A stretch of DNA of 64,000 bases from Leuconostocaceae bacterium ESL0723. Its GTDB lineage: Bacteria > Bacillota > Bacilli > Lactobacillales > Lactobacillaceae. Position numbers and translations under genes: made by a program. The stretch lies in assembly GCA_029392055.1 (NCBI GenBank), contig CP113928.1, positions 866,501 to 930,500 of the forward strand, given 5' to 3'. Of this stretch, positions 1-64,000 are shown one piece after another (positions within the stretch are counted from its first letter, which is position 1; the number at the start of each line of letters is the position of its first letter). The notes beneath the pieces are model-generated. The model saw nothing but the letters and a program-made list of their open reading frames with translations, ran no database searches and was not told the origin of the DNA.

Positions 1-247
1 ACTTGCGCAGGGAGGTCACCATGTGAATGACGGAGCTGTTGGATTTACCGGCCTGCCGGAGCTGGTTAAGCCAGTCGAGGACATGCACATAATCCACCTG
101 GTCTAAGGTCAGCTGCTCACGCTGTAAGTACTGGGCAAATTGGTGTAAATCCTGGCGATAACTCTTAATCGTATTTAAGGACAGCCCACGCTCAATTTGA
201 ATATAGTGCAGATAGTCTGCAATTGCATCGGTCAAGTTAACAGCCAT
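1..247 (-). CDS. xerD: Tyrosine recombinase XerD, N-terminal part (runs off the left edge)
   Basis: XerD works with a partner recombinase at dif to resolve chromosome dimers at division. Only the first 82 residues or so are inside the window. They read as the SAM-like core-binding domain of Xer/phage-integrase proteins: MAVNLTDAIADYL, then IERGLSLNTIKSYRQDL, then DYVHVLDWLNQLR. The ATG at 247 is two bases beyond the cvfB stop, so the two genes are probably co-transcribed (cvfB-xerD is a common Lactobacillales pair). The catalytic R-H-R-Y domain lies outside the window, so XerD rather than XerC or another integrase is inferred from context and the N-terminal sequence. Confidence 0.8.
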   Translation of the reverse strand, partial: MAVNLTDAIADYLHYIQIERGLSLNTIKSYRQDLHQFAQYLQREQLTLDQVDYVHVLDWLNQLRQAGKSNSSVIHMVTSLRK

Positions 248-249
248 AA

Positions 250-1110
250 TCACTGAACCAAACGAATGCCGTCATCAACCTGCTCAATCAGGCGCTCCTT
301 GTACAGGCGGCCCAAGGCCCGCTTAAACTGGCTTTTACTAAAGCCAAACTGAGCCTTAATGGCGGCTGGTTCACTTTTATCGTTAAAGGGCAGGAAGTGG
401 TCGGCGCGCCGCTGCAACTGCAAGAGCAAGAACTGGGCATCTTCGTCCATAGTCTTATAGGCCAAGGGCTTAGTCGACAGGTTCAAAACACCGCGATCAC
501 TAATCCCAACCACGCGAGTTTTAAGCACCTCACCCAGACGGGGTTCATCATCCCGCTGGCTGGGGTGGATAAAGCCGAGCTGGTACTGATCAGTCAACAC
601 CAGGGTACCAGCCATCTTGTTCCGGTAAACCGTGGCGGTTACACTGGTTCCCTTTTCCCGTTCTTGGGGCCGACGAGCTACTGCGGCAAAGATATCGCTT
701 TGAGCCAATTCACCCCAAAGGCGGCCCTTGCGGTCCTCCTTTAAGGCTAGCATCAGCCGGTCACCCTGCTGGGGCCAGAGCTGCTTAATAGTTGGTAAGT
801 CATCCAGGGAGACGGCAATGTCCTTATTGGGCAGCCCAATGTCGACAAAAATTCCCAGGTCGTGGCGACTCGCAACCACCTTACCCCAGGCAAACTGGTC
901 CTTTTGGACCTTGGGTACCTGCTTAGTAATTTGGAGCTGATGGTCCTCATTAGTGTAGGCAAAACCAGTCACCTGGCCCCCAACCTTAAGGGGCTTTTTC
1001 AACTCTGCCTTGTCAATTTGGTAGGTGTAACCGTCAACCTGGGCAAAAAAATACGCCGCATTTTCGTCGGTCACCTGTGCCCTTATATTGGTACCAATTA
1101 CCGCACTCAT
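250..1110 (-). CDS. cvfB: CvfB-type S1 RNA-binding protein
   Basis: This is a 286-residue protein of the CvfB family (conserved virulence factor B in staphylococci), an RNA-binding regulator made of S1-like OB folds and a C-terminal winged helix. Two S1-type stretches are recognisable: FAWGKVVASRHDLGIFVDIG near residues 73-92, and a segment near 150-215 containing LGFIHPSQR. The end, FGFSKSQFKRALGRLYKERL, has the winged-helix look typical of the family, and the length is normal. It is followed after 2 nt by xerD on the same strand. A direct role in virulence should not be assumed here; RNA binding is the safer statement. Confidence 0.85.
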   Translation of the reverse strand: MSAVIGTNIRAQVTDENAAYFFAQVDGYTYQIDKAELKKPLKVGGQVTGFAYTNEDHQLQITKQVPKVQKDQFAWGKVVASRHDLGIFVDIGLPNKDIAVSLDDLPTIKQLWPQQGDRLMLALKEDRKGRLWGELAQSDIFAAVARRPQEREKGTSVTATVYRNKMAGTLVLTDQYQLGFIHPSQRDDEPRLGEVLKTRVVGISDRGVLNLSTKPLAYKTMDEDAQFLLLQLQRRADHFLPFNDKSEPAAIKAQFGFSKSQFKRALGRLYKERLIEQVDDGIRLVQ

Positions 1111-1176
1111 CGCCGGCCCCTTTCACATGATTTCTGCTTTTATTGTAGCACGGCCTAAGACCGCCAAAAAGTGGCC

Positions 1177-1626
1177 TTACTTGTTCGCCAAAAGCTTTTT
1201 GACTTCATCGGCCACTAACTTACCGTCGGCCCGTCCCTTAACTTGCGGGGTAACCACGCCCATGACCTTACCCATGTCCTTAGGAGACTGGGCCCCGGTC
1301 TGCTGGATGGCCATCTCGATGATGGTCGTGATTTCTTCTGGCTTTAACTGGGCTGGCAGGTAGCGGTCCAAAACCTTCAGTTCCTTTTCCAGGTTCTCCA
1401 TCAAATCTGGACGGTTGGCCTCCTTGAATTCCTGCAAGGATTCCTTACGCTGCTTAGCTTCCCGGGACAAAACGGCCAGTTCTTCGTTCTCTGACAGGTC
1501 GTGGTTAAGCTTAATCTGCTCGTTCATCACGGCTGACTTCAGCATCCGGATTAGTGCCAAAGTCTCCTTATCCTGGGCCTTCATAGCCGTTTTCATATCA
1601 TTTTGCAAATCAGTTAGTAAACTCAT
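1177..1626 (-). CDS. yqeY: GatB/YqeY domain protein
   Basis: This 149-residue protein is a stand-alone YqeY-like protein, homologous to the C-terminal tRNA-contacting domain of GatB. Landmarks are the N-terminal MSLLTDLQNDMKTAMKAQDK, the helical LIRMLKSAVMNEQIKL and the C-terminal KVMGVVTPQVKGRADGKLV, all characteristic of the family, and the length matches its usual ~148 residues. It lies downstream of rpsU with a terminator between them, the common Firmicute rpsU-yqeY arrangement, so part of its transcription probably comes from read-through. The biochemical role is not established; involvement in tRNA-dependent amidation or translation is inference from homology. Confidence 0.9.
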   Translation of the reverse strand: MSLLTDLQNDMKTAMKAQDKETLALIRMLKSAVMNEQIKLNHDLSENEELAVLSREAKQRKESLQEFKEANRPDLMENLEKELKVLDRYLPAQLKPEEITTIIEMAIQQTGAQSPKDMGKVMGVVTPQVKGRADGKLVADEVKKLLANK

Positions 1627-1654
1627 TTCTTACCTCAGTATTTATTGACTTTAA

Positions 1655-1680
1655 AGAAAAAACGTCACCTAAGTGACGTT
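1655..1680 (-). terminator. Intrinsic terminator between rpsU and yqeY
   Basis: On the minus strand an 8-bp perfect stem (AACGTCAC / GTGACGTT) with a 4-base loop is followed by a run of six T. It sits 8 nt after the rpsU stop and ahead of yqeY, so it should separate the abundant ribosomal transcript from yqeY, possibly leaking. Confidence 0.85.
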
Positions 1681-1687
1681 GGCCAAA

Positions 1688-1879
1688 TTAACGGTTCTTC
1701 TTTTTCTTGTTGTTGCGCTTACGAGCAGCTTCTGACTTCAACTTGCGTTCAACAGAAGGCTTGATGTAAAACTCGCGCTTCCGGTATTCCTGGAGAGTAC
1801 CGTCCTTTGAGACACCACGCTTAAAACGGCGCAATGCATCATCCAAAGATTCATTCTTACGAACTACGACCTTTGCCAT
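1688..1879 (-). CDS. rpsU: 30S ribosomal protein S21
   Basis: This is a 63-residue, very basic protein with the S21 pattern: [20 protein letters not shown] at the N-terminus, [13 protein letters not shown] in the middle and an Arg/Lys/Asn-rich tail. S21 joins the small subunit late and helps initiation of translation. The ATG is preceded by a good GGAGGG site. A strong terminator follows. Nothing unusual is seen. Confidence 0.97.
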
Positions 1880-1981
1880 TTCGATTCCCTCCTTTCTCGC
1901 ACTTTATTTCGCGATAACGACATGCACTAAATACCTCATAATTATCCCAAATTTTTACCGGCTGGTCAAGCAGAAACTTGC

Positions 1982-2857
1982 TTAGAGGTCCGGTTCATAG
2001 AAGCGGCCCCGGGTATGCTCAATCTTCCAAGCACTGGAAAAGGCATGGGGATCAACCTCATCAATCGCCTTGCGCAGGTCGGCAATTTCATACTGGGTAA
2101 TCACCGTCAGCAGGATTGAGCGATCCTTGCCGGTATAACCACCATGGGCATTGTCAATCACCGTCACCCCACGGCGCATGTTGTGCTGGATGGCCTCCAC
2201 CATTTCTTCGGGCTTGGTGGTAATAATCATCTCCTGCATCTGCTGCTGGCGGGTGTAGAAGAAATCAATCATCCGAGAACTAATCACCACCCCGATAATG
2301 GAATACAGGGCGTATTTCCAGCCATAGCTAATGCCGGCCCCAATCATAATCAGGGTGTTAAAAGCCAGGTTAACGGTCCCAACCTTATAACCCAGGTGGC
2401 GTTTAACCAGCATGCCGATAACGTCTAGGCCACCGGTACCAACACCACAGCGCAGGGCCGTTCCAACCGCCATGCCGTTTAAGGCACCCCCAAAAATCGC
2501 ATTAATCAAGGGGTCGGGCGTCAGAATCGTGGAAGTTTGGAAAACCGGCACAAAGGCTGCACTTAGTAGGACGGCTAAGGTGGTAAAGATGGCAAAGCGC
2601 CAGGATAATTTCCACCAGGCCAGGGCCAGCATGGGCAGATTAACGACCGCCAGGGCCCAGGCAATTGAAATGTGGCCACCACTGGCTGAAGCTACCAACT
2701 GAGAAAATCCAGTAAAGCCAGAGGAATAAATGTGGCCTGGTAACCAGAAATAGTTCATGGCCACCGCAACAATAATCGCGTAAAAGACTGCGCCACCAAT
2801 CTGCTTCACATAATCATGGCCCAAAAAATTAAGGTAAAGATTTCGAAGTTTATCCAT
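1982..2857 (-). CDS. yitT: YitT family membrane protein (DUF161/DUF2179)
   Basis: This 291-residue integral membrane protein has the YitT architecture. An N-terminal DUF161 region carries about five hydrophobic helices and glycine-rich loops (YSSGFTGFSQLVA; RCGVGTGGLDVIG). A soluble C-terminal DUF2179 domain follows from about residue 215, containing GVTVIDNAHGGYTGKDRSIL. The substrate of the family is unknown. The gene begins 32 nt after aspS with no terminator between, so it is probably the last gene of a hisS-aspS-yitT transcript. Confidence 0.88.
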   Translation of the reverse strand: MDKLRNLYLNFLGHDYVKQIGGAVFYAIIVAVAMNYFWLPGHIYSSGFTGFSQLVASASGGHISIAWALAVVNLPMLALAWWKLSWRFAIFTTLAVLLSAAFVPVFQTSTILTPDPLINAIFGGALNGMAVGTALRCGVGTGGLDVIGMLVKRHLGYKVGTVNLAFNTLIMIGAGISYGWKYALYSIIGVVISSRMIDFFYTRQQQMQEMIITTKPEEMVEAIQHNMRRGVTVIDNAHGGYTGKDRSILLTVITQYEIADLRKAIDEVDPHAFSSAWKIEHTRGRFYEPDL

Positions 2858-2889
2858 GTTTACTTACTTGTTAACCTCAGTCAAAGCGA

Positions 2890-4668
2890 TTAATCTTCAG
2901 GTTCTTCAACCGTCAAACCCAGCTCCAGCAACTGCTTAGGGCTGACCGTGGTTGGCGCCTCAGTCATTGGTTCAGTTGCGCGTGAATTCTTAGGGAAGGC
3001 AATCACGTCGCGGATGTTATCCCGGCCAGCCAGCAACATGGCTAGACGGTCCAAACCAAGGGCAATCCCACCCATTGGTGGGAAGCCATACTCCATTCCT
3101 TCTAACAGGAAGCCAAAGGCTTCCTGGGCCTGGTCTGGGGTAAAGCCAAGGGCCTTAAGCATCTTTTCTTGGATATCGGTCCGGTGGATACGGATTGAAC
3201 CAGAGCCAAGTTCATACCCGTTTAAGACCAAATCGTAACTTTGGGCATGGGCCTGGTGAGGGTCTTCTCCTTCATCCAGGTAGTGCAAATCCTCTTCATT
3301 TGGCATGGTGAAAGGATGGTGGGCTGCAATCCAGCGGCCAAAGTCCTCTGAATATTCAAAAAGTGGCCAGTCGACAATCCAGGCAAAGCGCCATGGCCGA
3401 TCAGTATCAATTAAGTCCAGTTCAGCGGCAGTACTGCGCCGTAGGGCATCCAAGGAAGCCGCCACGATGTCACGACGGCCAGCCCCGAAGAGAATCAAGT
3501 CGCCCTGACTCGCCTGGGCACCGTCAATAATGGCCTGCTTGTCTTCATCAGTAAAGAACTTCGCAATCGGTCCGGTTAAGCCTTCATCAGTGTACTTAAG
3601 CCAGGCCAATCCCTTGGCCCCGAAACGTTCAATGTACTGGGCTAATTTGTCAATATCCTTACGGGAATAATGGTCAGCCCCACCAGGTACTGCTAGGGCC
3701 TTCACTACCCCACCATCTTGGACGGCGCGGGAAAAGACGCCAAATTCAACGTCTTTAACCTGTTTAGACAGGTCATGAATTTCATAGTCAATCCGCAGGT
3801 CCGGCTTATCGGTACCAAAGCGGTCCATTGATTCCTGCCAGGTCAACTTATCAATTTTTTCAGTGTCGAGGTCAAAGTCAGCTACGTCGTGCATGATTTG
3901 CTTAACCCACTGATTGACCAGTTCCTGGATTTGCTGGGCTGACATAAAGCTGGTTTCCATGTCCAACTGGGTAAATTCCGGCTGGCGGTCACCACGCAGG
4001 TCCTCATCACGGAAGCAGCGGGCAATCTGGAAGTAACGGTCAAAGCCAGCCCCCATCAGTAGTTGCTTGAATAACTGGGGTGACTGGGGCAGGGCGTAGA
4101 AAGATCCTGGGAAAATCCGGGATGGCACCAGGTAGTCACGGGCCCCTTCTGGGGTTGACTTAGCCAAATCGGGGGTTTCGATGTTAATAAAGTCATGGCT
4201 GTCCATGAACTGCATGGCCGAAGCCATAATTTTAGAACGAATCCGCAGATTACGCTGCATTTCTGGCCGGCGCAGGTCTAAGTAACGGTACTTGAGCTTT
4301 AGCTCTTCGTTGGCATTAACCCCGTCTTCGATGTAGAAAGGTGGTGTCTTAGCGCCAGCTAAGATTTCAGCTGAGGTGACATCAACTTCGACCTGGCCGG
4401 AACGCAGCTTAGGGTTGGCCTGACTTGGATCACGCTTCACGACGGTGCCAGTTACGGCCACCACGTATTCGTTACGCATTTCTTCGGCCACGGCCAAGGC
4501 ATCGGGGTGCTTGGCGTTGAAGGTCAGCTGCAAAAGCCCCTCCCGGTCACGCAAGTCAACAAAGACTAGGTCACCAAAATTACGGCGCTTTTGAACCCAA
4601 CCGGTCAAATGAACCGTCTGGCCCAAGTAGCTTTCATCGATTAGACCTGCATAAGTAGTTCGTTCCAT
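2890..4668 (-). CDS. aspS: Aspartyl-tRNA synthetase
   Basis: This is a class IIb synthetase of 592 residues that charges tRNA-Asp with aspartate in the cytoplasm. The N-terminal OB-fold anticodon domain includes [20 protein letters not shown]. Class II motif 2 reads [20 protein letters not shown], the bacterial GAD insertion lies in the middle, and motif 3 reads [17 protein letters not shown]. The length is typical for bacterial AspRS. The start codon overlaps the hisS stop by one base (TAATG), indicating translational coupling. Expression probably depends on the T-box upstream of hisS. Confidence 0.97.
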
Positions 4669-5978
4669 TATTCTGCTTCCTTTCCAGTCGCTGCCATTAG
4701 CTCAGGGATTTTCTTAGATAAGTCGCTCCAGGCCACCTGGACCTGATCGCCACTTTCCATATCCTTAATTTGTACGGATTGGTCGGCCAGTTCTTGGTCA
4801 CCCAAGGTTGCCACAAAGCGGGCCTGGTGTCGGTTGGCCGCCTTAAACTGGGCCTTGGCCGAACGACTCAGGTAATCCCGTTCAGCACGGTATCCCAGAT
4901 GACGAATCGTCTGGACAATTTTCAGAGCGGCTTCGTCGGTATCCGCGCCGATATTGACCACGTAGAAGTCTAGTGGACTTTGCTGGCGGTCAGCATCGGT
5001 CGCCGCCTGACTATTTAACAGTGATACTAGGCGCTCTTCCCCAATTCCAAAGCCAATTCCGGGGGTTTCGGGTCCGCCAAACTGCTCAACCAAGCCCGAA
5101 TAGCGGCCACCACCGGCAATGGTAGCAGCTCCCTTGAGCTCGTCGTCGCTGGTCATAATTTCAAAAATCGTGTCGTTGTAGTAATCCAGACCACGGACTA
5201 AGTTAGAATCAATTTCATAGTCAATCCCTAAATCACCTAAGAGGGTCAAAACCTCCTCCCAGTGGGACTGGGAAGCCTCTGACAGGTAATCACCAATGAC
5301 CGGTGCATCGGCCACGATGGCCTGGTCCTTAGGATCCTTGGAATCCAAAACCCGTAGGGGATTCTTCTCTAACCGGTTCTTTGAGTCAGTGGATAATTCG
5401 TCAAAATGAGGCTTCAAATAGTCAATTAAGGCCTGACGGTAGGCTGCCCGTGATTCTTGGTCACCCAGACTGTTAATGGCCACCTTCAGGTTCTTTAGTC
5501 CCAGGGTTTGGAAGTAATCGACCAACATGGCGATGACTTCCACGTCTAAGCTCGGTGCATTTGAACCAAAAACCTCAGCCCCAATTTGGTGGAACTGGCG
5601 GAAGCGACCGGCCTGGGGCCGCTCATAGCGAAACATCGGTCCGATGTAAAAGACCTTGTAAGGCTTCTCAAATTCGGGACCGTAGAGCTTATTTTCCACG
5701 AAGGCCCGTACCACCCCAGCCGTTCCTTCCGGACGCAGGGCCATGTGGCGGCCACCCTTATCCTCAAAGTCGTACATTTCCTTGGTGACCACATCCGACG
5801 TATCGCCGGCTGAACGGGCAAAGAGATCAAAACTTTCAAAGTGTGGGGTCCGAATTTCACCAAAGCCGTACCGGCTAAAGACTGCCCGCGCAACTTCTTC
5901 AACGTGCTGCCACTGGGCCGTTTGTTCTGGTAATAAATCGGCCGTTCCCTTAGGCCGCTGAAATGTTGGTTTTGCCAT
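4668..5978 (-). CDS. hisS: Histidyl-tRNA synthetase
   Basis: This class II synthetase charges tRNA-His. Visible are [14 protein letters not shown] at the N-terminus, motif 2 region [20 protein letters not shown], the HisRS signature [10 protein letters not shown] and motif 3 [11 protein letters not shown], with a C-terminal anticodon-binding domain. I place the start at the ATG at 5978 (436 residues). It has GAGGTG nine bases upstream and gives the usual [11 protein letters not shown] beginning. An in-frame ATG at 6002 directly abuts its GGAGG and is less likely. The gene follows a T-box leader and is co-transcribed with aspS, a standard Firmicute pair. Confidence 0.95.
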
Positions 5979-6026
5979 AATGTCTTGCACCTCGCGGTGC
6001 ATCCTCCTCGCTTAACACCAGTAAAA

Positions 6027-6256
6027 ATTAAAAAGCGCCCCAACGAAATAAATCGTTAAGGGCGCTTGCGCACGGTACCACCTTAGTAATCACACCAACT
6101 AGGTTGGTGTGCTCAAACCACTTATCGCGTGGGGACGGGCTGGGACTACCAGCCACCTCCAAGGTGTCTTGGTTAAGTTAGTGACCCGCTTCCATCAACC
6201 GCGGGCTTTCTGAATCACCAAGGCTTAACCTTTCCCTGTTCATCGGTGTTTAATAT
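6027..6256 (-). promoter_or_regulatory. T-box leader of hisS-aspS (probable His specifier)
   Basis: The minus-strand leader contains the conserved T-box core GGTGGTACCGTGCG (6069-6082). It is followed by a terminator stem (AGCGCCC at 6060-6066 pairing with GGGGCGCT at 6034-6041) and a T-rich tail. Upstream, GGTTAAG and CTTAACC form the base of Stem I, enclosing a second helix CCCGC/GCGGG. The 3' side of the internal loop reads TCACTAA and offers CAC (6181-6183), a His codon, as specifier. Uncharged tRNA-His would stabilise the antiterminator and allow hisS-aspS transcription. No Asp codon is seen in this loop. Stem I looks compact. Confidence 0.85.
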
Positions 6257-6262
6257 GCCTTA

Positions 6263-6290
6263 ATTCTAGCAGAATCCCCTGCCCTGTCAA
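6263..6290 (-). promoter_or_regulatory. Promoter of the hisS-aspS T-box transcript
   Basis: A perfect -35 TTGACA (6285-6290), a 16-nt spacer and a -10 TAGAAT (6263-6268) sit just upstream of the T-box leader on the minus strand. Confidence 0.8.
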
Positions 6291-6315
6291 GAGCCAGCAC
6301 CAGCACCGTTAAAAC

Positions 6316-7080
6316 TTAGCGTTGTTCGGGCTGGAGCCGACTAGCAGCCTGGGCCTGAGTCGCTTTTTTCAACAACCAGGACACGCCGGCAATCACGGAG
6401 TTCATGATGTAATAGGCGTACTTGGCCACGTTAGCGTAGTTCCTAAGCGTCAAGGACTTCCCCAGCTGGGCCAGGTTGTAAACGGCCCAGAAACTCCACT
6501 GAGAAGGCAGCTTCAAGACGTTTAAAACATTGGCAATCAGCGACAGGGTAAAGGTAATCGAGGCAAAGTAGAAGAGCACATCCAGGGGCCAGTGGGCCAA
6601 GTAGGCATAGGCAATGTAATTTAGGCCAAATCCCAGGACAAAGGCGCCAATGATAATGCCGGTTAAAATCCAGGCAAAGTTTTTCTGGTAGCCAAAGCGG
6701 CCGGCATACTTATTTTTCCAGTTATAACTGGCCTGCCAATTCAAATAGACCGAAACCGGGTAGGTCAAAATGGCACCAACATTTCCTAGTAAGAAATCAA
6801 CCAGGCCGGAAAAGAAGGCGGTCATCCAGCCGATAATGTTACCCCAGTTGTTCAACTTGGCCGTTAAGCGCGTTGACATAATTGAAGCAATCGATGACAG
6901 CGTTGAAATAATCCCAATCAAAGGCAGGGACAGAATGGGGTTGTGCATCGAGCGAAAGAGCCAGGAAGCACTAAGCGGGGTCTTATAGTACCCCAACACC
7001 CAGACCGTTACTAAAACAATAGCAATCCCGATAACATCAAAGTACTTTGAGTCCGAAATTGCCTGCAATCTTTTATCCAT
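6316..7080 (-). CDS. pnuC: PnuC-type nicotinamide riboside/NAD-precursor transporter
   Basis: This 254-residue protein has about seven hydrophobic helices. The PnuC features are a WGNIIGW segment, the stretch SVYLNWQASYNWKN, and the C-terminal QWSFWAVYNLAQLGKSLTL with YYIMNSVIAGVSW, which correspond to the conserved W/N/Q substrate-pore motifs. PnuC proteins move nicotinamide riboside by facilitated diffusion, trapped by intracellular phosphorylation. The gene stands alone between the metal importer and hisS. Its ATG is preceded by GGAGG embedded in a structured leader (separate entry), suggesting control by NAD status. Exact substrate is inferred. Confidence 0.85.
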   Translation of the reverse strand: MDKRLQAISDSKYFDVIGIAIVLVTVWVLGYYKTPLSASWLFRSMHNPILSLPLIGIISTLSSIASIMSTRLTAKLNNWGNIIGWMTAFFSGLVDFLLGNVGAILTYPVSVYLNWQASYNWKNKYAGRFGYQKNFAWILTGIIIGAFVLGFGLNYIAYAYLAHWPLDVLFYFASITFTLSLIANVLNVLKLPSQWSFWAVYNLAQLGKSLTLRNYANVAKYAYYIMNSVIAGVSWLLKKATQAQAASRLQPEQR

Positions 7081-7085
7081 GATTC

Positions 7086-7140
7086 ATCCTCCAGTTTGTT
7101 TTTATTATCGGAGCCGTACGGGGAAGAAAACGCTCCGTTA
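7086..7140 (-). promoter_or_regulatory. Structured pnuC leader, candidate NAD+-II-like riboswitch
   Basis: The minus-strand leader can form a hairpin with arms CGGAGC (7132-7137) and GCTCCG (7109-7114). Its loop contains CTTCC (7122-7126), which is complementary to the pnuC Shine-Dalgarno GGAGG (7088-7092). That gives an H-type pseudoknot masking the ribosome site. The strings CCCCGTA and ACTGGAG also occur in my recollection of the Lactobacillales pnuC-motif (NAD+-II) riboswitch. The pairing is seen in the sequence; the class assignment is from memory and unverified. Confidence 0.45.
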
Positions 7141-7230
7141 ACAACGTCCATTGTAACAGGGTTAGTCAAATAATTTTATTAAGATTGTTATTTTTTGGAC
7201 AAACGGGACTTTCCAAAAATGAGACCAACC

Positions 7231-7252
7231 AAAAAAGTCCCCTTTGGGGACT
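7231..7252 (-). terminator. Terminator after the metal-binding protein gene
   Basis: On the minus strand AGTCCCC-AAA-GGGGACT is followed by T6, shortly after the binding-protein stop codon. Confidence 0.88.
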
Positions 7253-7263
7253 AATCTTTTGTA

Positions 7264-8205
7264 CTAACGTGATAACCCTTCTGAAATTTTATCCAGGTTC
7301 CACTTCATCATGCCGTAGTAAGTGTCACCGGGCTGACCCTCCTTGGCCAGCGAATCTGTGTAGACCTTGGAATAAATTGGCAGACCAGTTTCCTTGGATA
7401 CCTTTTCCATCGACTTAGGTGAAACCGAACTTTCAACGAAAAGCGAAGGTACCTTAGTCGCCCGAATCTTTTCCAGCACTAACTTCATTTGTTCGGGGGT
7501 TCCCTGGGCTTCCGTATTAATTTCCCAAATAAAGGCCGGTGTCAGGCCATAAGCTGCTGAGAAATATTTGAAAGCGCCTTCTGAAGTCACCAGAAGCTTT
7601 TTATCGTCCGGAATGGCACTGAACTTGGTCTTGGCGTCCGCATCCAGGGCGGTGAGCTTGGCCACGTAGGCGTCTGCATTTTGCTTATAAGTCGCCGCAT
7701 TCTTGGAGTCCTTTTGGCTCAAGACCTTCTCAATGTTGCGGACATACTTAATCCCATTTTGGATGTCTAACCAGGCGTGGGGGTCGAGTTCGTTCTCCTT
7801 GCCCTTGTCAGTTAGATGCTTAGCTTCGACCCCTTCTGAGACCGCAAAGACCTGCTGATCAACCTTCTTACCAGCCTGTTCATACATTTTCTTAAACCAA
7901 CCCGAACCGCCAGTCTCCAAGTTCAACCCGTTATGAAAAAGCACATCAGCTTCCTGGGTGGCTTTGACGTCTTGGGGACGGGGCTCATACTCGTGGGGAT
8001 CATTTCCCCGTGGTACCAGCGTGTGTAGGTCAACCTTATCACCGGCCACCTCAGCGACCATGTCACTAATAATTGAGTTGGTCGAAACTACCTGTAGGTG
8101 ATTGTGCTGTTTGGTTTTGCCACTCTGACTGCTATTTAAAAACCAAACGACCCCACCTAAGACAGCAACCACTGCCAAGGCGACTGCCAGTAAACGTTTT
8201 GTCAT
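7264..8205 (-). CDS. Mn/Zn-type ABC transporter substrate-binding protein
   Basis: This 313-residue protein is a cluster A-I (ZnuA/MntA/PsaA-type) metal-binding protein. The four expected ligands are visible: His71 (NDPHEYEP), His143 (DPHAWLD), Glu209 (VTSEGAFKYFS) and Asp284 (YTDSLA). Glu as third ligand is typical of the manganese/iron PsaA-MtsA group rather than zinc-specific ZnuA, and there is no His-rich loop. The N-terminus is a hydrophobic segment (about residues 5-23), but the protein contains no cysteine, so there is no lipobox; it may stay anchored by an uncleaved helix. It is the last gene of the importer operon, 63 nt after the permease. Confidence 0.85.
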   Translation of the reverse strand: MTKRLLAVALAVVAVLGGVVWFLNSSQSGKTKQHNHLQVVSTNSIISDMVAEVAGDKVDLHTLVPRGNDPHEYEPRPQDVKATQEADVLFHNGLNLETGGSGWFKKMYEQAGKKVDQQVFAVSEGVEAKHLTDKGKENELDPHAWLDIQNGIKYVRNIEKVLSQKDSKNAATYKQNADAYVAKLTALDADAKTKFSAIPDDKKLLVTSEGAFKYFSAAYGLTPAFIWEINTEAQGTPEQMKLVLEKIRATKVPSLFVESSVSPKSMEKVSKETGLPIYSKVYTDSLAKEGQPGDTYYGMMKWNLDKISEGLSR

Positions 8206-8268
8206 GTTAAATTTTCTCCATTTTGTCTGGGACCGTTAGGTCCGGTATCATCTTCTTTCGTTTTTACT

Positions 8269-9114
8269 TTATTTGATTCGCCGCTTAAAGAGTAATCCCT
8301 GCCGCGGTGAAAAGAGAAAGGCTAGGGCAAAAAATACTGCCGCCGTTAGCACAATCGCTGGACCAGAAGCCCAGTTAAAGGTGTAGCTCAAATACAGGCC
8401 AACCACTGAGGCCAGGACCGAGAAGATTGCGGCGACCGTCAACATCGTTGACAGGCGTCGTGTCAGCAAGTAAGCGGTGGCAGCCGGCGTAATCAGCATG
8501 GCCACAATCAAGATAATCCCAACCGTCTGCAAGGCCGTCACCGTTACCAGGGTCAGAATTAACATGAGGGCATAGTGAACCAGCTGTGTCTTTAAACCGT
8601 AGGCCCGCGCATAGGTGTTATCAAAGGAAGTAATTAAGAGTTCCTTATAGAACACGACCACAAAAAGCAGGACCAAGACCCAAACTACTGCCGTCGTGAG
8701 CAGGTCGCTGTCCGAAACGGCCAGGACATTTCCAAATAGGATGTGGTGTAGATTTGTAGTTGACTCAGCCATGGAAATCAAAATGAAACCCAAGGCGAAG
8801 AAGGCTGAGAAAACAATCCCAATTGCCGTATCATTCTTTAACTTGGATTTGGCACTCACTAAGCCAATTAAAAGCGCCGCTAAAATACCAAAAATCGAGG
8901 CCCCCAGGAGGAGGTTAATGCCTAACATATATGCCACCGCCACTCCTGGCAGAACAGCGTGGGAAATGGCGTCGCCCATCAAAGACATGCCCCGTAAAAT
9001 AATGAAGGAACCAATAATGCCCGACATAATCCCAACCAGGATTGCCGTGATTAAGGCCGTTTGCAGGAAGTTATAGCGGAGTAAACCGTCAATAAAGTGT
9101 CCAATACTAGCCAT
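8269..9114 (-). CDS. Mn/Zn-type ABC transporter permease
   Basis: This membrane permease of the ABC-3 family (ZnuB/MntB type) has about 281 residues and eight to nine hydrophobic helices. It moves a divalent metal delivered by the neighbouring binding protein. Family landmarks include MSLMGDAISHAVLPGVAVAY, the coupling region facing the ATPase, and VGIILIVAMLITPAATAYLL. I choose the ATG at 9114, which overlaps the last codons of the ATPase gene by 8 nt and gives the usual MASIGHFIDGLLRYNF beginning; the open frame upstream is just overlap with the ATPase gene. Confidence 0.9.
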   Translation of the reverse strand: MASIGHFIDGLLRYNFLQTALITAILVGIMSGIIGSFIILRGMSLMGDAISHAVLPGVAVAYMLGINLLLGASIFGILAALLIGLVSAKSKLKNDTAIGIVFSAFFALGFILISMAESTTNLHHILFGNVLAVSDSDLLTTAVVWVLVLLFVVVFYKELLITSFDNTYARAYGLKTQLVHYALMLILTLVTVTALQTVGIILIVAMLITPAATAYLLTRRLSTMLTVAAIFSVLASVVGLYLSYTFNWASGPAIVLTAAVFFALAFLFSPRQGLLFKRRIK

Positions 9115-9850
9115 GAGCCGCCTCCTGTTCATCAAACAAAATCGTCGACAAATCCCCGCTAAAGGCGGTCGCAACGTTTTCCTTGGTGAAAACATCTTCG
9201 GTTTTACCAAAGGCAACCAAACCGTGATCAATAACGGCCAAATCATCAAAGTAAGCCGTTACCTTGTTCAAATCATGATTGATGACAATCACGGTCTTTC
9301 CCTGGGACTGCCACTGCTTTAAAATGGCCACAATTTCAGCTTCAGATTTCATGTCAATCCCGACAAAGGGTTCGTCTAGGATAATGACATCGGCGTTTTG
9401 AACAATGGCACGGGCAATAAAGACCCGTTGCAGTTGACCACCAGATAATTCGCCAATCTGACGCTGGGCAAATTCAGACAGCTTAACATCAGCTAAGGCG
9501 GCCATCGCGGCCTGCTTTTCTGGTTTTCCCGGCACCTTAAACAGCCCCAGGTTGGGATACGTGCCGGTCAGGACCGTATCAAAAACATTAATCGGGAAGG
9601 TTAAATCTAGGTCGGCCCGTTGCTCAACGTAGGCAACCTGCTTTAACTGCTTTGAAATGGGCGAACCATTCAGGGTTACTACCCCACTCTGCCGGTCAAT
9701 CAACCCCAAAATGCCCTTGATTAAGGTGGATTTACCGGCCCCGTTGGGTCCGATAATGCCGGTAATTCTTCCGGGGGCAAACTGGATTGAAAGGTTCGTG
9801 AAGACCGGTTGCCCGTCATAGGCAACCGTCATATCGCGGACTTGAATCAT
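9107..9850 (-). CDS. Mn/Zn-type ABC transporter ATP-binding protein
   Basis: This 247-residue ABC ATPase energises the metal importer. Walker A is GPNGAGKST near residue 36, the signature is LSGGQLQR, Walker B is VIILDEPF with GIDMKSEAE as D-loop region, and the switch His is in VINHDLN. The small size and the direct coupling to an ABC-3 permease place it in the ZnuC/MntC group. It is the first gene of the three-gene operon. No clear MntR or Zur operator was found upstream by eye. Confidence 0.9.
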   Translation of the reverse strand: MIQVRDMTVAYDGQPVFTNLSIQFAPGRITGIIGPNGAGKSTLIKGILGLIDRQSGVVTLNGSPISKQLKQVAYVEQRADLDLTFPINVFDTVLTGTYPNLGLFKVPGKPEKQAAMAALADVKLSEFAQRQIGELSGGQLQRVFIARAIVQNADVIILDEPFVGIDMKSEAEIVAILKQWQSQGKTVIVINHDLNKVTAYFDDLAVIDHGLVAFGKTEDVFTKENVATAFSGDLSTILFDEQEAAHG

Positions 9851-10156
9851 TTACTCTCCTAATGCAGCGCATTTATTCGAGAATTTGATTTTAACTATTT
9901 TGTTGTCAGCCGGTATTTCTACACAAAAAAGGCGCGTTTAAAATCTAAGAATCGAAATAAGTGCGTCGTGCGTGCTTGTGCGGTTGTCATTTGAAAATTA
10001 GTGAACTATCAACTGGTTGCTTCTGGACTGACACAGCTAGTTGATAACCATCAATTTATCAGAAACATCATATCGGCATTACCTAGCCGCTGTCAATCAA
10101 ATTGAGTTTGAAGGACAATTATGGTCTTTCTAAATACTTGGTTAAAAATGAATTCA
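9851..10156. other. Intergenic region without a recognisable gene
   Basis: About 300 bases lie between the metal-importer operon and the tRNA-Ser/typA terminator. I find no convincing reading frame. The stretch holds the promoter region of the importer (AT-rich near 9880-9950) and a long-spaced inverted repeat: TATCAACT at 10007-10014 and AGTTGATA at 10039-10046. Sequence around the repeat is not obviously coding on either strand. It could be a small RNA or the remains of a lost gene; neither is supported beyond the repeat itself. Confidence 0.5.
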
Positions 10157-10190
10157 CCAAAAAAGCGACCCAAACCATGGGTCGCTTTTA
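10157..10190 (-). terminator. Terminator after typA and tRNA-Ser
   Basis: AAAAGCGACCC and GGGTCGCTTTT form an 11-bp stem, followed on the minus strand by T-rich sequence. It lies downstream of the tRNA and is the first terminator after typA on that strand. Confidence 0.85.
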
Positions 10191-10208
10191 TTTTAGCAAG
10201 GTCACAAA

Positions 10209-10297
10209 GGAGCTAGCGGGATTTGAACCCGCACACCGCCAAATGACGGCTCGACGGATTTCGAGTCCGCTGCAGTACCAGATTGTGCCATAGCTCC
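10209..10297 (-). tRNA. tRNA-Ser (anticodon CGA)
   Basis: The minus strand folds as a class II tRNA. The acceptor is GGAGCTA/TAGCTCC, with a short D stem GCA/TGC. The anticodon arm GCGGA-CTCGAAA-TCCGT gives anticodon CGA (reads UCG). A long variable arm with a CCGTC/GGCGG stem identifies serine, and the T arm is GCGGG-TTCAAAT-CCCGC. CCA is not encoded. The base after the acceptor (discriminator) is T, whereas bacterial tRNA-Ser normally has G. It lies 33 nt downstream of typA and may be processed from the typA transcript. Confidence 0.9.
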
Positions 10298-10330
10298 ATC
10301 ATGGTCACCACTCTGGATGACCAATTGAAT

Positions 10331-12181
10331 TTACTTTGAACCCGCCTTACGGCGCTTAGCAGCCTTTTCACGCTCAGAAGTGTTCAAGATAGCCTTACGG
10401 ATTCGAACATTTTCTGGGGTAACTTCCACGTATTCATCATCGTTCAAGAATTCGAGCGAAGCTTCCAAGTTCATGTCGCGCGGCGTCTTAATTGAGGCCG
10501 TTTGGTCCTTGTTGGAAGAACGGACGTTTGACTGAGGTTTAGCCTTGGTAACGTTGACTGAGATATCGTTGTCACGGGCGTTCATCCCCACAACCATACC
10601 TTCATAAACATCGACACCGGCACCAACAAACATCTGGCCACGGTCTTCGACACCCATGATGGCATAGTTAGTCGTCTGACCCTGGTTGATTGAAACCAAG
10701 GCACCGTTACGACGACCTGGCTCCCAGTTCTTAACCACTGGACGATACTCAGCATAGGTGTGGTTGTAGATACCATAACCGTGGGTAGCCGTCATGAATT
10801 CAGTTGAATAACCAATCAGGCCACGTGATGGGGCCATGTAAGTCAAACGGGTTTGGCCGTTACCAACTGATTCCATGTTCTGCATTTCACCCTTACGCTG
10901 GTTCAAAGAGTCGATTACCGCTGAAGAGTACTCGTCAGGCGTATCGATTTGAACGGATTCGTAAGGTTCCATCATCTCACCGTCAATCTCACGGTAGATA
11001 ACCTGAGGACGGGAAGCTTGCAATTCAAAACCTTCCCGGCGCATGTTTTCAATCAGGATGGACAGGTGCAATTCACCACGTCCGGAAACCAGCCAAGCAC
11101 CAGCCTGGTCAGTATCTTCAACCCGCAAAGAGACATCGGTGTGCAATTCACGATGCAAACGGTCATCAATTTGGCGGGCCGTCACGTACTTACCTTCACG
11201 ACCAGCAAAGGGACTGTCGTTTTGACGGAAAGTCATCTGCAGGGTTGGTTCATCAATCCGCAGCAGAGGCAGGGCTTCTGGGTGCTCAGGGTCAACAACC
11301 GTCTCACCCACGGAAATATCTTCCATTCCAGAAACGGCAATCAAATCACCAGCCTCGGCTTCTTGGATTTCAACCTGGTCCAAGCCAATGAAACCAGACA
11401 GCTTAGTAACCCGGAAGGATTGGGTTGAACCATCCAACTTCATCACTTCAACGTTGTCACCAACCTTGATCTTACCGCGCTTAACGCGACCGATTCCAAT
11501 CCGGCCCACGAAGTCGTTATAATCCAGCATGGCCACTTGGAACTGCAGGGGCTCATCTGAGTTATCAACTGGGGCAGGAATGGTCTTAAAGACCGTGTCA
11601 AAGACTGGCTTCATCGTGTGTTCCTGGGTGCTAACATCTGGATCGTATGATGAAGTTCCGTTCATAGCTGACGTATAAATCACTGGGAAGTCCAGGTCAT
11701 CTTCATCAGCACCAAGCTCGATAAAGAGGTCCAAAACTTCGTCAACCACTTCTTCAGGACGGGCACCAGGACGGTCAACCTTGTTGACAATCACGATTGG
11801 CGTCAGGTGCTGTTCGAAGGCCTTCTTCAGCACGAAACGAGTCTGGGGCATGGTTCCTTCGAAGGCATCGACAACCAACAAAACACCGTCAACCATTCCC
11901 ATGATACGTTCAACTTCACCACCGAAATCCGCGTGGCCAGGGGTATCCAAGATGTTAATCTGCTTGTCCCCAACCTTAACGGCCGTGTTCTTGGAAAGGA
12001 TGGTAATTCCACGTTCCTTTTCAATATCGTTGGTATCCATGGCCCGGTCCCCAAGGGACTCTTCCTTACGGGCGTCCATGGTATCAGACTGCTTTAGTAG
12101 CTCATTAACCAGGGTCGTCTTACCGTGATCGACGTGGGCAATGATTGCGATGTTACGAATGTCTTCGCGTGTTTTAGCCAA
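10331..12181 (-). CDS. typA: Ribosome-associated GTPase TypA/BipA
   Basis: This 616-residue translational GTPase is related to EF-G and LepA, binds the ribosome and assists 50S assembly and stress adaptation. G motifs are visible: AHVDHGKTT (G1), RGITI (G2), DTPGHADFGGE (G3), NKVDRPGA (G4) and SAMNG (G5). The C-terminal half carries the EF-G domain III/V-like folds and the BipA-specific RSSNKDQTASIKTPRDMNLE segment. The start is TTG at 12181 with AAAGGAG nine bases upstream. A tRNA-Ser gene follows and shares its terminator. Confidence 0.97.
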   Translation of the reverse strand: MAKTREDIRNIAIIAHVDHGKTTLVNELLKQSDTMDARKEESLGDRAMDTNDIEKERGITILSKNTAVKVGDKQINILDTPGHADFGGEVERIMGMVDGVLLVVDAFEGTMPQTRFVLKKAFEQHLTPIVIVNKVDRPGARPEEVVDEVLDLFIELGADEDDLDFPVIYTSAMNGTSSYDPDVSTQEHTMKPVFDTVFKTIPAPVDNSDEPLQFQVAMLDYNDFVGRIGIGRVKRGKIKVGDNVEVMKLDGSTQSFRVTKLSGFIGLDQVEIQEAEAGDLIAVSGMEDISVGETVVDPEHPEALPLLRIDEPTLQMTFRQNDSPFAGREGKYVTARQIDDRLHRELHTDVSLRVEDTDQAGAWLVSGRGELHLSILIENMRREGFELQASRPQVIYREIDGEMMEPYESVQIDTPDEYSSAVIDSLNQRKGEMQNMESVGNGQTRLTYMAPSRGLIGYSTEFMTATHGYGIYNHTYAEYRPVVKNWEPGRRNGALVSINQGQTTNYAIMGVEDRGQMFVGAGVDVYEGMVVGMNARDNDISVNVTKAKPQSNVRSSNKDQTASIKTPRDMNLEASLEFLNDDEYVEVTPENVRIRKAILNTSEREKAAKRRKAGSK

Positions 12182-12216
12182 TTTCCAGTGCTCCTTTTTT
12201 CATACTACGCACAAGT

Positions 12217-12248
12217 AAAAGCTAGGAGAGTCAACCCTCCTAGCTTTT
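12217..12248 (-). terminator. Terminator overlapping the end of suhB
   Basis: AAAAGCTAGGAG at 12217-12228 pairs with CTCCTAGCTTTT at 12237-12248. The suhB stop codon (TAG) lies inside the stem. A T-run follows on the minus strand. It separates suhB from typA. Confidence 0.88.
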
Positions 12249-13034
12249 TAACAACGTGATCACTTCACGATGCGCACTGCTTGTAGTCACTATTACTGCG
12301 TTTGATGATAGCATATCCAACGGCTTACCGTCAACATTTGTCACCTCTAGGCCCAAGGTTTTCGCCATGACCTGACCGGCAGCAAAATCCCATGGTTGCA
12401 ACTCGGCATAATAGCCATTTAACTGGCCGGCCAAGATACGGGCAAAGGTGATACCGGCCGAGCCAAGCACGCGGAAGGCCAGGACTGACCGGCCCACTTC
12501 CTGGTAGCTGCTATCGGCCTGCATTAGGTGGCGCCCACTCAGGGCAAAGACCGCTTGGTCTAGGTTGACGTCTGGTTGTTTGGGTAGCTGCTGGTCATTT
12601 TCAAAGACGCCCATCTCAGGGCCACCATGGAAAATATGGTGGGCCATGACGTCGATAATCCAGCCCAGCTTAGGTTCGCCGTCGCGGTACCAGGCCACCA
12701 TAATGGCAAAGTCGGTGTGTTCATGGACAAAATTCATGGTGCCATCAATTGGGTCCACAAACCAGACATCTCCGCTCATATCAGCCGGATGGTCACCGAA
12801 ACCTTCCTCACTAACCACCTTGGCGCCCGGATCCAAGGTCCGAATCTGTTGGTCGAGCCACTCTTCGTTACTCCGGTCAACATTGGTGACCAGGTTACGG
12901 GCGTCATGGCCCTTGGTTGAAACGGTTAATTTATGGGTCACCGCTTCTCGGGCCTGGGTGGCCAGTTGCTCTAACCAGCCCACGACCGTTTGGTCGACTG
13001 CGGCCAAACTCATTGATTTAAAATCCGCTGTCAT
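12240..13034 (-). CDS. suhB: Inositol monophosphatase family protein
   Basis: This 264-residue Mg2+-dependent phosphatase belongs to the IMPase/SuhB family. The metal-binding signatures are present: VVSEEGFG (motif with Glu), WFVDPIDGTMNFVH (the DPIDGT box) and WDFAAGQVMAKTLG at the C-terminal half. It removes phosphate from inositol monophosphate or related sugar phosphates or nucleotides; the physiological substrate in lactic acid bacteria is unsure. The ATG overlaps the stop of the UPF0223 gene by 4 nt (ATGA), a pair also found in other Firmicutes (YktA-YktC type). Confidence 0.88.
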   Translation of the reverse strand: MTADFKSMSLAAVDQTVVGWLEQLATQAREAVTHKLTVSTKGHDARNLVTNVDRSNEEWLDQQIRTLDPGAKVVSEEGFGDHPADMSGDVWFVDPIDGTMNFVHEHTDFAIMVAWYRDGEPKLGWIIDVMAHHIFHGGPEMGVFENDQQLPKQPDVNLDQAVFALSGRHLMQADSSYQEVGRSVLAFRVLGSAGITFARILAGQLNGYYAELQPWDFAAGQVMAKTLGLEVTNVDGKPLDMLSSNAVIVTTSSAHREVITLLKS

Positions 13035-13300
13035 CGTTTTACCAACTCCCCTTTTTGATTACTTACCCACTGGGCAGTCTGATAAATCTGGTGCCCAGTC
13101 TGCCGCTTAAAGTCACGGTCAAACTGCTTTTGCTCACTCATTGCTGGCATCACCGCCTTGAAGGCCGCATAGTCCTTCAAAAACTTGTTACGTCGCACGC
13201 CGTCCTCGTACACTGACAGGACGTCGTCGACCAGGTTTGCCACCGCAATAATATCAGCAGTGTCCCAGTTAGCATCAATCGGTAATTGATAGTTTTCCAT
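13031..13300 (-). CDS. UPF0223 family protein (YktA-like)
   Basis: This is a small acidic/basic protein of 89 residues beginning MENYQLPIDANWDTADIIAV and containing VYEDGVRRNKFLKDYAAFK, the hallmark of UPF0223 (B. subtilis YktA). Function is unknown. Length matches the family (about 90). It overlaps suhB by 4 nt, so the two are translationally coupled; a shared role cannot be deduced. Confidence 0.85.
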   Translation of the reverse strand: MENYQLPIDANWDTADIIAVANLVDDVLSVYEDGVRRNKFLKDYAAFKAVMPAMSEQKQFDRDFKRQTGHQIYQTAQWVSNQKGELVKR

Positions 13301-13355
13301 GTACCTATTTTAACATAAGCCGCCATTGAACCGGACCTAATCCCGCAAATTATGC

Positions 13356-14438
13356 CTACCAGTAGGCTGCAAAACCAGGATTATAACCACGCTGCCGACA
13401 GTCCTGGACAAAGCCCTGATAAACTGCCAACCGCTGGTCAGGTGGGACTGATTGCCAGTCCTGCCAGTCAGAGACCCCGCCACCCTTGACGATGTCGGCA
13501 TAGTCCCCTAAGTGGCCCCAATCGTCAAAGTCGTGTTCAAAGGGCCAGTAGTGCACCGCTAAGCGTCGGACGTCCGCATCAACAGGATGGTGAATGTCCA
13601 AGAGCCGGTGGCTGCGGTGGTGAGGACGACCGTAGTTAAAGGATTCGGTATTAGCCACGGGACCAAGCTTTTCGGGCTGGTATTGGTCAGGATTGCTATC
13701 GATTTGGCCACCCTCAGTTTGCTTTAAGACCTGCCACTGACTGACAAAGTTGCCATCCGCTAAGCTGACGATAAACTCTGACATTTTTTCGTCCTTGGGT
13801 ACCTGGACCTTAAACTGATGGGGATAGTCAAAGGCTCCAAAGGTGCGGTTGTGGTAGGTCGCATCGGTCCGGTAATCCGCCTCTAAGTTGAAGGCTGTTA
13901 GGTAGGACCTTAGCTTTGAAAAATCATTATCGCCATCGAAGTGCTGCTGAACATAGGCCAAATTATGGCGGTCAATCCAGTAACGCAACAGGTGCACCTG
14001 CTGGGCTAAGCGACCGTCTGCTGTGTTCTGCTCGGCGACCCAGGCTAGGTCATGAGCGGTACGGCGGGCAAAGGCCCGTTGCACATCCCGGCGAAAAAGC
14101 TTTAAAAAAGTACCATGCGGTGGCAAATCCGGGTCAAATGCCGCGGGGCCCTTTAGCTGTAAAAAGCCATCCTCGTCAAGTTCTGCCCCTAACTGGTTCA
14201 AAACCAGGCATATTCGTTTCTTAGCTGACCAAAAACTAAACCGGTAGGCCCAGGTATAAGGACCAGAGCCAATTTTGGCCAAAGCTTGAATGAAATCGTC
14301 ACCGGTCACACCCTCAGCTTGCTGGCGGGCCCAACGCTTAAAATACAGTCCCAGCGCTGCCACAACATGTTTAGGCCATCCCTGATTGAGGAGTTCCTGG
14401 CGCTGAATTGAACTCAGTTTTAATCTCGAAACCGCCAT
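13356..14438 (-). CDS. Uncharacterised protein, possibly DUF3114-like
   Basis: I do not firmly recognise this protein of about 360 residues. It is soluble, with no membrane segment or signal peptide. The N-terminal half is helical and basic (RLKLSSIQRQELLNQGWPK; FKRWARQQAEGV). The C-terminal half has many His, Trp and Asp residues (NYGRPHHRSHRLLDIHHP, then HYWPFEHDFDDWGHLGDY). This recalls the DUF3114 family of Lactobacillales, an unverified memory match. The ATG at 14438 is chosen because AAAGGGGG lies five bases upstream; an in-frame start at 14486 lacks such a site. It is monocistronic, divergent from def. Confidence 0.6.
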   Translation of the reverse strand: MAVSRLKLSSIQRQELLNQGWPKHVVAALGLYFKRWARQQAEGVTGDDFIQALAKIGSGPYTWAYRFSFWSAKKRICLVLNQLGAELDEDGFLQLKGPAAFDPDLPPHGTFLKLFRRDVQRAFARRTAHDLAWVAEQNTADGRLAQQVHLLRYWIDRHNLAYVQQHFDGDNDFSKLRSYLTAFNLEADYRTDATYHNRTFGAFDYPHQFKVQVPKDEKMSEFIVSLADGNFVSQWQVLKQTEGGQIDSNPDQYQPEKLGPVANTESFNYGRPHHRSHRLLDIHHPVDADVRRLAVHYWPFEHDFDDWGHLGDYADIVKGGGVSDWQDWQSVPPDQRLAVYQGFVQDCRQRGYNPGFAAYW

Positions 14439-14539
14439 GGCAGCCCCCTTTCTTGGCGTGATTTTGTCCGTCATTATCATAACCAAAGCTTGACCGGTTT
14501 GGTATACTAGACTGGTAAATTAACCGGAAGGAGCCCGTT

Positions 14540-15166
14540 ATGAAAGTCCGTTTTACCATGGATAAAATCACGCGGGACGGTGACCCCGTCCTCCGTCAAG
14601 TCGCTAAACCAGTCCCCTTTCCCCTTAGCGAGGAAAACCGGCAACTGGCAAAGGACATGATGACCTACCTGGAGGTATCCCAGGATGACAAGTTAAATGA
14701 AAAATACGGACTACGGCCCGGCGTTGGCCTGGCAGCACCTCAAGTCGGTGAATCCTTACAAATGACTGCGATTTTAATCCCCAGTCAGGACGTCAAGGCT
14801 AGCAGCAACGACCAAGATGAGACGCCAGACAATGACCAGGAAAACCAGGAAGAAGCCGAACCCTTCTTCAAGGGCGTCATCTTTAATCCGGTCATTGTCA
14901 GTGAGGCGGTTAAGCGCGGCGCCCTCAGTGTTGGGGAGGGTTGCCTGTCAGTTGACGAGGACGTACCTGGCTTTGTCCCCCGCTCTAACCGAATTACTGT
15001 CCGTTACCAGGACGAAGACGGTCAAACCCAAACCATCAAGCTCCGGGGTTACCCAGCCATCGTTTTCCAGCATGAAATTGATCACCTACACGGTCACCTA
15101 TACTACGACCACATTAACCGCCAGGATCCCTGGCACATCGATGACAACACCCATTACATCGAATAA
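14540..15166 (+). CDS. def: Peptide deformylase
   Basis: This 208-residue metalloenzyme removes the formyl group from the N-terminal Met of new proteins. All three motifs are intact: GVGLAAPQ (residues 61-68), EGCLSV and QHEIDHLHG, supplying Cys, two His and the catalytic Glu (type 2, Gram-positive form). It is about 20 residues longer than usual because of an acidic, Asn/Gln/Asp/Glu-rich insertion near residues 88-107 between the first two motifs, probably a surface loop. GGAG lies upstream of the ATG, and an extended -10 (TGGTATACT) lies near 14500. Confidence 0.95.
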   Translation: MKVRFTMDKITRDGDPVLRQVAKPVPFPLSEENRQLAKDMMTYLEVSQDDKLNEKYGLRPGVGLAAPQVGESLQMTAILIPSQDVKASSNDQDETPDNDQENQEEAEPFFKGVIFNPVIVSEAVKRGALSVGEGCLSVDEDVPGFVPRSNRITVRYQDEDGQTQTIKLRGYPAIVFQHEIDHLHGHLYYDHINRQDPWHIDDNTHYIE

Positions 15167-15198
15167 AAAACCAGCCGGCAAACACCGGCTGGTTTTTT
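15165..15198. terminator. Bidirectional terminator between def and dnaJ
   Basis: AAAAAACCAGCCGG and CCGGCTGGTTTTTT form a perfect 14-bp symmetrical stem with a 6-base loop, serving the converging def (+) and dnaJ (-) transcripts. Confidence 0.93.
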
Positions 15199-15201
15199 GT
15201 T

Positions 15202-16119
15202 TTAAAAGAGACCGCGCTTTTTATTACGCTGAATATCGGATGCCTGGGCAAAATCCTCCAGGGCAGTCTTCTGGTCCTTGTTTAACTTAGTAGGAACGGT
15301 CACGTTAATGACCACGAACTCATCCCCGTTACCACTACCGTGCAGGCGGGGAGCGCCCTTACCAGCCAGGCGGAAGCGCCGGCCATTTTGAGTACCGGCT
15401 GGAATCTTCAACTTCACTTCACCATGGACGGTCTTAACTGGGATTTCGTCACCCAGGGCGGCACTAACAAAGTTAATGTCTTGCTGGATGAAGAGGTTGG
15501 CCCCGTCACGTTCATAACCTTCCTTAGAAGGGGCAACTTGGAAGACCACGTACAAGTCTCCTTGAGGTCCGCCGTTAACCCCGGCTTCTCCCTGACCAGC
15601 CAAACGCAGCTGCTGACCGGTTTCAACCCCAGCTGGCACCTTAACCTTGACTTCGTGTTCGTTACGACCATCAGACTGACGGCTGTACTTAATGACCTTT
15701 TCCGTACCAAAAATCGCTTCTTCAAAGCTTAGCCGCATCCGATACTGAAGATCTTGACCCTTACGGGGTGCGTTAGGATCAAAGCCGCCACCAAACATCT
15801 GGCTAAAGATATCTCCCAAATCGGAGAAGTCGCTAAAGCCACCTTGGCCGCCACCGAAACCACCGAAACCTTGACCACCGCCAAAGCCGCCCTGGCCGTT
15901 GGCTCCAGCTGAGCCAAACTGGTCATACTGGGCCCGCTTCTGGGGGTCACCTAAGGTTTCAAAGGCCTCCTGGACCTCCTTGTACTTGTCCTCGGCCCCT
16001 GGCTCATGGTTCAAATCGGGATGGTACTTTTTGGAGAGCTTCCGGTAAGCCTTCTTAATTTCATCTTGGCTGGCGTTCTTATCGACGCCTAAGCGCTCAT
16101 AAAATTCAGTGTTGTTCAC
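15202..16119 (-). CDS. dnaJ: J-domain co-chaperone DnaJ lacking the zinc-finger domain
   Basis: This 305-residue protein is the DnaK partner that stimulates its ATPase and delivers substrates. It has a J domain (residues 1-70; HPD at 33-35), a Gly/Phe-rich linker (about 75-112) and the two beta-barrel substrate-binding domains ([40 protein letters not shown]). Canonical operon DnaJ (about 375-385 residues) carries four CxxCxGxG repeats. Here the chain passes from [12 protein letters not shown] straight to [12 protein letters not shown] and has no cysteine, so the zinc finger is missing while flanks are well conserved. It is the last gene of the hrcA operon. Confidence 0.93.
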
Positions 16120-16148
16120 GTGCTTACTCCTTTTTTAAGACTATGTAC

Positions 16149-16183
16149 ATAGACCGCCCCGTGATTGCTCACCGGCGGTCTAT
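16149..16183 (-). other. Stem-loop between dnaK and dnaJ
   Basis: ATAGACCGCC (16149-16158) and GGCGGTCTAT (16174-16183) form a perfect 10-bp stem with a 15-base loop in the dnaK-dnaJ spacer. No T-run follows on the minus strand, so a processing or stability element setting the dnaJ:dnaK ratio is more likely than a terminator. Confidence 0.6.
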
Positions 16184-16216
16184 CTAATCAAACTAGTTCA
16201 TAACTGAAGTTTAACT

Positions 16217-18103
<1,887 letters not shown>

Positions 18104-18163
18104 TTAAATCATTTCATAACTTTTTTAGGTGTGGTGCTAGTCAGCTAGCTGAATCACCCGGCC

Positions 18164-18712
18164 TTATTTTGCGACGGCCACCATGGCTGGCCGGATAACC
18201 CGGTCATGTAGGCGGTAACCCTTCTGCAAAACTTGGGCAATGTGGTCAGCCGGTACATCCGCATCTTCGACGGTTTGAATGGCCTGCTGACTCTGTGGGT
18301 CGAAGGGTTCTCCGACCGCGCCGGTTTCAGTAATCCCATGATCTTTTAGCGCTTGACGCATAGTCTTTAAGGTCATCTCGACCCCAGCCTTGATTTGACG
18401 GGAAACATCATCATCGGCCTCAACCGCCACGGCCCGCTCTAAGTTGTCAACGGCTGGCAAAATCGCTGCCGCTAAGTCCTGGCCATCGTACTTACGGATA
18501 TTAGCCACCTCACGAGCGTTGCGCTGCTGGATATTTTGAATCTCAGCCTGAGCTCGGAGGAGTTTATCGTCTAGTTCGCTAACCTGGTCTTGGAGGGCAG
18601 TGACTTCGGTGTTTTCCTCAGCCAAGTCCTCGTCTTTAGCTTCGTCAGCCTGATCAACCGCTTCTACCGTCTCTTCTTCAACGGATTGTTTTTGATCATC
18701 TTTCTCTGTCAA
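18164..18712 (-). CDS. grpE: Nucleotide exchange factor GrpE
   Basis: This 182-residue GrpE releases ADP from DnaK. It has the acidic, coiled-coil N-terminal region (residues about 1-70, rich in Glu/Asp/Gln), the KDHGITETGAVGEPFDPQSQQA stretch (two conserved parts) and the beta-wing end GYRLHDRVIRPAMVAVAK. The start is TTG at 18712, with GGAGG eight bases upstream; no in-frame ATG is better placed. It lies 18 nt after hrcA. Confidence 0.95.
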   Translation of the reverse strand: MTEKDDQKQSVEEETVEAVDQADEAKDEDLAEENTEVTALQDQVSELDDKLLRAQAEIQNIQQRNAREVANIRKYDGQDLAAAILPAVDNLERAVAVEADDDVSRQIKAGVEMTLKTMRQALKDHGITETGAVGEPFDPQSQQAIQTVEDADVPADHIAQVLQKGYRLHDRVIRPAMVAVAK

Positions 18713-18730
18713 AATATGGTCCTCCTGAAT

Positions 18731-19762
18731 TTATATGTATTCCGTCATCTTTTGATTAAGGGCCTGTCCGAAGGCCTCCAGCAACATGGCATTCCTTGAA
18801 TAAGGCATCCGGACTGGACCAATCAGGGCAATCACGCCCGGTAAGTCAGCCCCCATCTGGAAGGAACGGGCTAAGAGGCTGTAGGACTGCAAGAGTGGCT
18901 CACCAATCTCAGCGCCAATCTTAATCTCGACCCCGGCCGCCTGCTGCGGGATAATCTGCCGCATCCGGTCGGCTGAATCCAAGAGCTCTAGCAGCTTACG
19001 GGCCTGCTTAAGGTTGCCCACCTGGCTGTCGTCATTTTCCAAAACATTGAGACGGCCACCGATATGAACATTGTGTTCAATGGAACGGGCCAGCACCTGG
19101 CCAAAGAGTTGCAGGAAGGCCGCCGGGCTTTGAATCTCACGGTTCAAATGCACTGGCAGCTCGCCTGAATCCATCAGGCGCAAAACGTCTTGCACCCGCC
19201 GGCCCACCATCTGTAGATTAATGTAGTCGACCATGGCAGACAATGAGTCAGTCGTTAACCCGGCTGGTAACTTGAAGGTTTGGCTTGTGACCTTACCATC
19301 ATTAGTTACCAGGACAGCAATCACCTGCCGGCCACCCAGTGAAATTAACTGAAAACTAGACAATTTCAAGTCTGGCCGGACCGGCTTTAAAATCAAAGCC
19401 GTACAACCGGTTAACTTAGCAATCACCTTAGCGGTCTCATCCAGCAGGTCGTCTAACTCGTGGAAATTTCCACGAATCTTAGCTAGGAGCTGGTCGACAT
19501 CCGCCTGGGTCACCTGCCGACTTACCATCAGGTAGTCCAGGTAGTAACGGTAACCCAGCCGGGACGGTACCCGGCCAGCGGAGGTGTGCAACTTACGGAT
19601 TAAATCCGCCTGTTCTAAGACCGCCATATCATTGCGGATGGTGGCCGAACTAACTGGCAAATCCAGCTGTTCCTGCAATCGCTTGGAGCCGACCGCCTGG
19701 GCATTTTGGGTGTATTGATAAATGATGGCACCTAGAATTAATTTCTGCCGATCAGTTAACAA
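18731..19762 (-). CDS. hrcA: Heat-inducible repressor HrcA
   Basis: This 343-residue repressor binds CIRCE operators and, aided by GroEL in other Firmicutes, keeps chaperone operons low at normal temperature. The N-terminal winged helix (MLTDRQKLILGAIIYQYTQ; LPVSSATIRNDMAVLEQADL; HTSAGRVPSRLGYRYYLDYL) and the dimer/GAF-like core, ending in MPYSRNAMLLEAFGQALN, are typical. The start is TTG at 19762, with GGAGGTGGG upstream. As first gene of the operon with CIRCE repeats at its promoter, it should be autoregulated. Confidence 0.96.
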   Translation of the reverse strand: MLTDRQKLILGAIIYQYTQNAQAVGSKRLQEQLDLPVSSATIRNDMAVLEQADLIRKLHTSAGRVPSRLGYRYYLDYLMVSRQVTQADVDQLLAKIRGNFHELDDLLDETAKVIAKLTGCTALILKPVRPDLKLSSFQLISLGGRQVIAVLVTNDGKVTSQTFKLPAGLTTDSLSAMVDYINLQMVGRRVQDVLRLMDSGELPVHLNREIQSPAAFLQLFGQVLARSIEHNVHIGGRLNVLENDDSQVGNLKQARKLLELLDSADRMRQIIPQQAAGVEIKIGAEIGEPLLQSYSLLARSFQMGADLPGVIALIGPVRMPYSRNAMLLEAFGQALNQKMTEYI

Positions 19763-19781
19763 AGACCCACCTCCAATTTAA

Positions 19782-19808
19782 TTAGCACTCATACTACTCA
19801 ATTGCTAA
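19782..19808. promoter_or_regulatory. CIRCE operator 1 (promoter-proximal, degenerate right half)
   Basis: TTAGCACTC, nine bases, then AATTGCTAA: the CIRCE consensus TTAGCACTC-N9-GAGTGCTAA with two mismatches in one arm. It lies at the expected transcription start of hrcA, between the -10 and the GGAGG site. Confidence 0.85.
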
Positions 19809-19815
19809 TAAATAT

Positions 19816-19843
19816 AGTATACCGGAAAATTTAGAATATGCAA
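19816..19843 (-). promoter_or_regulatory. Promoter of the hrcA-grpE-dnaK-dnaJ operon
   Basis: TTGCAT (19838-19843) and TATACT (19816-19821) are spaced by 16 nt; TACTAT two bases further on is an alternative -10. The promoter is flanked by CIRCE-type repeats on both sides. Confidence 0.7.
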
Positions 19844-19848
19844 GTTTT

Positions 19849-19874
19849 TTAGCACTCTTTTTTTAGAGTGCTAA
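19849..19874. promoter_or_regulatory. CIRCE operator 2 (perfect arms, 8-nt spacer)
   Basis: TTAGCACTC and GAGTGCTAA are both perfect CIRCE half-sites but separated by eight bases instead of nine. The palindrome extends to 11 bp per arm (TTTAGCACTCT / AGAGTGCTAAA). It lies immediately upstream of the -35 box. No T-run follows either arm, so it is not an ordinary terminator for ribF. Confidence 0.75.
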
Positions 19875-19899
19875 ATATGCGCAATAAAAAAAGGCAACC

Positions 19900-20844
19900 T
19901 TAGTTGTCTTTAAAGTAGGCCTGAGTGGCCGCCTGGTCCTCGCGGAGCTGCTTAACCAGGCTATCAACGTCTGGGAACTTCTCCTCGCCTCGTAGCCAGT
20001 GGCACCAGTTAACCCGGACTGGTTCCCCGTACACCATTTGGTCAAAATCCAAGATATTGATTTCGACCGTAATGGGGCGGTTGGCTTCAAAGGTCACATT
20101 CCGACCGATGCTAGCCATGCCGTGGTACCAGTGGTGGCTAATCTCAATTTCAACCGCGTAGACACCAATCCCTGGCAGCCACTCCTGCTCCGGCGTCAAA
20201 ATATTAACGGTGGGAAAGCCTAAGAGGCGACCACGGGCATCCCCGTGAACCACAATCCCAGTCGTTTGGTGGGACCGGCCCAGGAGGCGGTTAACGTCAT
20301 CAACCCGACCCTGGTCAAGGGCCTCGCGCAGGTAGCGGGAGCCAATCTTATGGCCGCCATGAATTTGTTCTGGCACTGTCACCACGTCAAAGCGTCCTTG
20401 ACTGTAATCTGGCAAATGCTCCATATCGGCCTGTAAATCTTTGGGCCCATACAGGTGGTCAAAGCCGGCGACCACTACGGCTGGCTTTAAGGCCATTAGC
20501 ACCTGGTCAACAAAGCGCTGGGGTGGCAGGGCCACTAGCTGAGAGGTTAACTGCAAACAGTAAACGCGATCAACACCCATCTGACTTAATAACGCCACTT
20601 TCTGGTCCAGGGGTGTTAGGTAACGTAAGGGGCCGTTCATCTTTTTAAAAACGGCCTGGGGGTAAGGACTATAGGTCAAAACCGCCAAAGGCCGGTTCTG
20701 CTCTTGGGCAATTGCCCGGGCCTTGGCAATCACGGCCTGGTGACCCAGATGAAGCCCGTCAAAAAAGCCCATCGCTAGGACTTGGTCTCGCGCTGGGAGA
20801 TTGAGCTTTTGAATTGGATAATGTAGTTTAATCAGTTCAGTCAT
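19900..20844 (-). CDS. ribF: Bifunctional riboflavin kinase/FAD synthetase
   Basis: This 314-residue enzyme converts riboflavin to FMN and then to FAD. The N-terminal adenylyltransferase domain has the nucleotidyltransferase motif GFFDGLHLGHQAVI near residue 28. The C-terminal kinase domain has GDARGRLLGFPTVNI, LPGIGVYAVEIE, NRPITVEINILDFD and the closing LREDQAATQAYF. Length and both domains are complete. It lies three bases after truB, the standard Firmicute pair, and ahead of hrcA. Confidence 0.96.
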   Translation of the reverse strand: MTELIKLHYPIQKLNLPARDQVLAMGFFDGLHLGHQAVIAKARAIAQEQNRPLAVLTYSPYPQAVFKKMNGPLRYLTPLDQKVALLSQMGVDRVYCLQLTSQLVALPPQRFVDQVLMALKPAVVVAGFDHLYGPKDLQADMEHLPDYSQGRFDVVTVPEQIHGGHKIGSRYLREALDQGRVDDVNRLLGRSHQTTGIVVHGDARGRLLGFPTVNILTPEQEWLPGIGVYAVEIEISHHWYHGMASIGRNVTFEANRPITVEINILDFDQMVYGEPVRVNWCHWLRGEEKFPDVDSLVKQLREDQAATQAYFKDN

Positions 20845-20847
20845 CGT

Positions 20848-21756
20848 TTATTGGTTATCAAAAACATAGCGGGACCGCCAATAAGGCCCGCTTTCATCGT
20901 ACTGGTAAACCGCCTTTAACTGTCCCTGGTAGTACAGTTGTAAATAACCAGAGCCATTGATTGGCCAGGCGGTGATTTTTTGGCCATTACGGACGGCAAA
21001 CCACTCTTCTTCCGTTAAATCATGACGGGGCCAGTCCAAAACTGAGGCCAGCGGATGCACCAGCTGCTGGGCCTCGGCCAGGTCCATCGTCTCCAAAGTG
21101 GCCAGGTCGGTACTGTCAGCCAGGGTAAAGCCGCTGCCGGCCACCCGGGTCAAAGCCGTCATTGTTGCCGGTAAGCCCAGATGCTGGCCAAAGTCAGTGG
21201 CCAGGGTCCGGATGTAAGTCCCCTTAGAAACTTGGGCGACAAAGTCAAAGGACTGGTACCCATCTTTAAAAACCGGGTCACTCGTCCGGTGAAAATCATA
21301 AATATTGGCCTGCCGTTTGGGCCGTTCCACCACCTCGCCCCGACGGGCATAGTCGTATAGACGGCGACCATTGACCTTAACCGCCGAATACATCGGTGGT
21401 ACCTGGATAATCGGTCCGTTTAGCTGGCCCAAACCAGCATCAATCGTATCAGCTGGCAGGGGTTGGCCCAGGGGGTGATTGTCCACCACCGCCCCAGTGG
21501 CGTCTTCGGTCTCAGTGGTAAAGCCCAGGGTGATTTTACCCTGGTACTCCTTTGGCCGACTTTGTAAGAGGTCAATCAGTTTAGTCGCCTTTCCCAAGGC
21601 CAGCACTAAGACCCCGTCAACATTGGGATCCAGGGTGCCAGCGTGGCCAACCTTCTTCTGGTTGAAGACCCGGCGAACCTGGGCCACTACATCAAAGGAA
21701 GTCATGCCCCGGGGCTTATTGACGACCAACAGGCCGTTAGTATCTTGGTCTGCCAT
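20848..21756 (-). CDS. truB: tRNA pseudouridine-55 synthase
   Basis: This 302-residue enzyme makes the universally conserved pseudouridine in the T-loop of tRNA. Family motifs are visible: NGLLVVNKPRGMTSFDVV at the start, HAGTLDPNVDGVLVLALGKA with the catalytic Asp, and YSAVKVNGRRLYDYARRGE, followed by GTYIRTLATDFG; a PUA-like tail follows. The gene normally follows rbfA; here an aminotransferase gene is interposed upstream, 15 nt away. Confidence 0.95.
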   Translation of the reverse strand: MADQDTNGLLVVNKPRGMTSFDVVAQVRRVFNQKKVGHAGTLDPNVDGVLVLALGKATKLIDLLQSRPKEYQGKITLGFTTETEDATGAVVDNHPLGQPLPADTIDAGLGQLNGPIIQVPPMYSAVKVNGRRLYDYARRGEVVERPKRQANIYDFHRTSDPVFKDGYQSFDFVAQVSKGTYIRTLATDFGQHLGLPATMTALTRVAGSGFTLADSTDLATLETMDLAEAQQLVHPLASVLDWPRHDLTEEEWFAVRNGQKITAWPINGSGYLQLYYQGQLKAVYQYDESGPYWRSRYVFDNQ

Positions 21757-21771
21757 TTACACTCCTACTAC

Positions 21772-22956
21772 TTACTTCGCCTCTTGGCGCACCTGGTGAA
21801 CGTAGTCAGCTAGACGACGCATGCCTTCATCCAGCTGCTCATCACCAGCGGCGTAAGAAATCCGGATATAGTCAGCACAGTCCTCACCAAAACCATCCCC
21901 AGGAATAACGGCCACCTTACCCCGCTTAGCTAAGTCAAGGGCGAAGGCTTCCCCATCCTGGTTCAAGTCAGCCGGAATCTTAGCAAAGATATAGAAGGCA
22001 CCGGCCGGATGAATGACGCCAAAGCCCAAATCCTGCAACTTGGTAACCGTCCGGTCACGCCGCTTACGGTAAATCTCTAGCATTTCAGCCGGCCATTCCT
22101 GGGAACCAGTCAGGGCTACCGTAGCTGCGTCCTGGATAAAGGTTGGGATGGCAAAGGTCAAGGCACTGTGGACTTTTTGCATCTCCTTGATTAGCTCAGG
22201 CTTGGTCATAATAAAGCCGACCCGGTAACCAGTCATAGCGTGGGACTTGGATAGGCCATTAATCAGGACGACCCGGTCTGGGATAATTTCGGCCAACGAA
22301 ACGTGGTGGCCATCGTAGGTCAGGGCTGAATAAATTTCATCGGAGATTACCCAGAGATTGTGCGCTTCAAAGACCCGGGCCAAGTCAGTTAATTCCTCGC
22401 GGGTATACGTTACCCCACTGGGGTTGTTTGGATAATTCAACAAGACAGCCTTAACCGGAACCTTGGCATCCGCCAAGGCCTTTTCCACCATGGCTGGGGT
22501 CAACTTAAACTGGTTGTCCCGGGTTGGCACGTCCACCCGGACCCCTTCGGCCAAGGTCAACGATGAGAAGTAAGGACCATAAGCAGGTACCGGCATCAAA
22601 ATCCCCTCACCGGGGGCCAAGAGCGTCTTAAAGACCACGTTGATGGCCTCGGTCACGCCCAAGGTCACAATCACATTTTCCGGACCCTTAAAGTTCAGAT
22701 TATAGTTTTTGTTAAAATAATCCACTGCAGCCTGACGCAACTGAACCTCGCCCTGGCTTTCGGCGTAGTGGGAACGGTTGTCATCAATGGCCTTTTTGGC
22801 AGCTTCTTTAACTTCATCCGAAACGTTAAAGCCCGGTTCTCCCAGGGTCAGCATCAAAATATCAGGAATCTTGCTAACCGTGGCCTGGAAACCAAGCAAC
22901 TTATCAGGGGTGGTGTTTTCAACGAGGGGGTTAATTTCAGGGTTAAATTTTGTCAT
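21772..22956 (-). CDS. Class I PLP-dependent aminotransferase (PatA/AraT-like)
   Basis: This protein of about 394 residues is a fold-type I aminotransferase. It has the NYPNNPSGVTY motif, WVISDEIYSALTYDG with the PLP-contacting Asp/Tyr, and the Schiff-base lysine in INGLSKSHAMTGYRVGF. Substrate cannot be read off; the closest families are N-acetyl-diaminopimelate transaminase (PatA) and aromatic aminotransferases. I place the start at the ATG at 22956 (MTKFNPEINPLV), because the frame further upstream runs into the rbfA terminator. It is co-directional with truB, 15 nt before it, and is an insertion in an otherwise conserved translation cluster. Confidence 0.85.
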   Translation of the reverse strand: MTKFNPEINPLVENTTPDKLLGFQATVSKIPDILMLTLGEPGFNVSDEVKEAAKKAIDDNRSHYAESQGEVQLRQAAVDYFNKNYNLNFKGPENVIVTLGVTEAINVVFKTLLAPGEGILMPVPAYGPYFSSLTLAEGVRVDVPTRDNQFKLTPAMVEKALADAKVPVKAVLLNYPNNPSGVTYTREELTDLARVFEAHNLWVISDEIYSALTYDGHHVSLAEIIPDRVVLINGLSKSHAMTGYRVGFIMTKPELIKEMQKVHSALTFAIPTFIQDAATVALTGSQEWPAEMLEIYRKRRDRTVTKLQDLGFGVIHPAGAFYIFAKIPADLNQDGEAFALDLAKRGKVAVIPGDGFGEDCADYIRISYAAGDEQLDEGMRRLADYVHQVRQEAK

Positions 22957-23004
22957 CGTCTTATCCAATCTTGTACCTGCCAGTGGGACTGCTAACTTAT
23001 AAAC

Positions 23005-23034
23005 AAAAAACGCCACTCCGTTGGGAATGGCGTT
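23005..23034 (-). terminator. Terminator after rbfA
   Basis: On the minus strand AACGCCATTCC...GGAGTGGCGTT is followed by T6. It closes the rimP-to-rbfA transcript before the aminotransferase gene. Confidence 0.85.
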
Positions 23035-23043
23035 ATCTCATCA

Positions 23044-23397
23044 TCAATCCGACTGATGTAACTTACGAATTAAATCTTCAATATGATCCCCATACTGAAT
23101 TGAATTATCCAAGATAAAGTGTAATTCTGGAATCTTATAAATCGTCAATTGGCGACCCAATTCACGTCGGATTAAGCCGGTCGCGGCTTCCAGACCAGCC
23201 GCCACCTTCTGACGGTCACTGGCCTTATCTGACAAAATCGAGTAGTAAATCTTAGCAATCTGTAAATCACCACTCACTTCAACGCTGGTGATGGTCACAT
23301 CTTGCACCCGGGGGTCATTAATTCGCTTTAACAGCAAATCGCTGACTTCCCGTTGAATCTCTTGGGCTAATCGACCAGCCCGTTGTGCATTGGCCAT
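23044..23397 (-). CDS. rbfA: Ribosome-binding factor A
   Basis: This 117-residue KH-fold protein assists 16S rRNA maturation and 30S assembly in the cold. It has RAGRLAQEIQREVSDLL at the N-terminus, VQDVTITSVEVSGDLQIAKI in the core and IRRELGRQLTIYKIPELHFI near the end, all typical. It lies 23 nt after infB. Confidence 0.96.
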   Translation of the reverse strand: MANAQRAGRLAQEIQREVSDLLLKRINDPRVQDVTITSVEVSGDLQIAKIYYSILSDKASDRQKVAAGLEAATGLIRRELGRQLTIYKIPELHFILDNSIQYGDHIEDLIRKLHQSD

Positions 23398-23420
23398 GCG
23401 CGCTCCCTTCCGACAAAGAA

Positions 23421-25814
23421 TTACTTAGGCTTAACCTCTACCATAGTATATACCTCTGCCTGGTCACCCGGCTTCAAATCGTTAAACTTTTCCACCGTAA
23501 AGCCAAATTCATAACCGAACTTAACTTCGTTAACGGCATCCTTACCACGCTGCAAGGAAGCAACCTGGCCGTCATAAATGACTACGCCGTCACGGATAAT
23601 CCGAACTTTAGAGTCCTTGGTAATCTTACCTTCATCAACGATGGCACCGGCGATAGTTCCAACCTTAGAGAACTTGAACAGTTCCTTGATGGTAACCTGT
23701 CCGATGACCTTCTCCTCGTAGACTGGCTCCAACTGACCCTTCATGGCCGCCGTCACATCATCAATGGCATTATAGATGACATTGTAGAAGCGCATGTCAA
23801 CGTGTTCGCTTTCCGCCTGTGACTTAGCAAATGGCGTTGGCCGCACGTTAAAGCCAATGATAATGGCACCGGAAGCCTCGGCCAAGGTCACATCGGACTC
23901 GTTGATGGCACCTACGGCGGTGTGAATGATATCAACGCGGACACCGTCCACATCAATCTTCTTCAAGGCACCCACCAGCGCCTCAACAGAACCCTGAACA
24001 TCGGCCTTAACAACCAATGGCACGGTCTTCATTGCCTTTTCAGCCATGGTGTTAAAGAGGGTATCAAGGGTAACAACTGAACCAGAGTTACGGACCTCTT
24101 CACGAGAACGCTTTGCACGCTCTTCACCAGCGGCACGGGCCGTCTTTTCATCCGGCATAACGATGAAGCGGTCACCGGCCTGCGGCACATCGTTTAGGCC
24201 AGTAATCTGAACTGGGGTGGCTGGAATGGCAGCGTCCATGTCTTGGCCACGTTCGTTGTTCATGGTCCGGACACGACCATAGGTGTCACCGACCACGATT
24301 GGGTCACCGACATGCATTGTTCCCTGTTGGACCAGCACCGTAGCCACGGGACCACGGCCCTTATCCAAGCGGGCTTCAATGACCGAACCACGGGCCGGAA
24401 TCTTAGGGTCAGCCTTCAGCTCCAAGACATCGGCTTCCAGCAGAACCATTTCTAGCAGCTGGTCAACGTTTTCACCAAACTTAGCCGAAATCTTAACAAA
24501 GATGGTGTCCCCACCGTACTCTTCAGGTACCAAATCATAGGCCATCAACTGGTTCATAACCGTCTCAGGGTTGGCACCTGGCTTATCAATCTTGTTCACA
24601 GCGACAATAATTGGCGTACCGGCTGCCTTGGCGTGGTTGATGGCTTCAACCGTTTGGGGCATGACCCCATCATCGGCCGCGACCACCAGGATGGTGATAT
24701 CAGTCACGTTGGCACCACGGGCACGCATTTCAGTAAAGGCGGCGTGACCTGGGGTATCCAAGAAGGTAATCAGGCGGTCATTTAGACGGGCCTGATAAGC
24801 ACCAATATGCTGGGTGATACCACCGGCTTCACCCTCGGTAACGTTGGTCTTACGCAGGTAATCCAACAGGGTCGTCTTTCCGTGATCGACGTGACCCATG
24901 ATCGTCACAACTGGGGCACGTGGCTCCAAATCAGCCTCATCGATGTCATCATCTTCAAAGAAGCGGTCGATGTCGGCGACATCTTCCTCTTCCTTCTTTT
25001 CAGCTTCAATGCCGTAATCGGCCGCCAAAATTTCAATCGTATCGGCATCCAGGCTCTGGTTCTGGTTGGTCACAATGCCCAAGAGGAAGAGCTTCTTGAT
25101 GATTTCAGCCGTATCCCGGTGCAAAAGCTTGGACAAATCCTGAACGTTCATCCCTTCCCGGTAAGTCAACACTTCTGGTAATGGCTGTTCCTTACGAACC
25201 GTTGCTGGCTTTTTAGGCTGCTGCTTAGCCGCAATCCGCCGTGACTTCTTAGAACCGCGGGGCTTATCGTTGCGCCGTGGGGTTTGTTGACCAGTACCAT
25301 TGGTATTACGCTTACGGGAATTATTCCGAGCCGAATTGTTGCCAGAAGAAAGAGCACCACCAAAACGACCAGCACCGTTGTTCCGGCTAGTCGTACCGGC
25401 TGACTTAGCTGCCGCACCATTAGCTGGCTTAGCTGGCCGGGCAGCCGGCTGGTTAGCACTTGCGCGCCGCTTATTTTCATCAACGTATTCTTTTAAGCTG
25501 TTATCCTGCTTAGCTGAGTAGTTAATCTGCCCTTCACGGGGCTTAGTGGACCAACTCTTCTTCTCACGGACCATGGGACGGCCAGAATTACCATTGCTGC
25601 TAGGACGACCACCACGACGGTTGTCAGCACCACGGCTAGGACCAGCACTCCGCTTATGAGCCGGACGGGATGGCGCTGCACTCTTCGTGCGGCCAGCACC
25701 TTCGGATAATTTAGCTGCGTGGCGCCGCTGTGACGCTGGCAGCTCCTTTCGTTCCGGCACGGATTGTTTGCGCGCAGGCCGGTTTGAACCAGAGAATTTT
25801 TTTTCTTCTGTCAT
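23421..25814 (-). CDS. infB: Translation initiation factor IF-2
   Basis: This 797-residue GTPase brings fMet-tRNA to the 30S subunit. It has a long disordered basic N-terminal region (about residues 1-210, rich in Ser/Arg/Asn/Gly/Pro/Ala), the IF2N module ([20 protein letters not shown]) and a G domain with [40 protein letters not shown] and [11 protein letters not shown]. Domains II, III and C2 ([20 protein letters not shown]) follow. The ATG directly abuts the ylxQ stop codon. It belongs to the rimP-nusA-ylxR-ylxQ-infB-rbfA operon. Confidence 0.97.
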
Positions 25815-26132
25815 TTAGTTGCGCTCCTTTTCTGTCATTAAAGTTATGATTTTTTTACTGAAGCCAGCGTTGGCAATACCGATTACACTGCGGTTAGCAC
25901 CTACAGCCTGGCTGATTTCAGCCTTGGTAAAGCTCTGATTTAAAGGGATATGGTAAAAGGCACACTTGTCAGCCACCTTCTTAGCCTGACTGGCCCCACC
26001 ATCGCTGGGAAAACACACCAGGGAAACCTGTCGCTTGCGAATCGCGGCCAGGGTCGGTCCAGTGCCTAGGACCAGCTTGCGAGCTCGCTGGGCCAGACCT
26101 AACAGTTGTAAGGCCGAATCTTTATTGGTCAC
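25815..26132 (-). CDS. ylxQ: L7Ae-family protein YlxQ
   Basis: This small protein of 105 residues has the L7Ae/L30e/S12e/Gadd45 fold, a likely RNA (kink-turn) binder encoded in the nusA-infB operon of Firmicutes. It begins (V)TNKDSALQLLGLAQRARKLV and includes the conserved AQRARKLVLGTG segment. I place the start at GTG 26132, inside the end of ylxR (11-nt overlap), with GGGAG seven bases upstream; the longer frame is overlap with ylxR. The role is not firmly established. Confidence 0.88.
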   Translation of the reverse strand: MTNKDSALQLLGLAQRARKLVLGTGPTLAAIRKRQVSLVCFPSDGGASQAKKVADKCAFYHIPLNQSFTKAEISQAVGANRSVIGIANAGFSKKIITLMTEKERN

Positions 26133-26418
26133 CGAACAACTCCCGCCGGGCCTGCTGGTGTTCCACATAGGCCAGCAGTTCTTCATAGAAACTGGCTGGA
26201 ATCGCAACACCAAAGGCCTTATCAAAGACATGCTTTTGCTGGGCAGTCTTGGCTACATCGGCATCGAGACTGATATAGGCACCACGGCCGTTCTTTTTCC
26301 CGGTCGGATCTAGGCTGACCTCGCCTTCCTTATTGCGGACGACGCGGACCAGGTCCTTTTTAGGAAACATCTCGCCACTAACAATGTCTTTACGCATCGG
26401 AATCTTGCGTGGTTTCAT
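26122..26418 (-). CDS. ylxR: YlxR family RNA-binding protein
   Basis: This 98-residue basic protein of the DUF448/YlxR family begins MKPRKIPMRKDIVSGEMFPK and contains LVRVVRNKEGEVSLDPTGKK and GRGAYISLDADVAKTA. YlxR is an operon companion of nusA and infB. In B. subtilis and clostridia it has been linked to RNA binding, including the RNase P RNA (family knowledge, not shown here). The usual CxxC-like motif of many YlxR proteins is absent. It lies 30 nt after nusA. Confidence 0.9.
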   Translation of the reverse strand: MKPRKIPMRKDIVSGEMFPKKDLVRVVRNKEGEVSLDPTGKKNGRGAYISLDADVAKTAQQKHVFDKAFGVAIPASFYEELLAYVEHQQARRELFGDQ

Positions 26419-26448
26419 GACTTTTCTCCCCCTAAATACTGGTCTCAG

Positions 26449-27708
26449 TTAGGCATCAACGTCCTTGTGTTCTGACTCAGCTTCGTTGGCATCATCCTGG
26501 TCAGCTGCATCTTCGGCTTCTTCCTGGTCTAACTCGGCCTCGGCCAAATCAGCTTCGTCAACTGCCAGTTCTTCAGCGTCAGCGACTTCATCCGCTAACT
26601 CATCGGTTTCAGCCACTTCGTCGGCGATTTCCTGTCCTTCTTCGGCCATGTTGTTCAAGAACTCATCGGCTTCACTCTCGGACTTAATGTCGACCTTAAA
26701 GCCAGTCAAACGGGCAGCAAGACGGGCATTTTGACCCTTCTTACCGATGGCCAAGGATAGTTGATCATCTGGCACAATCACAGTCACGGCCCGGTCATTG
26801 TCTGGATCAAAGATGACATCAGTCACCTCAGCCGGATTCAAGGCGTTGGCAATGTATTGCGCCTCGTCTTCAACCCACTCAACGATGTCCATGTGCTCGC
26901 CGCCAAGTTCGTTCACCACGCTTTGCACACGGCTACCACGCTGACCAACCAAGGCCCCAACTGGGTCCAAATCTGGGTCGTGGGTGTAAACGGCAATCTT
27001 AGAGCGGTCACCGGCTTCACGGGCAATGCTAACAATTTCCACGGTACCATCATAAACCTCAGGTACTTCCTGTTCAAACAGGCGCTTGACCAGGTCAGGG
27101 GCTGTCCGCGAAACAAAGATTTGAGGACCCTTCAAGCTGTTATCAACCTTGGTCATCAAAACCTTAATCCGGTCGTGCATGCGGTAGTGCTCGTTAGGCA
27201 TCTGATCCCCAGGCGCCATCACGGCCTCCTGGTCACCAGCTAGCATGACATAGAGGAAACGACGATCTTGCCGCTCAACCTCACCGGTAATGATTTCATC
27301 CTCGTAGTCTTGAAAACGGTTATAGACCGCTTCACGGGTGGCTTCGCGCATCTTTTGCACAATCACCTGCTTAGCAGCTTGGGCGGCCATCCGACCAAAG
27401 TTCTTGGGCGTGACATCAAAGCGGATTTCATCGCCAGGCTCATAAGCCTTATTGATTTCCAAGGCCTTAGTCAAAGGAATCTGAGTGTCATCATCTTCAA
27501 ACTCATCATCGGGCACAACTTCTTTGACCTGCTTAATCGTCATCGTGCCCTTTTTATCATCAAAAGTGGCCTCGACGTTTTGAGCCGCATTGTACTGCTT
27601 CTTGTAGGCCGCCTTCAAGGCGTTTTCGAGGGCTTCAACAACCACGGAGCGGTCAATCCCACGTTCGGCCTCGAGGGCATCCAAGGCATCAACTAATTCT
27701 TTACTCAT
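26449..27708 (-). CDS. nusA: Transcription termination/antitermination factor NusA
   Basis: This 419-residue RNA polymerase-binding factor modulates pausing, termination and antitermination. It has the N-terminal polymerase-binding domain (LEAERGIDRSVVVEALENAL), an S1 domain (about residues 135-200, including IITGEVERQD) and two KH domains (VGALVGQRGSRVQSVVNELG; LSLAIGKKGQNARLAARLTG). After about residue 350 it ends in a long acidic Glu/Asp/Ala-rich tail, seen in several lactobacilli. It sits 26 nt after rimP. Confidence 0.96.
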   Translation of the reverse strand: MSKELVDALDALEAERGIDRSVVVEALENALKAAYKKQYNAAQNVEATFDDKKGTMTIKQVKEVVPDDEFEDDDTQIPLTKALEINKAYEPGDEIRFDVTPKNFGRMAAQAAKQVIVQKMREATREAVYNRFQDYEDEIITGEVERQDRRFLYVMLAGDQEAVMAPGDQMPNEHYRMHDRIKVLMTKVDNSLKGPQIFVSRTAPDLVKRLFEQEVPEVYDGTVEIVSIAREAGDRSKIAVYTHDPDLDPVGALVGQRGSRVQSVVNELGGEHMDIVEWVEDEAQYIANALNPAEVTDVIFDPDNDRAVTVIVPDDQLSLAIGKKGQNARLAARLTGFKVDIKSESEADEFLNNMAEEGQEIADEVAETDELADEVADAEELAVDEADLAEAELDQEEAEDAADQDDANEAESEHKDVDA

Positions 27709-27733
27709 GTATCTTCTCCATTATCAACCTGCG

Positions 27734-28207
27734 TTAAAACTGAACATCCAAAACTGCCTTAGCAATCTGGTCATAGGTAAAGGGATGGGACTGGTCATCA
27801 ACTTTTAGCACTAGACCGGTGTCGTCCACCTGATCAAGTTCACCCTGCCACTTCTTTTGCCCATCCTGTGGTGCAAAGAGGGCCAGTTGAATCGGCTCAC
27901 CTGCTTCTTTGGCCCACTCGTAATGCCACCGTTCCTTTAAGGGACGGTCAGCACCCGGTGAGCTAATATCTAGCAGGTAGGCGCCTGGAATCGGATCCGG
28001 GTCGGCTTCATCTAAGACCTGGTTAACCGCCTGGGTAAAGGTGGTAATCATGTCCATCGTGATTGGCTCGTGGTTGGGCCGATCGACCAAAATCGTCAAC
28101 ACCTTCTGGCCACCGCTATTGCCCAGGGTTAAATCCCAAAGCAAGAGTCCCTCTTGGTCAATGATTGGTTGAATTAGCGCACGCACCGTGTCAGTTTGTC
28201 TGCTCAT
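27734..28207 (-). CDS. rimP: Ribosome maturation factor RimP
   Basis: RimP (157 residues from the ATG at 28207) helps 30S assembly. N-terminal and C-terminal domains are recognisable through LIQPIIDQEGLLLWDLTLG, ILVDRPNHEPITMDMITTFT, YLLDISSPGADRPLKERWHY and the SH3-like tail. The start is fixed by AAGGAGGG just upstream of 28207; the frame extends to 28273 only by chance. It is the first gene of the nusA-infB operon. A hairpin with T-run lies in the leader. Confidence 0.92.
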   Translation of the reverse strand: MSRQTDTVRALIQPIIDQEGLLLWDLTLGNSGGQKVLTILVDRPNHEPITMDMITTFTQAVNQVLDEADPDPIPGAYLLDISSPGADRPLKERWHYEWAKEAGEPIQLALFAPQDGQKKWQGELDQVDDTGLVLKVDDQSHPFTYDQIAKAVLDVQF

Positions 28208-28242
28208 CACACCCTCCTTAGACCTGTCGGTCTCTACTTCAT

Positions 28243-28274
28243 AAAAAATGAGCCGGCCGGTAGGCCCGCTCATT
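28243..28274 (-). terminator. Hairpin with T-run in the rimP leader (attenuator-like)
   Basis: On the minus strand AATGAGCGGGCC and GGCCGGCTCATT pair with one mismatch, followed by T6. It lies between the operon promoter and rimP, so transcription of rimP-nusA-infB could be attenuated here. Confidence 0.6.
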
Positions 28275-28304
28275 TACAATGTTCTGTAAATTAACTCAGT
28301 TATT

Positions 28305-28333
28305 ATCTTAGCCCAAATCTAGCCAAATTGCAA
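28305..28333 (-). promoter_or_regulatory. Promoter of the rimP-nusA-infB operon
   Basis: TTGCAA (28328-28333), a 17-nt spacer and TAAGAT (28305-28310) on the minus strand, about 100 nt ahead of rimP. Confidence 0.55.
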
Positions 28334-28357
28334 ACTAAGCCCGCCGTTGACCCAAAT

Positions 28358-28386
28358 AAAAAAATCACACGACTGTGTGATTTTAA
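28358..28386 (-). terminator. Terminator after rpmG-rpsN
   Basis: AAATCACAC and GTGTGATTT form a stem with a T-run on the minus strand, 19 nt downstream of the rpsN stop codon. Because of T's on the other flank it might act weakly on the plus strand too. Confidence 0.85.
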
Positions 28387-28404
28387 AAAGTAAGCCTTAA
28401 ATGC

Positions 28405-28674
28405 TTACCATGAAGCCTTGCGGACACCAGGGATTTGACCCTTGTGTGCCAACTGGCGGAAGTTCAAACGGGAAAGTCCAAACTCGCGCATGTAACCGTG
28501 AGGACGGCCATCAACCTGGTCACGGTTGTGCAAACGGACTGGTGAAGAGTCCTTAGGGAGCTTAGCCAAACCAATGTAGTCCCCTGCAGCCTTCAATTCG
28601 GCCCGCTTGTCAGCGTACTTAGCAACCATGGCTTCGCGCTGCTTAGCCTTGGCGATCTTTGACTTCTTAGCCAT
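28405..28674 (-). CDS. rpsN: 30S ribosomal protein S14, cysteine-free form
   Basis: This 89-residue S14 has [40 protein letters not shown] and the C-terminal [11 protein letters not shown]. It contains no cysteine, so it is the long zinc-independent form rather than the 61-residue CxxC form. The ATG overlaps the rpmG stop (TAATG). The rpmG-rpsN pairing of zinc-free ribosomal paralogues is common in Firmicutes and often zinc-regulated elsewhere; no Zur box is obvious here. Confidence 0.95.
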
Positions 28675-28823
28675 TACTTCACCTCCTTAAAAGTGACAAC
28701 CTTGCGAAGTTTTGGTGAGTACTTCTTCAACTCTAAACGGTCAGGCGTATTCCGACGGTTCTTGGACGTCAAGTAAATACGCTCACCAGTTTCATCATTT
28801 CCTAAAACAACGTGGATACGCAT
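28674..28823 (-). CDS. rpmG: 50S ribosomal protein L33, cysteine-free form
   Basis: L33 of 49 residues from the ATG at 28823 ([32 protein letters not shown]). The GAGGAG site seven bases upstream supports this start over the longer frame. There is no cysteine pair, so it is the zinc-independent version. It is translationally coupled to rpsN. Confidence 0.93.
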
Positions 28824-28878
28824 AATCGTGCTCCTCAATTTAATAAAAATAGTTATTTGCTCGTCAATACAAAGACTC

Positions 28879-28907
28879 ATTATACATAAATATTAAGCTT
28901 CTGTAAA
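28879..28907 (-). promoter_or_regulatory. Promoter of rpmG-rpsN
   Basis: TTTACA (28902-28907), 17-nt spacer, perfect TATAAT (28879-28884) on the minus strand. Confidence 0.82.
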
Positions 28908-28948
28908 GGAAATCCCGACTTTTATCGCGGATTCAAGCGGTTTTGAGC

Positions 28949-29854
28949 TTAAAACTGCTTTTCCAAGGGTGGAACCACCTGCTTTTTACGGGAAACTACC
29001 CCGGGCAGGTCAATCACATCGTGGTCCAACTTCTTACCGAAGGCAGCTTCGATGGCCTGAGGGGCATCCCCCAGGTAGATGGCCTTAGAGTTAGAATTCA
29101 AAATATCAGTGATGATAAAGAGGAAGTCTTCATAACCTTCAGACTTGATGGCTGCTTCCAGGCCAGCTTGGCGGGCCAAAACGGCATCAATGTCGACCGT
29201 GTTTACCTGACCAATCCTAAACTGGTGGCCACCCATGTCAAAGGACTTCGCATCCCCATCCAAGAGCTGCTGGTCGGTCCGGGTAGACAGGTCCGTACCA
29301 GCCTTCAGCATGTCAATTCCATAAGCGTTAATGTCATCAATCCCGGCCAAGGCAGCCAGTTCAGGCAGGGCCTGCCGGTCCCACTCCGTCGTGGTTGGGC
29401 TCTTTAGCAGCAAGGTATCTGAAATCAAACCAGAAGCCATCAGACCGGCCAACTGGGGCGTTACGTCTAACTGGGCCTGCTTGAATTCATAGTACAAAAT
29501 GGTTGAAACTGATCCCCAAGGCTTAGCCACGATATACAAAGGCGTGGCGTTCTTAAAGTTGAATTTGTGGTGGTCGTAGATATGGGTTACCTGCACCTCA
29601 GCCAGGTTATCGACCGACTGGGCCGCTTCGTTGTGGTCGACGAGGACGACCTGGTCGGTTTCGGCCTTGGTAATCACCCGCAGGGGTGCCAGCTTGAAAT
29701 AGTCCAGCACAAACTGGGTTTCAGCATTGGGCTCTCCTTGAGCAACGGCTTCAGTATCGCCGCCTTGCTGGTTAAGTAGGTAGCTGGCCGCAATCGCTGA
29801 TGCAATTGTGTCAGTATCAGGGTTTTTATGACCAAAAACTTGAGTTGTTGCCAT
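28949..29854 (-). CDS. ppaC: Manganese-dependent inorganic pyrophosphatase
   Basis: This 301-residue family II pyrophosphatase (DHH superfamily) hydrolyses PPi to two phosphates and pulls biosynthetic reactions forward. The metal-binding motifs are FGHKNPDTDTI, LVDHNE and YDHHKFNF, and the substrate-binding end is GVVSRKKQVVPPLEKQF. The enzyme needs Mn2+ (or Co2+), consistent with an organism that invests in Mn import. It is monocistronic as far as can be seen. Confidence 0.95.
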   Translation of the reverse strand: MATTQVFGHKNPDTDTIASAIAASYLLNQQGGDTEAVAQGEPNAETQFVLDYFKLAPLRVITKAETDQVVLVDHNEAAQSVDNLAEVQVTHIYDHHKFNFKNATPLYIVAKPWGSVSTILYYEFKQAQLDVTPQLAGLMASGLISDTLLLKSPTTTEWDRQALPELAALAGIDDINAYGIDMLKAGTDLSTRTDQQLLDGDAKSFDMGGHQFRIGQVNTVDIDAVLARQAGLEAAIKSEGYEDFLFIITDILNSNSKAIYLGDAPQAIEAAFGKKLDHDVIDLPGVVSRKKQVVPPLEKQF

Positions 29855-29921
29855 GAATTTTCTTCCTCACTTTATTCTGATTCTTAGTGTATCAATGGGA
29901 CCAAGTATCTCGTTTTCTATT

Positions 29922-32360
29922 CTAATCCTCTGGCTGCAGGTTTAACACCCTGATTGACAGCGGTTGTCCGTCCTGGCTCACATCAATTAGACTTTGCCCA
30001 TTGCTGGTCCGGCTAGCCGGATGGTAGTCCTGGAGTTGGACTTCTTGGACCTGTTGACGGGCCGTTAGGATGGAAACAGCCTGGTCACGGGCCGTTAAGG
30101 CCACTGCAGCGGCCAGATAGTAAGCCACCGTCTTACGCTGGGTGAAAATTTGAACGCCCTTGTTGCCCCGGCGAGTGGTTGGAATTTCATCAACTGGGAA
30201 ATACTTAAAGGCGCCGTTTTCAGCGACCACGGCCAGGTTTTTAACGGCCGGCGTGATGACTAAGGCAGTCACTACCCAATCATCAGCCCCCAAATTAATG
30301 GACTTAACCCCACTAGTCCGGGCCCCAATCGTTGGCACCTCGTCTAAGGTGTAGCGTAAAGCCAGTCCTTGGTGGGTCAAGATGACTACCTGACTATCAC
30401 CACCCTGGGGTGCCAAGTCAACGGTCATCAGGCGGCTATCATCTTTTTTAAGCTTGATCGCCACCGTGGACTTACGCTTATAGGTCTTAGTAATTAGGTC
30501 AGGGACCTGGGTCTGTTTAATGAAACCGTCATTGGTAGCCATCACGACTGGTTGAGGCGCTTCAACGTCGTCAACCACTAGGACTTTGATAATGACTTCC
30601 CCGGTCTGCCAGTTAGACAGGGCCTGGGATAAGTGCTCACCGGTGTCCTTCCACCGCATGTCGGGCAGTTCATAAACCGGGCGGTAAACCACGTTACCCA
30701 GGTTGGTAAACATCAGCAGGTGCTGGGTCGTATTCAAGGTCGTCTCAAAGATAACTTCATCATCATCGCTGAGACCATTTTCATCGGCCGAGGCCCGGTA
30801 AGAACGCAGGGAGGACCGCTTAAAGTAGCCACCCGCCGAAACCAAGACCCGGACATTTTCCTCTGGGATGGTAACGGCCGTGTCAATCACCAAGCTCTCG
30901 ATTTGGTCTTCAATGACCGTCTTACGGGGGCTGGCAAAGCTCTTAGCCACCGCTTGAATTTCAGCACTGATTACCGCCTTTAAGGCCTCCTCGTCATGCA
31001 AAATCTCTTGCAGGTGGTCAATCTTGGCCTTAAGGTCGGCGTGTTCTTGTTGGAGCTGGGTCACATCAGTATTGGTTAAGCGGTAAAGCTGTAAGGTCAC
31101 AATTGCTTCGGCTTGTACCTGGGTGAACTGGTACTGGTCCATCAGGTTTTGCATGGCGTCCTTACGGTTCTTGGAGGCCCGAATCGTGGCCACCACTTCA
31201 TCCAGGATGGAAAGCATCCGAATCAAGCCTTCAACGATGTGCTGACGTTCCTGGGCCTTGGCCAGTTCGTAGGCCGAACGCTTCAAAACCACTTCCTTAC
31301 GGAAGTCCAAGAAGGCCTGCAGTCCTGACTTTAAACTAACTAGGACTGGACGCTGGTTATGAATGGCCACCATATTGAAGTTGTACGAAATTTGCAGGTC
31401 AGTTTTTTTGAAGAGATAGGTCAAGATGCCCTGGGCATTGGCATCCCGGGCCAGCTCAATCACAATCGACATCCCCTCGCGGTCGGACTCATCCCGAACC
31501 TCAGTAATGCCGGCCACTTCTTTGTTGAGACGGATGCCATCAATTTTAGCCACCAGGCTGGATTTAACCACTTCATAAGGAATTTCTGTGATCTCAATCT
31601 GCTGCCGACCGGCCTTTAAAGGGGTGACTTCGGTCTTTGCCCGTACGGCAATCTTGCCCCGACCAGTCTCATAAGCCTGTCGAATCCCGTCCAAGCCCTG
31701 GACAATACCACCTGTTGGGAAGTCCGGACCCTTTACGTAACGCATTAACTGGGCCAGACTGGCGTCCGGATGGTTTAGGAGATAGACCAGGGCCCCACTA
31801 ATTTCTTTCAGATTGTGAGGCGGAATTTCAGTGGCATAACCGGCTGAAATCCCGGTTGCCCCGTTAATAAAGAGATTAGGCAGGCGGGACGGTAACACCG
31901 TTGGCTCATAGGTCGTATCATCAAAGTTTAAGACCATGTCAACGGTGTCTTGACCCAAATCGCGGAGAATTTCGTCCGCAATCTTGGACAGGCGTGACTC
32001 GGTGTAACGCATGGCAGCGGCCGGGTCATTGTCGATGGAACCGTTGTTCCCGTTCATGTCAATCAGGGGCTCACGAACCTTCCAATCCTGGGAAAGACGG
32101 ACCATGGCCTCATAAATCGAGGAATCCCCGTGGGGGTGAAAGTTACCCATGACATTTCCGACCGACTTGGCGGATTTACGGTAAGGATGGTCGTAGGTGT
32201 TGCCATCCTGTTCCATCGCGTATAAAATGCGGCGCTGAACCGGCTTAAGACCATCACGGATATCCGGGAGGGCCCGCTCTTGAATAATATACTTAGAATA
32301 ACGGCCAAAGCGTTCGCCCATCACCGTTTCTAATGATAATTCTGTAATCCGATCTGCCAT
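29922..32360 (-). CDS. parC: DNA topoisomerase IV subunit A
   Basis: This 812-residue subunit cuts and rejoins DNA for decatenation of daughter chromosomes. The breakage domain has the catalytic Tyr119 in AAAMRYTESRL. The quinolone-determining region HPHGDSSIYEAM keeps the sensitive-type Ser80 and Glu84. The C-terminal beta-pinwheel follows from about residue 490. ParC rather than GyrA is inferred from pairing with the parE gene directly upstream and the adjacent plsY, the usual Lactobacillales setting. Confidence 0.95.
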   Translation of the reverse strand: MADRITELSLETVMGERFGRYSKYIIQERALPDIRDGLKPVQRRILYAMEQDGNTYDHPYRKSAKSVGNVMGNFHPHGDSSIYEAMVRLSQDWKVREPLIDMNGNNGSIDNDPAAAMRYTESRLSKIADEILRDLGQDTVDMVLNFDDTTYEPTVLPSRLPNLFINGATGISAGYATEIPPHNLKEISGALVYLLNHPDASLAQLMRYVKGPDFPTGGIVQGLDGIRQAYETGRGKIAVRAKTEVTPLKAGRQQIEITEIPYEVVKSSLVAKIDGIRLNKEVAGITEVRDESDREGMSIVIELARDANAQGILTYLFKKTDLQISYNFNMVAIHNQRPVLVSLKSGLQAFLDFRKEVVLKRSAYELAKAQERQHIVEGLIRMLSILDEVVATIRASKNRKDAMQNLMDQYQFTQVQAEAIVTLQLYRLTNTDVTQLQQEHADLKAKIDHLQEILHDEEALKAVISAEIQAVAKSFASPRKTVIEDQIESLVIDTAVTIPEENVRVLVSAGGYFKRSSLRSYRASADENGLSDDDEVIFETTLNTTQHLLMFTNLGNVVYRPVYELPDMRWKDTGEHLSQALSNWQTGEVIIKVLVVDDVEAPQPVVMATNDGFIKQTQVPDLITKTYKRKSTVAIKLKKDDSRLMTVDLAPQGGDSQVVILTHQGLALRYTLDEVPTIGARTSGVKSINLGADDWVVTALVITPAVKNLAVVAENGAFKYFPVDEIPTTRRGNKGVQIFTQRKTVAYYLAAAVALTARDQAVSILTARQQVQEVQLQDYHPASRTSNGQSLIDVSQDGQPLSIRVLNLQPED

Positions 32361-32392
32361 GAAGATCGTTGCCTACTTTCTAGTTAAACTCG

Positions 32393-34477
32393 TTAAAATA
32401 AATCAATGTTTTCACCAGGCTGGTCCCCTGGCTTAGGGGCGACAATCGTTGTCGTCGTCCCCTCTTCGTCAGTTTGGGTCGCCGTTTTACCACCCTTAGC
32501 CTTCACAAAGGCCTCGGCCTGACCACCATCGCCGTTGACATTATCTAAGATAGAACCGTCTTCCGCCATGGAGAATTCGACGTTAGCTTCAATCCACTTC
32601 CGTCGGGGATCAACCTTATCACCCATCAGGGTGGTAATCCGCTTTTCGGCTAGGACCGCATCATCAATCTTAACCCGAATCAGGGTCCGAGAAGCTGGGT
32701 CCATGGTGGTTTCCCACAGCAAATCAGCATTCATTTCCCCTAACCCCTTAAAGCGGGTTAGCTCATACTGACCCTTGCTTTGGCTGGTAATCTGATCAAG
32801 CTCATCATTGGTCCAGGCGAACTTGTCCGGGGTTTTCTTGGAGCGGTATTTAATCCGGTACAGCGGTGGCAGGGCAATGTAAACCTTACCGGCCTCTACC
32901 AAGGGCCGCATGTACTTATAGAAGAAAGTCAGCAGCAAGGTTTGAATGTGGGCCCCGTCATCATCGGCATCGGTCATGATAATAACCTTGTTAAAGGCAG
33001 CATCTTCGACCTTGAAATCAGGTCCGGCACCGGCACCGATGGCATAAATCAAGGTCGAAATCTCTTCATTCTTTAAAATATCGACCAGCTTAGCCTTTTG
33101 GGTGTTTAAGACCTTACCACGCAGGGGCAAGATGGCCTGGAACTTACGGTCCCGGCCCTGCTTAGCCGAACCGCCGGCCGAATCTCCCTCAACTAAGAAG
33201 AGCTCATTTTTATCAGCATTCTTAGACTGGGCCGGGGCTAACTTACCTGATAGTAAGCGCTCCCGGGCACCCTTGCTCTTACCACTCCGACTTTCATCGC
33301 GGGCCTTACGAGCGGCTTCTCGGGCTTCACGGGCACGCAGTGCCTTGCGGACAATCTTTTGACCAAAGTCTCCGTTCTCCAATAGAAAACGGGTCAGGGT
33401 CTCATTTACCACGGCATCGACGGCGCCCCGAGCTTCAGGCGTACCTAACTTATCCTTGGTTTGCCCTTCAAACTGGAGCAGTTGTTCAGGAACGCGCAGC
33501 GAAATCACGGCAGACAGGCCTTCACGCACATCACTACCTTCTAAGTTCTTGTCCTTAGCTTTGAGCAAGTTCACCCGGCGGGCATACTCGTTAAAGGCCT
33601 TGGTCCAGGCGGAGCGGAAACCAACTTCATGGGTACCACCGTCCTGGGTGCGGACATTGTTAACAAAGGAAAGCAGGGTCTCAGAATAACCGTCGTTATA
33701 CTGGGCGGCCACATCAATCAAAATGCCATCATGAGAACCCTCAAAGGTCATGACTGGCCCCAAGTCTGCCTTGTCTTCGTTTAGAAAGGCCACAAAGGAC
33801 TGCAGGCCGTGATCATAGTGGTAACTTTCCTGGCGGACTGGGTCAACCCGCTCGTCAGTCAGGATAAAGTTAACGCCACTCATCAAAAAGGCGGCTTCGC
33901 GCAGGCGCTCGGCCAGGGTGTCGTACTTAAAAATAGTCGTGGTAAAGACCTTGGGATCCGGCTTAAAGGTTAAGGTTGTCCCTGTTTTGGCTGAAGTCGT
34001 ACCCAGGTCATCCAAGGTACCGACTGGCTGGCCACCGTTTTTAAAGGTTTCCTGCCAGCGGTGCCCGTCGCGGACAATTTCGACCTGGAGAAATTCCGAC
34101 AGGGCGTTAACCACTGAGGATCCAACCCCGTGCAGGCCGCCAGAAGTGGCATAGCCACCCTGACCAAACTTACCGCCGGCATGCAGGACCGTCAAAATTA
34201 CTTCCGGCGTGGGCTTACCAGAAGCGTGCATGCTAACTGGCATGCCCCGGCCAAAGTCTTGAACGGTCACCGAGTTATCAGCGTGAATGGTTACCCGAAT
34301 CTCATCGCCGTAGCCACCCAGGGCCTCGTCAACGGCGTTGTCCACAATTTCATAGACCAGGTGGTGCAAACCACGGCCATCGGTAGAACCGATGTACATA
34401 CCAGGCCGCTTCCGGACGGCCTCCAAGCCCTCTAAGATTTTAATTGAATCTGCATCGTAATGATTTTTCTCAGCCAC
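32393..34477 (-). CDS. parE: DNA topoisomerase IV subunit B
   Basis: This 694-residue ATPase subunit has the GHKL ATP site EIVDNAVDEALGG with GRGMPV and GGLHGVGSSVVNALS. The transducer domain follows, then the TOPRIM domain (LFLVEGDSAGGSAKQGRDRK; MTDADDDGAHI). The C-terminus carries an Asp/Glu/Thr-rich tail. The start is GTG at 34477 with AAAGGA upstream. It is followed by parC after 32 nt. Confidence 0.95.
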   Translation of the reverse strand: MAEKNHYDADSIKILEGLEAVRKRPGMYIGSTDGRGLHHLVYEIVDNAVDEALGGYGDEIRVTIHADNSVTVQDFGRGMPVSMHASGKPTPEVILTVLHAGGKFGQGGYATSGGLHGVGSSVVNALSEFLQVEIVRDGHRWQETFKNGGQPVGTLDDLGTTSAKTGTTLTFKPDPKVFTTTIFKYDTLAERLREAAFLMSGVNFILTDERVDPVRQESYHYDHGLQSFVAFLNEDKADLGPVMTFEGSHDGILIDVAAQYNDGYSETLLSFVNNVRTQDGGTHEVGFRSAWTKAFNEYARRVNLLKAKDKNLEGSDVREGLSAVISLRVPEQLLQFEGQTKDKLGTPEARGAVDAVVNETLTRFLLENGDFGQKIVRKALRAREAREAARKARDESRSGKSKGARERLLSGKLAPAQSKNADKNELFLVEGDSAGGSAKQGRDRKFQAILPLRGKVLNTQKAKLVDILKNEEISTLIYAIGAGAGPDFKVEDAAFNKVIIMTDADDDGAHIQTLLLTFFYKYMRPLVEAGKVYIALPPLYRIKYRSKKTPDKFAWTNDELDQITSQSKGQYELTRFKGLGEMNADLLWETTMDPASRTLIRVKIDDAVLAEKRITTLMGDKVDPRRKWIEANVEFSMAEDGSILDNVNGDGGQAEAFVKAKGGKTATQTDEEGTTTTIVAPKPGDQPGENIDLF

Positions 34478-34567
34478 AGTTGTTTCCTTTAGTACTTGTA
34501 CTCAGCAGCCAGTATCAGGCGGCCACGGCTTAGTTACCGCTTGGCCAAAATGCTGGCAATCTACTTA

Positions 34568-34596
34568 ATAATAGTGGATAAGGTTCTTTCTGACAA
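34568..34596 (-). promoter_or_regulatory. Promoter of parE-parC
   Basis: TTGTCA (34591-34596), 17-nt spacer, TATTAT (34568-34573), leaving a leader of about 85 nt before the GTG start. Confidence 0.65.
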
Positions 34597-34670
34597 TAGT
34601 AAAATTCTAATTACCACCCGGCCCCTTGATTAAGTGTGGTAGAATAGTTCCTGTTTTTGCGAGGTGCATA

Positions 34671-35291
34671 ATGTTTAAGATAATTATCATGCTTGTCCTC
34701 TCCTACCTACTGGGATCGCTGGTACCCGGTTACTGGATTGGCAAGTATATTTACCACACAGATATTCGAACTGAAGGGTCCGGTAACATCGGTACAACCA
34801 ATGCCTTCCGGATTCTAGGACCGGTGCCGGGCGTTATCGTTTTAACCTTAGACCTGTTAAAGGGAACCCTGGCCGGCCTACTCCCCTACTTCTTCCACAG
34901 CAACGTTAACCCAATGCTGATTGGTCTAGGCGCCATTCTCGGCCACACCTTCTCGATTTGGATTGGCTTTAAGGGTGGTAAGGCCGTAGCCACTTCCGCC
35001 GGGGTGCTGCTGGCCTATAACCCACCATTCTTCTTTATGGTAGCCGGGGTCTTTGTCCTAATGATGGCCCTCTTCTCCATGGTTTCGGTGGCTTCCCTGG
35101 TTGGCTTCTCCTTTGCCACGGTGATGTCAATCTTCTACTACCACGACCCAATCTTATCGGTCGTAGCGGTGGTCTTGACCATCTTTGTTTTCTACCGGCA
35201 CCGCAACAATTTCAAGCGGATCTTTACCGGCACTGAAAGCCTGATTCCCTTTGGACTTTACTACTATTACAAACACAAAAAAGACGCCTAA
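34671..35291 (+). CDS. plsY: Glycerol-3-phosphate acyltransferase PlsY
   Basis: This 206-residue, five-helix membrane enzyme acylates glycerol-3-phosphate from acyl-phosphate, the first step of phospholipid synthesis. The three conserved loops are present: GSGNIGTTNAFR, the GHTFSIWIGFKGGKAVATSAG region and the C-terminal YRHRNNFKRIFTGTE. The ATG at 34671 has GAGGTG upstream; the frame before it is not expected to be translated. It is divergent from parE. Confidence 0.95.
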   Translation: MFKIIIMLVLSYLLGSLVPGYWIGKYIYHTDIRTEGSGNIGTTNAFRILGPVPGVIVLTLDLLKGTLAGLLPYFFHSNVNPMLIGLGAILGHTFSIWIGFKGGKAVATSAGVLLAYNPPFFFMVAGVFVLMMALFSMVSVASLVGFSFATVMSIFYYHDPILSVVAVVLTIFVFYRHRNNFKRIFTGTESLIPFGLYYYYKHKKDA

Positions 35292-35305
35292 GGGCGTCTT
35301 TTTTT
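35277..35305. terminator. Bidirectional terminator between plsY and dtd
   Basis: AAAAAGACGCC-TAA-GGGCGTCTTTTTT; symmetrical stem with A- and T-runs, serving converging plsY (+) and dtd (-). Confidence 0.9.
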
Positions 35306-35750
35306 AGCGTTCTTTACTATCAAAAATAATGGTAACTGGGCCGTCATTAACTAGTTCAACCTGCATGTCGGCGCCAAAGACCCCGGGCACGACCGTTAAG
35401 CCATACTCTTCTAACTGCTGATTAAAGGCCTGGTACAGTTCGTCACCCTTTCGGGCTGGCGCCGCCCCCATGAAATTGGGCCGGTTGCCCTTGCGGGTAT
35501 CCGCAAAGAGGGTAAACTGCGAAATCGACAGAATCGAACCACCAATCTGGTCGATGCTTAAATTCATCTTGCCCTGGTCATCGGTAAAGACCCGGAGTTT
35601 AGCAATCTTACGGGCCAGATATTCCAGGTCCTCTTCTTCGTCATCTGGTGCAACCCCGACTAAGAGCAGGAAGCCGGGACCAATCTTTCCCACAACTTTT
35701 TGGTCAATGGCAACGGACGCCGATGAAACTCGCTGTAAGACAATCTTCAT
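35304..35750 (-). CDS. dtd: D-aminoacyl-tRNA deacylase
   Basis: This 148-residue enzyme clears D-amino acids (and glycine from tRNA-Ala) from tRNA. It begins [15 protein letters not shown] and contains the conserved [15 protein letters not shown] and, near the end, the Gly-Pro motif in [13 protein letters not shown]. The ATG at 35750 overlaps the upstream membrane-protein stop (ATGA). In most Firmicutes dtd follows relA directly; here one gene intervenes. Confidence 0.94.
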
Positions 35751-36334
35751 GGCCGCACCCGCCAATCAACTAGCTTTTTAGTAGAAATCATAATCCGTGA
35801 AAAGGCGTGGGGAATTAGGCGTCGCATGAACAGGGTCGCGTGAACCGTAATCAGCAGGGCATCGACGATATCAGCTTTAACAATGTAAAAGCCCAAAAAC
35901 ATCAGCGAAGTTGGTGGCAGCAGGGTCAAAACGAACCAAATCCAAGCCCGTTCAAAAGGCCAGTAGTGCAGCTGCCGCCGCAGCTCTTTAGCTTCCAGGG
36001 TCACAGGTTGTAAATATTGGCGTTGGTAGTGCTCCCGCTGGCGACCAACCAGCCAGGCAATAATTGGTAGGCCAGCCGTCAAAAAGAGCACCAGCCACCA
36101 GGCCCAGGGGTTTCTTAAAATCACATGGGGCACGGTCATCACGTACTTTAGCAGCCACCAGGGGGTCACTAAGACCCCGCTAATAATCAGCAGCCACAGC
36201 AGCCAACGGTGGGCCTTGGATTCTGGCACAATCTGTGGGGTAAAGAAGGTCTGTTTGAGTTGCTTGTCAACAATCAAAGTTCCCTTCACACCATCTTGTC
36301 TCACGCGTCCGATGGCCATTAAATAATCTTTCAA
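35747..36334 (-). CDS. Uncharacterised membrane protein between relA and dtd
   Basis: I do not recognise this 195-residue protein. It has about four membrane segments: two near residues 43-65 and 76-95 ([38 protein letters not shown]) and two near 131-165. An N-terminal cytosolic stretch contains [14 protein letters not shown], and the tail is basic. The start is TTG at 36334 preceded by GAGGAA; an ATG at 36319 is an alternative. It lies 43 nt after relA and is coupled to dtd by ATGA, so it is part of the relA-dtd transcript. Confidence 0.7.
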
Positions 36335-36377
36335 AGCCTCTTCCTCTCTGTTAATGGTCTGGTAAATTCAAGTCATC

Positions 36378-38624
36378 CTAGTGGAAGGCCCGCTTAACCT
36401 CGGACACATCAGGGATATTATTCAAGGTCGCCATCACCGTGTCTAACTGTTCGACGTTACGCACACCAATGGAAAGTGAAACCTGAACCATGCCGCCCTT
36501 AGTCAAATGACCGTTAACGGCGTTGACATAACGGGTCCGGCTGTTGACTGTCCGTAGAATGTCGTTAACAATCCCGTTACTATTTTCAGCATGGATGGTT
36601 AAATCAGCGGTATAGTCAGGCTTTTGGCCCTCATTATCTTCCCACTGGACGTCAACTAAGCGCTGACCTTGTTCGCGGGCAGCGCGAATGTTAGGACATT
36701 CACGCCGGTGGACTGAAACACCCCGTCCCTTGGTGATATAACCTTCAACGGGATCACCAGGAACCGGCGTACAGCAGCGACCTAAACGAACCAGCAGGTT
36801 ATCGACGCCAGCAATCACGATGTCGTTAGCATGGGTCTTATTGCGCCGGTAAAAGGCTGCCCGGGCTGTGCCGGCCTGCTTAATCTCATGGCCTTCTTCA
36901 AGCATCTCACGCTGGAGTTCCTTGGCCGCCTCTTCTTCACGGGCCTGACGGGCTTCTTCAGTGAGCTTGTTAACTAAGCCAGCTGGGGTCGCATCCCCGA
37001 AACCAACCGCGGCCAGCATGTCGTCCACGCTGTGGAAATGCTGCTTTTCAGCCAAATCTTCTAATTTTTGTGGGGTCAAAAATTCGGTTGGTGAGAAACG
37101 CTTTTCCTGCAGTTCCTGTGCCAAGAGATCACGACCAATTTCGATGTTGTGGTCCCGGTCTAACTGCTTTAAGTGCTGTTTAATCTTGTTACGGGCCCGC
37201 CGGGTTGAAACCATTTCCAGCCAGTCTCGGCTAGGGTTGGCGTTACTACCAGTGATGATTTCAACGATATCCCCGGTCTTTAAGGGGTGGTCGAGGGTCA
37301 CAATCCGGCCGTTAACCTTGGCCCCGGTCGTCTGTAGTCCAACCTTAGAGTGAATTGAAAAGGCCATATCCAGTGGACTGGCTCCCTTAGGGAGTTCAAA
37401 AACATCCCCCCGCGGTGAAAAGACATAGACCCGGTCACTGAAGAGATCCCCTTGGACGCCAGCCATGAACTCTTCGGCATTCTTAGAGCTTTCCTGAAGC
37501 TCCAAAATACCCTGAATCACATTGAGGGCCTGTTGGTCCTTGTTGTCGACCTTGGCCTCGTGCTCAGAGCCCTTATTTTCCTTGTAAGCCCAGTGAGCAG
37601 CAACCCCGTATTCGGCCACTTCGTGCATGTGGTGGGTCCGAATCTGAACTTCTAGGGGCCGGCCCCCCGGTCCGATGACCGTGGTGTGCAAACTCTGATA
37701 ACCATTGGCCTTAGGCAGGGCGATATAATCCTTAAAGCGGCCCGGAATTGGCGTCCACTTCGAGTGAATCGTTCCCAAAACCGCATAGGTGTCCGGGATA
37801 CTGTCGGTCAAAATCCGCACGGCGAGCAGGTCATAGATCTCGTCGAATTCCTTGTGCTTGTCCACCAACTTACGGTAAATCGAGTAGATATGCTTGGGAC
37901 GACCGTAGACGGACACATTTTTCAAGCCCAGGGCATCAATGGCATCCTGGATTTCTTCAACCGCCGTTTCCACGTACTGCAGTCGCTCACCGCGCTTCAT
38001 GTCCATCATCGAGGCAATCTTGTGGTAGGCCTCAGGGTTAATGTAACTCAAAGAAAGGTCTTCGAGTTCCCACTTAATGGTGCTGATTCCCAGACGGTCG
38101 GCCAGGGGCGCGTAAATATCAAGCGTTTCGCGGGCAATCCGCTTTTGCTTGTCAGGCCGCAAAGCGTCTAGGGTCCGCATGTTATGCAGGCGGTCAGCCA
38201 GCTTAACAATAATGACCCGGATATCTTTGGACATGGCCAAAAGCAGCTTGCGGTGGTTTTCAGCCAGCTGCTCCTGGGAACTCTGGTATTTAATTTTACT
38301 AATCTTGGTGACACCATCGATGATATTGGCGATGGTATCGCCGTAACGGTCACGGACATCCTCAATAGTTGCGGGTGTGTCCTCAACGACATCGTGTAAG
38401 TATCCAGAAACCACCGTGTCGGTGTCCATCCGTAGCTCGGCTAGAATCCCAGCCACCTGGATAGGATGGATGATATAGGGCTGGCCGGAATGGCGCTTTT
38501 GTTCCTTGTGCAGTTCATCAGCCCAACGGTAGGCACTTTCAACCTTTTTCGTGTCTTCCGGTGACATATACTGACCCACCATATCCAGGACTTCCTGGGC
38601 CGTATATTCTTTGTATTTTGTCAT
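36378..38624 (-). CDS. relA: Bifunctional (p)ppGpp synthetase/hydrolase
   Basis: This 748-residue Rel enzyme sets the alarmone level in starvation. The HD hydrolase domain is intact (SGYLHDVVEDTPATIEDV; KLADRLHNMRTLDAL). So is the synthetase domain (DLLAVRILTDSIPDTYAVLG; PGRFKDYIALPKANGYQSLH). TGS (VYVFSPRGDVFELPKGASPL), a zinc-finger/helical region with RCCTPVPGDPVEGYI, and a C-terminal ACT domain complete the long Rel architecture. Nothing suggests loss of either activity. Confidence 0.96.
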   Translation of the reverse strand: MTKYKEYTAQEVLDMVGQYMSPEDTKKVESAYRWADELHKEQKRHSGQPYIIHPIQVAGILAELRMDTDTVVSGYLHDVVEDTPATIEDVRDRYGDTIANIIDGVTKISKIKYQSSQEQLAENHRKLLLAMSKDIRVIIVKLADRLHNMRTLDALRPDKQKRIARETLDIYAPLADRLGISTIKWELEDLSLSYINPEAYHKIASMMDMKRGERLQYVETAVEEIQDAIDALGLKNVSVYGRPKHIYSIYRKLVDKHKEFDEIYDLLAVRILTDSIPDTYAVLGTIHSKWTPIPGRFKDYIALPKANGYQSLHTTVIGPGGRPLEVQIRTHHMHEVAEYGVAAHWAYKENKGSEHEAKVDNKDQQALNVIQGILELQESSKNAEEFMAGVQGDLFSDRVYVFSPRGDVFELPKGASPLDMAFSIHSKVGLQTTGAKVNGRIVTLDHPLKTGDIVEIITGSNANPSRDWLEMVSTRRARNKIKQHLKQLDRDHNIEIGRDLLAQELQEKRFSPTEFLTPQKLEDLAEKQHFHSVDDMLAAVGFGDATPAGLVNKLTEEARQAREEEAAKELQREMLEEGHEIKQAGTARAAFYRRNKTHANDIVIAGVDNLLVRLGRCCTPVPGDPVEGYITKGRGVSVHRRECPNIRAAREQGQRLVDVQWEDNEGQKPDYTADLTIHAENSNGIVNDILRTVNSRTRYVNAVNGHLTKGGMVQVSLSIGVRNVEQLDTVMATLNNIPDVSEVKRAFH

Positions 38625-38696
38625 ATGAATCCCCTTAGTGATTCCCCTACTTCCAAGGGGTTAATTGCCTGATAAAACAGCAATTTGCTACTGTTT

Positions 38697-38725
38697 ATTA
38701 TAGTAGAAATAAAACTGAGTAACAA
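38697..38725 (-). promoter_or_regulatory. Promoter of relA
   Basis: TTGTTA (38720-38725), 17-nt spacer, perfect TATAAT (38697-38702) on the minus strand, in the divergent relA/MFS region. Confidence 0.7.
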
Positions 38726-38743
38726 GGCAGAAAGTCAGTGCAA

Positions 38744-38757
38744 TGAAACCGTTTTCG
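38744..38757 (+). promoter_or_regulatory. cre-like site upstream of the MFS gene
   Basis: TGAAACCGTTTTCG matches the CcpA operator consensus TGWAANCGNTNWCA at all but the last position. It lies about 50 nt before the MFS start, next to a TAGAAT hexamer at 38761-38766. A repeat TTTCGCGTT occurs at 38753-38761 and again at 38778-38786. Carbon-catabolite control is a plausible inference only. Confidence 0.4.
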
Positions 38758-38804
38758 CGTTAGAATTTAAGAGATTGTTTCGCGTTTTTGAAAGGCTGTT
38801 AAAT

Positions 38805-40028
38805 ATGAACATATTACATCCAAAAAATGACTGGCAACGCAATATCTTAATTGTTTGGTTTGCCGTCTTCATGACCGGGGTTGGACTCAGTGAAGTCATG
38901 CCCTTTCTCTCCCTTTACATTGCCACTTTAGGTCACTTTAGCCACGACCAGCTGACCTTTTATTCCGGCGCCGCCTTTGCCGTTACCTTCATGGTAACGG
39001 CCGTGGTTGCGCCCCTCTGGGGTAAGTTGGCCGACCGCAAGGGACGCAAGTTGATGATGTTGCGAGCTGCTGGTGGCATGGCCGTGGTTTTCTTCCTGAT
39101 GGGGTTTGCCACCAACGTTTGGCAGTTACTCTTGCTCCGGGCCATTCAGGGGGGCCTGGGCGGCTTTGTTTCCAATTCCAACGCCCTAATCGCTACCCAA
39201 ACGCCTAAGCGCTACGTGGGCCGGGCGCTTGGCATCGTGGTCACTGGTTTTACCGCCGGTAACCTCCTAGGACCCCTCTTTGGTGGTGCCCTGGCCAGTG
39301 CCTTCTCCTACCGGACGACCTTCCATTTGACCGGGATTATCATGCTGGTTGTCTTCGTCTTTATCTGGTGGCTGGTCAAGGAACGGCCAATCAATGCCAG
39401 TGCAAACCAGGGTGAAGACGCTGAAGCCAAACCGGTGAATACCGGCTGGTCAGCCCTGCCCAACCGGCACCTGCTAATCGCGGTCTTTATCACGACCATG
39501 CTAGTGCAGACCGTGAACATGTCGATTAACCCGATTGTTTCGCTCTTTGTCTTGGAGCTGATGCCCCACGCTAACGGTGGGACCATCACCTTCATGGCCG
39601 GCGTGGTGGCTGCGGCCCCTGGAATTGCGACGGTCTTAGCAGCCCCTGGCTTTGGTCGCTTGGGTGATCGCTTTGGCACCCGGCGCCTGATTCAAATTGG
39701 CTTTGCCATTGGCATTTTAGCCTTCGTGCCCACCGCCTTTATTACCAGTGTCATAATGCTGGTGGTCTTGCGCTTTATCGTCGGTATCAGTGATGCCACC
39801 CTCCTACCGGCCATCCAAACCCTGCTTTCTAAGAACTCTCCAGAAAACATGGTCAGCCGGGTCTTTAGTTACAACCAGAGTTTCCAAGCCATCGGGAGTG
39901 TGATTGGCCCCTTCCTGGGTGTGGTGATTGCCAACTCCTTGGATTACCGGGCCATCTTCCTGATTTCAGCCCTGATTATGGCCGTTAACGCCTTCCTCTT
40001 CTCCTGGAACACCCGCCATTCTAAATAA
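38805..40028 (+). CDS. MFS transporter, drug:H+ antiporter (DHA1) type
   Basis: This 12-helix major facilitator of about 407 residues probably exports drugs or other small molecules. Motif A is clear in the loop between helices 2 and 3 (GKLADRKGRKLMM). A repeat-like motif in the second half reads GRLGDRFGTRRLIQ. A motif C-like VTGFTAGNLLGPLFGG in helix 5 marks antiporters. I take the ATG at 38805 (AAAGG upstream; MNILHPKNDWQRNILIVWF). It is closest in style to PmrA/MdtG-like exporters; substrate unknown. It is monocistronic and divergent from relA. Confidence 0.85.
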   Translation: MNILHPKNDWQRNILIVWFAVFMTGVGLSEVMPFLSLYIATLGHFSHDQLTFYSGAAFAVTFMVTAVVAPLWGKLADRKGRKLMMLRAAGGMAVVFFLMGFATNVWQLLLLRAIQGGLGGFVSNSNALIATQTPKRYVGRALGIVVTGFTAGNLLGPLFGGALASAFSYRTTFHLTGIIMLVVFVFIWWLVKERPINASANQGEDAEAKPVNTGWSALPNRHLLIAVFITTMLVQTVNMSINPIVSLFVLELMPHANGGTITFMAGVVAAAPGIATVLAAPGFGRLGDRFGTRRLIQIGFAIGILAFVPTAFITSVIMLVVLRFIVGISDATLLPAIQTLLSKNSPENMVSRVFSYNQSFQAIGSVIGPFLGVVIANSLDYRAIFLISALIMAVNAFLFSWNTRHSK

Positions 40029-40058
40029 AAAAGACGCCCTTGAAAGGACGTCTTTTTT
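40027..40058. terminator. Bidirectional terminator between MFS gene and the 98-residue ORF
   Basis: AAAAAAGACG (40027-40036) and CGTCTTTTTT (40049-40058) flank a 12-base loop; both converging stop codons lie at its edges. Confidence 0.88.
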
Positions 40059-40353
40059 ATTCACTTAACCAGGGTGACAAGGTTGTTAGGGGTACTTGAG
40101 CACTGGTCCACCGCTTTAGGGGTTGGAACTGGTGGCGGTCTTTAAAGGCCAGCGGGGCCCGGCCAATCACAGCCACGGCCTGGTTGGTTTCGGTTAGAAA
40201 AATCTGACCGAGTTCCTGGAAGCGACCGCGGGTGTGCTTACCAGTCCGCCACTGATGGGGTTGGCTGCCAGCTTCTGGTTGGTATTGACCATTGGCATCT
40301 TGATTAACCACTACGCCGGTAAAAATTTCGGTTTTATACTTACTCTGACTCAT
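40057..40353 (-). CDS. Uncharacterised 98-residue protein coupled to the CarB-like gene
   Basis: I do not recognise this small soluble protein. It begins MSQSKYKTEIFTGVVVNQ, has a polar middle (QPHQWRTGKHTRGRFQEL) and a beta-looking stretch (GQIFLTETNQAVAVIGRAPL), ending TTLSPWLSE. It has no cysteine or membrane segment. The ATG at 40353 lies inside the end of the CarB-like gene (14-nt overlap), so translation is coupled. That makes it a likely fourth product of the pyrR/CarA-like/CarB-like cluster. A role as partner or regulator of the complex is inference from position only. Confidence 0.65.
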   Translation of the reverse strand: MSQSKYKTEIFTGVVVNQDANGQYQPEAGSQPHQWRTGKHTRGRFQELGQIFLTETNQAVAVIGRAPLAFKDRHQFQPLKRWTSAQVPLTTLSPWLSE

Positions 40354-42874
40354 GGCTTCTTGCTCCACCGGGGGCCACTCGAACCCCCATTTCAAAGCGG
40401 GTCACATCCAGGTCCCCTTCTGGCTGTAGGTGCAACTGGAAATCGGTGCGGGCGTTAATCATCCGTTGATTGAGGAAGACATTGCGGGCAGGTGCTTCAG
40501 CCAAAAGCCGGTAGTCCCCCTCCCCGAGTTGGCCCAGCAGGGCCCGCACAACCAGGCGGAACCACTGAACACCAGTCGCTTTGCTCAAAAAGGCAATCTG
40601 ACCAAATGGCATCGGTCTCAGCCAGCTATCATGCTGCCAGTCGGCCAAGTTAACATGCGCCACCGGTTGGGTCACCTGCTGGTGGAAGACCAGCTGGAAG
40701 AGACCCGGACCTGGCAGGGACAGGTCTTTTAAATCCACGTTATCCAAATCGGTCTGCGGTAAGATGCGCAGCTCCCCGTCACGGTGCTGGCTGATATTTA
40801 ATGCAAAGGCCTGCTGCCCGTCATAAAAGAAATTCAAGGCAAACTCAGACTGGTTTTCCCCAGGCCCACCCGGTAGGTGCTTATCCTTGGGAATCACCAG
40901 CACATTTTGACCTAAATCTTTCAGAGCACGAATCAGCTTGCGGCGGTTACCTGGCACCATGATGGCCTTAGGATTTTCCTTATCAACCACCGCCATGACA
41001 TCAGAAATTTCCAGTGGTTCCAGATACTGCTTGTCAGACAGGTGCGGCAGTAAGGTCGCATCCTGACTGTTGTTGTTCATCATAACCGTTTGGTACTGGA
41101 GGCGGCGCAGTTCGGACAGGATAATGGTCGAGGCGTAACCACCAATCACCGTTTCCCCAATCCGGTAGGCGCCACTACCGACCACCAGAATACTCTGGTC
41201 ACTGAGACGGGTTGATTCATCTTCAAACTCGAAGCTGGCATAGTACTGGTGGGCATTTTCAGGAAATTCGCCAGCGGAAGGATCAACTGCCTTATAAGTA
41301 GGCTCAATCTGGTGCTGGGTAGCTAGCTGACGGATGCTTTCAAAGTTGGTCCGCCAAAAACGAGCAATTAAGCCATCTGAAAGGCCGGAACGCTTAGCCC
41401 GCAGGAGAATGTCGGCCTGGTCAGGATGGCTTTCCACTGCGGTTTCAATTTCAATCAGGGACTGGAGTTGGTAAAAGTAGAACTCATCAACGTGACTCAG
41501 TTCGGCCAGTTCATCAACCTCATAACCCCGCCGCAGGGCCTCGATAAAGAGCAGGACCCGGTTGTCTTCTGGATGAATCAATTGCTGGATCAACTCGTCA
41601 TCGCTGATATGGGCCATGTAGGTTGGCGAAAAGCTACGGTTGTTGAAGTGGGCCGAGCGAATGGCCTTCTCTAAGGCCTCCACGAAGGTCCGACCAAAAC
41701 CAACCGTACCCCCGACTGACTTTTGAATACTGCCTAACTGCCGATTCACCTTAACACCCGCAGCGGCTAAATCACCAAAGGGAAAAATCGGCAACTTAAC
41801 GGCAATGTGGTCCATCATCGGTTCCATCATCGCCATCTTCTCGTTGAAATCATGGGGCAGGTAAACCTTTTCCAGCGGGGTCCCCAGCATCAACTGCATT
41901 GATACTAGGGCCAGCGGATAGCCGGTCACCATGGCGACCCGACTGGCCAGCTGGTCAAAGTAGGGCGAAACCTTGATGATATAAATTAAATCCCGGGCCT
42001 CATCAACGGCAAATTGGACGTGTAAAAGCCCTTCCAACTGCAGTAAGTTTGCAATTTGAAAGGCATAGGACCGCATCTTCGCCAGAAATGGGTCTTGAAC
42101 GGTCAAAACCGGCGAAACACTGAGGGAATCAGCCGAATGAATCCCAATCGGGTCCATATCTTCACTGGTCCCAACCTGCATACAGTTCCCGCGAAAATCC
42201 CGGACAACTTCCATGCCAATTTCTTTCATGCCATTGATGGCCTTTGAAATAAGGACCTCAGCCGTTAACGACTGGGCGCGGACCTCGGCTACGGCCTGTT
42301 CCAATTCATCTAAGCGACTGACCAGTTGGCGGGTATGACTTTGAATGGGGTTTTGGGCGCGAATCACTAAGGGCAGGTTAATCTTACGCATCAGCTCATT
42401 GGCTTCATCCTGAGTGGCGGCCACTTCACTTTCAATGACGGGTAGGCCCGCCTCAGTCAACAGGGTCGACAGCTCAGCCCGGTTATTGACCTGGGCCACA
42501 ACCGGATTAGCCAGCCCCAAGGACTGGGGCAGCGGTCCGTCATCGTCCTGCCAATCCTGGGACAGGGCTTCCCAAATCTGCATGCTGCGTCGGCCACCAA
42601 AGGTGGCTACGACCGTGTCAATGTTGGCCTGGATAATGATTTTTTTAATGTTCTCAACCGTTAACGGTTGCCAAAAAGCCTGAGCAGCCAAGCTTTCTAG
42701 GGAAAGAGCATAGGGATTATCGTCGATGACAAAGACCTGGTAGCCTAGACCATGGAGCTCCGGTAAGACCTGGTAAATGGCCGCATCGTTTTCTCCCTGG
42801 ACACCAAAACCATTGGGGCCGGCCCCAATAAAGAGGATATTTTTAATCGGATGTTTAGCTGTGCTGTTCCACAT
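40340..42874 (-). CDS. carB: CarB-like protein, degenerate carbamoyl-phosphate synthase large subunit
   Basis: This 844-residue homologue of CarB (normally about 1060). The first half aligns throughout: GAGPNGFG near 17, EMEVVRD-like GMEVVRDFRGN near 220, DPIGIHSADSLSVSP near 241, LLHVQFAV near 283. Key sites have changed: the Gly-rich ATP loop (usually PSFTMGGSGGG) reads AQNPIQSHTR near 173-182, and the metal-binding E-M-N-P reads K-V-S-P at 301-304. The second half starts normally (ILVVGSGAYRIGE; MNNNSQDATLLP; DKQYLEPLEISDVM). It then loses most of the second ATP-grasp domain and the whole C-terminal allosteric domain. The frame is uninterrupted and overlaps the CarA-like gene by 20 nt. Carbamoyl-phosphate synthesis is unlikely. 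Confidence 0.85.
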   Translation of the reverse strand: MWNSTAKHPIKNILFIGAGPNGFGVQGENDAAIYQVLPELHGLGYQVFVIDDNPYALSLESLAAQAFWQPLTVENIKKIIIQANIDTVVATFGGRRSMQIWEALSQDWQDDDGPLPQSLGLANPVVAQVNNRAELSTLLTEAGLPVIESEVAATQDEANELMRKINLPLVIRAQNPIQSHTRQLVSRLDELEQAVAEVRAQSLTAEVLISKAINGMKEIGMEVVRDFRGNCMQVGTSEDMDPIGIHSADSLSVSPVLTVQDPFLAKMRSYAFQIANLLQLEGLLHVQFAVDEARDLIYIIKVSPYFDQLASRVAMVTGYPLALVSMQLMLGTPLEKVYLPHDFNEKMAMMEPMMDHIAVKLPIFPFGDLAAAGVKVNRQLGSIQKSVGGTVGFGRTFVEALEKAIRSAHFNNRSFSPTYMAHISDDELIQQLIHPEDNRVLLFIEALRRGYEVDELAELSHVDEFYFYQLQSLIEIETAVESHPDQADILLRAKRSGLSDGLIARFWRTNFESIRQLATQHQIEPTYKAVDPSAGEFPENAHQYYASFEFEDESTRLSDQSILVVGSGAYRIGETVIGGYASTIILSELRRLQYQTVMMNNNSQDATLLPHLSDKQYLEPLEISDVMAVVDKENPKAIMVPGNRRKLIRALKDLGQNVLVIPKDKHLPGGPGENQSEFALNFFYDGQQAFALNISQHRDGELRILPQTDLDNVDLKDLSLPGPGLFQLVFHQQVTQPVAHVNLADWQHDSWLRPMPFGQIAFLSKATGVQWFRLVVRALLGQLGEGDYRLLAEAPARNVFLNQRMINARTDFQLHLQPEGDLDVTRFEMGVRVAPGGARSHESE

Positions 42875-43934
42875 AATCTTCTACCGTTTCAAAAAAATCC
42901 GAATAAACTACGTTGGCCTCGGTTGGTCCAGGGGCCCCGTCCGCAAAGAACTGGACGCTAAAGGCTGGGTAATCCCGGTGACGCAGGCCCTGAATAGAGT
43001 TGTCCACCAAGTCGCGGTAGGTCACAAACATCTTCTTGTGGTTAATCGTCTGATCGTCAACCACGTAACCGCGGCCCTGCATGGCATAAAAAATCTGCTG
43101 GGTAATAATTTCCTGGATGGGATGGTTCATACCATGGTACTCAGCCGGCAAGGCGGTTAAAGCCGCGCCATTAGCCAGGGCAAAGAGTTCATGGCCTAGA
43201 CCAACCCCCAGCATGGGCGCCTTGGTCTGCAAAACCCGAATCAGGGTCAGGACACTTTCGGGTAATGAATTTGGGTTACCCGGACCAGTTGAGAGGATAA
43301 TACCATCGGGATCGAGGGTCAAAATTTCATTAATACTGGTGGTATATGGTAGGACGGAAACGTTGGCCTCGTGGTCATCTAACATCCGCAAAATACCGTG
43401 TTTTAAACCAAAGTCGATGACTACAATGTGGCGGCCGCGACCAGGATTGGCATAGGCCTTAGGTGTCGCGGTGTTCTTCACCTGTTTGTTGGTCAAGACC
43501 GTAGCAATTAACTGGTCAAAGGCGTGATCGTCCGCATAGTCAACGATGCTGGCCCGCTGGGGGCCACTTTCACGCAGGTGGCGGATGAGCTGCCGGGTAT
43601 CAACCTGGTAAAGCCCGGGAATGTTGTACTGTTTCAAAAAACGGTCCAGGTTCATCCGGCGCTGCCGGTTAGTTGATACCTCGGCCAAATCATGGACAAT
43701 CATCCCCCGGATGGTGGGTTGCATCGACTCATTGGCTTCGGCATGAATGCCGTTCGCCCCGGCCACTGGCATACCAAAGGCAATCATCTGCCCGTCATAG
43801 ATGGGGTTGGTAATTGTTTCTTGGTAGCCGGTCATGGCCGTATCAAAAATAATTTCACCAAAGGTGGTTGCCGGTGCGCCAAAGCCCTCACCGGTAAAAA
43901 CCGAACCATCTTCTAGGATTAAATGCCTTTGCAT
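42855..43934 (-). CDS. carA: CarA-like protein without glutaminase triad
   Basis: This 359-residue protein aligns with CarA over its full length (MQRHLILEDGSVFTGEGFG; TGYQETITNPIYDGQM; VDTRQLIRHLRESG; DFGLKHGILRML; STGPGNPNSLPESV). The class I glutaminase triad is gone. GICLGHQ has become GVGLGHE with Gly245 in place of the nucleophilic Cys; QYHPE has become QFFAD, replacing His by Phe330 and Glu by Asp332; QNHGY has become QGRGY. It should not hydrolyse glutamine. The ATG at 43934 has TGGAG upstream. It lies 35 nt after pyrR and overlaps the CarB-like gene by 20 nt. Confidence 0.88.
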   Translation of the reverse strand: MQRHLILEDGSVFTGEGFGAPATTFGEIIFDTAMTGYQETITNPIYDGQMIAFGMPVAGANGIHAEANESMQPTIRGMIVHDLAEVSTNRQRRMNLDRFLKQYNIPGLYQVDTRQLIRHLRESGPQRASIVDYADDHAFDQLIATVLTNKQVKNTATPKAYANPGRGRHIVVIDFGLKHGILRMLDDHEANVSVLPYTTSINEILTLDPDGIILSTGPGNPNSLPESVLTLIRVLQTKAPMLGVGLGHELFALANGAALTALPAEYHGMNHPIQEIITQQIFYAMQGRGYVVDDQTINHKKMFVTYRDLVDNSIQGLRHRDYPAFSVQFFADGAPGPTEANVVYSDFFETVEDYVEQHS

Positions 43935-43969
43935 ACTGACTCCAATCTGAACTGGAAAAGCTGCCAATC

Positions 43970-44503
43970 TTAGTGGGCGTGGACAATTTCAACCGCATCC
44001 CGGCCATCAACTTCATCCACTAGGACCCGGATTTTCTCGTTTTGTGCGGTTGGGATGTTTTTACCGACAAAATCGGCCCGGATTGGCAGTTCGCGGTGAC
44101 CGCGATCAACTAGGACAGCCAGCGAAATCGACTTAGGCCGGCCAATATGAATCAGGGCATCTAAGGCAGCCCGAATGGTGCGGCCGGTGAAGAGCACATC
44201 ATCCACGATGACAATGTTCTTATCGACAATATTGATACCATCATCTGAGTCCAACAGAACCTGGTCACTGGCGTCCAAAACATCGTCGCGGTAGCTGGTG
44301 ATGTCTAAGGCCATCACTGGGATTTCAACGTTTTCCAGCTGTTCTAGGCGGTTAGCAATCCGATGGGCTAAAAACTCACCCCGGGTCTTAATCCCAACTA
44401 GGATTAATCCTTGACCGCCCTTATTGCGCTCTAAAATTTCATAGGTAATCCGCGTCAAAGCGCGTTGTAATGAAGCCTGATCTAAAACTTCCTTGGTTGC
44501 CAT
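43970..44503 (-). CDS. pyrR: Bifunctional pyr regulator/uracil phosphoribosyltransferase PyrR
   Basis: This 177-residue PyrR binds UMP and pyr mRNA to promote attenuation and has weak uracil phosphoribosyltransferase activity. It starts [20 protein letters not shown]. The PRPP motif [20 protein letters not shown] is intact, and [19 protein letters not shown] is typical. No PyrR-type attenuator is evident in the short spacers on either side (36 nt to rluD, 35 nt to the CarA-like gene). Genes for the rest of UMP synthesis are not in the window. Its usual target may therefore be elsewhere. Confidence 0.95.
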
Positions 44504-44539
44504 ACCGCCCTCCTATTAGACGAAATCATGCTGTACTGC

Positions 44540-45451
44540 TCACTGTTTTAAGGTTGCCAGGGCCTTTTGAAAATAATCGGGTAAGGGGCTGTCAAAACTG
44601 AGTTCTTCCCCAGTTGTCGGCTGGGTCAGACTCAGGCTAGCCGCATGTAATAACTGACCGTGTAAGGCCACCCCTGGGAGACGACTGGCATTGCCATAAA
44701 CCGGGTCGCCAACCACTGGATGGTGAATGTAGGCCATGTGAACTCGGATTTGATGGGTCCGCCCGGTTTCCAGGAAAATCTTTAACAAAGTATAGCCCTG
44801 AAAACGTTCAGCAACCTCAAAGTGAGTCACTGCGGTCCGGCCGCCAGCAACAACGGCCTGCTTCTTCCGGTCAACCGGGTGCCGGCCGAGCGATGCATCA
44901 ATGGTGCCCTGATTTTCTTCAAACTCACCCTTCACTAAGGCGTAGTACACCCGCTGGTTTTTATGGGCCTTTAACTGCTGGGACAAAGCCTGGTGGGCCT
45001 GGTCATTTTTGGCCACCATCAGTAGGCCACTCGTATCACGGTCAATCCGGTGAACAATCCCAGGCCGCTGCTCGCCGTTAATCGTTGACAGCGGCGCATG
45101 AGCCAATAAGGCATTCACCAGGGTACCCGTCGCATGTCCAGCAGCGGGATGAACAACCATCCCCTGGGGTTTGTTAACCACTAAGAGGTCCTGGTCTTCA
45201 TACACCACATCCAGGGGAATATCTTCGGCCACCAGTTCAGTCGGCTTGGTGGCTGGCACGTCAATGGTCACCTGGTCGTCAGCGCTAACCTTGTAGGAGG
45301 CCTTCACTTTTTCCTGGTTAACCAGTAGGTTCCCACTACTAATCCAATCTGCCACCTTGGCCCGCGAGTACTCGGTAAAGTGAGCGGCGACCACCTTGTC
45401 TAACCGTTGGCCCGCCTGGTCGGGACTAATTGTCATTACCTGATCTGCCAT
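44540..45451 (-). CDS. rluD: RluD-family rRNA pseudouridine synthase
   Basis: This 303-residue enzyme has an N-terminal S4 domain (QRLDKVVAAHFTEYSRAKVA) and a catalytic domain with the signature HRIDRDTSGLLMVAKN (catalytic Asp) and HQIRVHMAYIHHPVVGDPVY. It modifies 23S rRNA, as the B. subtilis YlyB type located next to pyrR. The gene overlaps the EbsA-like gene (TAATG) and precedes pyrR, the conserved Firmicute order. Confidence 0.93.
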   Translation of the reverse strand: MADQVMTISPDQAGQRLDKVVAAHFTEYSRAKVADWISSGNLLVNQEKVKASYKVSADDQVTIDVPATKPTELVAEDIPLDVVYEDQDLLVVNKPQGMVVHPAAGHATGTLVNALLAHAPLSTINGEQRPGIVHRIDRDTSGLLMVAKNDQAHQALSQQLKAHKNQRVYYALVKGEFEENQGTIDASLGRHPVDRKKQAVVAGGRTAVTHFEVAERFQGYTLLKIFLETGRTHQIRVHMAYIHHPVVGDPVYGNASRLPGVALHGQLLHAASLSLTQPTTGEELSFDSPLPDYFQKALATLKQ

Positions 45452-45822
45452 TACGCCGCCTTTAACTGCCCGGCAAAGCGCTTATTAACCCAGTAAACCC
45501 GGCGACGATCACCGCGAATCAGAGTTAAGCGCTGGCCTTCCAATTGCCAGTTTTGCGGCTGGCTCAAATCAAACTGGTCATAGTCAAAGCGGAGAATGTG
45601 TCCGATAAAGAGGGTTGTGTCCTTTAAATAGAGGCGTCGTCGGGTAACGCCTAGCACGCCAATGATGGCCATCACGGCCAGGTATAAAATCGGCCAGGGT
45701 TGCAAGGCATACATCGTCTCACTCCAGGCAATCACACCCAGCATGGTCAAAATGGCCCACCAAATCCAAAACAACTGGCCAAAGATATCAATTGGTTGAT
45801 AGAAACCACCTTTGCGACTCAT
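45451..45822 (-). CDS. EbsA-like small membrane protein
   Basis: This 123-residue protein has two membrane segments at about residues 12-31 and 40-58 (LFWIWWAILTMLGVIAW; PWPILYLAVMAIIGVLGV). A basic cytosolic tail follows (RRRLYLKDTTLFIGHIL; DRRRVYWVNKRFAG). Size, topology and position beside an RNase H-like gene and rluD-pyrR resemble EbsA family proteins of lactobacilli/enterococci. Its function is not known to me. It is coupled to rluD by a one-base overlap. Confidence 0.6.
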   Translation of the reverse strand: MSRKGGFYQPIDIFGQLFWIWWAILTMLGVIAWSETMYALQPWPILYLAVMAIIGVLGVTRRRLYLKDTTLFIGHILRFDYDQFDLSQPQNWQLEGQRLTLIRGDRRRVYWVNKRFAGQLKAA

Positions 45823-45925
45823 TTAGCTACTCCTTTTTAACTTCCCGTCTATTTTACCATGAATAATAAGATAAAATTTGTGGCCAATCGACTATAATGG
45901 GGGTAGAAAGTCCAAGGAGGATGAC

Positions 45926-46309
45926 ATGCTGAACCTATACGTTGATGCCGCCCGTAAAGCTGAAACTGGTCAGAGTACGGCTGGCTGTGTCGTCATTGAG
46001 GCCCACCAGCAGCGCCAGCTCAAAGCCACTTTACCTAATACGCAAGATAACCACGAGGCCGAGTTTCGCGCAGCCTACTGGGCCCTGGACCAACTGGACG
46101 GCGCTGATCCCCTCCATCTCTATTTTGATTCCCAAATCGTCGTTGATGCCTTGAACAAGCACTATGCCAAGCATTACCAGGACCAGGTCGATGCCATTGA
46201 CCGACTCCTGGCCAACCGACCCCTGGTCTTAGTCAGCTGGGTCCCTGAAAAAAATAACCAAGGCGCCCACCACCTGGCCCAACAAGCCCTAAAAAAAACA
46301 GACCACTAA
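45926..46309 (+). CDS. RNase HI-like protein
   Basis: This 127-residue RNase H-fold protein starts at the ATG at 45926 (AAGGAGG upstream). Three of the four RNase HI acidic residues are visible: Asp in LYVDAA, Glu in NHEAEFRAA and Asp in LYFDSQIVVDAL. The fourth, usually the Asp of an AD-LA motif, is replaced (NNQGAHHLAQQAL has His). Activity is therefore uncertain. It is divergent from the EbsA-like gene; a TATAAT lies at 45892-45897. Confidence 0.8.
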   Translation: MLNLYVDAARKAETGQSTAGCVVIEAHQQRQLKATLPNTQDNHEAEFRAAYWALDQLDGADPLHLYFDSQIVVDALNKHYAKHYQDQVDAIDRLLANRPLVLVSWVPEKNNQGAHHLAQQALKKTDH

Positions 46310-46321
46310 GGTCTGTTTTTT
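46292..46321. terminator. Bidirectional terminator between RNase H-like and GNAT genes
   Basis: AAAAACAGACC (46294-46304) and GGTCTGTTTTT (46310-46320) with a 5-base loop containing the RNase H-like stop codon region. Confidence 0.88.
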
Positions 46322-46853
46322 AGTCTTTAATAATTAGCTGGTAGGCCCAGCGTTCCGTACTAATGCCCTCACCTTCGGCCATGTTGATGGAACCGCGCTT
46401 TTCAAAGCCATTACTGGTAATGACCTTTTGCATTGGGATGTTGCCAGGATGGGTATCAATCCTAAAGTCCCGGGCGCCCTGGGCGTAAAAATATGAAATC
46501 AGGGCCGTCATAAAGCGGGGAGCCAGCCGCTGTCCCCGGAAGGCATCCGACAGGGCAAAGCGGTGGATGCTAGCATAATCATGACCATCTACCAGCCAAG
46601 ACCCGGCTGCCATCTCAGAATAAAGTGGGTCTTCGCCTTCAAAGGCCGCCGCATAGCCGGCCACCGCGTCATCAACCACCAAGACATAGGCCTGGTGGTG
46701 ATCCATGTCGGCTTGGACGGTATCCCGGTTAGGATAGTCCCCCTGCCACTGGTCCAGGCCCTGCTCACGCAGGTAGCCCTTGGCACTCTTTAGGATACTA
46801 GCGATACTTTCTAAGTCACGGGCCTTAGCCCGCCGCATATAAACTACTGGCAT
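46320..46853 (-). CDS. GNAT family acetyltransferase
   Basis: This is a GCN5-related N-acetyltransferase of about 177 residues. The fold is visible from YMRRAKARDLESIASILK through IHRFALSDAFRGQRLAPRFM (acetyl-CoA-binding R/Q-x-x-G-x-G/A loop, here RGQRLA) to MQKVITSNGFEKRG (motif B). Substrate unknown. The start is uncertain: ATG at 46853 is taken, while an in-frame TTG at 46862 is bounded by a stop upstream; AAGGAG lies unusually far (about 35 nt) away. Confidence 0.78.
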   Translation of the reverse strand: MPVVYMRRAKARDLESIASILKSAKGYLREQGLDQWQGDYPNRDTVQADMDHHQAYVLVVDDAVAGYAAAFEGEDPLYSEMAAGSWLVDGHDYASIHRFALSDAFRGQRLAPRFMTALISYFYAQGARDFRIDTHPGNIPMQKVITSNGFEKRGSINMAEGEGISTERWAYQLIIKD

Positions 46854-46928
46854 AATGTCCAACTGACGCTAGCACTGCTACCGTCTCACTCCTTTTAAAA
46901 AATTCAACGGGAGTTATTCTAACATAAG

Positions 46929-48062
46929 TTAGGAGCGCCGAGAAGCCCAATACTGGTAATAATCAACCCGCAAAGAACCGTTATACAGCTTCCGCTTCTT
47001 GGTGGCTTTTTGACCGTAGTATTTTTCAAAATCCTGGTCAGCCGTCAAGATATACTTGCTCCACCCGGTCAGCTGCTGGTACAGCTGGCCCATCTCTTCA
47101 TAGAGCTCACGGGCCGCTTCCAGTTCACCCAAACGCTGACCGTAAGGTGGGTTTGAAACCAAGACCCCGTGGGGCTTGTCCGTCCGCCAGTCCTTGACTG
47201 CCAACTGCTTAAAGGTGACATCGTGGCCCAGTCCGGCATGGCGGGCATTTTCCTGGGCAATAGCGACCATGTTTTCATCCAGGTCATAACCAGCAATATC
47301 AAGTTCACGGTCGTAGTCCGCCTGGGCTTCAGCCTGGTCACGGACGGTTTCTGACAGGGACTGATCAAACCAGTCCATCTGTTCAATGGCAAAGGTCCGA
47401 ATCAGGCCGGGCGCAATGTTACGACCGATTAAGGCCGCTTCAATGGCAATCGTGCCCGAACCGGTAGTTGGGTCAACAAAGGGTAGGTCAGGTCGCCAGT
47501 TGGTTAGTAAGACCAGGGCAGCGGCAAAGTTTTCCTTCAAGGGTGCTGGTCCCTTATCCACCCGGTAGCCCCGCTTAAAGAGCGAAGACCCGGTAGTATC
47601 CAAGGTCAAGATTACGTGATTCTTTTCAATCATGACCTCCAGTTGAGCTGTAAACCCATTTTCAGGCAGGCGGGTCCGGATATGGTAGGCCTCCTGGAGC
47701 TTGGAAACGATGGCCCGCTTAGTGATGGCCTGGACATCGGGCACACTATGCAGGGTTGAATGATGGGACCGGCCAGCCACTGGGAAAACCGAGTCATAGT
47801 TCAAATAATCCTGCCAGTCCAAGGCCTTCACTCCTTCAAAGAGTTCATCGAAAGTGTGGGCTTCAAATTCACCGACAATAATCTTGACCCGATCAGCCGC
47901 ACGTAACCAAAGATTGGCCCGCAGGATATCGGCTTGATTACCTTGAAAGCGAACCCGGTAGTTTTCAACCTGGGGGTCAAAGTCGAGCTGACGTAATTCT
48001 TTACCGATGACTGCTTCCAAACCAGCAGCCCCGGTGGCCATTAATTGATAAGTTTTTGACAT
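46929..48062 (-). CDS. rlmL: THUMP-domain rRNA guanine-N2 methyltransferase (RlmL/YpsC type)
   Basis: This 377-residue protein has an N-terminal ferredoxin-like/THUMP RNA-binding domain (residues 1-160). A class I SAM-dependent methyltransferase domain follows with DPTTGSGTIAIEAALIGRN as SAM motif I, AGYDLDENMVAIAQENARHA, and the catalytic NPPYGQRLG, typical for N2-guanine methylation. It matches B. subtilis YpsC and the N-terminal module of E. coli RlmL, which makes m2G2445 in 23S rRNA. Confidence 0.9.
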   Translation of the reverse strand: MSKTYQLMATGAAGLEAVIGKELRQLDFDPQVENYRVRFQGNQADILRANLWLRAADRVKIIVGEFEAHTFDELFEGVKALDWQDYLNYDSVFPVAGRSHHSTLHSVPDVQAITKRAIVSKLQEAYHIRTRLPENGFTAQLEVMIEKNHVILTLDTTGSSLFKRGYRVDKGPAPLKENFAAALVLLTNWRPDLPFVDPTTGSGTIAIEAALIGRNIAPGLIRTFAIEQMDWFDQSLSETVRDQAEAQADYDRELDIAGYDLDENMVAIAQENARHAGLGHDVTFKQLAVKDWRTDKPHGVLVSNPPYGQRLGELEAARELYEEMGQLYQQLTGWSKYILTADQDFEKYYGQKATKKRKLYNGSLRVDYYQYWASRRS

Positions 48063-48087
48063 GAACTTCCCTTATAATAACTACAAT

Positions 48088-48369
48088 ATGCGTTTAAATG
48101 ACTTTGAAGACCTAACCCAATACCTGCCCGTCGACAGCCTGCTTTACCTGCAGGCCAACCGGCAAAAACCAGCCCAGCCACTGGCCAAGGTCCGCTATGG
48201 GACCAATCAGGAAGACGTCTTGCTGGTACCCGGTAAAAAACCGCTCCAGCTCGCCCAGTTACTCACCCGCCTATCCCAATCTAGTGGTCAGGCCCACCTT
48301 TACCACGCTGATGGTCAAGCCGTTTTAGGCTTTCAGGTTGATGGCCAACAGGCCATCGTCCTCCAGTGA
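48088..48369 (+). CDS. Uncharacterised small protein, possibly leaderless
   Basis: This 93-residue frame lies on the plus strand between rlmL and dnaD (both minus). It begins MRLNDFEDLTQYLPVDSLL and has no cysteine or membrane helix (middle: KVRYGTNQEDVLLVPGKK; end: GQAVLGFQVDGQQAIVLQ). Composition looks protein-like and no gene is seen on the other strand. The ATG at 48088 has no Shine-Dalgarno. A TATAAT at 48073-48078 would start transcription at about 48085, giving an almost leaderless message. An ATG at 48061, overlapping the rlmL start, is the alternative. I do not recognise the family. Confidence 0.5.
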   Translation: MRLNDFEDLTQYLPVDSLLYLQANRQKPAQPLAKVRYGTNQEDVLLVPGKKPLQLAQLLTRLSQSSGQAHLYHADGQAVLGFQVDGQQAIVLQ

Positions 48370-48373
48370 ACCC

Positions 48374-49063
48374 TTACATATCCTCAATGCGCTGGGTTGG
48401 CAACTGGACCCGGGGCGCACCCTGGTTAGCAGCCGTTTGGTCGGGCTGAGCCCGACCACCCTGCCGCCGGTTTTTAGCCATTTGGGCGGCCTGAGGTGTT
48501 TTGATATTTTGCTGCTGCCAGTTGGCTAAAATGGCTTCGATGTAGCGCAGACTACGGGCATTATTGGCAATTGCCTCCTGAATGGCCACCAACATCATGT
48601 TGGGATCAAAGTGGTCTTGATCAAACCAGTGACTGACGGTTTGCATTTCCATCGGCGTCAAAGGTCGGCCAAATTCCACTTCTAGGGTCTGCAAGACCTC
48701 CCGCCGGCTGCTCTTTCCCGTCGACATGACCGGGGCAGTGTCAGTGGCGGCCTGTCCTTGAATCAACCGGTCGTACAGGGGTGAAAAATCATAGGTTTCA
48801 GTCGCCTGGTCGTGGCCCACCAAAACCAGCAGGTGGCGGGCCATCAAACTTTTCAGGCGGTCAATGATGGTTTTCTCAGTGACCTGCATGGTTCGAGCCA
48901 AAACATCTGGCCGCGCCTGGTCACCCCGACTTTGCAAATTTTGCACCTGGAGGTACAAGACCAGGTCATCGTTGTCCAAGCCTAGCTCCCGGTAGTGCTG
49001 TAGGAGGGCATTACTGATGCTAGTCTGGCCAGCCTGCAAATATCTTTTTAAATTGGCATCCAT
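48374..49063 (-). CDS. dnaD: DnaD-domain replication initiation protein
   Basis: This 229-residue protein has an N-terminal winged-helix DDBH1-like domain (about residues 1-100) and the DnaD/DDBH2 domain (about 125-190; EVEFGRPLTPMEMQTVSHWF; NNARSLRYIEAILANWQQQN). The tail is basic and Gln/Pro-rich. DnaD loads DnaB helicase with DnaA at oriC and at restart. It follows asnS, separated by a terminator; the dinG-ypmB-aspB-asnS-dnaD order matches that in bacilli. Confidence 0.9.
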   Translation of the reverse strand: MDANLKRYLQAGQTSISNALLQHYRELGLDNDDLVLYLQVQNLQSRGDQARPDVLARTMQVTEKTIIDRLKSLMARHLLVLVGHDQATETYDFSPLYDRLIQGQAATDTAPVMSTGKSSRREVLQTLEVEFGRPLTPMEMQTVSHWFDQDHFDPNMMLVAIQEAIANNARSLRYIEAILANWQQQNIKTPQAAQMAKNRRQGGRAQPDQTAANQGAPRVQLPTQRIEDM

Positions 49064-49085
49064 CAGTCTTTATCTCCCTTGATTC

Positions 49086-49118
49086 AAAAAGCGTCCTGGC
49101 CAAAGCCCGACGCTTTTT
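49086..49118 (-). terminator. Terminator between asnS and dnaD
   Basis: AAAAAGCGTC (49086-49095) and GACGCTTTTT (49109-49118) pair; the T-run on the minus strand follows the asnS stop directly. Confidence 0.88.
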
Positions 49119-49120
49119 CT

Positions 49121-50431
49121 TTAGGGACGCAGTCGGTGGGTCATCCTTGGGAAAGGAATGGCTTCACGAATGTGCTCTTCACCAGTAACGAAGGTTACCA
49201 AGCGTTCTAGTCCCAGACCAAAGCCTGAGTGTGGTACTGGACCGAACTTACGCAGGTCCAAGTACCAGCTGTACTCGTCTAGGCTGAGTCCCTGTTTAAT
49301 AATTTGTTCCTTCAAGTATTCGTAATCAACTTCTCGTTCGGAACCACCAATGATTTCCCCATACCCTTCTGGGGCCAGCAGGTCAGCGGAAATCACCACG
49401 TCGTCACGGGTTGGGTGGCGCTTCATGTAGAAGGCCTTAATGGCCTTGGGGAAGTTCAAAACAAAGACCGGCTGGTCAAAGTGGTTGGCCAGGAAAGTTT
49501 CTTCAGGGGAACCAAAGTCAGCCCCCCACTTAATATCGAAGTCATTGGCCTGCAAGAGTTCAATCGCTTCGTCATAAGAAATGCGAGGGTAAGGCAGCTT
49601 AGTATAAGACTTCAACCGGTCCTTATCCCGCTTGAGGAGATCTAGCTCCTGGTCATTGCGCTCCAGCACCTTTTCAATCAGGTAGGCAATGTAGCGTTCC
49701 TGTAAATGCAGGCTTTGTTCCTGGTCCATAAAGGCCATTTCTGGCTCAATCATCCAAAACTCAGTCAAGTGACGCCGAGTCTTGGATTTCTCAGCCCGGA
49801 AAATTGGCCCAAAGGTAAAGACCTTACCAAAGGCCATGGCCCCAGCTTCGGCATAAAGTTGACCAGTCTGTGAAAGGTAGGCCGGCTCACCGAAGTAGTC
49901 GGTTTCAAACAACTCAGTCGTCCCTTCAGGAGCTGAGCCAGTCAAAATCGGCGCATCCATCTTGATGAAACCTTCATCATTGAAGAATTCGTAAGTTGCT
50001 GCAATCAGGGTGTTACGAATCTTCAAGGTCGCAAAGGGCTTTAAGTGGCGCAGGTATAAGTGCCGCTCATCAAAGAGAAACTCGGTCCCGTGCTCCTTGG
50101 GTGTGATTGGGTAATCATGGCTTTCCCCAATGACCTGCAGGTCATGGACGGCCATTTCATAGCCAAAGGAAGAACGGTCATCCTTACGGATTTCACCAGT
50201 AACATACAGACTGCTTTCCTGCTTAAGTTCCTTGGCCCGTTCAAAGACATCCGGATCAACGTCCGCCTTGGCGACCACGCCCTGGAAGAAGGCAGTCCCA
50301 TCGCGGAGCTGTAAGAAGACAATCTTACCACTGCCCCGCTTTTGCCGGAGCCAACCACCAATTTTAACGGTCTGACCCACATACTTGCTTGCATCTGCGA
50401 TTTGAATCGTCGGAATTTTTTCCTCTGTCAT
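49121..50431 (-). CDS. asnS: Asparaginyl-tRNA synthetase
   Basis: This class IIb enzyme charges tRNA-Asn. Seen are the OB fold ([20 protein letters not shown]), [20 protein letters not shown] as motif 2, and [15 protein letters not shown] as motif 3. The R-A-E-K-S form and the lack of a GAD domain separate it from AspRS. I take the ATG at 50431 (436 residues; [19 protein letters not shown]). A GTG at 50455, only three bases after GGGAGG, is a possible longer start. It follows aspB by about 70 nt. Confidence 0.94.
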
Positions 50432-50502
50432 CGTTGTAAGTACCCAAATGGGCACCGACCTCCCTTATTTAATAGTTAAGTTTTGGCAGTGAACTGCCAC
50501 TT

Positions 50503-51702
50503 TTAGACCTGGCTGAAGAACTGCTTCAAACGAGCCACCGCCTCGTCTAATTGGGCCTGGTCCTTGGCGTAACTAATCCGGAAATAACCTGGCATGCCAA
50601 AGCCTTCCCCACCTGGGACGGCCACGTGGGCCTGGTCTAAGATGGCCTGGCTCAGACTGGTCGTATCCGTGTAACCCAGTTTCTCCATCACCTTCGGATT
50701 AACCTTAGGAAAGAGATAAAAGGCGCCTTGCGGCTTAACTGGTAACTCCAGGGCCGGAATTTCGGACAGGGCCGCATAGGTAGCATTTAGCCGTTGTTCA
50801 AAGGCCTGGCGCATCTTTTCGACTGAGTCCTGCGAACCGGTCAAAGCCTCAATAGCCGCATACTGCGATACCGCCGCTGGATTAGAAGTGATATGACCTA
50901 GCAACTTGGTCATAGCCGCAATAATAGTTGCATCCGCCAGGGTCCAACCAATCCGCCAGCCAGTCATCGCATAGGCCTTGGAAACGCCATCCACAATGAT
51001 GACCTTGGTGCCGACCAAGGATTGCAAATCAAGGCCCGAGGTAAAGACGGCACCGTTATAGACCAGCTGTCCATAAATTTCGTCTAAGATGACGAAAGTG
51101 TCGTGTTCCTTGGCCCAGTCCAAGAGATCAATCAGCTCCTCGCGGCTATAAACCTGGCCGGTCGGATTAGTTGGCGAGTTAATCAGCAAGACCTTGGGAC
51201 TAACCGTGAGATTTTCTAAATCAGCCCGGGTTAATTTCAGGGCCGGATTATCAGGCAAAACCCCCTGAAAAACCCCACCAGCTAATTTAACTTGTTCAAC
51301 ATAGCTGACCCACTCCGGATTAGCCGTCACAACTACGTCGCCGGGGTTAACCAGGACCTGCATCAGTACATAAAGTGATAACTTGGCACCGGCCGTCACC
51401 GCTACGTTTTCAGTCGTGAGGGTGTTCCCGTAGTGGTAGCGCTGACTCATCCGGTCGACAATGGCCTCCTTGAGGGCTGGCAGACCAGTTACTGGGGTAT
51501 AAAAACTAGTTTTACCACTTTGGATGGCTACTTGGGCCGCCTGGCCAATGTTGTCAGGCGTGGTAAAATCCGGTTCCCCCATCCCTAAATTGACCACGTC
51601 AACGCCTTCAGCCTGCATCTTTTTAGCCTGGGCACTAACTGCCAACGTTGGTGATGGCGCAACTTCACTAACCCGCTTTGCTAACTGAAATGATTCACCC
51701 AT
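50503..51702 (-). CDS. aspB: Aspartate aminotransferase (class I)
   Basis: This 399-residue PLP enzyme shows NSPTNPTGQVY, FVILDEIYGQLVYNG and the PLP lysine in IVDGVSKAYAMTGWRIGWTL. It interconverts aspartate and oxaloacetate with glutamate/2-oxoglutarate. Identity as AspB is supported by the ypmB-aspB-asnS context shared with bacilli; a different amino-acid preference cannot be excluded. It lies 10 nt after ypmB. Confidence 0.9.
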   Translation of the reverse strand: MGESFQLAKRVSEVAPSPTLAVSAQAKKMQAEGVDVVNLGMGEPDFTTPDNIGQAAQVAIQSGKTSFYTPVTGLPALKEAIVDRMSQRYHYGNTLTTENVAVTAGAKLSLYVLMQVLVNPGDVVVTANPEWVSYVEQVKLAGGVFQGVLPDNPALKLTRADLENLTVSPKVLLINSPTNPTGQVYSREELIDLLDWAKEHDTFVILDEIYGQLVYNGAVFTSGLDLQSLVGTKVIIVDGVSKAYAMTGWRIGWTLADATIIAAMTKLLGHITSNPAAVSQYAAIEALTGSQDSVEKMRQAFEQRLNATYAALSEIPALELPVKPQGAFYLFPKVNPKVMEKLGYTDTTSLSQAILDQAHVAVPGGEGFGMPGYFRISYAKDQAQLDEAVARLKQFFSQV

Positions 51703-51711
51703 GATTTACCC

Positions 51712-52242
51712 TCACAATCCATTAATGACCCGGTAAGGTTTACCGGTTTTGAAATCTAAGGTCAGATAATTAAGCTGGCCGTTCTTACTTTCATAACTGA
51801 TTTCCCAGACCAAAACACCCTTGTAATAGCTAATGTTGGCCTCATAAATCCGCTTAGGATGGTACTTGTCATCCAGCAGCTTTTGCAGGGCCGCATTGGA
51901 CATCCCGGCGCTGCGTGGGAAGGTTTTCACCTGCTTGCTACCATCTTGAACAATGGCCACTCGCTGATCACCACTAGCAGTCTGACCAACCAGGCCATAA
52001 GTGGTCCCATCGCGGTAGTTAACCGTCACCTGACTAAATTTAACAATGTTAGTCTTTTCTTTTACCAAGTGCTCGGCCGAACCCTGGGCGGTGACCATGG
52101 GCCAAAGGGCACTGTAGGCATAGGTCAACAGAAGGACGGCAATTACCCCAATCACGGTCAGGGTAATCCACAGCACCTTAGTCCAACGACGACGCTGGTG
52201 ACGCCGTTGCTGCCGAATATGTATACTTTCTCGATACTGCAT
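51712..52242 (-). CDS. YpmB-like membrane-anchored protein (DUF5590)
   Basis: This 176-residue protein has a basic N-terminus (HIRQQRRHQRRRWTK), a single membrane helix (about residues 25-47) and an extracellular part ending GVLVWEISYESKNGQLNYLT, with a tandem PepSY-like look. It matches YpmB in size and location upstream of aspB. Function is unknown. The start is the ATG at 52242 (a GTG codon immediately precedes it). A TATAAT with extended TGC lies upstream. Confidence 0.75.
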   Translation of the reverse strand: MQYRESIHIRQQRRHQRRRWTKVLWITLTVIGVIAVLLLTYAYSALWPMVTAQGSAEHLVKEKTNIVKFSQVTVNYRDGTTYGLVGQTASGDQRVAIVQDGSKQVKTFPRSAGMSNAALQKLLDDKYHPKRIYEANISYYKGVLVWEISYESKNGQLNYLTLDFKTGKPYRVINGL

Positions 52243-52277
52243 CACTAGCTGTCCTTCTAAAGAGATTTTCTTAAGAC

Positions 52278-52286
52278 ATTATAGCA
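52278..52286 (-). promoter_or_regulatory. Extended -10 promoter of ypmB-aspB-asnS
   Basis: TGCTATAAT on the minus strand (TATAAT at 52278-52283) with no good -35; about 36 nt upstream of the ypmB start. Confidence 0.6.
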
Positions 52287-52320
52287 AAATTAGGCCTTGC
52301 CTGGGCGGATGATTACCGCC

Positions 52321-54717
52321 TTAGTCCCCACTTAAAATTTGATGGTAAAGCCGGCCAAGCTGGTTGTTGGTCGCATTCACCACTTCTAAGGCGGGCAACT
52401 GGCGCAGCATATGGTTACTAATCTTAGCGACCAGAACCGGCGTTGGGTGTCCTTCCAGGGCAGTTAGGAGGGCCTTTAACTGACTTAGAGAAGTAAAGAG
52501 ACCCATGTCTGGAATCACCACGACGGCCGGCAGCATGTTTTCCTGCTGCCAAACCTTATCTAAGAAATGTTCGGTCACCACCATGACTACTGCGGGATTG
52601 CCCTGGTACTGCCGCTGCAGTTTTTCCAAACTAGCAGTTAAGCCCTCGGCTACCAGTTGGTAGTGGGCGGGCAAGTTATAGCGCAGGCGCTGGTACCAAC
52701 TGTGCACAGCCCGTTGATTAGGCACAATAATTAAAATTGGACCCGCATCTTGCTGGGCCAGGAGTTGGACATGGTTACTGGTAACAGCGCCCTTGGGACG
52801 GACCAGGGTCACGTTGGTCGCCTCTGGGCTGCTGACCTGACTTTGATAAGTTAACTGGGCTGGCACCTGGGCCCAGAATTTCTGCTGCTGCTCGGGCAGG
52901 TAATCGGCCATCAAGAGCACCTTGTCAAACTGGGTGAGGAAGAAATGTTGGTAAATTTGGTCGACATCGACCTCGAAAACCAACTGCTGGGCTTGATCAT
53001 CGCCGCCCCGCACAACTTCAGCCTCTCGAACATATTTCGGACGGTTGCGAACCCAGTCCAGCTGATCTAGTAATTGACTTAAGTCACTGTCGCTTAAGAA
53101 GTTAGCCAACCGGGAACTGCGTTCGACCAGGTCTTGAATTTTCATCAAAACCTTGACCAGGTTACGGGCCGTCCCAATTTGCTGTTTTAGAGGTTGCCGG
53201 TCTAAGACACTTTGCAACAGCTGACCAGCCCGTTTTTGCCGGTCACGGAGCTGTTGGCGGACCTTGCCGCGGCTTTCACTGATTAGGCCGGGTAGTTCAT
53301 TTAAGCCCTCCCGGAACCGTTGCAGGGGCAAGGTTGGCTGAAAGGCAGTCTGCAAACCAGGCACAAAGTCCAACGGTGCTTCTAAAATCGCTAAAGGCCA
53401 ACGGTTCAGCTGTCGTTGATCCTTTAAGGCGTCCGCCTGTGACCAGAAGGTTGCATAATCCATCAGCACCACATCAGCCGCCTGGGCCTGCTGCCAGGCA
53501 GCTTGATAGAAGGCCCCCTGCTTATCGCTAGCCACGTTTTCTCGAATTTGGCGGCCCTGGATTGTTACCGGCATCTCTTCAAAACGGCCGGTCTGACTTT
53601 GGTTAATCCAAACTAGGACTCGCGCCTGCCAGAGATGTCCCTCGGATTGTGGTTGCTGGTCTAAGATTTCAGCCAAACGCTGCGGGTCGACGTAATCACG
53701 GGGTCGGCCCAACTTGGCCCAGCTAAACTTGGCGAGACCTAGTTGCTGGCGGAGTGCCTGCATTAGTTCCACCTGCTGGTCCATCAGCGCCTGATCATTG
53801 GAAAGTAAGAGCGTCGGCCAGGCATTGGGGCTCAGCAGCAAGACATACAGGTAGGTTAGCGTCTTCCCACTCTTGGCTGGACTAATCAGGCTCAAAACGC
53901 CCCGCTGGCGCTTATGGACAAAGTCGTAAAAGCGGTTCATTAAACCGTTTTGTCCAGGGCGACTTTCAAACCAAGTTCCTAACTGTTGGCGCTTTTCAAT
54001 CGCCTTAGCGACAAAGGTCGGTGTGAGTGTCTGAGCACGTCCCCTATCATTAGCTGCCGCCGGCTTGGCTGGCTTTGTTTGGTCCTGATTCTTTTTAGCA
54101 GGGCTAGGCTGGTTCAAAGCCAACTTTAAGAAGGCCTGGGTTTGCCGAATCAATCCCCAATCATGCCCTTTCAATTGTTTTTTCACCTCACCAGGTAGCT
54201 CGCTAGCGCGCTGCCAGAGGGCTAAGAGTAAGTAGGCGGTCGCCTCGGCATCAGCGTTCGCCCGGTGGGCCTGCTGCAGTGGCAGGTCTAAGTAGTGGCT
54301 CAGGTCAACTAGGCGGTAACCTGGCGCTAAGGGTAAGAGAATTTGGGCCAGCTGGACGGTGTCAATGGCTTCAATGTCTAAGGGTTCAAAGCCGGTCCGC
54401 TTAAACTCATTGTTTAAGAAGGGATAGTCAAAGTTGACGTTGTGGGCCACAATCACCGTGTCCGTCAGCATCCGGTGCAAGAGCGGAGCCACCTCTTCAA
54501 AATAAGGGGCATCCTGAACGTCGCGGTTGGTAATGTGGGTTAGCTGCTGGATGTTTCGGTCGATATTGCAGCCGGGATTGACCAGCGAATCGAAGTGTTC
54601 GACAATCTGCCGGTTTTTAATGAAGGACATGCCAATTTGGATGATGCGGCCACCCTTGGCCACGCTGGGCTGTGTTGTTTCTAAATCAACGATTACAAAG
54701 GAATCGTTCGCTCGCAT
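52321..54717 (-). CDS. dinG: DinG-like protein: intact DEDDh exonuclease, degenerate helicase
   Basis: This 798-residue homologue of Firmicute DinG (usually about 900-930). The N-terminal DnaQ-like exonuclease is complete: Asp11 and Glu13 (VIVDLETTQ), Asp97 (HNVNFDYPF), His151 and Asp156 (HRANADAEA). After a Lys/Pro/Gln linker (about 200-230) the XPD-type helicase is recognisable but eroded. Motif I reads SPAKSGKT (279-286). The DEAH box after ADVVLMDYATFW reads LEAP (445-448). The usual QxxGRxIR motif is not found before the shortened C-terminus. Helicase activity is doubtful, while nuclease activity is plausible. It is divergent from mvk. Confidence 0.85.
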   Translation of the reverse strand: MRANDSFVIVDLETTQPSVAKGGRIIQIGMSFIKNRQIVEHFDSLVNPGCNIDRNIQQLTHITNRDVQDAPYFEEVAPLLHRMLTDTVIVAHNVNFDYPFLNNEFKRTGFEPLDIEAIDTVQLAQILLPLAPGYRLVDLSHYLDLPLQQAHRANADAEATAYLLLALWQRASELPGEVKKQLKGHDWGLIRQTQAFLKLALNQPSPAKKNQDQTKPAKPAAANDRGRAQTLTPTFVAKAIEKRQQLGTWFESRPGQNGLMNRFYDFVHKRQRGVLSLISPAKSGKTLTYLYVLLLSPNAWPTLLLSNDQALMDQQVELMQALRQQLGLAKFSWAKLGRPRDYVDPQRLAEILDQQPQSEGHLWQARVLVWINQSQTGRFEEMPVTIQGRQIRENVASDKQGAFYQAAWQQAQAADVVLMDYATFWSQADALKDQRQLNRWPLAILEAPLDFVPGLQTAFQPTLPLQRFREGLNELPGLISESRGKVRQQLRDRQKRAGQLLQSVLDRQPLKQQIGTARNLVKVLMKIQDLVERSSRLANFLSDSDLSQLLDQLDWVRNRPKYVREAEVVRGGDDQAQQLVFEVDVDQIYQHFFLTQFDKVLLMADYLPEQQQKFWAQVPAQLTYQSQVSSPEATNVTLVRPKGAVTSNHVQLLAQQDAGPILIIVPNQRAVHSWYQRLRYNLPAHYQLVAEGLTASLEKLQRQYQGNPAVVMVVTEHFLDKVWQQENMLPAVVVIPDMGLFTSLSQLKALLTALEGHPTPVLVAKISNHMLRQLPALEVVNATNNQLGRLYHQILSGD

Positions 54718-54802
54718 AAAGCCTACCTCGCCTGCTGATTTTAATCTAAACTTAAATTCTCCGTTAGAAGATTAGATGGTGTCTAGCGTATATCAGTCTT
54801 AT

Positions 54803-54832
54803 TTTACACTACTGAACCCGATGAGGTACAAT
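54803..54832 (+). promoter_or_regulatory. Promoter of the mevalonate operon
   Basis: TTTACA (54803-54808), 18-nt spacer, TACAAT (54827-54832), about 25 nt before the mvk start. Confidence 0.65.
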
Positions 54833-54856
54833 GAACAGAAGTTACGGGAGCATATT

Positions 54857-55786
54857 ATGTCAAAAGAAGCTGTGGGCGTAGGTACCGCCCATGCCAAAGC
54901 CATCCTAATTGGGGACCACGCCGTCGTTTATAATCAACCAGCCGTGGCCATCCCCCTACCCAACATGAACATTGAGGCCACCCTAAGAGCCGGCTATAGC
55001 GGACAAATCATTGATATGTCAGGCTTTCATGGCGATCTCAACGAACTGGGAGCCGATGCAGAAGGACTACGCCAACTCATCATTTCCCTCCTTAAAAAAT
55101 TCGATTTAGATCAGGCCCCCTTTACCCTGGATATTAACTCCAATATCCCCCAGGAACGTGGATTTGGCGCCTCTGCGGCCGTGGCAACCGCCATCACCGA
55201 GGCCTTTTTTAATTTTCAAGGCCAAGACCTGCCCCAAGACCAGTTAAATTACTTTACTGGAATTGAGGAAAATATTTCCCACGGTTCCCCTTCCGGGATT
55301 GATGCCGCCACGGTGAGCTCTAATCAACCGGTTTGGTACCAAGACAAAATGACCGAACCCTTTGACATGAACCTGACGGCTACCCTGGTCTTGGCCGACA
55401 CCGGCGTTCGTGGTCAAACCGTCCGTGCCGTCCGGGTGGTCAAGGAACTGTTGGAAACACAGTATGACCGCACCTGGGCTTCTATTACCCGGCTGGGTCA
55501 GATTGCGGCCGAAGTCCGTCAGGACCTCAACCAGAACAATCCGGTCCACCTTGGTCGGATGTTTACCATGGCCCACCACGAATTACAGTCCCTGAACGTT
55601 TCCCACCCAAAACTCGATAACCTAGTTAACGCCGCCCTCCACAACGGAGCCCTGGGCGCTAAACTGACCGGTTCAGGGATTGGCGGTGCCATGTTTGCCC
55701 TGGCCCGCGATAATAACGATGCCATTCAAATTGCCAACGCCTTGAACCGCGCTGGCGCAAAGAACACCTGGATTCAACCGCTATGA
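54857..55786 (+). CDS. mvk: Mevalonate kinase
   Basis: This 309-residue GHMP kinase phosphorylates mevalonate at C5. It shows GTAHAKAILIGDHAVVYNQP (motif 1), PQERGFGASAAVATAI (ATP-binding motif 2) and AKLTGSGIGGAMFAL (motif 3), with SGIDAATV including the catalytic Asp. The ATG at 54857 has GGGAG nine bases upstream; the frame before it has no site. First gene of mvk-mvaD-pmk-fni, giving isopentenyl diphosphate for undecaprenyl carriers and quinones. Confidence 0.96.
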   Translation: MSKEAVGVGTAHAKAILIGDHAVVYNQPAVAIPLPNMNIEATLRAGYSGQIIDMSGFHGDLNELGADAEGLRQLIISLLKKFDLDQAPFTLDINSNIPQERGFGASAAVATAITEAFFNFQGQDLPQDQLNYFTGIEENISHGSPSGIDAATVSSNQPVWYQDKMTEPFDMNLTATLVLADTGVRGQTVRAVRVVKELLETQYDRTWASITRLGQIAAEVRQDLNQNNPVHLGRMFTMAHHELQSLNVSHPKLDNLVNAALHNGALGAKLTGSGIGGAMFALARDNNDAIQIANALNRAGAKNTWIQPL

Positions 55787-56730
55787 CAACGACTGCAACC
55801 GCTCACACGAATATCGCCTTCATTAAGTACTGGGGCAAAAAGGATCCAGTCCTAAATTTGCCAACGACCAGTTCCCTGTCGTTGACCTTGGACAAGTTTT
55901 ATACCCAAACCACGGTTAGCCCATCGGTCCGCGACCAGCTGACCATCAATGGGATTGATCAACCCGTCGACCGGGTGCGCCAGTTCCTAGACATTTTGCG
56001 CCAGGAACTGGGTTATTTCCCACCCATGCAGGTAGAATCAAATAACCAGGTGCCAACAAGTGCCGGTCTAGCTTCCTCAGCGTCGGCCTTTGCGGCCCTG
56101 ACGGCCGCGGTGGTTAAAGAGGCCGGTCATGATTTGTCTTTTACCGAGCTATCGCGATTGGCACGACGAGGATCAGGTTCCGCCACCCGCTCTTTTTTCC
56201 CGGACTTTGCGGTTTGGCAGGCCGGTGACGATGACGCTAGCTCCTACGCCTACCACCTGGATGTCCCCCGACTTCCACTGGCCTTAGTCGTCGTTGAACT
56301 GGCGGACACTACTAAGAAGGTTTCCTCCTCGGATGGCATGCAACGGGCGATGACTTCTCCCTACTATGCCAACTGGGTCCAGGATTCGAAAAAAGAATTA
56401 CCAGAGATGGAGGCAGCCCTGGCCAAGGGCGACCTGGACCAGGTTGGTGCCCTCGCTGAAAAAAACGCCCTGGGCATGCATGAATTGAATTTAACCGCTA
56501 AAGACCGACGGTTCACCTACTTTACGCCGCAAACCCTCCAGGTAATCCACCTGGTACAGGCCATGCGTAAGCAGGGTGTGCTGGCTTATGCCACCATCGA
56601 TGCCGGTCCAAATGTCAAAATCATCACAAGTGATGACCAGGCCCCGGCCGTGATGGAACAGGTTCAAGGCACCCTGCCCAAGGCCCGCCTAACCGTTGCC
56701 CATGGTGGACCGGGGTTGCACTATGACTAA
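55783..56730 (+). CDS. mvaD: Diphosphomevalonate decarboxylase
   Basis: This 315-residue GHMP-family enzyme converts diphosphomevalonate to isopentenyl diphosphate with ATP. Visible are NIAFIKYWGKKDPVLNLPTT, SAGLASSASAFAALTAA (ATP loop), RRGSGSATRSFFPDFAVW and YATIDAGPNVKII with the catalytic Asp. The start overlaps mvk by ATGA. Confidence 0.96.
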   Translation: MTTTATAHTNIAFIKYWGKKDPVLNLPTTSSLSLTLDKFYTQTTVSPSVRDQLTINGIDQPVDRVRQFLDILRQELGYFPPMQVESNNQVPTSAGLASSASAFAALTAAVVKEAGHDLSFTELSRLARRGSGSATRSFFPDFAVWQAGDDDASSYAYHLDVPRLPLALVVVELADTTKKVSSSDGMQRAMTSPYYANWVQDSKKELPEMEAALAKGDLDQVGALAEKNALGMHELNLTAKDRRFTYFTPQTLQVIHLVQAMRKQGVLAYATIDAGPNVKIITSDDQAPAVMEQVQGTLPKARLTVAHGGPGLHYD

Positions 56731-57787
56731 GAAACCGCTGTCGATTTACAGTCCGGGTAAACTCTTTTTAGCCGGTGAATACGCGGTGACGAAAGCTGGT
56801 CAAAGCGCCATTGTGGCTGCCGTTGACCGTGGCTTGACCTTTACCATTTCTACCAGCCTAGATGCCAGCTTCCGGCTATCTTCATCCAGCATTGTAACGG
56901 ATTGGACCTTTAATGAGGGACAAGATTATGCCATCGAAGGCCCCTGGGCCTTTGTCCAGGCCAGTGTGAAGATTTTACAGACCTATCTGGCCCTTGAGGG
57001 CCGGGCATTGCTGACCCCCTTCCAGCTGGCCATCGACAGCCAGTTGCTGGCAGCCAATGGCCAAAAGTTAGGCTTGGGTTCCTCAGCAGCCGTTGTGGCC
57101 GGTACCATTAACGTTTTAGATGCCTACTTTGATTTACAGTTGGGTCAGTTAAAACGTTTTAAACTAGCCGCCCTCGCCCACCACTATGTCCAGGGCAATG
57201 GTTCCCTGGCCGATGTGGCCACTAGTATCACCGGGGGCGTGATTGCTTACCAGGGCACTGATTTAGCCCAGCTAATGCAACCCTACCACCACCAAATTAA
57301 TCAAGATTTGGTTAGCTTGGTTAACCGTGACTGGCCCGACCTGGCCATCCATCAGTTACCCTGGCCCAGCGACTGGCAGTTAAGCCTGGTCGCCACCCAT
57401 CAGAGTGCTGATACCAAAAAGGCTCTGAGCCGGGTCCAACTTGCTTCTAGTTTTTATCAAGACAGTCAACGGATAGTCGCGGCTGTCCAAGCAGCGATTG
57501 CTGGCCAGGATTATTCCCAGCTGCGCAAGGCCCTGGCAGCCAACCAAAATCTGCTACGAGAAAACCTGCCGGCTGAATATCTAACCTCACGTCTGACCCG
57601 GTTCTTAACTGGTTTAAGTGACTACCACCTAGCCGGCAAGGTCAGTGGTGCCGGCTTTGGTGATAACGGCTTTGCCATCAGTGATGGTCAGCCCCTCCCC
57701 CCTGACCTGGTCCAGACCTGGACCAGTGCCGGTCTCAACGTTTCAGCGCTAAACATCGTACCTAGCCAGCTCAAATCCCTGGAGTAG
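56723..57787 (+). CDS. pmk: Phosphomevalonate kinase
   Basis: This GHMP kinase of about 354 residues phosphorylates phosphomevalonate. It has YSPGKLFLAGEYAV at the start and LGLGSSAAVVAGTI as ATP loop. Motif 3 reads KVSGAGFGDNGFAI, slightly different from the common GAGGGDCG form but keeping Gly-Ala-Gly and Asp. The ATG at 56723 overlaps the mvaD stop by 8 nt. Third step of the operon's pathway order. Confidence 0.94.
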   Translation: MTKKPLSIYSPGKLFLAGEYAVTKAGQSAIVAAVDRGLTFTISTSLDASFRLSSSSIVTDWTFNEGQDYAIEGPWAFVQASVKILQTYLALEGRALLTPFQLAIDSQLLAANGQKLGLGSSAAVVAGTINVLDAYFDLQLGQLKRFKLAALAHHYVQGNGSLADVATSITGGVIAYQGTDLAQLMQPYHHQINQDLVSLVNRDWPDLAIHQLPWPSDWQLSLVATHQSADTKKALSRVQLASSFYQDSQRIVAAVQAAIAGQDYSQLRKALAANQNLLRENLPAEYLTSRLTRFLTGLSDYHLAGKVSGAGFGDNGFAISDGQPLPPDLVQTWTSAGLNVSALNIVPSQLKSLE

Positions 57788-57790
57788 CCC

Positions 57791-58831
57791 ATGGTTTCCC
57801 AACAATCACAGCGAAAAAATGAACACCTCTCCTTGGCTGTTAAGATGTGGCGTGACCATAATCAGCCCCAAAACGGGGCCGGTTTTGACCAGGTCCGCTG
57901 GCAGCCCAATACCCTGCCAGAGTTGTCGGTTAGCCAGGTTGATGTTTCTACCAATCTGTTGGGCACTGACCTGCCCTGGCCCTTCTACATCGAGGCGATG
58001 ACTGGCGGTTCTGACCAAGGTGGTCGATACAACCAGCAACTTGCCCAGGCCGCTAAAATCACCGGCCTGGCCATGGCGGTTGGTTCCCAGTCCATTGCTT
58101 TAAAGGATGCCAGTCAACGGGCTTCCTTCGAGGTTGTTCGTCAGGAAAATCCCTACGGCTTTATCATGGCCAACCTTGGTGCTGACCACAGTTTAGCCAA
58201 TCTGAAGGTCGCTGTTGACATGATTGGGGCCAATGCCATTGAAATCCACGTTAATGTGGCCCAGGAATTATCAATGGTTGAGGGCGACCGCGACTTTCAC
58301 TGGCAGGATAACCTGGCCAATCTGATTGCCCACTCGCCGGTGCCCGTCGTCATTAAAGAGGTTGGTTTTGGCATGTCTCGCCGCAGTCTGACCCAGTTAG
58401 ACGACTTGCAGCCAGCCGCCATCAACGTTGGTGGTACTAACGGCACTAACTTTGCTGAAATCGAACAGGCCCGTAGTCATCCGAGTTCGGCGACCATTGA
58501 TCTCAGCCACTACGGCTTTTCAGTGGTGGAAAGCCTCTTAGCTGCTCAGGCCGCCCAGGTCAGGACACCCTTAATTGCGACCGGCGGCATAAGTAATCCA
58601 AATCAAGTGATTACGGCCCTCATGCTAGGGGCCCAGGCAACTTCCAGTGCCGGTTACTTCCTAGAAATTCTAGCCCGCCAGGGTCAGGGTGCCCTGATTG
58701 AGACGATTGAGCAGTGGCAGGCCGCCCTACCCAAATTGATGACCCTCCTAGGGGCGCGTGATATCGCGGCCCTGCAAAGGCAGGTACCAATTCTTTCGAC
58801 CAACCTACAAAATTTTAAAGCCCAATTATAA
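57791..58831 (+). CDS. fni: Type 2 isopentenyl-diphosphate isomerase
   Basis: This 346-residue FMN- and NADPH-dependent isomerase interconverts isopentenyl and dimethylallyl diphosphate. It shows the TIM-barrel FMN-binding motifs IEAMTGGSDQGGRYNQ, GLAMAVGSQSIALKD, VIKEVGFGMSRRSL, INVGGTNGTNFAEIE and LIATGGISNPNQVI. It is the last gene of the mevalonate operon, 3 nt after pmk, and is followed by a terminator. Confidence 0.95.
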   Translation: MVSQQSQRKNEHLSLAVKMWRDHNQPQNGAGFDQVRWQPNTLPELSVSQVDVSTNLLGTDLPWPFYIEAMTGGSDQGGRYNQQLAQAAKITGLAMAVGSQSIALKDASQRASFEVVRQENPYGFIMANLGADHSLANLKVAVDMIGANAIEIHVNVAQELSMVEGDRDFHWQDNLANLIAHSPVPVVIKEVGFGMSRRSLTQLDDLQPAAINVGGTNGTNFAEIEQARSHPSSATIDLSHYGFSVVESLLAAQAAQVRTPLIATGGISNPNQVITALMLGAQATSSAGYFLEILARQGQGALIETIEQWQAALPKLMTLLGARDIAALQRQVPILSTNLQNFKAQL

Positions 58832-58863
58832 AAAACCAGCTAGTAGTTACTAGCTGGTTTTTT
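58830..58863. terminator. Bidirectional terminator between fni and purB
   Basis: AAAAAACCAGCTAGTA and TACTAGCTGGTTTTTT form a perfect 16-bp stem with a two-base loop centre, between converging genes. Confidence 0.93.
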
Positions 58864-58868
58864 ATAAT

Positions 58869-60167
58869 TTATTGGTTTAAGCCCACGCGGTCAAAAATTT
58901 CATCAACGTGGCGCAGGTGGTAATGATAGTCAAAGGCATCATCAATCTGAGCTGGGCTCAGGTACTTTTGGATTGTTGGATCGGCTTCAACCAGGGTCCG
59001 GAAGTCCCGCTGCTCATCCCAAGAACGGGCTGTCAGTGGTTGCACCGTGTCATAGGCGGCCTCTCGTGACAGGCCGGCATCAACCAAGCTCAGCAGCAAG
59101 CGCTGTGAGTAAATCAGGCCATAAGTCCGGTCCATGTTCTTACGCATGGTTTCAGGGAAGACCCCGAGATTATTCAGGATACCGGTTTGCCGGTGGAGCA
59201 TATAGTCCAAGGTGGCCGTACCATCCGGCAGGATGATTCGTTCGGCTGAAGAGTGGGAAATGTCCCGCTCATGCCAGAGGGTAACATTTTCCAAGGCGGT
59301 AACACTGTAGCCACGTAGGACCCGGGCCAAGCCAGTCAAATTCTCATCACCGATGGGATTACGCTTATGTGGCATGGCGGAAGAACCCTTCTGCCCCTTA
59401 CCAAAGCCTTCTTCAACTTCATGAATCTCAGAACGTTGGAGGGAGCGGATTTCAGTCGCCAACTCTTCAATTTGCGTACCGATTAAGGCAATGGTCTGCA
59501 TGTAGTCTGCGTGCAAATCACGGGGCAGCACCTGGGAACCAATTGGCTGGGCCCGCAGTCCCAATTCCTTCATGGCCACCTTTTCAACTTCAGGGGGCAC
59601 ATTGGCAAAGGTACCGACCGCACCAGATAACTTACCGGTTAACATTTCTTCGGCCACGCGGTCAAAACGCTCAATCGCCCGGCTGGCTGAGGCGTAAAAA
59701 CGGGCCATCTTCAAGCCAAAGGTCGTTGGCTCAGCGTGAACCCCGTGGGTCCGGCCCATCATAACCGTATCCTTGTACTTTAAAGCCAAGCCCTTGATGG
59801 CTTCCCGCCACTGCTTCAAGTCTTCCTTGATAATATCGTTAGCCTGCCGTAGGCGCAGGGCCTGGGCTGTATCAACGACATCGGTAGAGGTCAGGCCGTA
59901 GTGAACCCACTTACGTTCCTCGCCCAAAGACTCCGACACATTCCGCGTAAAGGCAACCACATCGTGACGGGTCGACCGCTCAATTTCAGCAATCCGGTCC
60001 ACATCGAACTTGGCGTTTTTCCGAATCTTTTCCAAATCCTCGGCGGGAATATGACCTTGGTCAACCCAACCGGCCACCACGGCAATTTCCACATCTAACC
60101 AGCTTTGGTACTGGTTCTTCAATGACCAAATCGCACGCATTTCGGGCCGCGAATAACGTTCCAGCAT
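58869..60167 (-). CDS. purB: Adenylosuccinate lyase
   Basis: This 432-residue fumarase/aspartase-superfamily enzyme acts twice in purine synthesis (SAICAR to AICAR, adenylosuccinate to AMP). It has RYSRPEMRAIWSLKNQYQSW, STRHDVVAFTRNVSES, the GRTHGVHAEPTTFGLK region and the superfamily signature SSAMPHKRNPIGDENLTG. The ATG at 60167 (MLERYSRPEM) has AAGGATGG upstream; an ATG at 60176 overlaps that site. It stands alone here, apart from any pur operon. Confidence 0.96.
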   Translation of the reverse strand: MLERYSRPEMRAIWSLKNQYQSWLDVEIAVVAGWVDQGHIPAEDLEKIRKNAKFDVDRIAEIERSTRHDVVAFTRNVSESLGEERKWVHYGLTSTDVVDTAQALRLRQANDIIKEDLKQWREAIKGLALKYKDTVMMGRTHGVHAEPTTFGLKMARFYASASRAIERFDRVAEEMLTGKLSGAVGTFANVPPEVEKVAMKELGLRAQPIGSQVLPRDLHADYMQTIALIGTQIEELATEIRSLQRSEIHEVEEGFGKGQKGSSAMPHKRNPIGDENLTGLARVLRGYSVTALENVTLWHERDISHSSAERIILPDGTATLDYMLHRQTGILNNLGVFPETMRKNMDRTYGLIYSQRLLLSLVDAGLSREAAYDTVQPLTARSWDEQRDFRTLVEADPTIQKYLSPAQIDDAFDYHYHLRHVDEIFDRVGLNQ

Positions 60168-60262
60168 AGTAACCATCCTTTATTTCTAATTGCTCAACAA
60201 CCCTATTTTATCAGTTTTCCCGGTAAAATATTCGTTAATAAACTAAAAATACTCTCACAATC

Positions 60263-60279
60263 ATCCGAAACGTTCGGAT
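60263..60279. other. Short perfect palindrome after the aldo/keto reductase gene
   Basis: ATCCGAA-ACG-TTCGGAT directly follows the reductase stop codon. No T-run follows on the minus strand, so it is either a weak terminator/stability hairpin or an operator in the purB upstream region. Confidence 0.45.
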
Positions 60280-61269
60280 TTACGCCAAGATTTCGTCAAT
60301 CCGCGCCAACTCGTCCTGAGTAAAGTCAGGATGCTTGGTAAACTGCAGGTTCCCAAGGAGGTGATCCACCTTGCTGGCGCCAATGACCACACTGGCCACC
60401 CGACGGTCCTGGAGCAACCAGGCCAACGACATCTGAGATAAGGTTTGCTGGCGGCTCTGAGCCAAGTCGTTTAAGGCCCGCAACTTGTTTTCTAGCGCCT
60501 GCTTACCATTTTTAAAGAGGAACTCGTTAGTTCGGTGGACCGGGAAATCATCAGGAATGCCATCCAAGTACCGGTCTGTCAATAGTCCTTCTGCTAAGGG
60601 ACCATAGGCAAAGAGCCCAGCATGGTGCTGGTCCAGGATATCTAAGAGACCACCGTTCTTAGCACCCTGGTTTAGCATGTTATAAGAAACCTGGTTGCCA
60701 ATGAATGGCGTCCCCAAATCGGCAAAAATCTTAGCAATGGCCGCAGTTTGTTCGGCCGTGTAATTGGAAACACCAACATAGAGGGCCTTTCCTTGACGAA
60801 CCAGGAGGTCCAAGGTCTGAGCCGTTTCTTCTAGGCGAGTTTCAGGGTCCCAGCGGTGAGCATAGAAAATATCAACATAGTCCAAACCCATCCGCTGCAA
60901 ACTTAGGTCTAAGGCATTGACCAGGGTCTTCTTACCTGAAAACTGGCCCAGTGGTCCCGGCCACATGTGGTAACCAGCCTTGGTCGTAATTACCAACTCG
61001 TTGCGGTAGGGACGCAGGTCCGACCGGTAAACCTGGCCAAAGGTTTCTTCGGCCGTCCCATTTCCTGGACCGTAGTTGGAGGCGTTATCAAAGCTGAAAA
61101 TACCATTATCAAAGGCGGTTAAAATCACCTCCCGGGAATTGGCCAGGGGCATTTGATCGCCCAGGTTACGCCAAAGACCAAAGGACACGGCTGGCACAAT
61201 TAAGCCAGAATCACTGACCCGGCGATAAGGCAACTTTTCGTAGCGGTTAGGATTAGCAGCGTATACCAT
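60280..61269 (-). CDS. Aldo/keto reductase (YghZ-like)
   Basis: This 329-residue NADPH-dependent aldo/keto reductase resembles the YghZ/L-glyceraldehyde 3-phosphate reductase group and Kv-beta subunits. The catalytic tetrad is present: Asp and Tyr in FDNASNYGPGNG, Lys in VITTKAGYHMWPG and His in FYAHRWDPETRLEE. The C-terminal SVVIGASKVDHLLGNLQ binds cofactor. It starts at the base after the SGNH hydrolase stop, so it is co-translated with that gene and prs. Physiological substrate is unknown; detoxification of reactive aldehydes is a reasonable guess. Confidence 0.9.
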   Translation of the reverse strand: MVYAANPNRYEKLPYRRVSDSGLIVPAVSFGLWRNLGDQMPLANSREVILTAFDNGIFSFDNASNYGPGNGTAEETFGQVYRSDLRPYRNELVITTKAGYHMWPGPLGQFSGKKTLVNALDLSLQRMGLDYVDIFYAHRWDPETRLEETAQTLDLLVRQGKALYVGVSNYTAEQTAAIAKIFADLGTPFIGNQVSYNMLNQGAKNGGLLDILDQHHAGLFAYGPLAEGLLTDRYLDGIPDDFPVHRTNEFLFKNGKQALENKLRALNDLAQSRQQTLSQMSLAWLLQDRRVASVVIGASKVDHLLGNLQFTKHPDFTQDELARIDEILA

Positions 61270-62169
61270 TTATAACTCCTTGAAAGATCTTAGGGCCAAA
61301 ATGTGCTCGGCGGCCCGTTGGTGCTCTTCAACGTTGGGATGACGGTTAGCGGTCAAAACCGCCCAGTCACTAGTATCAACCACTTCCAAGTGGTCAAAAC
61401 GGCGGCTCTCCTGCTGAAAAATGTCGACGTACTCGCCATTAAAGGGCGTTAACAGCAGGACTTTGGCATCGTGGAAACGCTTGACCAACTCCAGTAAGTA
61501 GACCCGCAGCCCAAAGGTAAATTCCTGACGACTGGCCCCGTAGTTAAAGTCATTTAGGCCATAGTTCACGATGACCAGGTCCGTTTGGACGCGGGGTCGG
61601 GCAATTCCAGGGCTAACCTGCCAGAGGGCCGTAATCGCGGTTGGTTCCTGAAACGGTGCCCGCCGGGTTAGGCCGGTGCCACCATAGGCAATCCGGGCCA
61701 AGGGCCGACCTACCTGCTGGGACACCAGACTGGGAAAGCTTTGGGCCGGCAGGTTCTGATTACCAGCCATTAATTCACCGGCAGTAATTGAGTCCCCCAC
61801 AAAGGTTAGGTAGGGCTTGTCAACCGGCACTGGCTTTAGGTCTAAATCGGTACGGATAGCAGTCAGGACGACCCCGTTTTGCCAGAGAGCTACCTGCCCT
61901 TGGTCTAGTTGATCTAGGACCAGCTGGTTATGCCCGGCGGCGACGTTAATTTTCAATTGGTTACCGGTCAGCGTCACTTGACCAGCAGCCACCCCGTCGT
62001 GAAGGACCGTAAAGGTCAAGGCTGGGTAAGGTTCTAAAAATTCTAAGGTTACTGGTCCAGCTGCTGGACTAATAAAGTCCACGATGGCACCGTACTGGCT
62101 GGTCACTAGGCCAGCCTCGCTAAGGCCCCATTCGGGTGACAGGAAGGCCTGGGTATCTGCTGAAGTCAT
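61270..62169 (-). CDS. SGNH/GDSL-family hydrolase
   Basis: This 299-residue protein has an N-terminal beta-sandwich-like region (about residues 1-115) and a GDSL/SGNH esterase domain. FVGDSITAG carries the nucleophile Ser, GGTGLTRR the Gly block, VNYGLNDFNYG the Gly-x-Asn-Asp block and ANRHPN the catalytic His. It has no signal peptide, so it is cytosolic. This two-domain layout resembles bacterial carbohydrate esterases; the acyl substrate is unknown. The ATG overlaps the prs stop by 4 nt and the gene abuts the reductase. Confidence 0.82.
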   Translation of the reverse strand: MTSADTQAFLSPEWGLSEAGLVTSQYGAIVDFISPAAGPVTLEFLEPYPALTFTVLHDGVAAGQVTLTGNQLKINVAAGHNQLVLDQLDQGQVALWQNGVVLTAIRTDLDLKPVPVDKPYLTFVGDSITAGELMAGNQNLPAQSFPSLVSQQVGRPLARIAYGGTGLTRRAPFQEPTAITALWQVSPGIARPRVQTDLVIVNYGLNDFNYGASRQEFTFGLRVYLLELVKRFHDAKVLLLTPFNGEYVDIFQQESRRFDHLEVVDTSDWAVLTANRHPNVEEHQRAAEHILALRSFKEL

Positions 62170-63140
62170 AAGGATACTTCCGGATTATCTGGGCTGGTGA
62201 GCATACCAGCCATACTTTCATGGTTAATGACGCGGCGCAGCCCTTCGGCAAAGAGTGGCGCCACTGACAGCTCAACCAGCTTATCGAAGCGCTTCTCAGC
62301 TGGAATTTCGATGGTGTTGGTGACAATCACGCGGTCAAGGGGAGCCGCTTCCAAGCGTTCCACTGCATGATGGGACAGGACCGGGTGGGTGGCCAGGGCA
62401 TCAATCTTAGTGGCCCCGGCATCGGCCAAGGCCTGGCTGGCCTGGGCCATGGTCCGGCCTGAATCAATGATGTCATCCATCAAGATGGCATGCTTACCAG
62501 CCACCGTACCGGTGATTTGGAAATGCTTGGCCTGGCCATGCTCCTCTTCACGGGCATCGACAATGGCCCAGTTGGCATTAAGGACCTTGGCAAAGTTCTG
62601 GACCATTTTTAAGCTGTTAGGGTCGGGTGAAACCACCACCACGTCATCCCCAGTCAGTCCCTGCTCGTAAAAGTAGTGACTTTGAACCGGGGTGGCCAGT
62701 AAGTGGTCAACTGGGATATCAAAGAAACCCTGTACCTGGCTGGTATGTAGGTCCATGGCCATTAACCGCTTAACCCCTTGGGTTTCCAAGAGGTCAGCGA
62801 TTAAGCGGGCAACGATTGGTTCCCGGGAACGGGCCTTGCGGTCGGAACGTGCATAGCCAAAGTAAGGAATAATCACGTTGATTGACCGAGCGGAAGTGCG
62901 GCGGGCTGCGTCAATGAAGACCATCAGCCGCATCAGGTTGTCGTGCACCGGGGTGGTAATCCCCTGAATGACGTAGACATCCTGTCCGCGGACCGAGTCG
63001 ACAATCCGTTCGTAAATTTCGTTATCGGCAAAGGTCTCTAAATCGACCGCTGCCAAGGGAATATCAGAAATTGATGCAATTTCCTCAGCCAGACTGGGAT
63101 TACTACCCAGCTGAAAAAGTCGGTACTCGGGGTTACTCAT
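62166..63140 (-). CDS. prs: Divergent ribose-phosphate pyrophosphokinase (Prs paralogue)
   Basis: This 324-residue Prs homologue aligns over its whole length: IPYFGYARSDRKARSREP, MDLHTSQVQGFFDIPVDHL and the PRPP loop LMDDIIDSGRTM. The catalytic flexible loop differs: the usual D-K-R-R reads D-A-R-E, removing the lysine and one arginine important in B. subtilis Prs. The SPDHGG segment also reads SPDPNS. It resembles the second, divergent Prs type I recall from Lactobacillales, so a canonical Prs is expected elsewhere. PRPP synthesis by this copy is uncertain. A TATAAT lies at 63177-63182. First gene of prs-SGNH-reductase. Confidence 0.82.
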   Translation of the reverse strand: MSNPEYRLFQLGSNPSLAEEIASISDIPLAAVDLETFADNEIYERIVDSVRGQDVYVIQGITTPVHDNLMRLMVFIDAARRTSARSINVIIPYFGYARSDRKARSREPIVARLIADLLETQGVKRLMAMDLHTSQVQGFFDIPVDHLLATPVQSHYFYEQGLTGDDVVVVSPDPNSLKMVQNFAKVLNANWAIVDAREEEHGQAKHFQITGTVAGKHAILMDDIIDSGRTMAQASQALADAGATKIDALATHPVLSHHAVERLEAAPLDRVIVTNTIEIPAEKRFDKLVELSVAPLFAEGLRRVINHESMAGMLTSPDNPEVSL

Positions 63141-63191
63141 GTTTTCCTGCCTTCATTCCTTTGCTTTACTTATCTGATTATAACAGCAATT

Positions 63192-64000
63192 TTAAACCTT
63201 TTTGGGCATGAAATCAGCGGGCTTCAAGTCCGCCATGCCAATCATCGGATCGATACTTTGCTCCTGAATTGCCGCAACGGTTAGCTGGTGCTTAACGGGT
63301 GCGCCTGGTTCACGAGTAGCCGCAACGGACCGGCTAGGGGTAGCTGCCACAATTGTGGACTGATTACTTTTGGCTGTGTCAGTCCCAGCTGTCTTAGCCT
63401 GGCTCACCGAGTCTTTAACACCTACTTTGCCAACCTGCAAGCGCTGGGCTAGGGCCGTCTGCCGGGCTGGCACTGGTGTTTGGGCGGCCCGTTCAAAGGC
63501 AGCCCGACTACCAACCAGGATCAGGGCTTCCTTCGCCCGAGTCAGCCCAGTATAGAGCAGGTTGCGGTTTAACATCATGTGGAATTGGTCAGCCAGAACC
63601 AGTAAAACCAGCTTAAATTCGTTGCCCTGGGCCTTGTGAACCGTGGTGGCATAGGCCAGGGTCAGCTGTCCCAAATCCTTTTTGTCATAGGTGACTTCCT
63701 TGCCATCAAAGTCAACGACCAGGCCGTCCGCCTGCTGACCAGAATCTTTTTGGTAGTGAACGGCCAAAACCGTCCCCATGTCACCGTTATAAATATCACG
63801 TTCACTGTCGTTTTCTAATTGTAGAACCTTGTCCCCTTTTCGGAAAACAAATTGGCCCCGTTGGAGCGATTTTTGGCCCGGACGACTAGGATTAAAACAT
63901 TCCTGGGCTAGCTGGTTGAGGGCGACCACCCCACTGCTCCCCTTGTACATCGGCGTTAAAATTTGAACATCCTGGGCCGTGAAGCCTTTTTTAATCGCAG
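63192..64000 (-). CDS. recD2: RecD2-type DNA helicase, C-terminal part (runs off the right edge)
   Basis: The last 269 or so residues of a superfamily 1B 5'-3' helicase of the RecD2/TraA family are present. Seen are QILTPMYKGSSGVVALNQLA, FRKGDKVLQLENDSERDIYN with GDMGTVLAV (SH3-like insertion), LAYATTVHKAQGNEFKLVL (motif V region) and LYTGLTRAKEALILVG (motif VI, Arg finger). A low-complexity Ser/Ala/Thr-rich tail of about 90 residues ends MADLKPADFMPKKV. The N-terminal and Walker A regions are outside the window. Confidence 0.88.
   Translation of the reverse strand, partial: AIKKGFTAQDVQILTPMYKGSSGVVALNQLAQECFNPSRPGQKSLQRGQFVFRKGDKVLQLENDSERDIYNGDMGTVLAVHYQKDSGQQADGLVVDFDGKEVTYDKKDLGQLTLAYATTVHKAQGNEFKLVLLVLADQFHMMLNRNLLYTGLTRAKEALILVGSRAAFERAAQTPVPARQTALAQRLQVGKVGVKDSVSQAKTAGTDTAKSNQSTIVAATPSRSVAATREPGAPVKHQLTVAAIQEQSIDPMIGMADLKPADFMPKKV

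Follow-up and report, generated by a model that had tools for sequence, protein, structure and literature searches.

A pnuC-family gene and its leader

The window, i.e., the whole 64-kb stretch of DNA that was analysed, carries a pnuC-family gene on its minus strand, with a short structured leader directly in front of the start codon (Table 1). The encoded protein matches Pfam PF04973 (E 4.5e-10, 40.2 bits, cut-off 27.3) and scores 19.8, below the cut-off of 42.45, against the NCBIfam PnuC equivalog, and its family profile matches the nicotinamide riboside (NR) transporter PnuC of 4qtn (E 1e-4). Because a terminator-like hairpin and a weak promoter-like site lie between the leader and the upstream gene, pnuC is probably transcribed on its own, apart from that gene. 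A second PnuC scored 129.6 bits in the genome and a protein of the NAMPT/NAPRT family 123.2 bits; the genome further encodes a candidate NadR-like NMN adenylyltransferase/kinase (320.6 bits, just under the cut-off of 341.15), with which imported NR would be usable. Elsewhere in the window, a plus-strand ORF at 10102-10297 overlaps a tRNA match on the minus strand (10208-10297) and is a mechanical ORF, probably no gene.

On the minus strand, from position 7137 to 7078, the leader reads CGGAGC-GUUUUCUUCCCCGUACG-GCUCCG-AUAAU-AAAAA-C-AAACU-GGAGG-AUGAAUC-ATG. An earlier note on this DNA had described a CGGAGC/GCTCCG hairpin with a loop sequence CTTCC complementary to the pnuC GGAGG, and both are indeed present, the pairing of CUUCC with GGAGG including one U-G. 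Hairpin and Shine-Dalgarno (SD) complementarity alone are weak evidence and frequent by chance, as 645 of 5000 dinucleotide shuffles of the leader, in which the SD was kept, contained a 6-bp stem without mismatch whose loop offered five consecutive bases pairable with GGAGG (G-U allowed). The folding energy of the leader is ordinary (z -0.06 for the minimum free energy) and lends no support.

Table 1. Features of the pnuC locus (window positions; base numbers such as C5 follow the Streptococcus parasanguinis crystal RNA, PMC10085692, accessible text)
Feature	Position	Strand	Basis or remark
pnuC-family gene, proposed to be under control of the leader	6316..7080	minus	ORF, 254 aa; PF04973 NMN_transporter
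Putative P1a-less NAD+-II-type riboswitch, whole element	7087..7137	minus	R2 32.4 bits, E 2.7e-6; R1 17.3 bits, E 0.019
GGAGG, SD sequence and predicted pseudoknot 3' strand	7088..7092	minus	sequence; 7 nt to ATG at 7080
AAAAAC, putative minor-groove A5 strand (AAAAA 7103-7099) and C46	7098..7103	minus	C46 invariant in 35/35 aligned P1a-less leaders; roles from PMC10085692
P1 helix 3' strand GCUCCG, first base G34	7109..7114	minus	sequence
A31, C32, G33 of the core	7115..7117	minus	sequence; C32 and G33 invariant in 35/35
P1 loop GUUUUCUUCCCCGUACG	7131-7115	minus	sequence
CCGU linker at the place of Streptococcus P1a	7118..7121	minus	sequence; comparably short linker in other P1a-less leaders
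CUUCC, predicted pseudoknot 5' strand (C10, U12, C13, C14)	7122..7126	minus	sequence; numbering from PMC10085692
GUU, G6, U7 and U8 of the ligand core	7129..7131	minus	invariant in 35/35; roles from PMC10085692
P1 helix 5' strand CGGAGC, last base C5	7132..7137	minus	sequence; P1 covaries in relatives
Candidate promoter TTGTCC-18-TAAAAT	7173..7202	minus	weak, consensus match alone, 9/12
Terminator-like hairpin, end of upstream gene (7264-8205)	7236..7252	minus	sequence

Match to NAD+-II RNAs and covariation of P1

Position by position, the leader was compared with the S. parasanguinis NAD+-II crystal RNA, whose sequence and contacts are given in the accessible text of PMC10085692. Shared with Streptococcus NAD+-II are C5, G6, U7, U8, C10, U12, C13, C14, A31-G34, A41-45, C46, A47 and GGAG, which includes every letter of ligand site 1 (C5, G6, U7, C32, G33, G34, A45, C46, A47) and the loop letters C10 and U12-C14 set against GGAG for the pseudoknot. 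P1 has 6 bp with G6-C32 on top and is followed by AAAAA, separated from P1 by a spacer that is longer than in Streptococcus, and a long spacer is also found in L225 and similar leaders; between C46 and GGAG stands one base more than in the crystal RNA, as in Convivina and others. The element adjoins a PF04973 gene, as expected from the class, and its host lies outside Streptococcus. The suspicion in the earlier note that the topology might differ from the known class is borne out, as helix P1a is absent, with CCGU in its place, and for this reason we file the element as a variant rather than as canonical NAD+-II. It also differs around the second quadruple, U8:A50:A31:G15, and at G9: U8 and A31 are kept, G9 is replaced by UU, G15 by C and A50 by U, and these changes would disturb this quadruple layer. 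Three leaders of the Leuconostoc group (L213, L214, L217) share the G15C change with it.

Two covariance models were built, both with the genus of the window excluded: R1 from 18 leaders (5 from Streptococcus and 13 from Lactobacillaceae, members with P1a included) and R2 from 34 P1a-less leaders. According to the tool itself, their E-values are approximate. With R2, the leader scored 32.4 bits (E 2.7e-6) in the window, where the next match reached 11.2 bits (E 0.49), and it was the sole match at E<=0.01 in the 1.43-Mb genome (E 6.0e-5). The R1 match was weaker (17.3 bits, E 0.019 in the window and just 0.43 in the genome), and R1 with strict filters missed G000 and G001 in the family search. 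Rfam 15 gave no match at 7087-7137, at gathering level or at E<=10, and its silence is uninformative, since it also left L003 and L006, two canonical NAD+-II leaders of Streptococcus, unmatched, as it did the control locus L043; a search with RF03013 (nadA/NAD+-I) gave no match in the genome of the window and likewise none on its controls. A full NAD+-II descriptor (5-bp P1, GUU..CG, A-tract, C, AA, SD), drawn up after the family had been seen, was found at one place in the window, in none of 20 shuffled windows and in none of 20000 shuffled leaders. That the leader is a chance hairpin beside a ribosome site, as the frequency of the simpler pattern in shuffles might suggest, is very improbable given this descriptor, the R2 match and the homologous motif 5' of pnuC in related genera. 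The same overall plan of hairpin, A-rich strand and SD pseudoknot would be seen in a preQ1-I riboswitch or some other small pseudoknot of the H type, and a weak R1 match (25.8 bits) in L243 lies 5' of a gene that we take to encode a queT-like transporter; with pnuC as the adjoining gene, a fit to the NAD+-II core and model and the Rfam result above, we see next to no likelihood in this identity.

Covariation was scored on MAFFT alignments built without structure. Among 18 leaders (alignment A1), five of the six P1 pairs were changed on both sides, and the whole-structure score was 0.283 vs 0.063 for shuffled alignments; among 35 P1a-less leaders, six of seven pairs were changed on both sides, with a score of 0.490 vs 0.096 for shuffled alignments and 0.022-0.104 for slid controls, which count most here, as the leader sequences are related and the shuffles alone do not give a probability. 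The copy in the window adds no independent covariation because its genus is represented by just one more genome, which around the start codon is identical at all but 1 of 120 nt. All 18 leaders of A1 have the same pseudoknot pairing, which therefore has no covariation support in that alignment, and a simple contiguous pseudoknot score, which reaches just 3 bp for canonical members, is no proof of a pseudoknot. In Leuconostoc, loop and tail have changed jointly, so that CCGUU(U)/(A)AACGG could form 5-6 bp, a change that is no more than suggestive of the pseudoknot. Three Leuconostoc loci (L045, L047, L052; genus label g17) carry two NAD+-II-like units in tandem 5' of pnuC, the 3' unit with this re-paired pseudoknot and the 5' unit without a ribosome site, where CAG could pair with CUG.

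The assignment to the pnuC-motif/NAD+-II family that the earlier note had proposed is thus supported by the positional match, by R2 and by the compensatory changes seen among relatives, a check that the note had named. The covariance-model search that it had also suggested succeeded with our own models and stayed empty with Rfam, equally on canonical controls, and the strings CCCCGTA and ACTGGAG that it had read as NAD+-II signatures are unconserved in the aligned members, whose diagnostic strings are GCGUU, UCC, ACGGC and AAAAACAAA.

The altered G9, G15 and A50 raise the alternative of decay, i.e., a homologous NAD+-II riboswitch that has lost ligand binding, so that the leader would now be a mere constitutive ribosome site. 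Most named relatives score higher with R2 than the window copy (e.g., Convivina with 61.2 and 60.1 bits), and the second pnuC and the NAMPT/NAPRT-family gene of the genome have no motif in the stretches examined, nor has the NadR-like gene. However, P1 is perfect and even 6 bp long, the site-1 letters and the SD pairing are all kept, and G15C is found in other leaders too, and on balance we hold decay to be unlikely.

Distribution in Lactobacillaceae and beyond

PnuC-family proteins were searched in 301 genomes, of which 56 had a match, and the leaders of 30 loci were read. R1 matched 92 of 397 Lactobacillaceae genomes at E<=0.1. Strong matches (E<=2e-7, at least 43 bits) numbered 69 in 65 genomes, with four more at 1e-4 to 1e-3; all 69 and 12 weaker ones were examined, and further matches listed at E 0.016-0.09 lie outside this set. 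Helix P1a was absent in 62 of the 69 strong matches and present in seven, and 67 lay directly 5' of a PF04973 transporter gene, the remaining two being followed by a frame-broken pnuC and by no ORF of 60 aa, respectively. Six of the 81 rows, weak R1 matches (L240-L245) in front of genes that we presume to be pyrG-like, queT-like and others, were dropped as unrelated leaders; after addition of the window and L038, 61 distinct leaders resulted, of which 54 lack P1a. Loops of 12-17 nt account for 54 of these leaders and loops of 28-35 nt for seven.

Of 75 downstream proteins scanned, 72 belong to PF04973, two to NAMPT (L238, L239) and one is the frame-broken pnuC (L036). The two NAMPT cases, in two Fructobacillus genomes (genus label g2), have P1a-less NAD+-II-like leaders (L238:151-197, L239:152-198; ~31 bits) that adjoin a nicotinamide phosphoribosyltransferase-like gene (NAMPT_N, NAPRTase), a gene association that is new for the class. 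L036 (Convivina intestini) has a canonical leader and an in-frame TGA in pnuC, i.e., a pseudogene or a sequencing error. L095:1501-1546 is a perfect P1a-less leader with no ORF of 60 aa behind it, either an orphan riboswitch after gene loss or a riboswitch 5' of a very short ORF. In 11 of the 61 distinct leaders, the pair C5:G34, which adjoins the ligand phosphate, is swapped to G:C (L043, L050, L051, L053, L054, L057, L058, L063, L076, L080, L237 and others are listed with the swap).

Gene context bears on another alternative, a working NAD+-II relative with a changed ligand, some other nucleoside or cofactor carried by the divergent PnuC subfamily. The window PnuC scores under the equivalog cut-off, part of the core letters differ, and PnuC relatives are known for thiamin, riboflavin and perhaps deoxynucleosides, according to the accessible text of PMC7749635. 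Against this, every nicotinamide-touching site-1 letter is kept, and the motif also stands 5' of PnuC proteins at 94-110 bits, well over the cut-off, and of the NAMPT gene, all of NAD salvage, which makes a changed ligand quite unlikely.

In the order sample, a match at E<=0.001 was present in 29 of 395 genomes, each of them a Streptococcus or a member of Lactobacillaceae. The phylum sample yielded one of 398, a Streptococcus already known. In the class sample, searched with R2, 11 of 299 genomes matched at E<=0.01, among them nine of Streptococcus and the genome of the window, the last being one match (L254 in G1275, 26.3 bits) that lies in a repeat and was discarded. Among named genomes (the best 80 of 146 relatives, in which the genus of the window appears as 'Lactobacillaceae bacterium L1_55_11'), 15 of the 17 loci from Lactobacillaceae had an R2 match at E<=0.011 immediately 5' of pnuC, several of which are expected by construction because the same genomes trained R2. 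These 15 come from Convivina, Fructobacillus, Leuconostoc, Limosilactobacillus, Fructilactobacillus, Apilactobacillus and other genera; the two misses were L106 and the partial L137. None of the other 63 named loci (Streptococcus copies of this PnuC subfamily, Flavobacterium, Veillonella, Gemella and more) had an R2 match at this level, the best E being 0.093. The Streptococcus homologues of the window PnuC subfamily (among L107-L136, 35-40% identical) have no NAD+-II leader, unlike other Streptococcus PnuC, and may have another substrate.

The earlier note had spoken of a class described in Lactobacillales, which is too wide for the literature: the motif was described from Streptococcus only (accessible text of PMC7749635; also PMC8632094), and a mention of 'Streptococcus and Haemophilus influenzae' in PMC10085692 is taken here to concern the transporter. 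Within the accessible literature searched, we found no report of NAD+-II outside Streptococcus or of a natural P1a-less form. NAD+-II-type leaders without P1a are common across Lactobacillaceae, in a class so far reported, in the accessible sources, from Streptococcus only.

Proposed mechanism and comparison with known systems

Our preferred reading, which we consider very likely, is that the leader acts in cis as a translational OFF riboswitch, a minimal member of the NAD+-II class that lacks helix P1a. Its ligand, pseudoknot and direction of control are proposed by analogy with the Streptococcus structures, in which, as far as the accessible text of PMC10085692 goes, G33 pairs with C46 around the nicotinamide and the NAD+ adenine lies on the end of P1a. 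When nicotinamide metabolites (NMN, NR, NAD+) are abundant, one ligand would lie in plane with G33:C46 at site 1, stacked between P1 and the G6-C32-A47-U7 layer; the A-tract would then dock into P1 and the loop CUUCC would be locked onto GGAGG, so that ribosomes would be unable to start pnuC. Scarcity of ligand would let the pseudoknot open and the transporter be made. The window copy, divergent at G9, G15 and A50, may differ in ligand and affinity.

As the loss of P1a removes the platform for the NAD+ adenine, NMN and NR are predicted to matter more than NAD+ for P1a-less RNAs, and the C5:G34 to G:C swap is consistent with tuning towards the phosphate-free NR; in the Streptococcus RNA, C5U abolishes NMN-driven assembly (PMC10085692, accessible text). 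Tentatively, P1a-less NAD+-II could even be a distinct, dominant Lactobacillaceae subclass that reads NMN/NR rather than NAD+, with the same switch on the Fructobacillus nicotinamide phosphoribosyltransferase gene and a tandem, re-paired version in Leuconostoc, a proposal that we find possible but doubtful.

If the preferred reading holds, a rare riboswitch class is widened from one genus to much of Lactobacillaceae, and nature's dropping of P1a leaves a metabolite switch of ~45-50 nt that overlaps its own ribosome site. The discovery paper, in its accessible text, presents a model that includes P1a, where P1a alone covaried and P1 did not (PMC7749635); P1 covariation is now supplied, together with a covariance model where Rfam 15 has none matching. 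The divergent PnuC subfamily would be linked to nicotinamide riboside, and the natural variants would be useful for asking which part of NAD+ the RNA reads.

Among other known systems, the preQ1-I riboswitch is, like the proposed element, a small H-type pseudoknot that uses the SD; it has another core and other genes, and the Rfam search above found no match to its model at the leader. NAD+-I (nadA motif, RF03013) resembles the element in being NAD+-related and proposed as a translational OFF switch, but has another fold, recognizes the ADP end and is found in Acidobacteria (PMC7749635, PMC10085692; accessible texts). The closest counterpart in core architecture is the P1a-less two-piece NAD+-II RNA (5-15 + 3-25) in the accessible text of PMC10085692, which assembled in vitro strictly in dependence on NMN and failed to do so with site-1 mutations; that RNA is a laboratory construct of S. 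parasanguinis sequence, whereas the element in the window is a natural single strand.

Follow-up and report, generated by a model that had tools for sequence, protein, structure and literature searches.

A carbamoyl-phosphate synthase-like pair beside pyrR in Lactobacillaceae, very probably a maintained pseudoenzyme

Described systems and the layout of the locus

The large subunit of carbamoyl-phosphate synthase (CPS), CarB, is about 1060 residues long and comprises two ATP-grasp units and an MGS domain. A CarA that is dead as a glutaminase would, together with an intact CarB, make an ammonia-dependent synthase, as in mammalian CPS I. In lactic acid bacteria, a second described system is PyrR2 of Lactiplantibacillus plantarum, whose deletion reportedly creates a need for high CO2, or for arginine plus pyrimidine. 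PyrR2 is lp_1782 (PMC7911632) and reportedly tunes the pyr operon in response to inorganic carbon (PMC3582564). Our literature search turned up no description of the way in which PyrR2 detects inorganic carbon, and no paper on the CarA-like and CarB-like pair described here.

The window, which is the whole 64,000-nucleotide stretch of DNA that was analysed, carries the cluster rluD-pyrR-carA-like-carB-like-DUF7671, with all genes on the minus strand. An open reading frame for an RluD-like pseudouridine synthase (44540..45451), the conserved upstream neighbour in nearly all related loci, is followed by pyrR (43970..44503), the carA-like gene (42855..43934, assigned from Pfam and NCBIfam matches and residue comparison), the 844-codon carB-like gene (40340..42874), in which frame and predicted fold are kept, and a gene for a 98-residue protein (40057..40353). 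The carA-like and carB-like genes overlap by 20 nt (42855-42874), and the carB-like gene overlaps the last gene by 14 nt (40340-40353). The start of the carA-like gene was placed at a conserved ATG; its open reading frame reaches back to a TTG at 43967. No frame in the cluster is broken and there are no stops, and the ORF coordinates bear out the tight order, the two overlaps and the lack of frameshifts described in an earlier note on this DNA. Beyond the last gene, a hairpin with A/T flanks was read by eye on the minus strand (40030..40060), and is a probable terminator common to the DUF7671 gene and a convergent MFS gene; the terminator scan did not call it.

The host genome is 1.43 Mb in one contig. 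Inside the window, genome searches with PyrB, CarA/CarB and PyrD matched no pyr enzyme gene beyond the carA-like and carB-like pair, in line with the earlier note, which had seen no pyrB, C, D, E or F nearby and had proposed looking for canonical carAB and other pyr genes elsewhere. That search found the full canonical set outside the window: a pyrB-pyrC-carA-carB-pyrF-pyrE operon, with a CarB of 1059 residues, lies ∼240 kb from the window edge, and pyrD is also present elsewhere in the genome.

PyrR of the window scores 256.7 bits against NCBIfam NF003548 (cut-off 218), and its catalytic, PRPP-binding and RNA-binding residues are retained in a comparison with a B. subtilis reference sequence. 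It is the sole PyrR of the genome, the other match (30% identity) resembling hypoxanthine phosphoribosyltransferase.

The 98-residue protein had been taken to be a new small protein. Instead, it belongs to Pfam family DUF7671 (PF24710; 125.1 bits against a gathering threshold of 27, E 1.1e-36) and is therefore uncharacterised rather than new. Its gene adjoins carB-like genes only in the Leuconostoc/Fructobacillus/Convivina group, and in most genera it stands alone, with no conserved neighbour. The predicted model is all-beta (pLDDT 90); Foldseek gave no PDB match for it, and the VIA hits were at noise level (best Z 5.5).

Lost catalytic residues and strong constraint

The CarA-like protein has both domains of a CPS small subunit (PF00988, CPSase small chain, 143 bits; PF00117, class-I GATase, 105 bits) and passes NCBIfam NF009475 (400.5 bits against a cut-off of 221), with the nucleophile, the triad histidine and the glutamine-site residues absent. 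Residue positions are given in E. coli numbering, mapped via PDB 1bxr, and the roles of the residues follow the general understanding of CPS structure. The window protein carries C269G, S47I, Q273E and H353F. Across the 89 distinct core CarA-like sequences, the nucleophile C269 is Gly in every one, Q273 is Glu in 88, Phe replaces the triad residue H353 in 83, and S47 has become Ile in 84 (Ile or Val in nearly all), while N311 is Gly or Ala in nearly all. S47, C269, Q273 and N311 are all retained in 19/19 sequences of the Cys-retaining CarA group. The change at E355 is not diagnostic, because the canonical CarA of these bacteria also has Asp there. Separately, one CarA (locus L169, genome G034) retains Cys269 and has His353 replaced by Leu.

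At ∼840 residues, the CarB-like protein falls below the cut-off of the CPS large-subunit equivalog (TIGR01369; 427.7 against 1027). Most of ATP-grasp 2 is deleted, the MGS domain is missing and the Gly loop of ATP-grasp 1 is gone. The 95 short CarB sequences have E299 replaced by Lys or Arg in 90, R303 by Tyr or Phe in 89 and G179 by Arg in 90, with E215, D238, G241, H243 and S247 retained, and the Mg-ligand set of ATP-grasp 1 (E299/N301 with R303) is not present. The oligomerisation domain is recognisable (PF02787, 68.7 bits), and the predicted model (pLDDT 88.9, pTM 0.90) superposes on E. coli CarB with a TM-score of 0.83. These substitutions include a charge reversal in ATP-grasp 1 and read as the remodelling of a pocket into a more basic one, not as random decay. 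As R303 is the canonical bicarbonate/phosphate residue, its loss makes direct sensing of bicarbonate at this site unlikely.

Other states of the two genes occur among the loci that we compared. Locus L208 (G022) combines a C269G CarA with a CarB in which ATP-grasp 1 is intact and ATP-grasp 2 damaged. It looks like an intermediate stage, and suggests that decay can begin at the second site. Locus L061 (G039; also G047 and G054) has the order PyrR-PyrB-CarA(C269G)-CarB, with a CarB of only about 580 residues that is missing its second half. In the same order of bacteria, locus L171 (G045:C1:430034-431095) has a sole CarA with C269 replaced by Gly and H353 by Asn, a full-length CarB and an ordinary-looking pyr region, and may encode an ammonia-dependent synthase.

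Selection was assessed as dN/dS by the Nei-Gojobori method over 11-17 species pairs per gene, with saturated-dS pairs excluded. Median values were 0.016 for the CarA-like protein, 0.025 for the CarB-like protein, 0.018 for PyrR and 0.053 for RluD, with 0.09 for DUF7671 from three pairs only. The pair is thus about as constrained as PyrR, and its dN/dS is below that of RluD. Full-length copies of both genes are present at 96 of the 98 core loci fetched across Lactobacillaceae, the two exceptions being L089, from an unverified assembly, and L133, on a short contig. Pseudogene decay is rejected on the low dN/dS together with the unbroken frames.

The earlier note had called the pair maintained and catalytically dead, and this description is strongly supported by the median dN/dS of 0.016-0.025, by substitutions fixed across 89-95 sequences, by the loss of catalytic residues from both subunits and by the 96 intact loci. 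Both proteins fit the definition of a pseudoenzyme, an enzyme homologue that lacks catalytic residues and is kept by selection, and we conclude with high confidence that they form a maintained pseudoenzyme pair. Their catalytic residues are lost, yet the genes are preserved as strictly as working ones, so their job is probably non-catalytic. Being as constrained as PyrR across much of a large bacterial family, the pair must matter to the cell.

Distribution, ancestry and linkage to pyrR

Searching the proteins of 60 relatives and scanning named genomes placed the cluster in Leuconostoc, Fructobacillus, Convivina, Weissella, Periweissella, Lactiplantibacillus (including L. plantarum EGD-AQ4), Limosilactobacillus, Secundilactobacillus, Furfurilactobacillus and Paucilactobacillus, ten named genera altogether. 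The closest named genomes belong to ‘Lactobacillaceae bacterium L1_55_11’ and Convivina. Of the 37 genomes of the family (36 genera), the core pair is present in 20, where CarB reads open for some 820-900 residues. At this site a further four (G004, G009, G010, G036) carry short, very strongly diverged pairs, and five have degenerate pairs that are longer or partly truncated (G011, G015, G022, G023, G028). In G010, the very divergent pair lies beside a degenerate PyrR at the rluD site (L062:8582-9058), which is 158 residues long and has lost its PRPP-loop residues.

DUF7671 was found in 19 of the 20 core-pair genomes and in G030, which has no pair, and in no others among the 60 searched. Its distribution nearly equals that of the core pair although the genes are unlinked in most genera; this co-distribution is confounded by shared ancestry.

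Five genomes (G012, G013, G026, G031, G032) have a full rluD-pyrR-permease-pyrB-pyrC-carA-carB-...-pyrF-pyrE operon at the same site, the permease being named from its size and place. Their CarA retains the Cys and their CarB retains all 24 checked residues. Given these intact operons, the pair is best read as a remnant of such an operon, descended from an ancestral lspA-rluD-pyrR-pyrP-pyrBC-carAB operon. In the CarA tree, the core CarA-like clade has 100/100 support; G011 and G023 are placed near Cys-bearing sequences, a hint of repeated loss, and the most divergent copies cannot be placed because of long branches. Several independent origins of dead CarA were considered and not adopted, as AU tests leave a single origin unrejected (p 0.128 with L025; 0.051 with L025 and L058). 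The resolution of an RluD tree was too weak for placing the losses on the species tree.

The order rluD-pyrR-carA-like-carB-like is nearly constant among related loci. In some Limosilactobacillus and Paucilactobacillus the pair is kept although pyrR has gone from the locus, and every genome with the pair that was examined for PyrR has one, the gene lying elsewhere in these cases. The synteny goes back to the ancestral pyr operon, so the linkage weighs less as evidence than it appears to. The distances of the CarA-like and CarB-like proteins correlate beyond the history of RluD (partial r 0.69), and those of either with PyrR do so at 0.51-0.56; we read these values as supportive, because control pairs with RluD also reach 0.46-0.48.

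A PyrR RNA element is predicted before pyrB of the distant operon (L053) by a covariance model (RF00515; 51.8 bits, just below the gathering threshold of 54, E 2.6e-6), and a scan for consensus PyrR sites gave no excess in L053 or in the window. With this element upstream of pyrB, PyrR of the window probably regulates the distant operon in trans. In four genomes (G014, G016, G025, G035) there is no canonical CarA, CarB or PyrB, yet both PyrR and the pair are retained; two of the four have a PyrR element ahead of an apparent NCS2-type permease, named by eye. These genomes suggest that the pair is not strictly dependent on a canonical synthase. They weaken that strict dependence as a candidate, although some of the losses may be recent, canonical CarA being present in Furfurilactobacillus milii, F. 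rossiae and four Secundilactobacillus species.

L. plantarum has three CarA genes and two PyrR proteins that are 66% identical, one heading the pyr operon and the other preceding the carA-like and carB-like genes (L121). By elimination, the latter is PyrR2.

Possible roles and comparison with known systems

Since the pair sits with PyrR2, reported as a regulator responding to inorganic carbon, in L. plantarum, a sensor or adaptor working with PyrR is our best guess. The two proteins probably still form a heterodimer. The remodelled ATP-grasp or amidotransferase pockets of this complex would hold a small anionic ligand such as carbamoyl phosphate, a nucleotide or PRPP, and binding would adjust how PyrR controls pyr operons and the uracil permease, the partner being PyrR2 where two PyrR proteins occur. 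Taken whole, with its pseudoenzyme and heterodimer parts, we put this statement forward tentatively. In its favour are the nearly constant gene order, a constraint matching that of PyrR, the specific fixed substitutions, the presence of PyrR in all pair-bearing genomes examined for it, the genomes that retain PyrR and the pair but no canonical CarA, CarB and PyrB, and the well-predicted CarB-like fold. The earlier note had likewise suggested, as an example, a nucleotide- or amino-acid-sensing scaffold working with PyrR, which fits the synteny and the PyrR2 literature; against it, the synteny is partly inherited and pyrR has gone from some loci. A more specific form, in which PyrR2 relies on the pair as its sensor of inorganic-carbon or carbamoyl-phosphate status when it adjusts the pyrimidine and arginine metabolism of lactic acid bacteria, appears quite unlikely to us. 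Were it true, the phenotype credited to PyrR2 would depend on, or even stem from, the adjacent carA-like and carB-like genes.

The main rival is a regulatory decoy, with one or both proteins entering mixed oligomers with working CarA/CarB and altering how active or stable these are, or how they respond to CO2, UMP or arginine. The recognisable oligomerisation domain and the presence of canonical CarA/CarB in most genomes with the pair both agree with this, but the four genomes that have the pair without canonical CarA, CarB and PyrB do not, with the reservation on recent losses given above, and we consider a decoy unlikely. The same fixed, family-specific residues and strong constraint that argue against random loss could also reflect a new enzymatic activity, with a different reaction catalysed in the remodelled pockets independently of the canonical Mg ligands. 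This we judge improbable, as the nucleophile, the Mg ligands and the Gly-rich loop are missing along with most of the second ATP-grasp, and such an activity would fit no known ATP-grasp chemistry.

Retention in cis, through expression of the downstream gene or translational coupling, or slow decay of a recent relic, would accord with the tight overlap with DUF7671 in this clade and with the few damaged copies (L133). The dN/dS values, the 96 full-length loci and the absence of a DUF7671 gene behind the pair in most genera make it very improbable. Least credible of all is continued synthesis of carbamoyl phosphate by the pair, for instance in an ammonia-dependent way. G045, which belongs to a related family, is a possible example, but the core CarB-like proteins lack working residues in both ATP-grasp domains, and an active ammonia-dependent synthase in the core family is rejected on this degeneracy. 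The sensor or adaptor for PyrR stays our preferred reading. Whatever the role, the CarA-like protein passes NCBIfam ‘carbamoyl phosphate synthase’ cut-offs, and metabolic models of lactic acid bacteria may therefore include a synthase unable to work.

Compared with carbamoyl-phosphate synthase itself (TIGR01368/TIGR01369; E. coli 1a9x and 1bxr), the pair shares homology throughout CarA, domains 1-3 and the second pre-ATP-grasp of CarB, the gene order and the overall fold (TM 0.83), but has no glutaminase triad, ATP-grasp-1 Mg ligands, Gly loop or MGS domain, and ATP-grasp 2 is mostly deleted. It shares its chromosomal site (lspA-rluD-pyrR) and its pyrR ... carA-carB order with the ancestral type of operon seen in the five intact genomes, whereas the window site is without the permease, pyrB, pyrC, pyrF and pyrE and its carAB are pseudoenzymes. 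The pyrR2 locus of L. plantarum is, by elimination, the same rluD-PyrR-CarA-like-CarB-like locus; L. plantarum additionally has PyrR1 in its pyr operon, whereas the window genome has just one PyrR.
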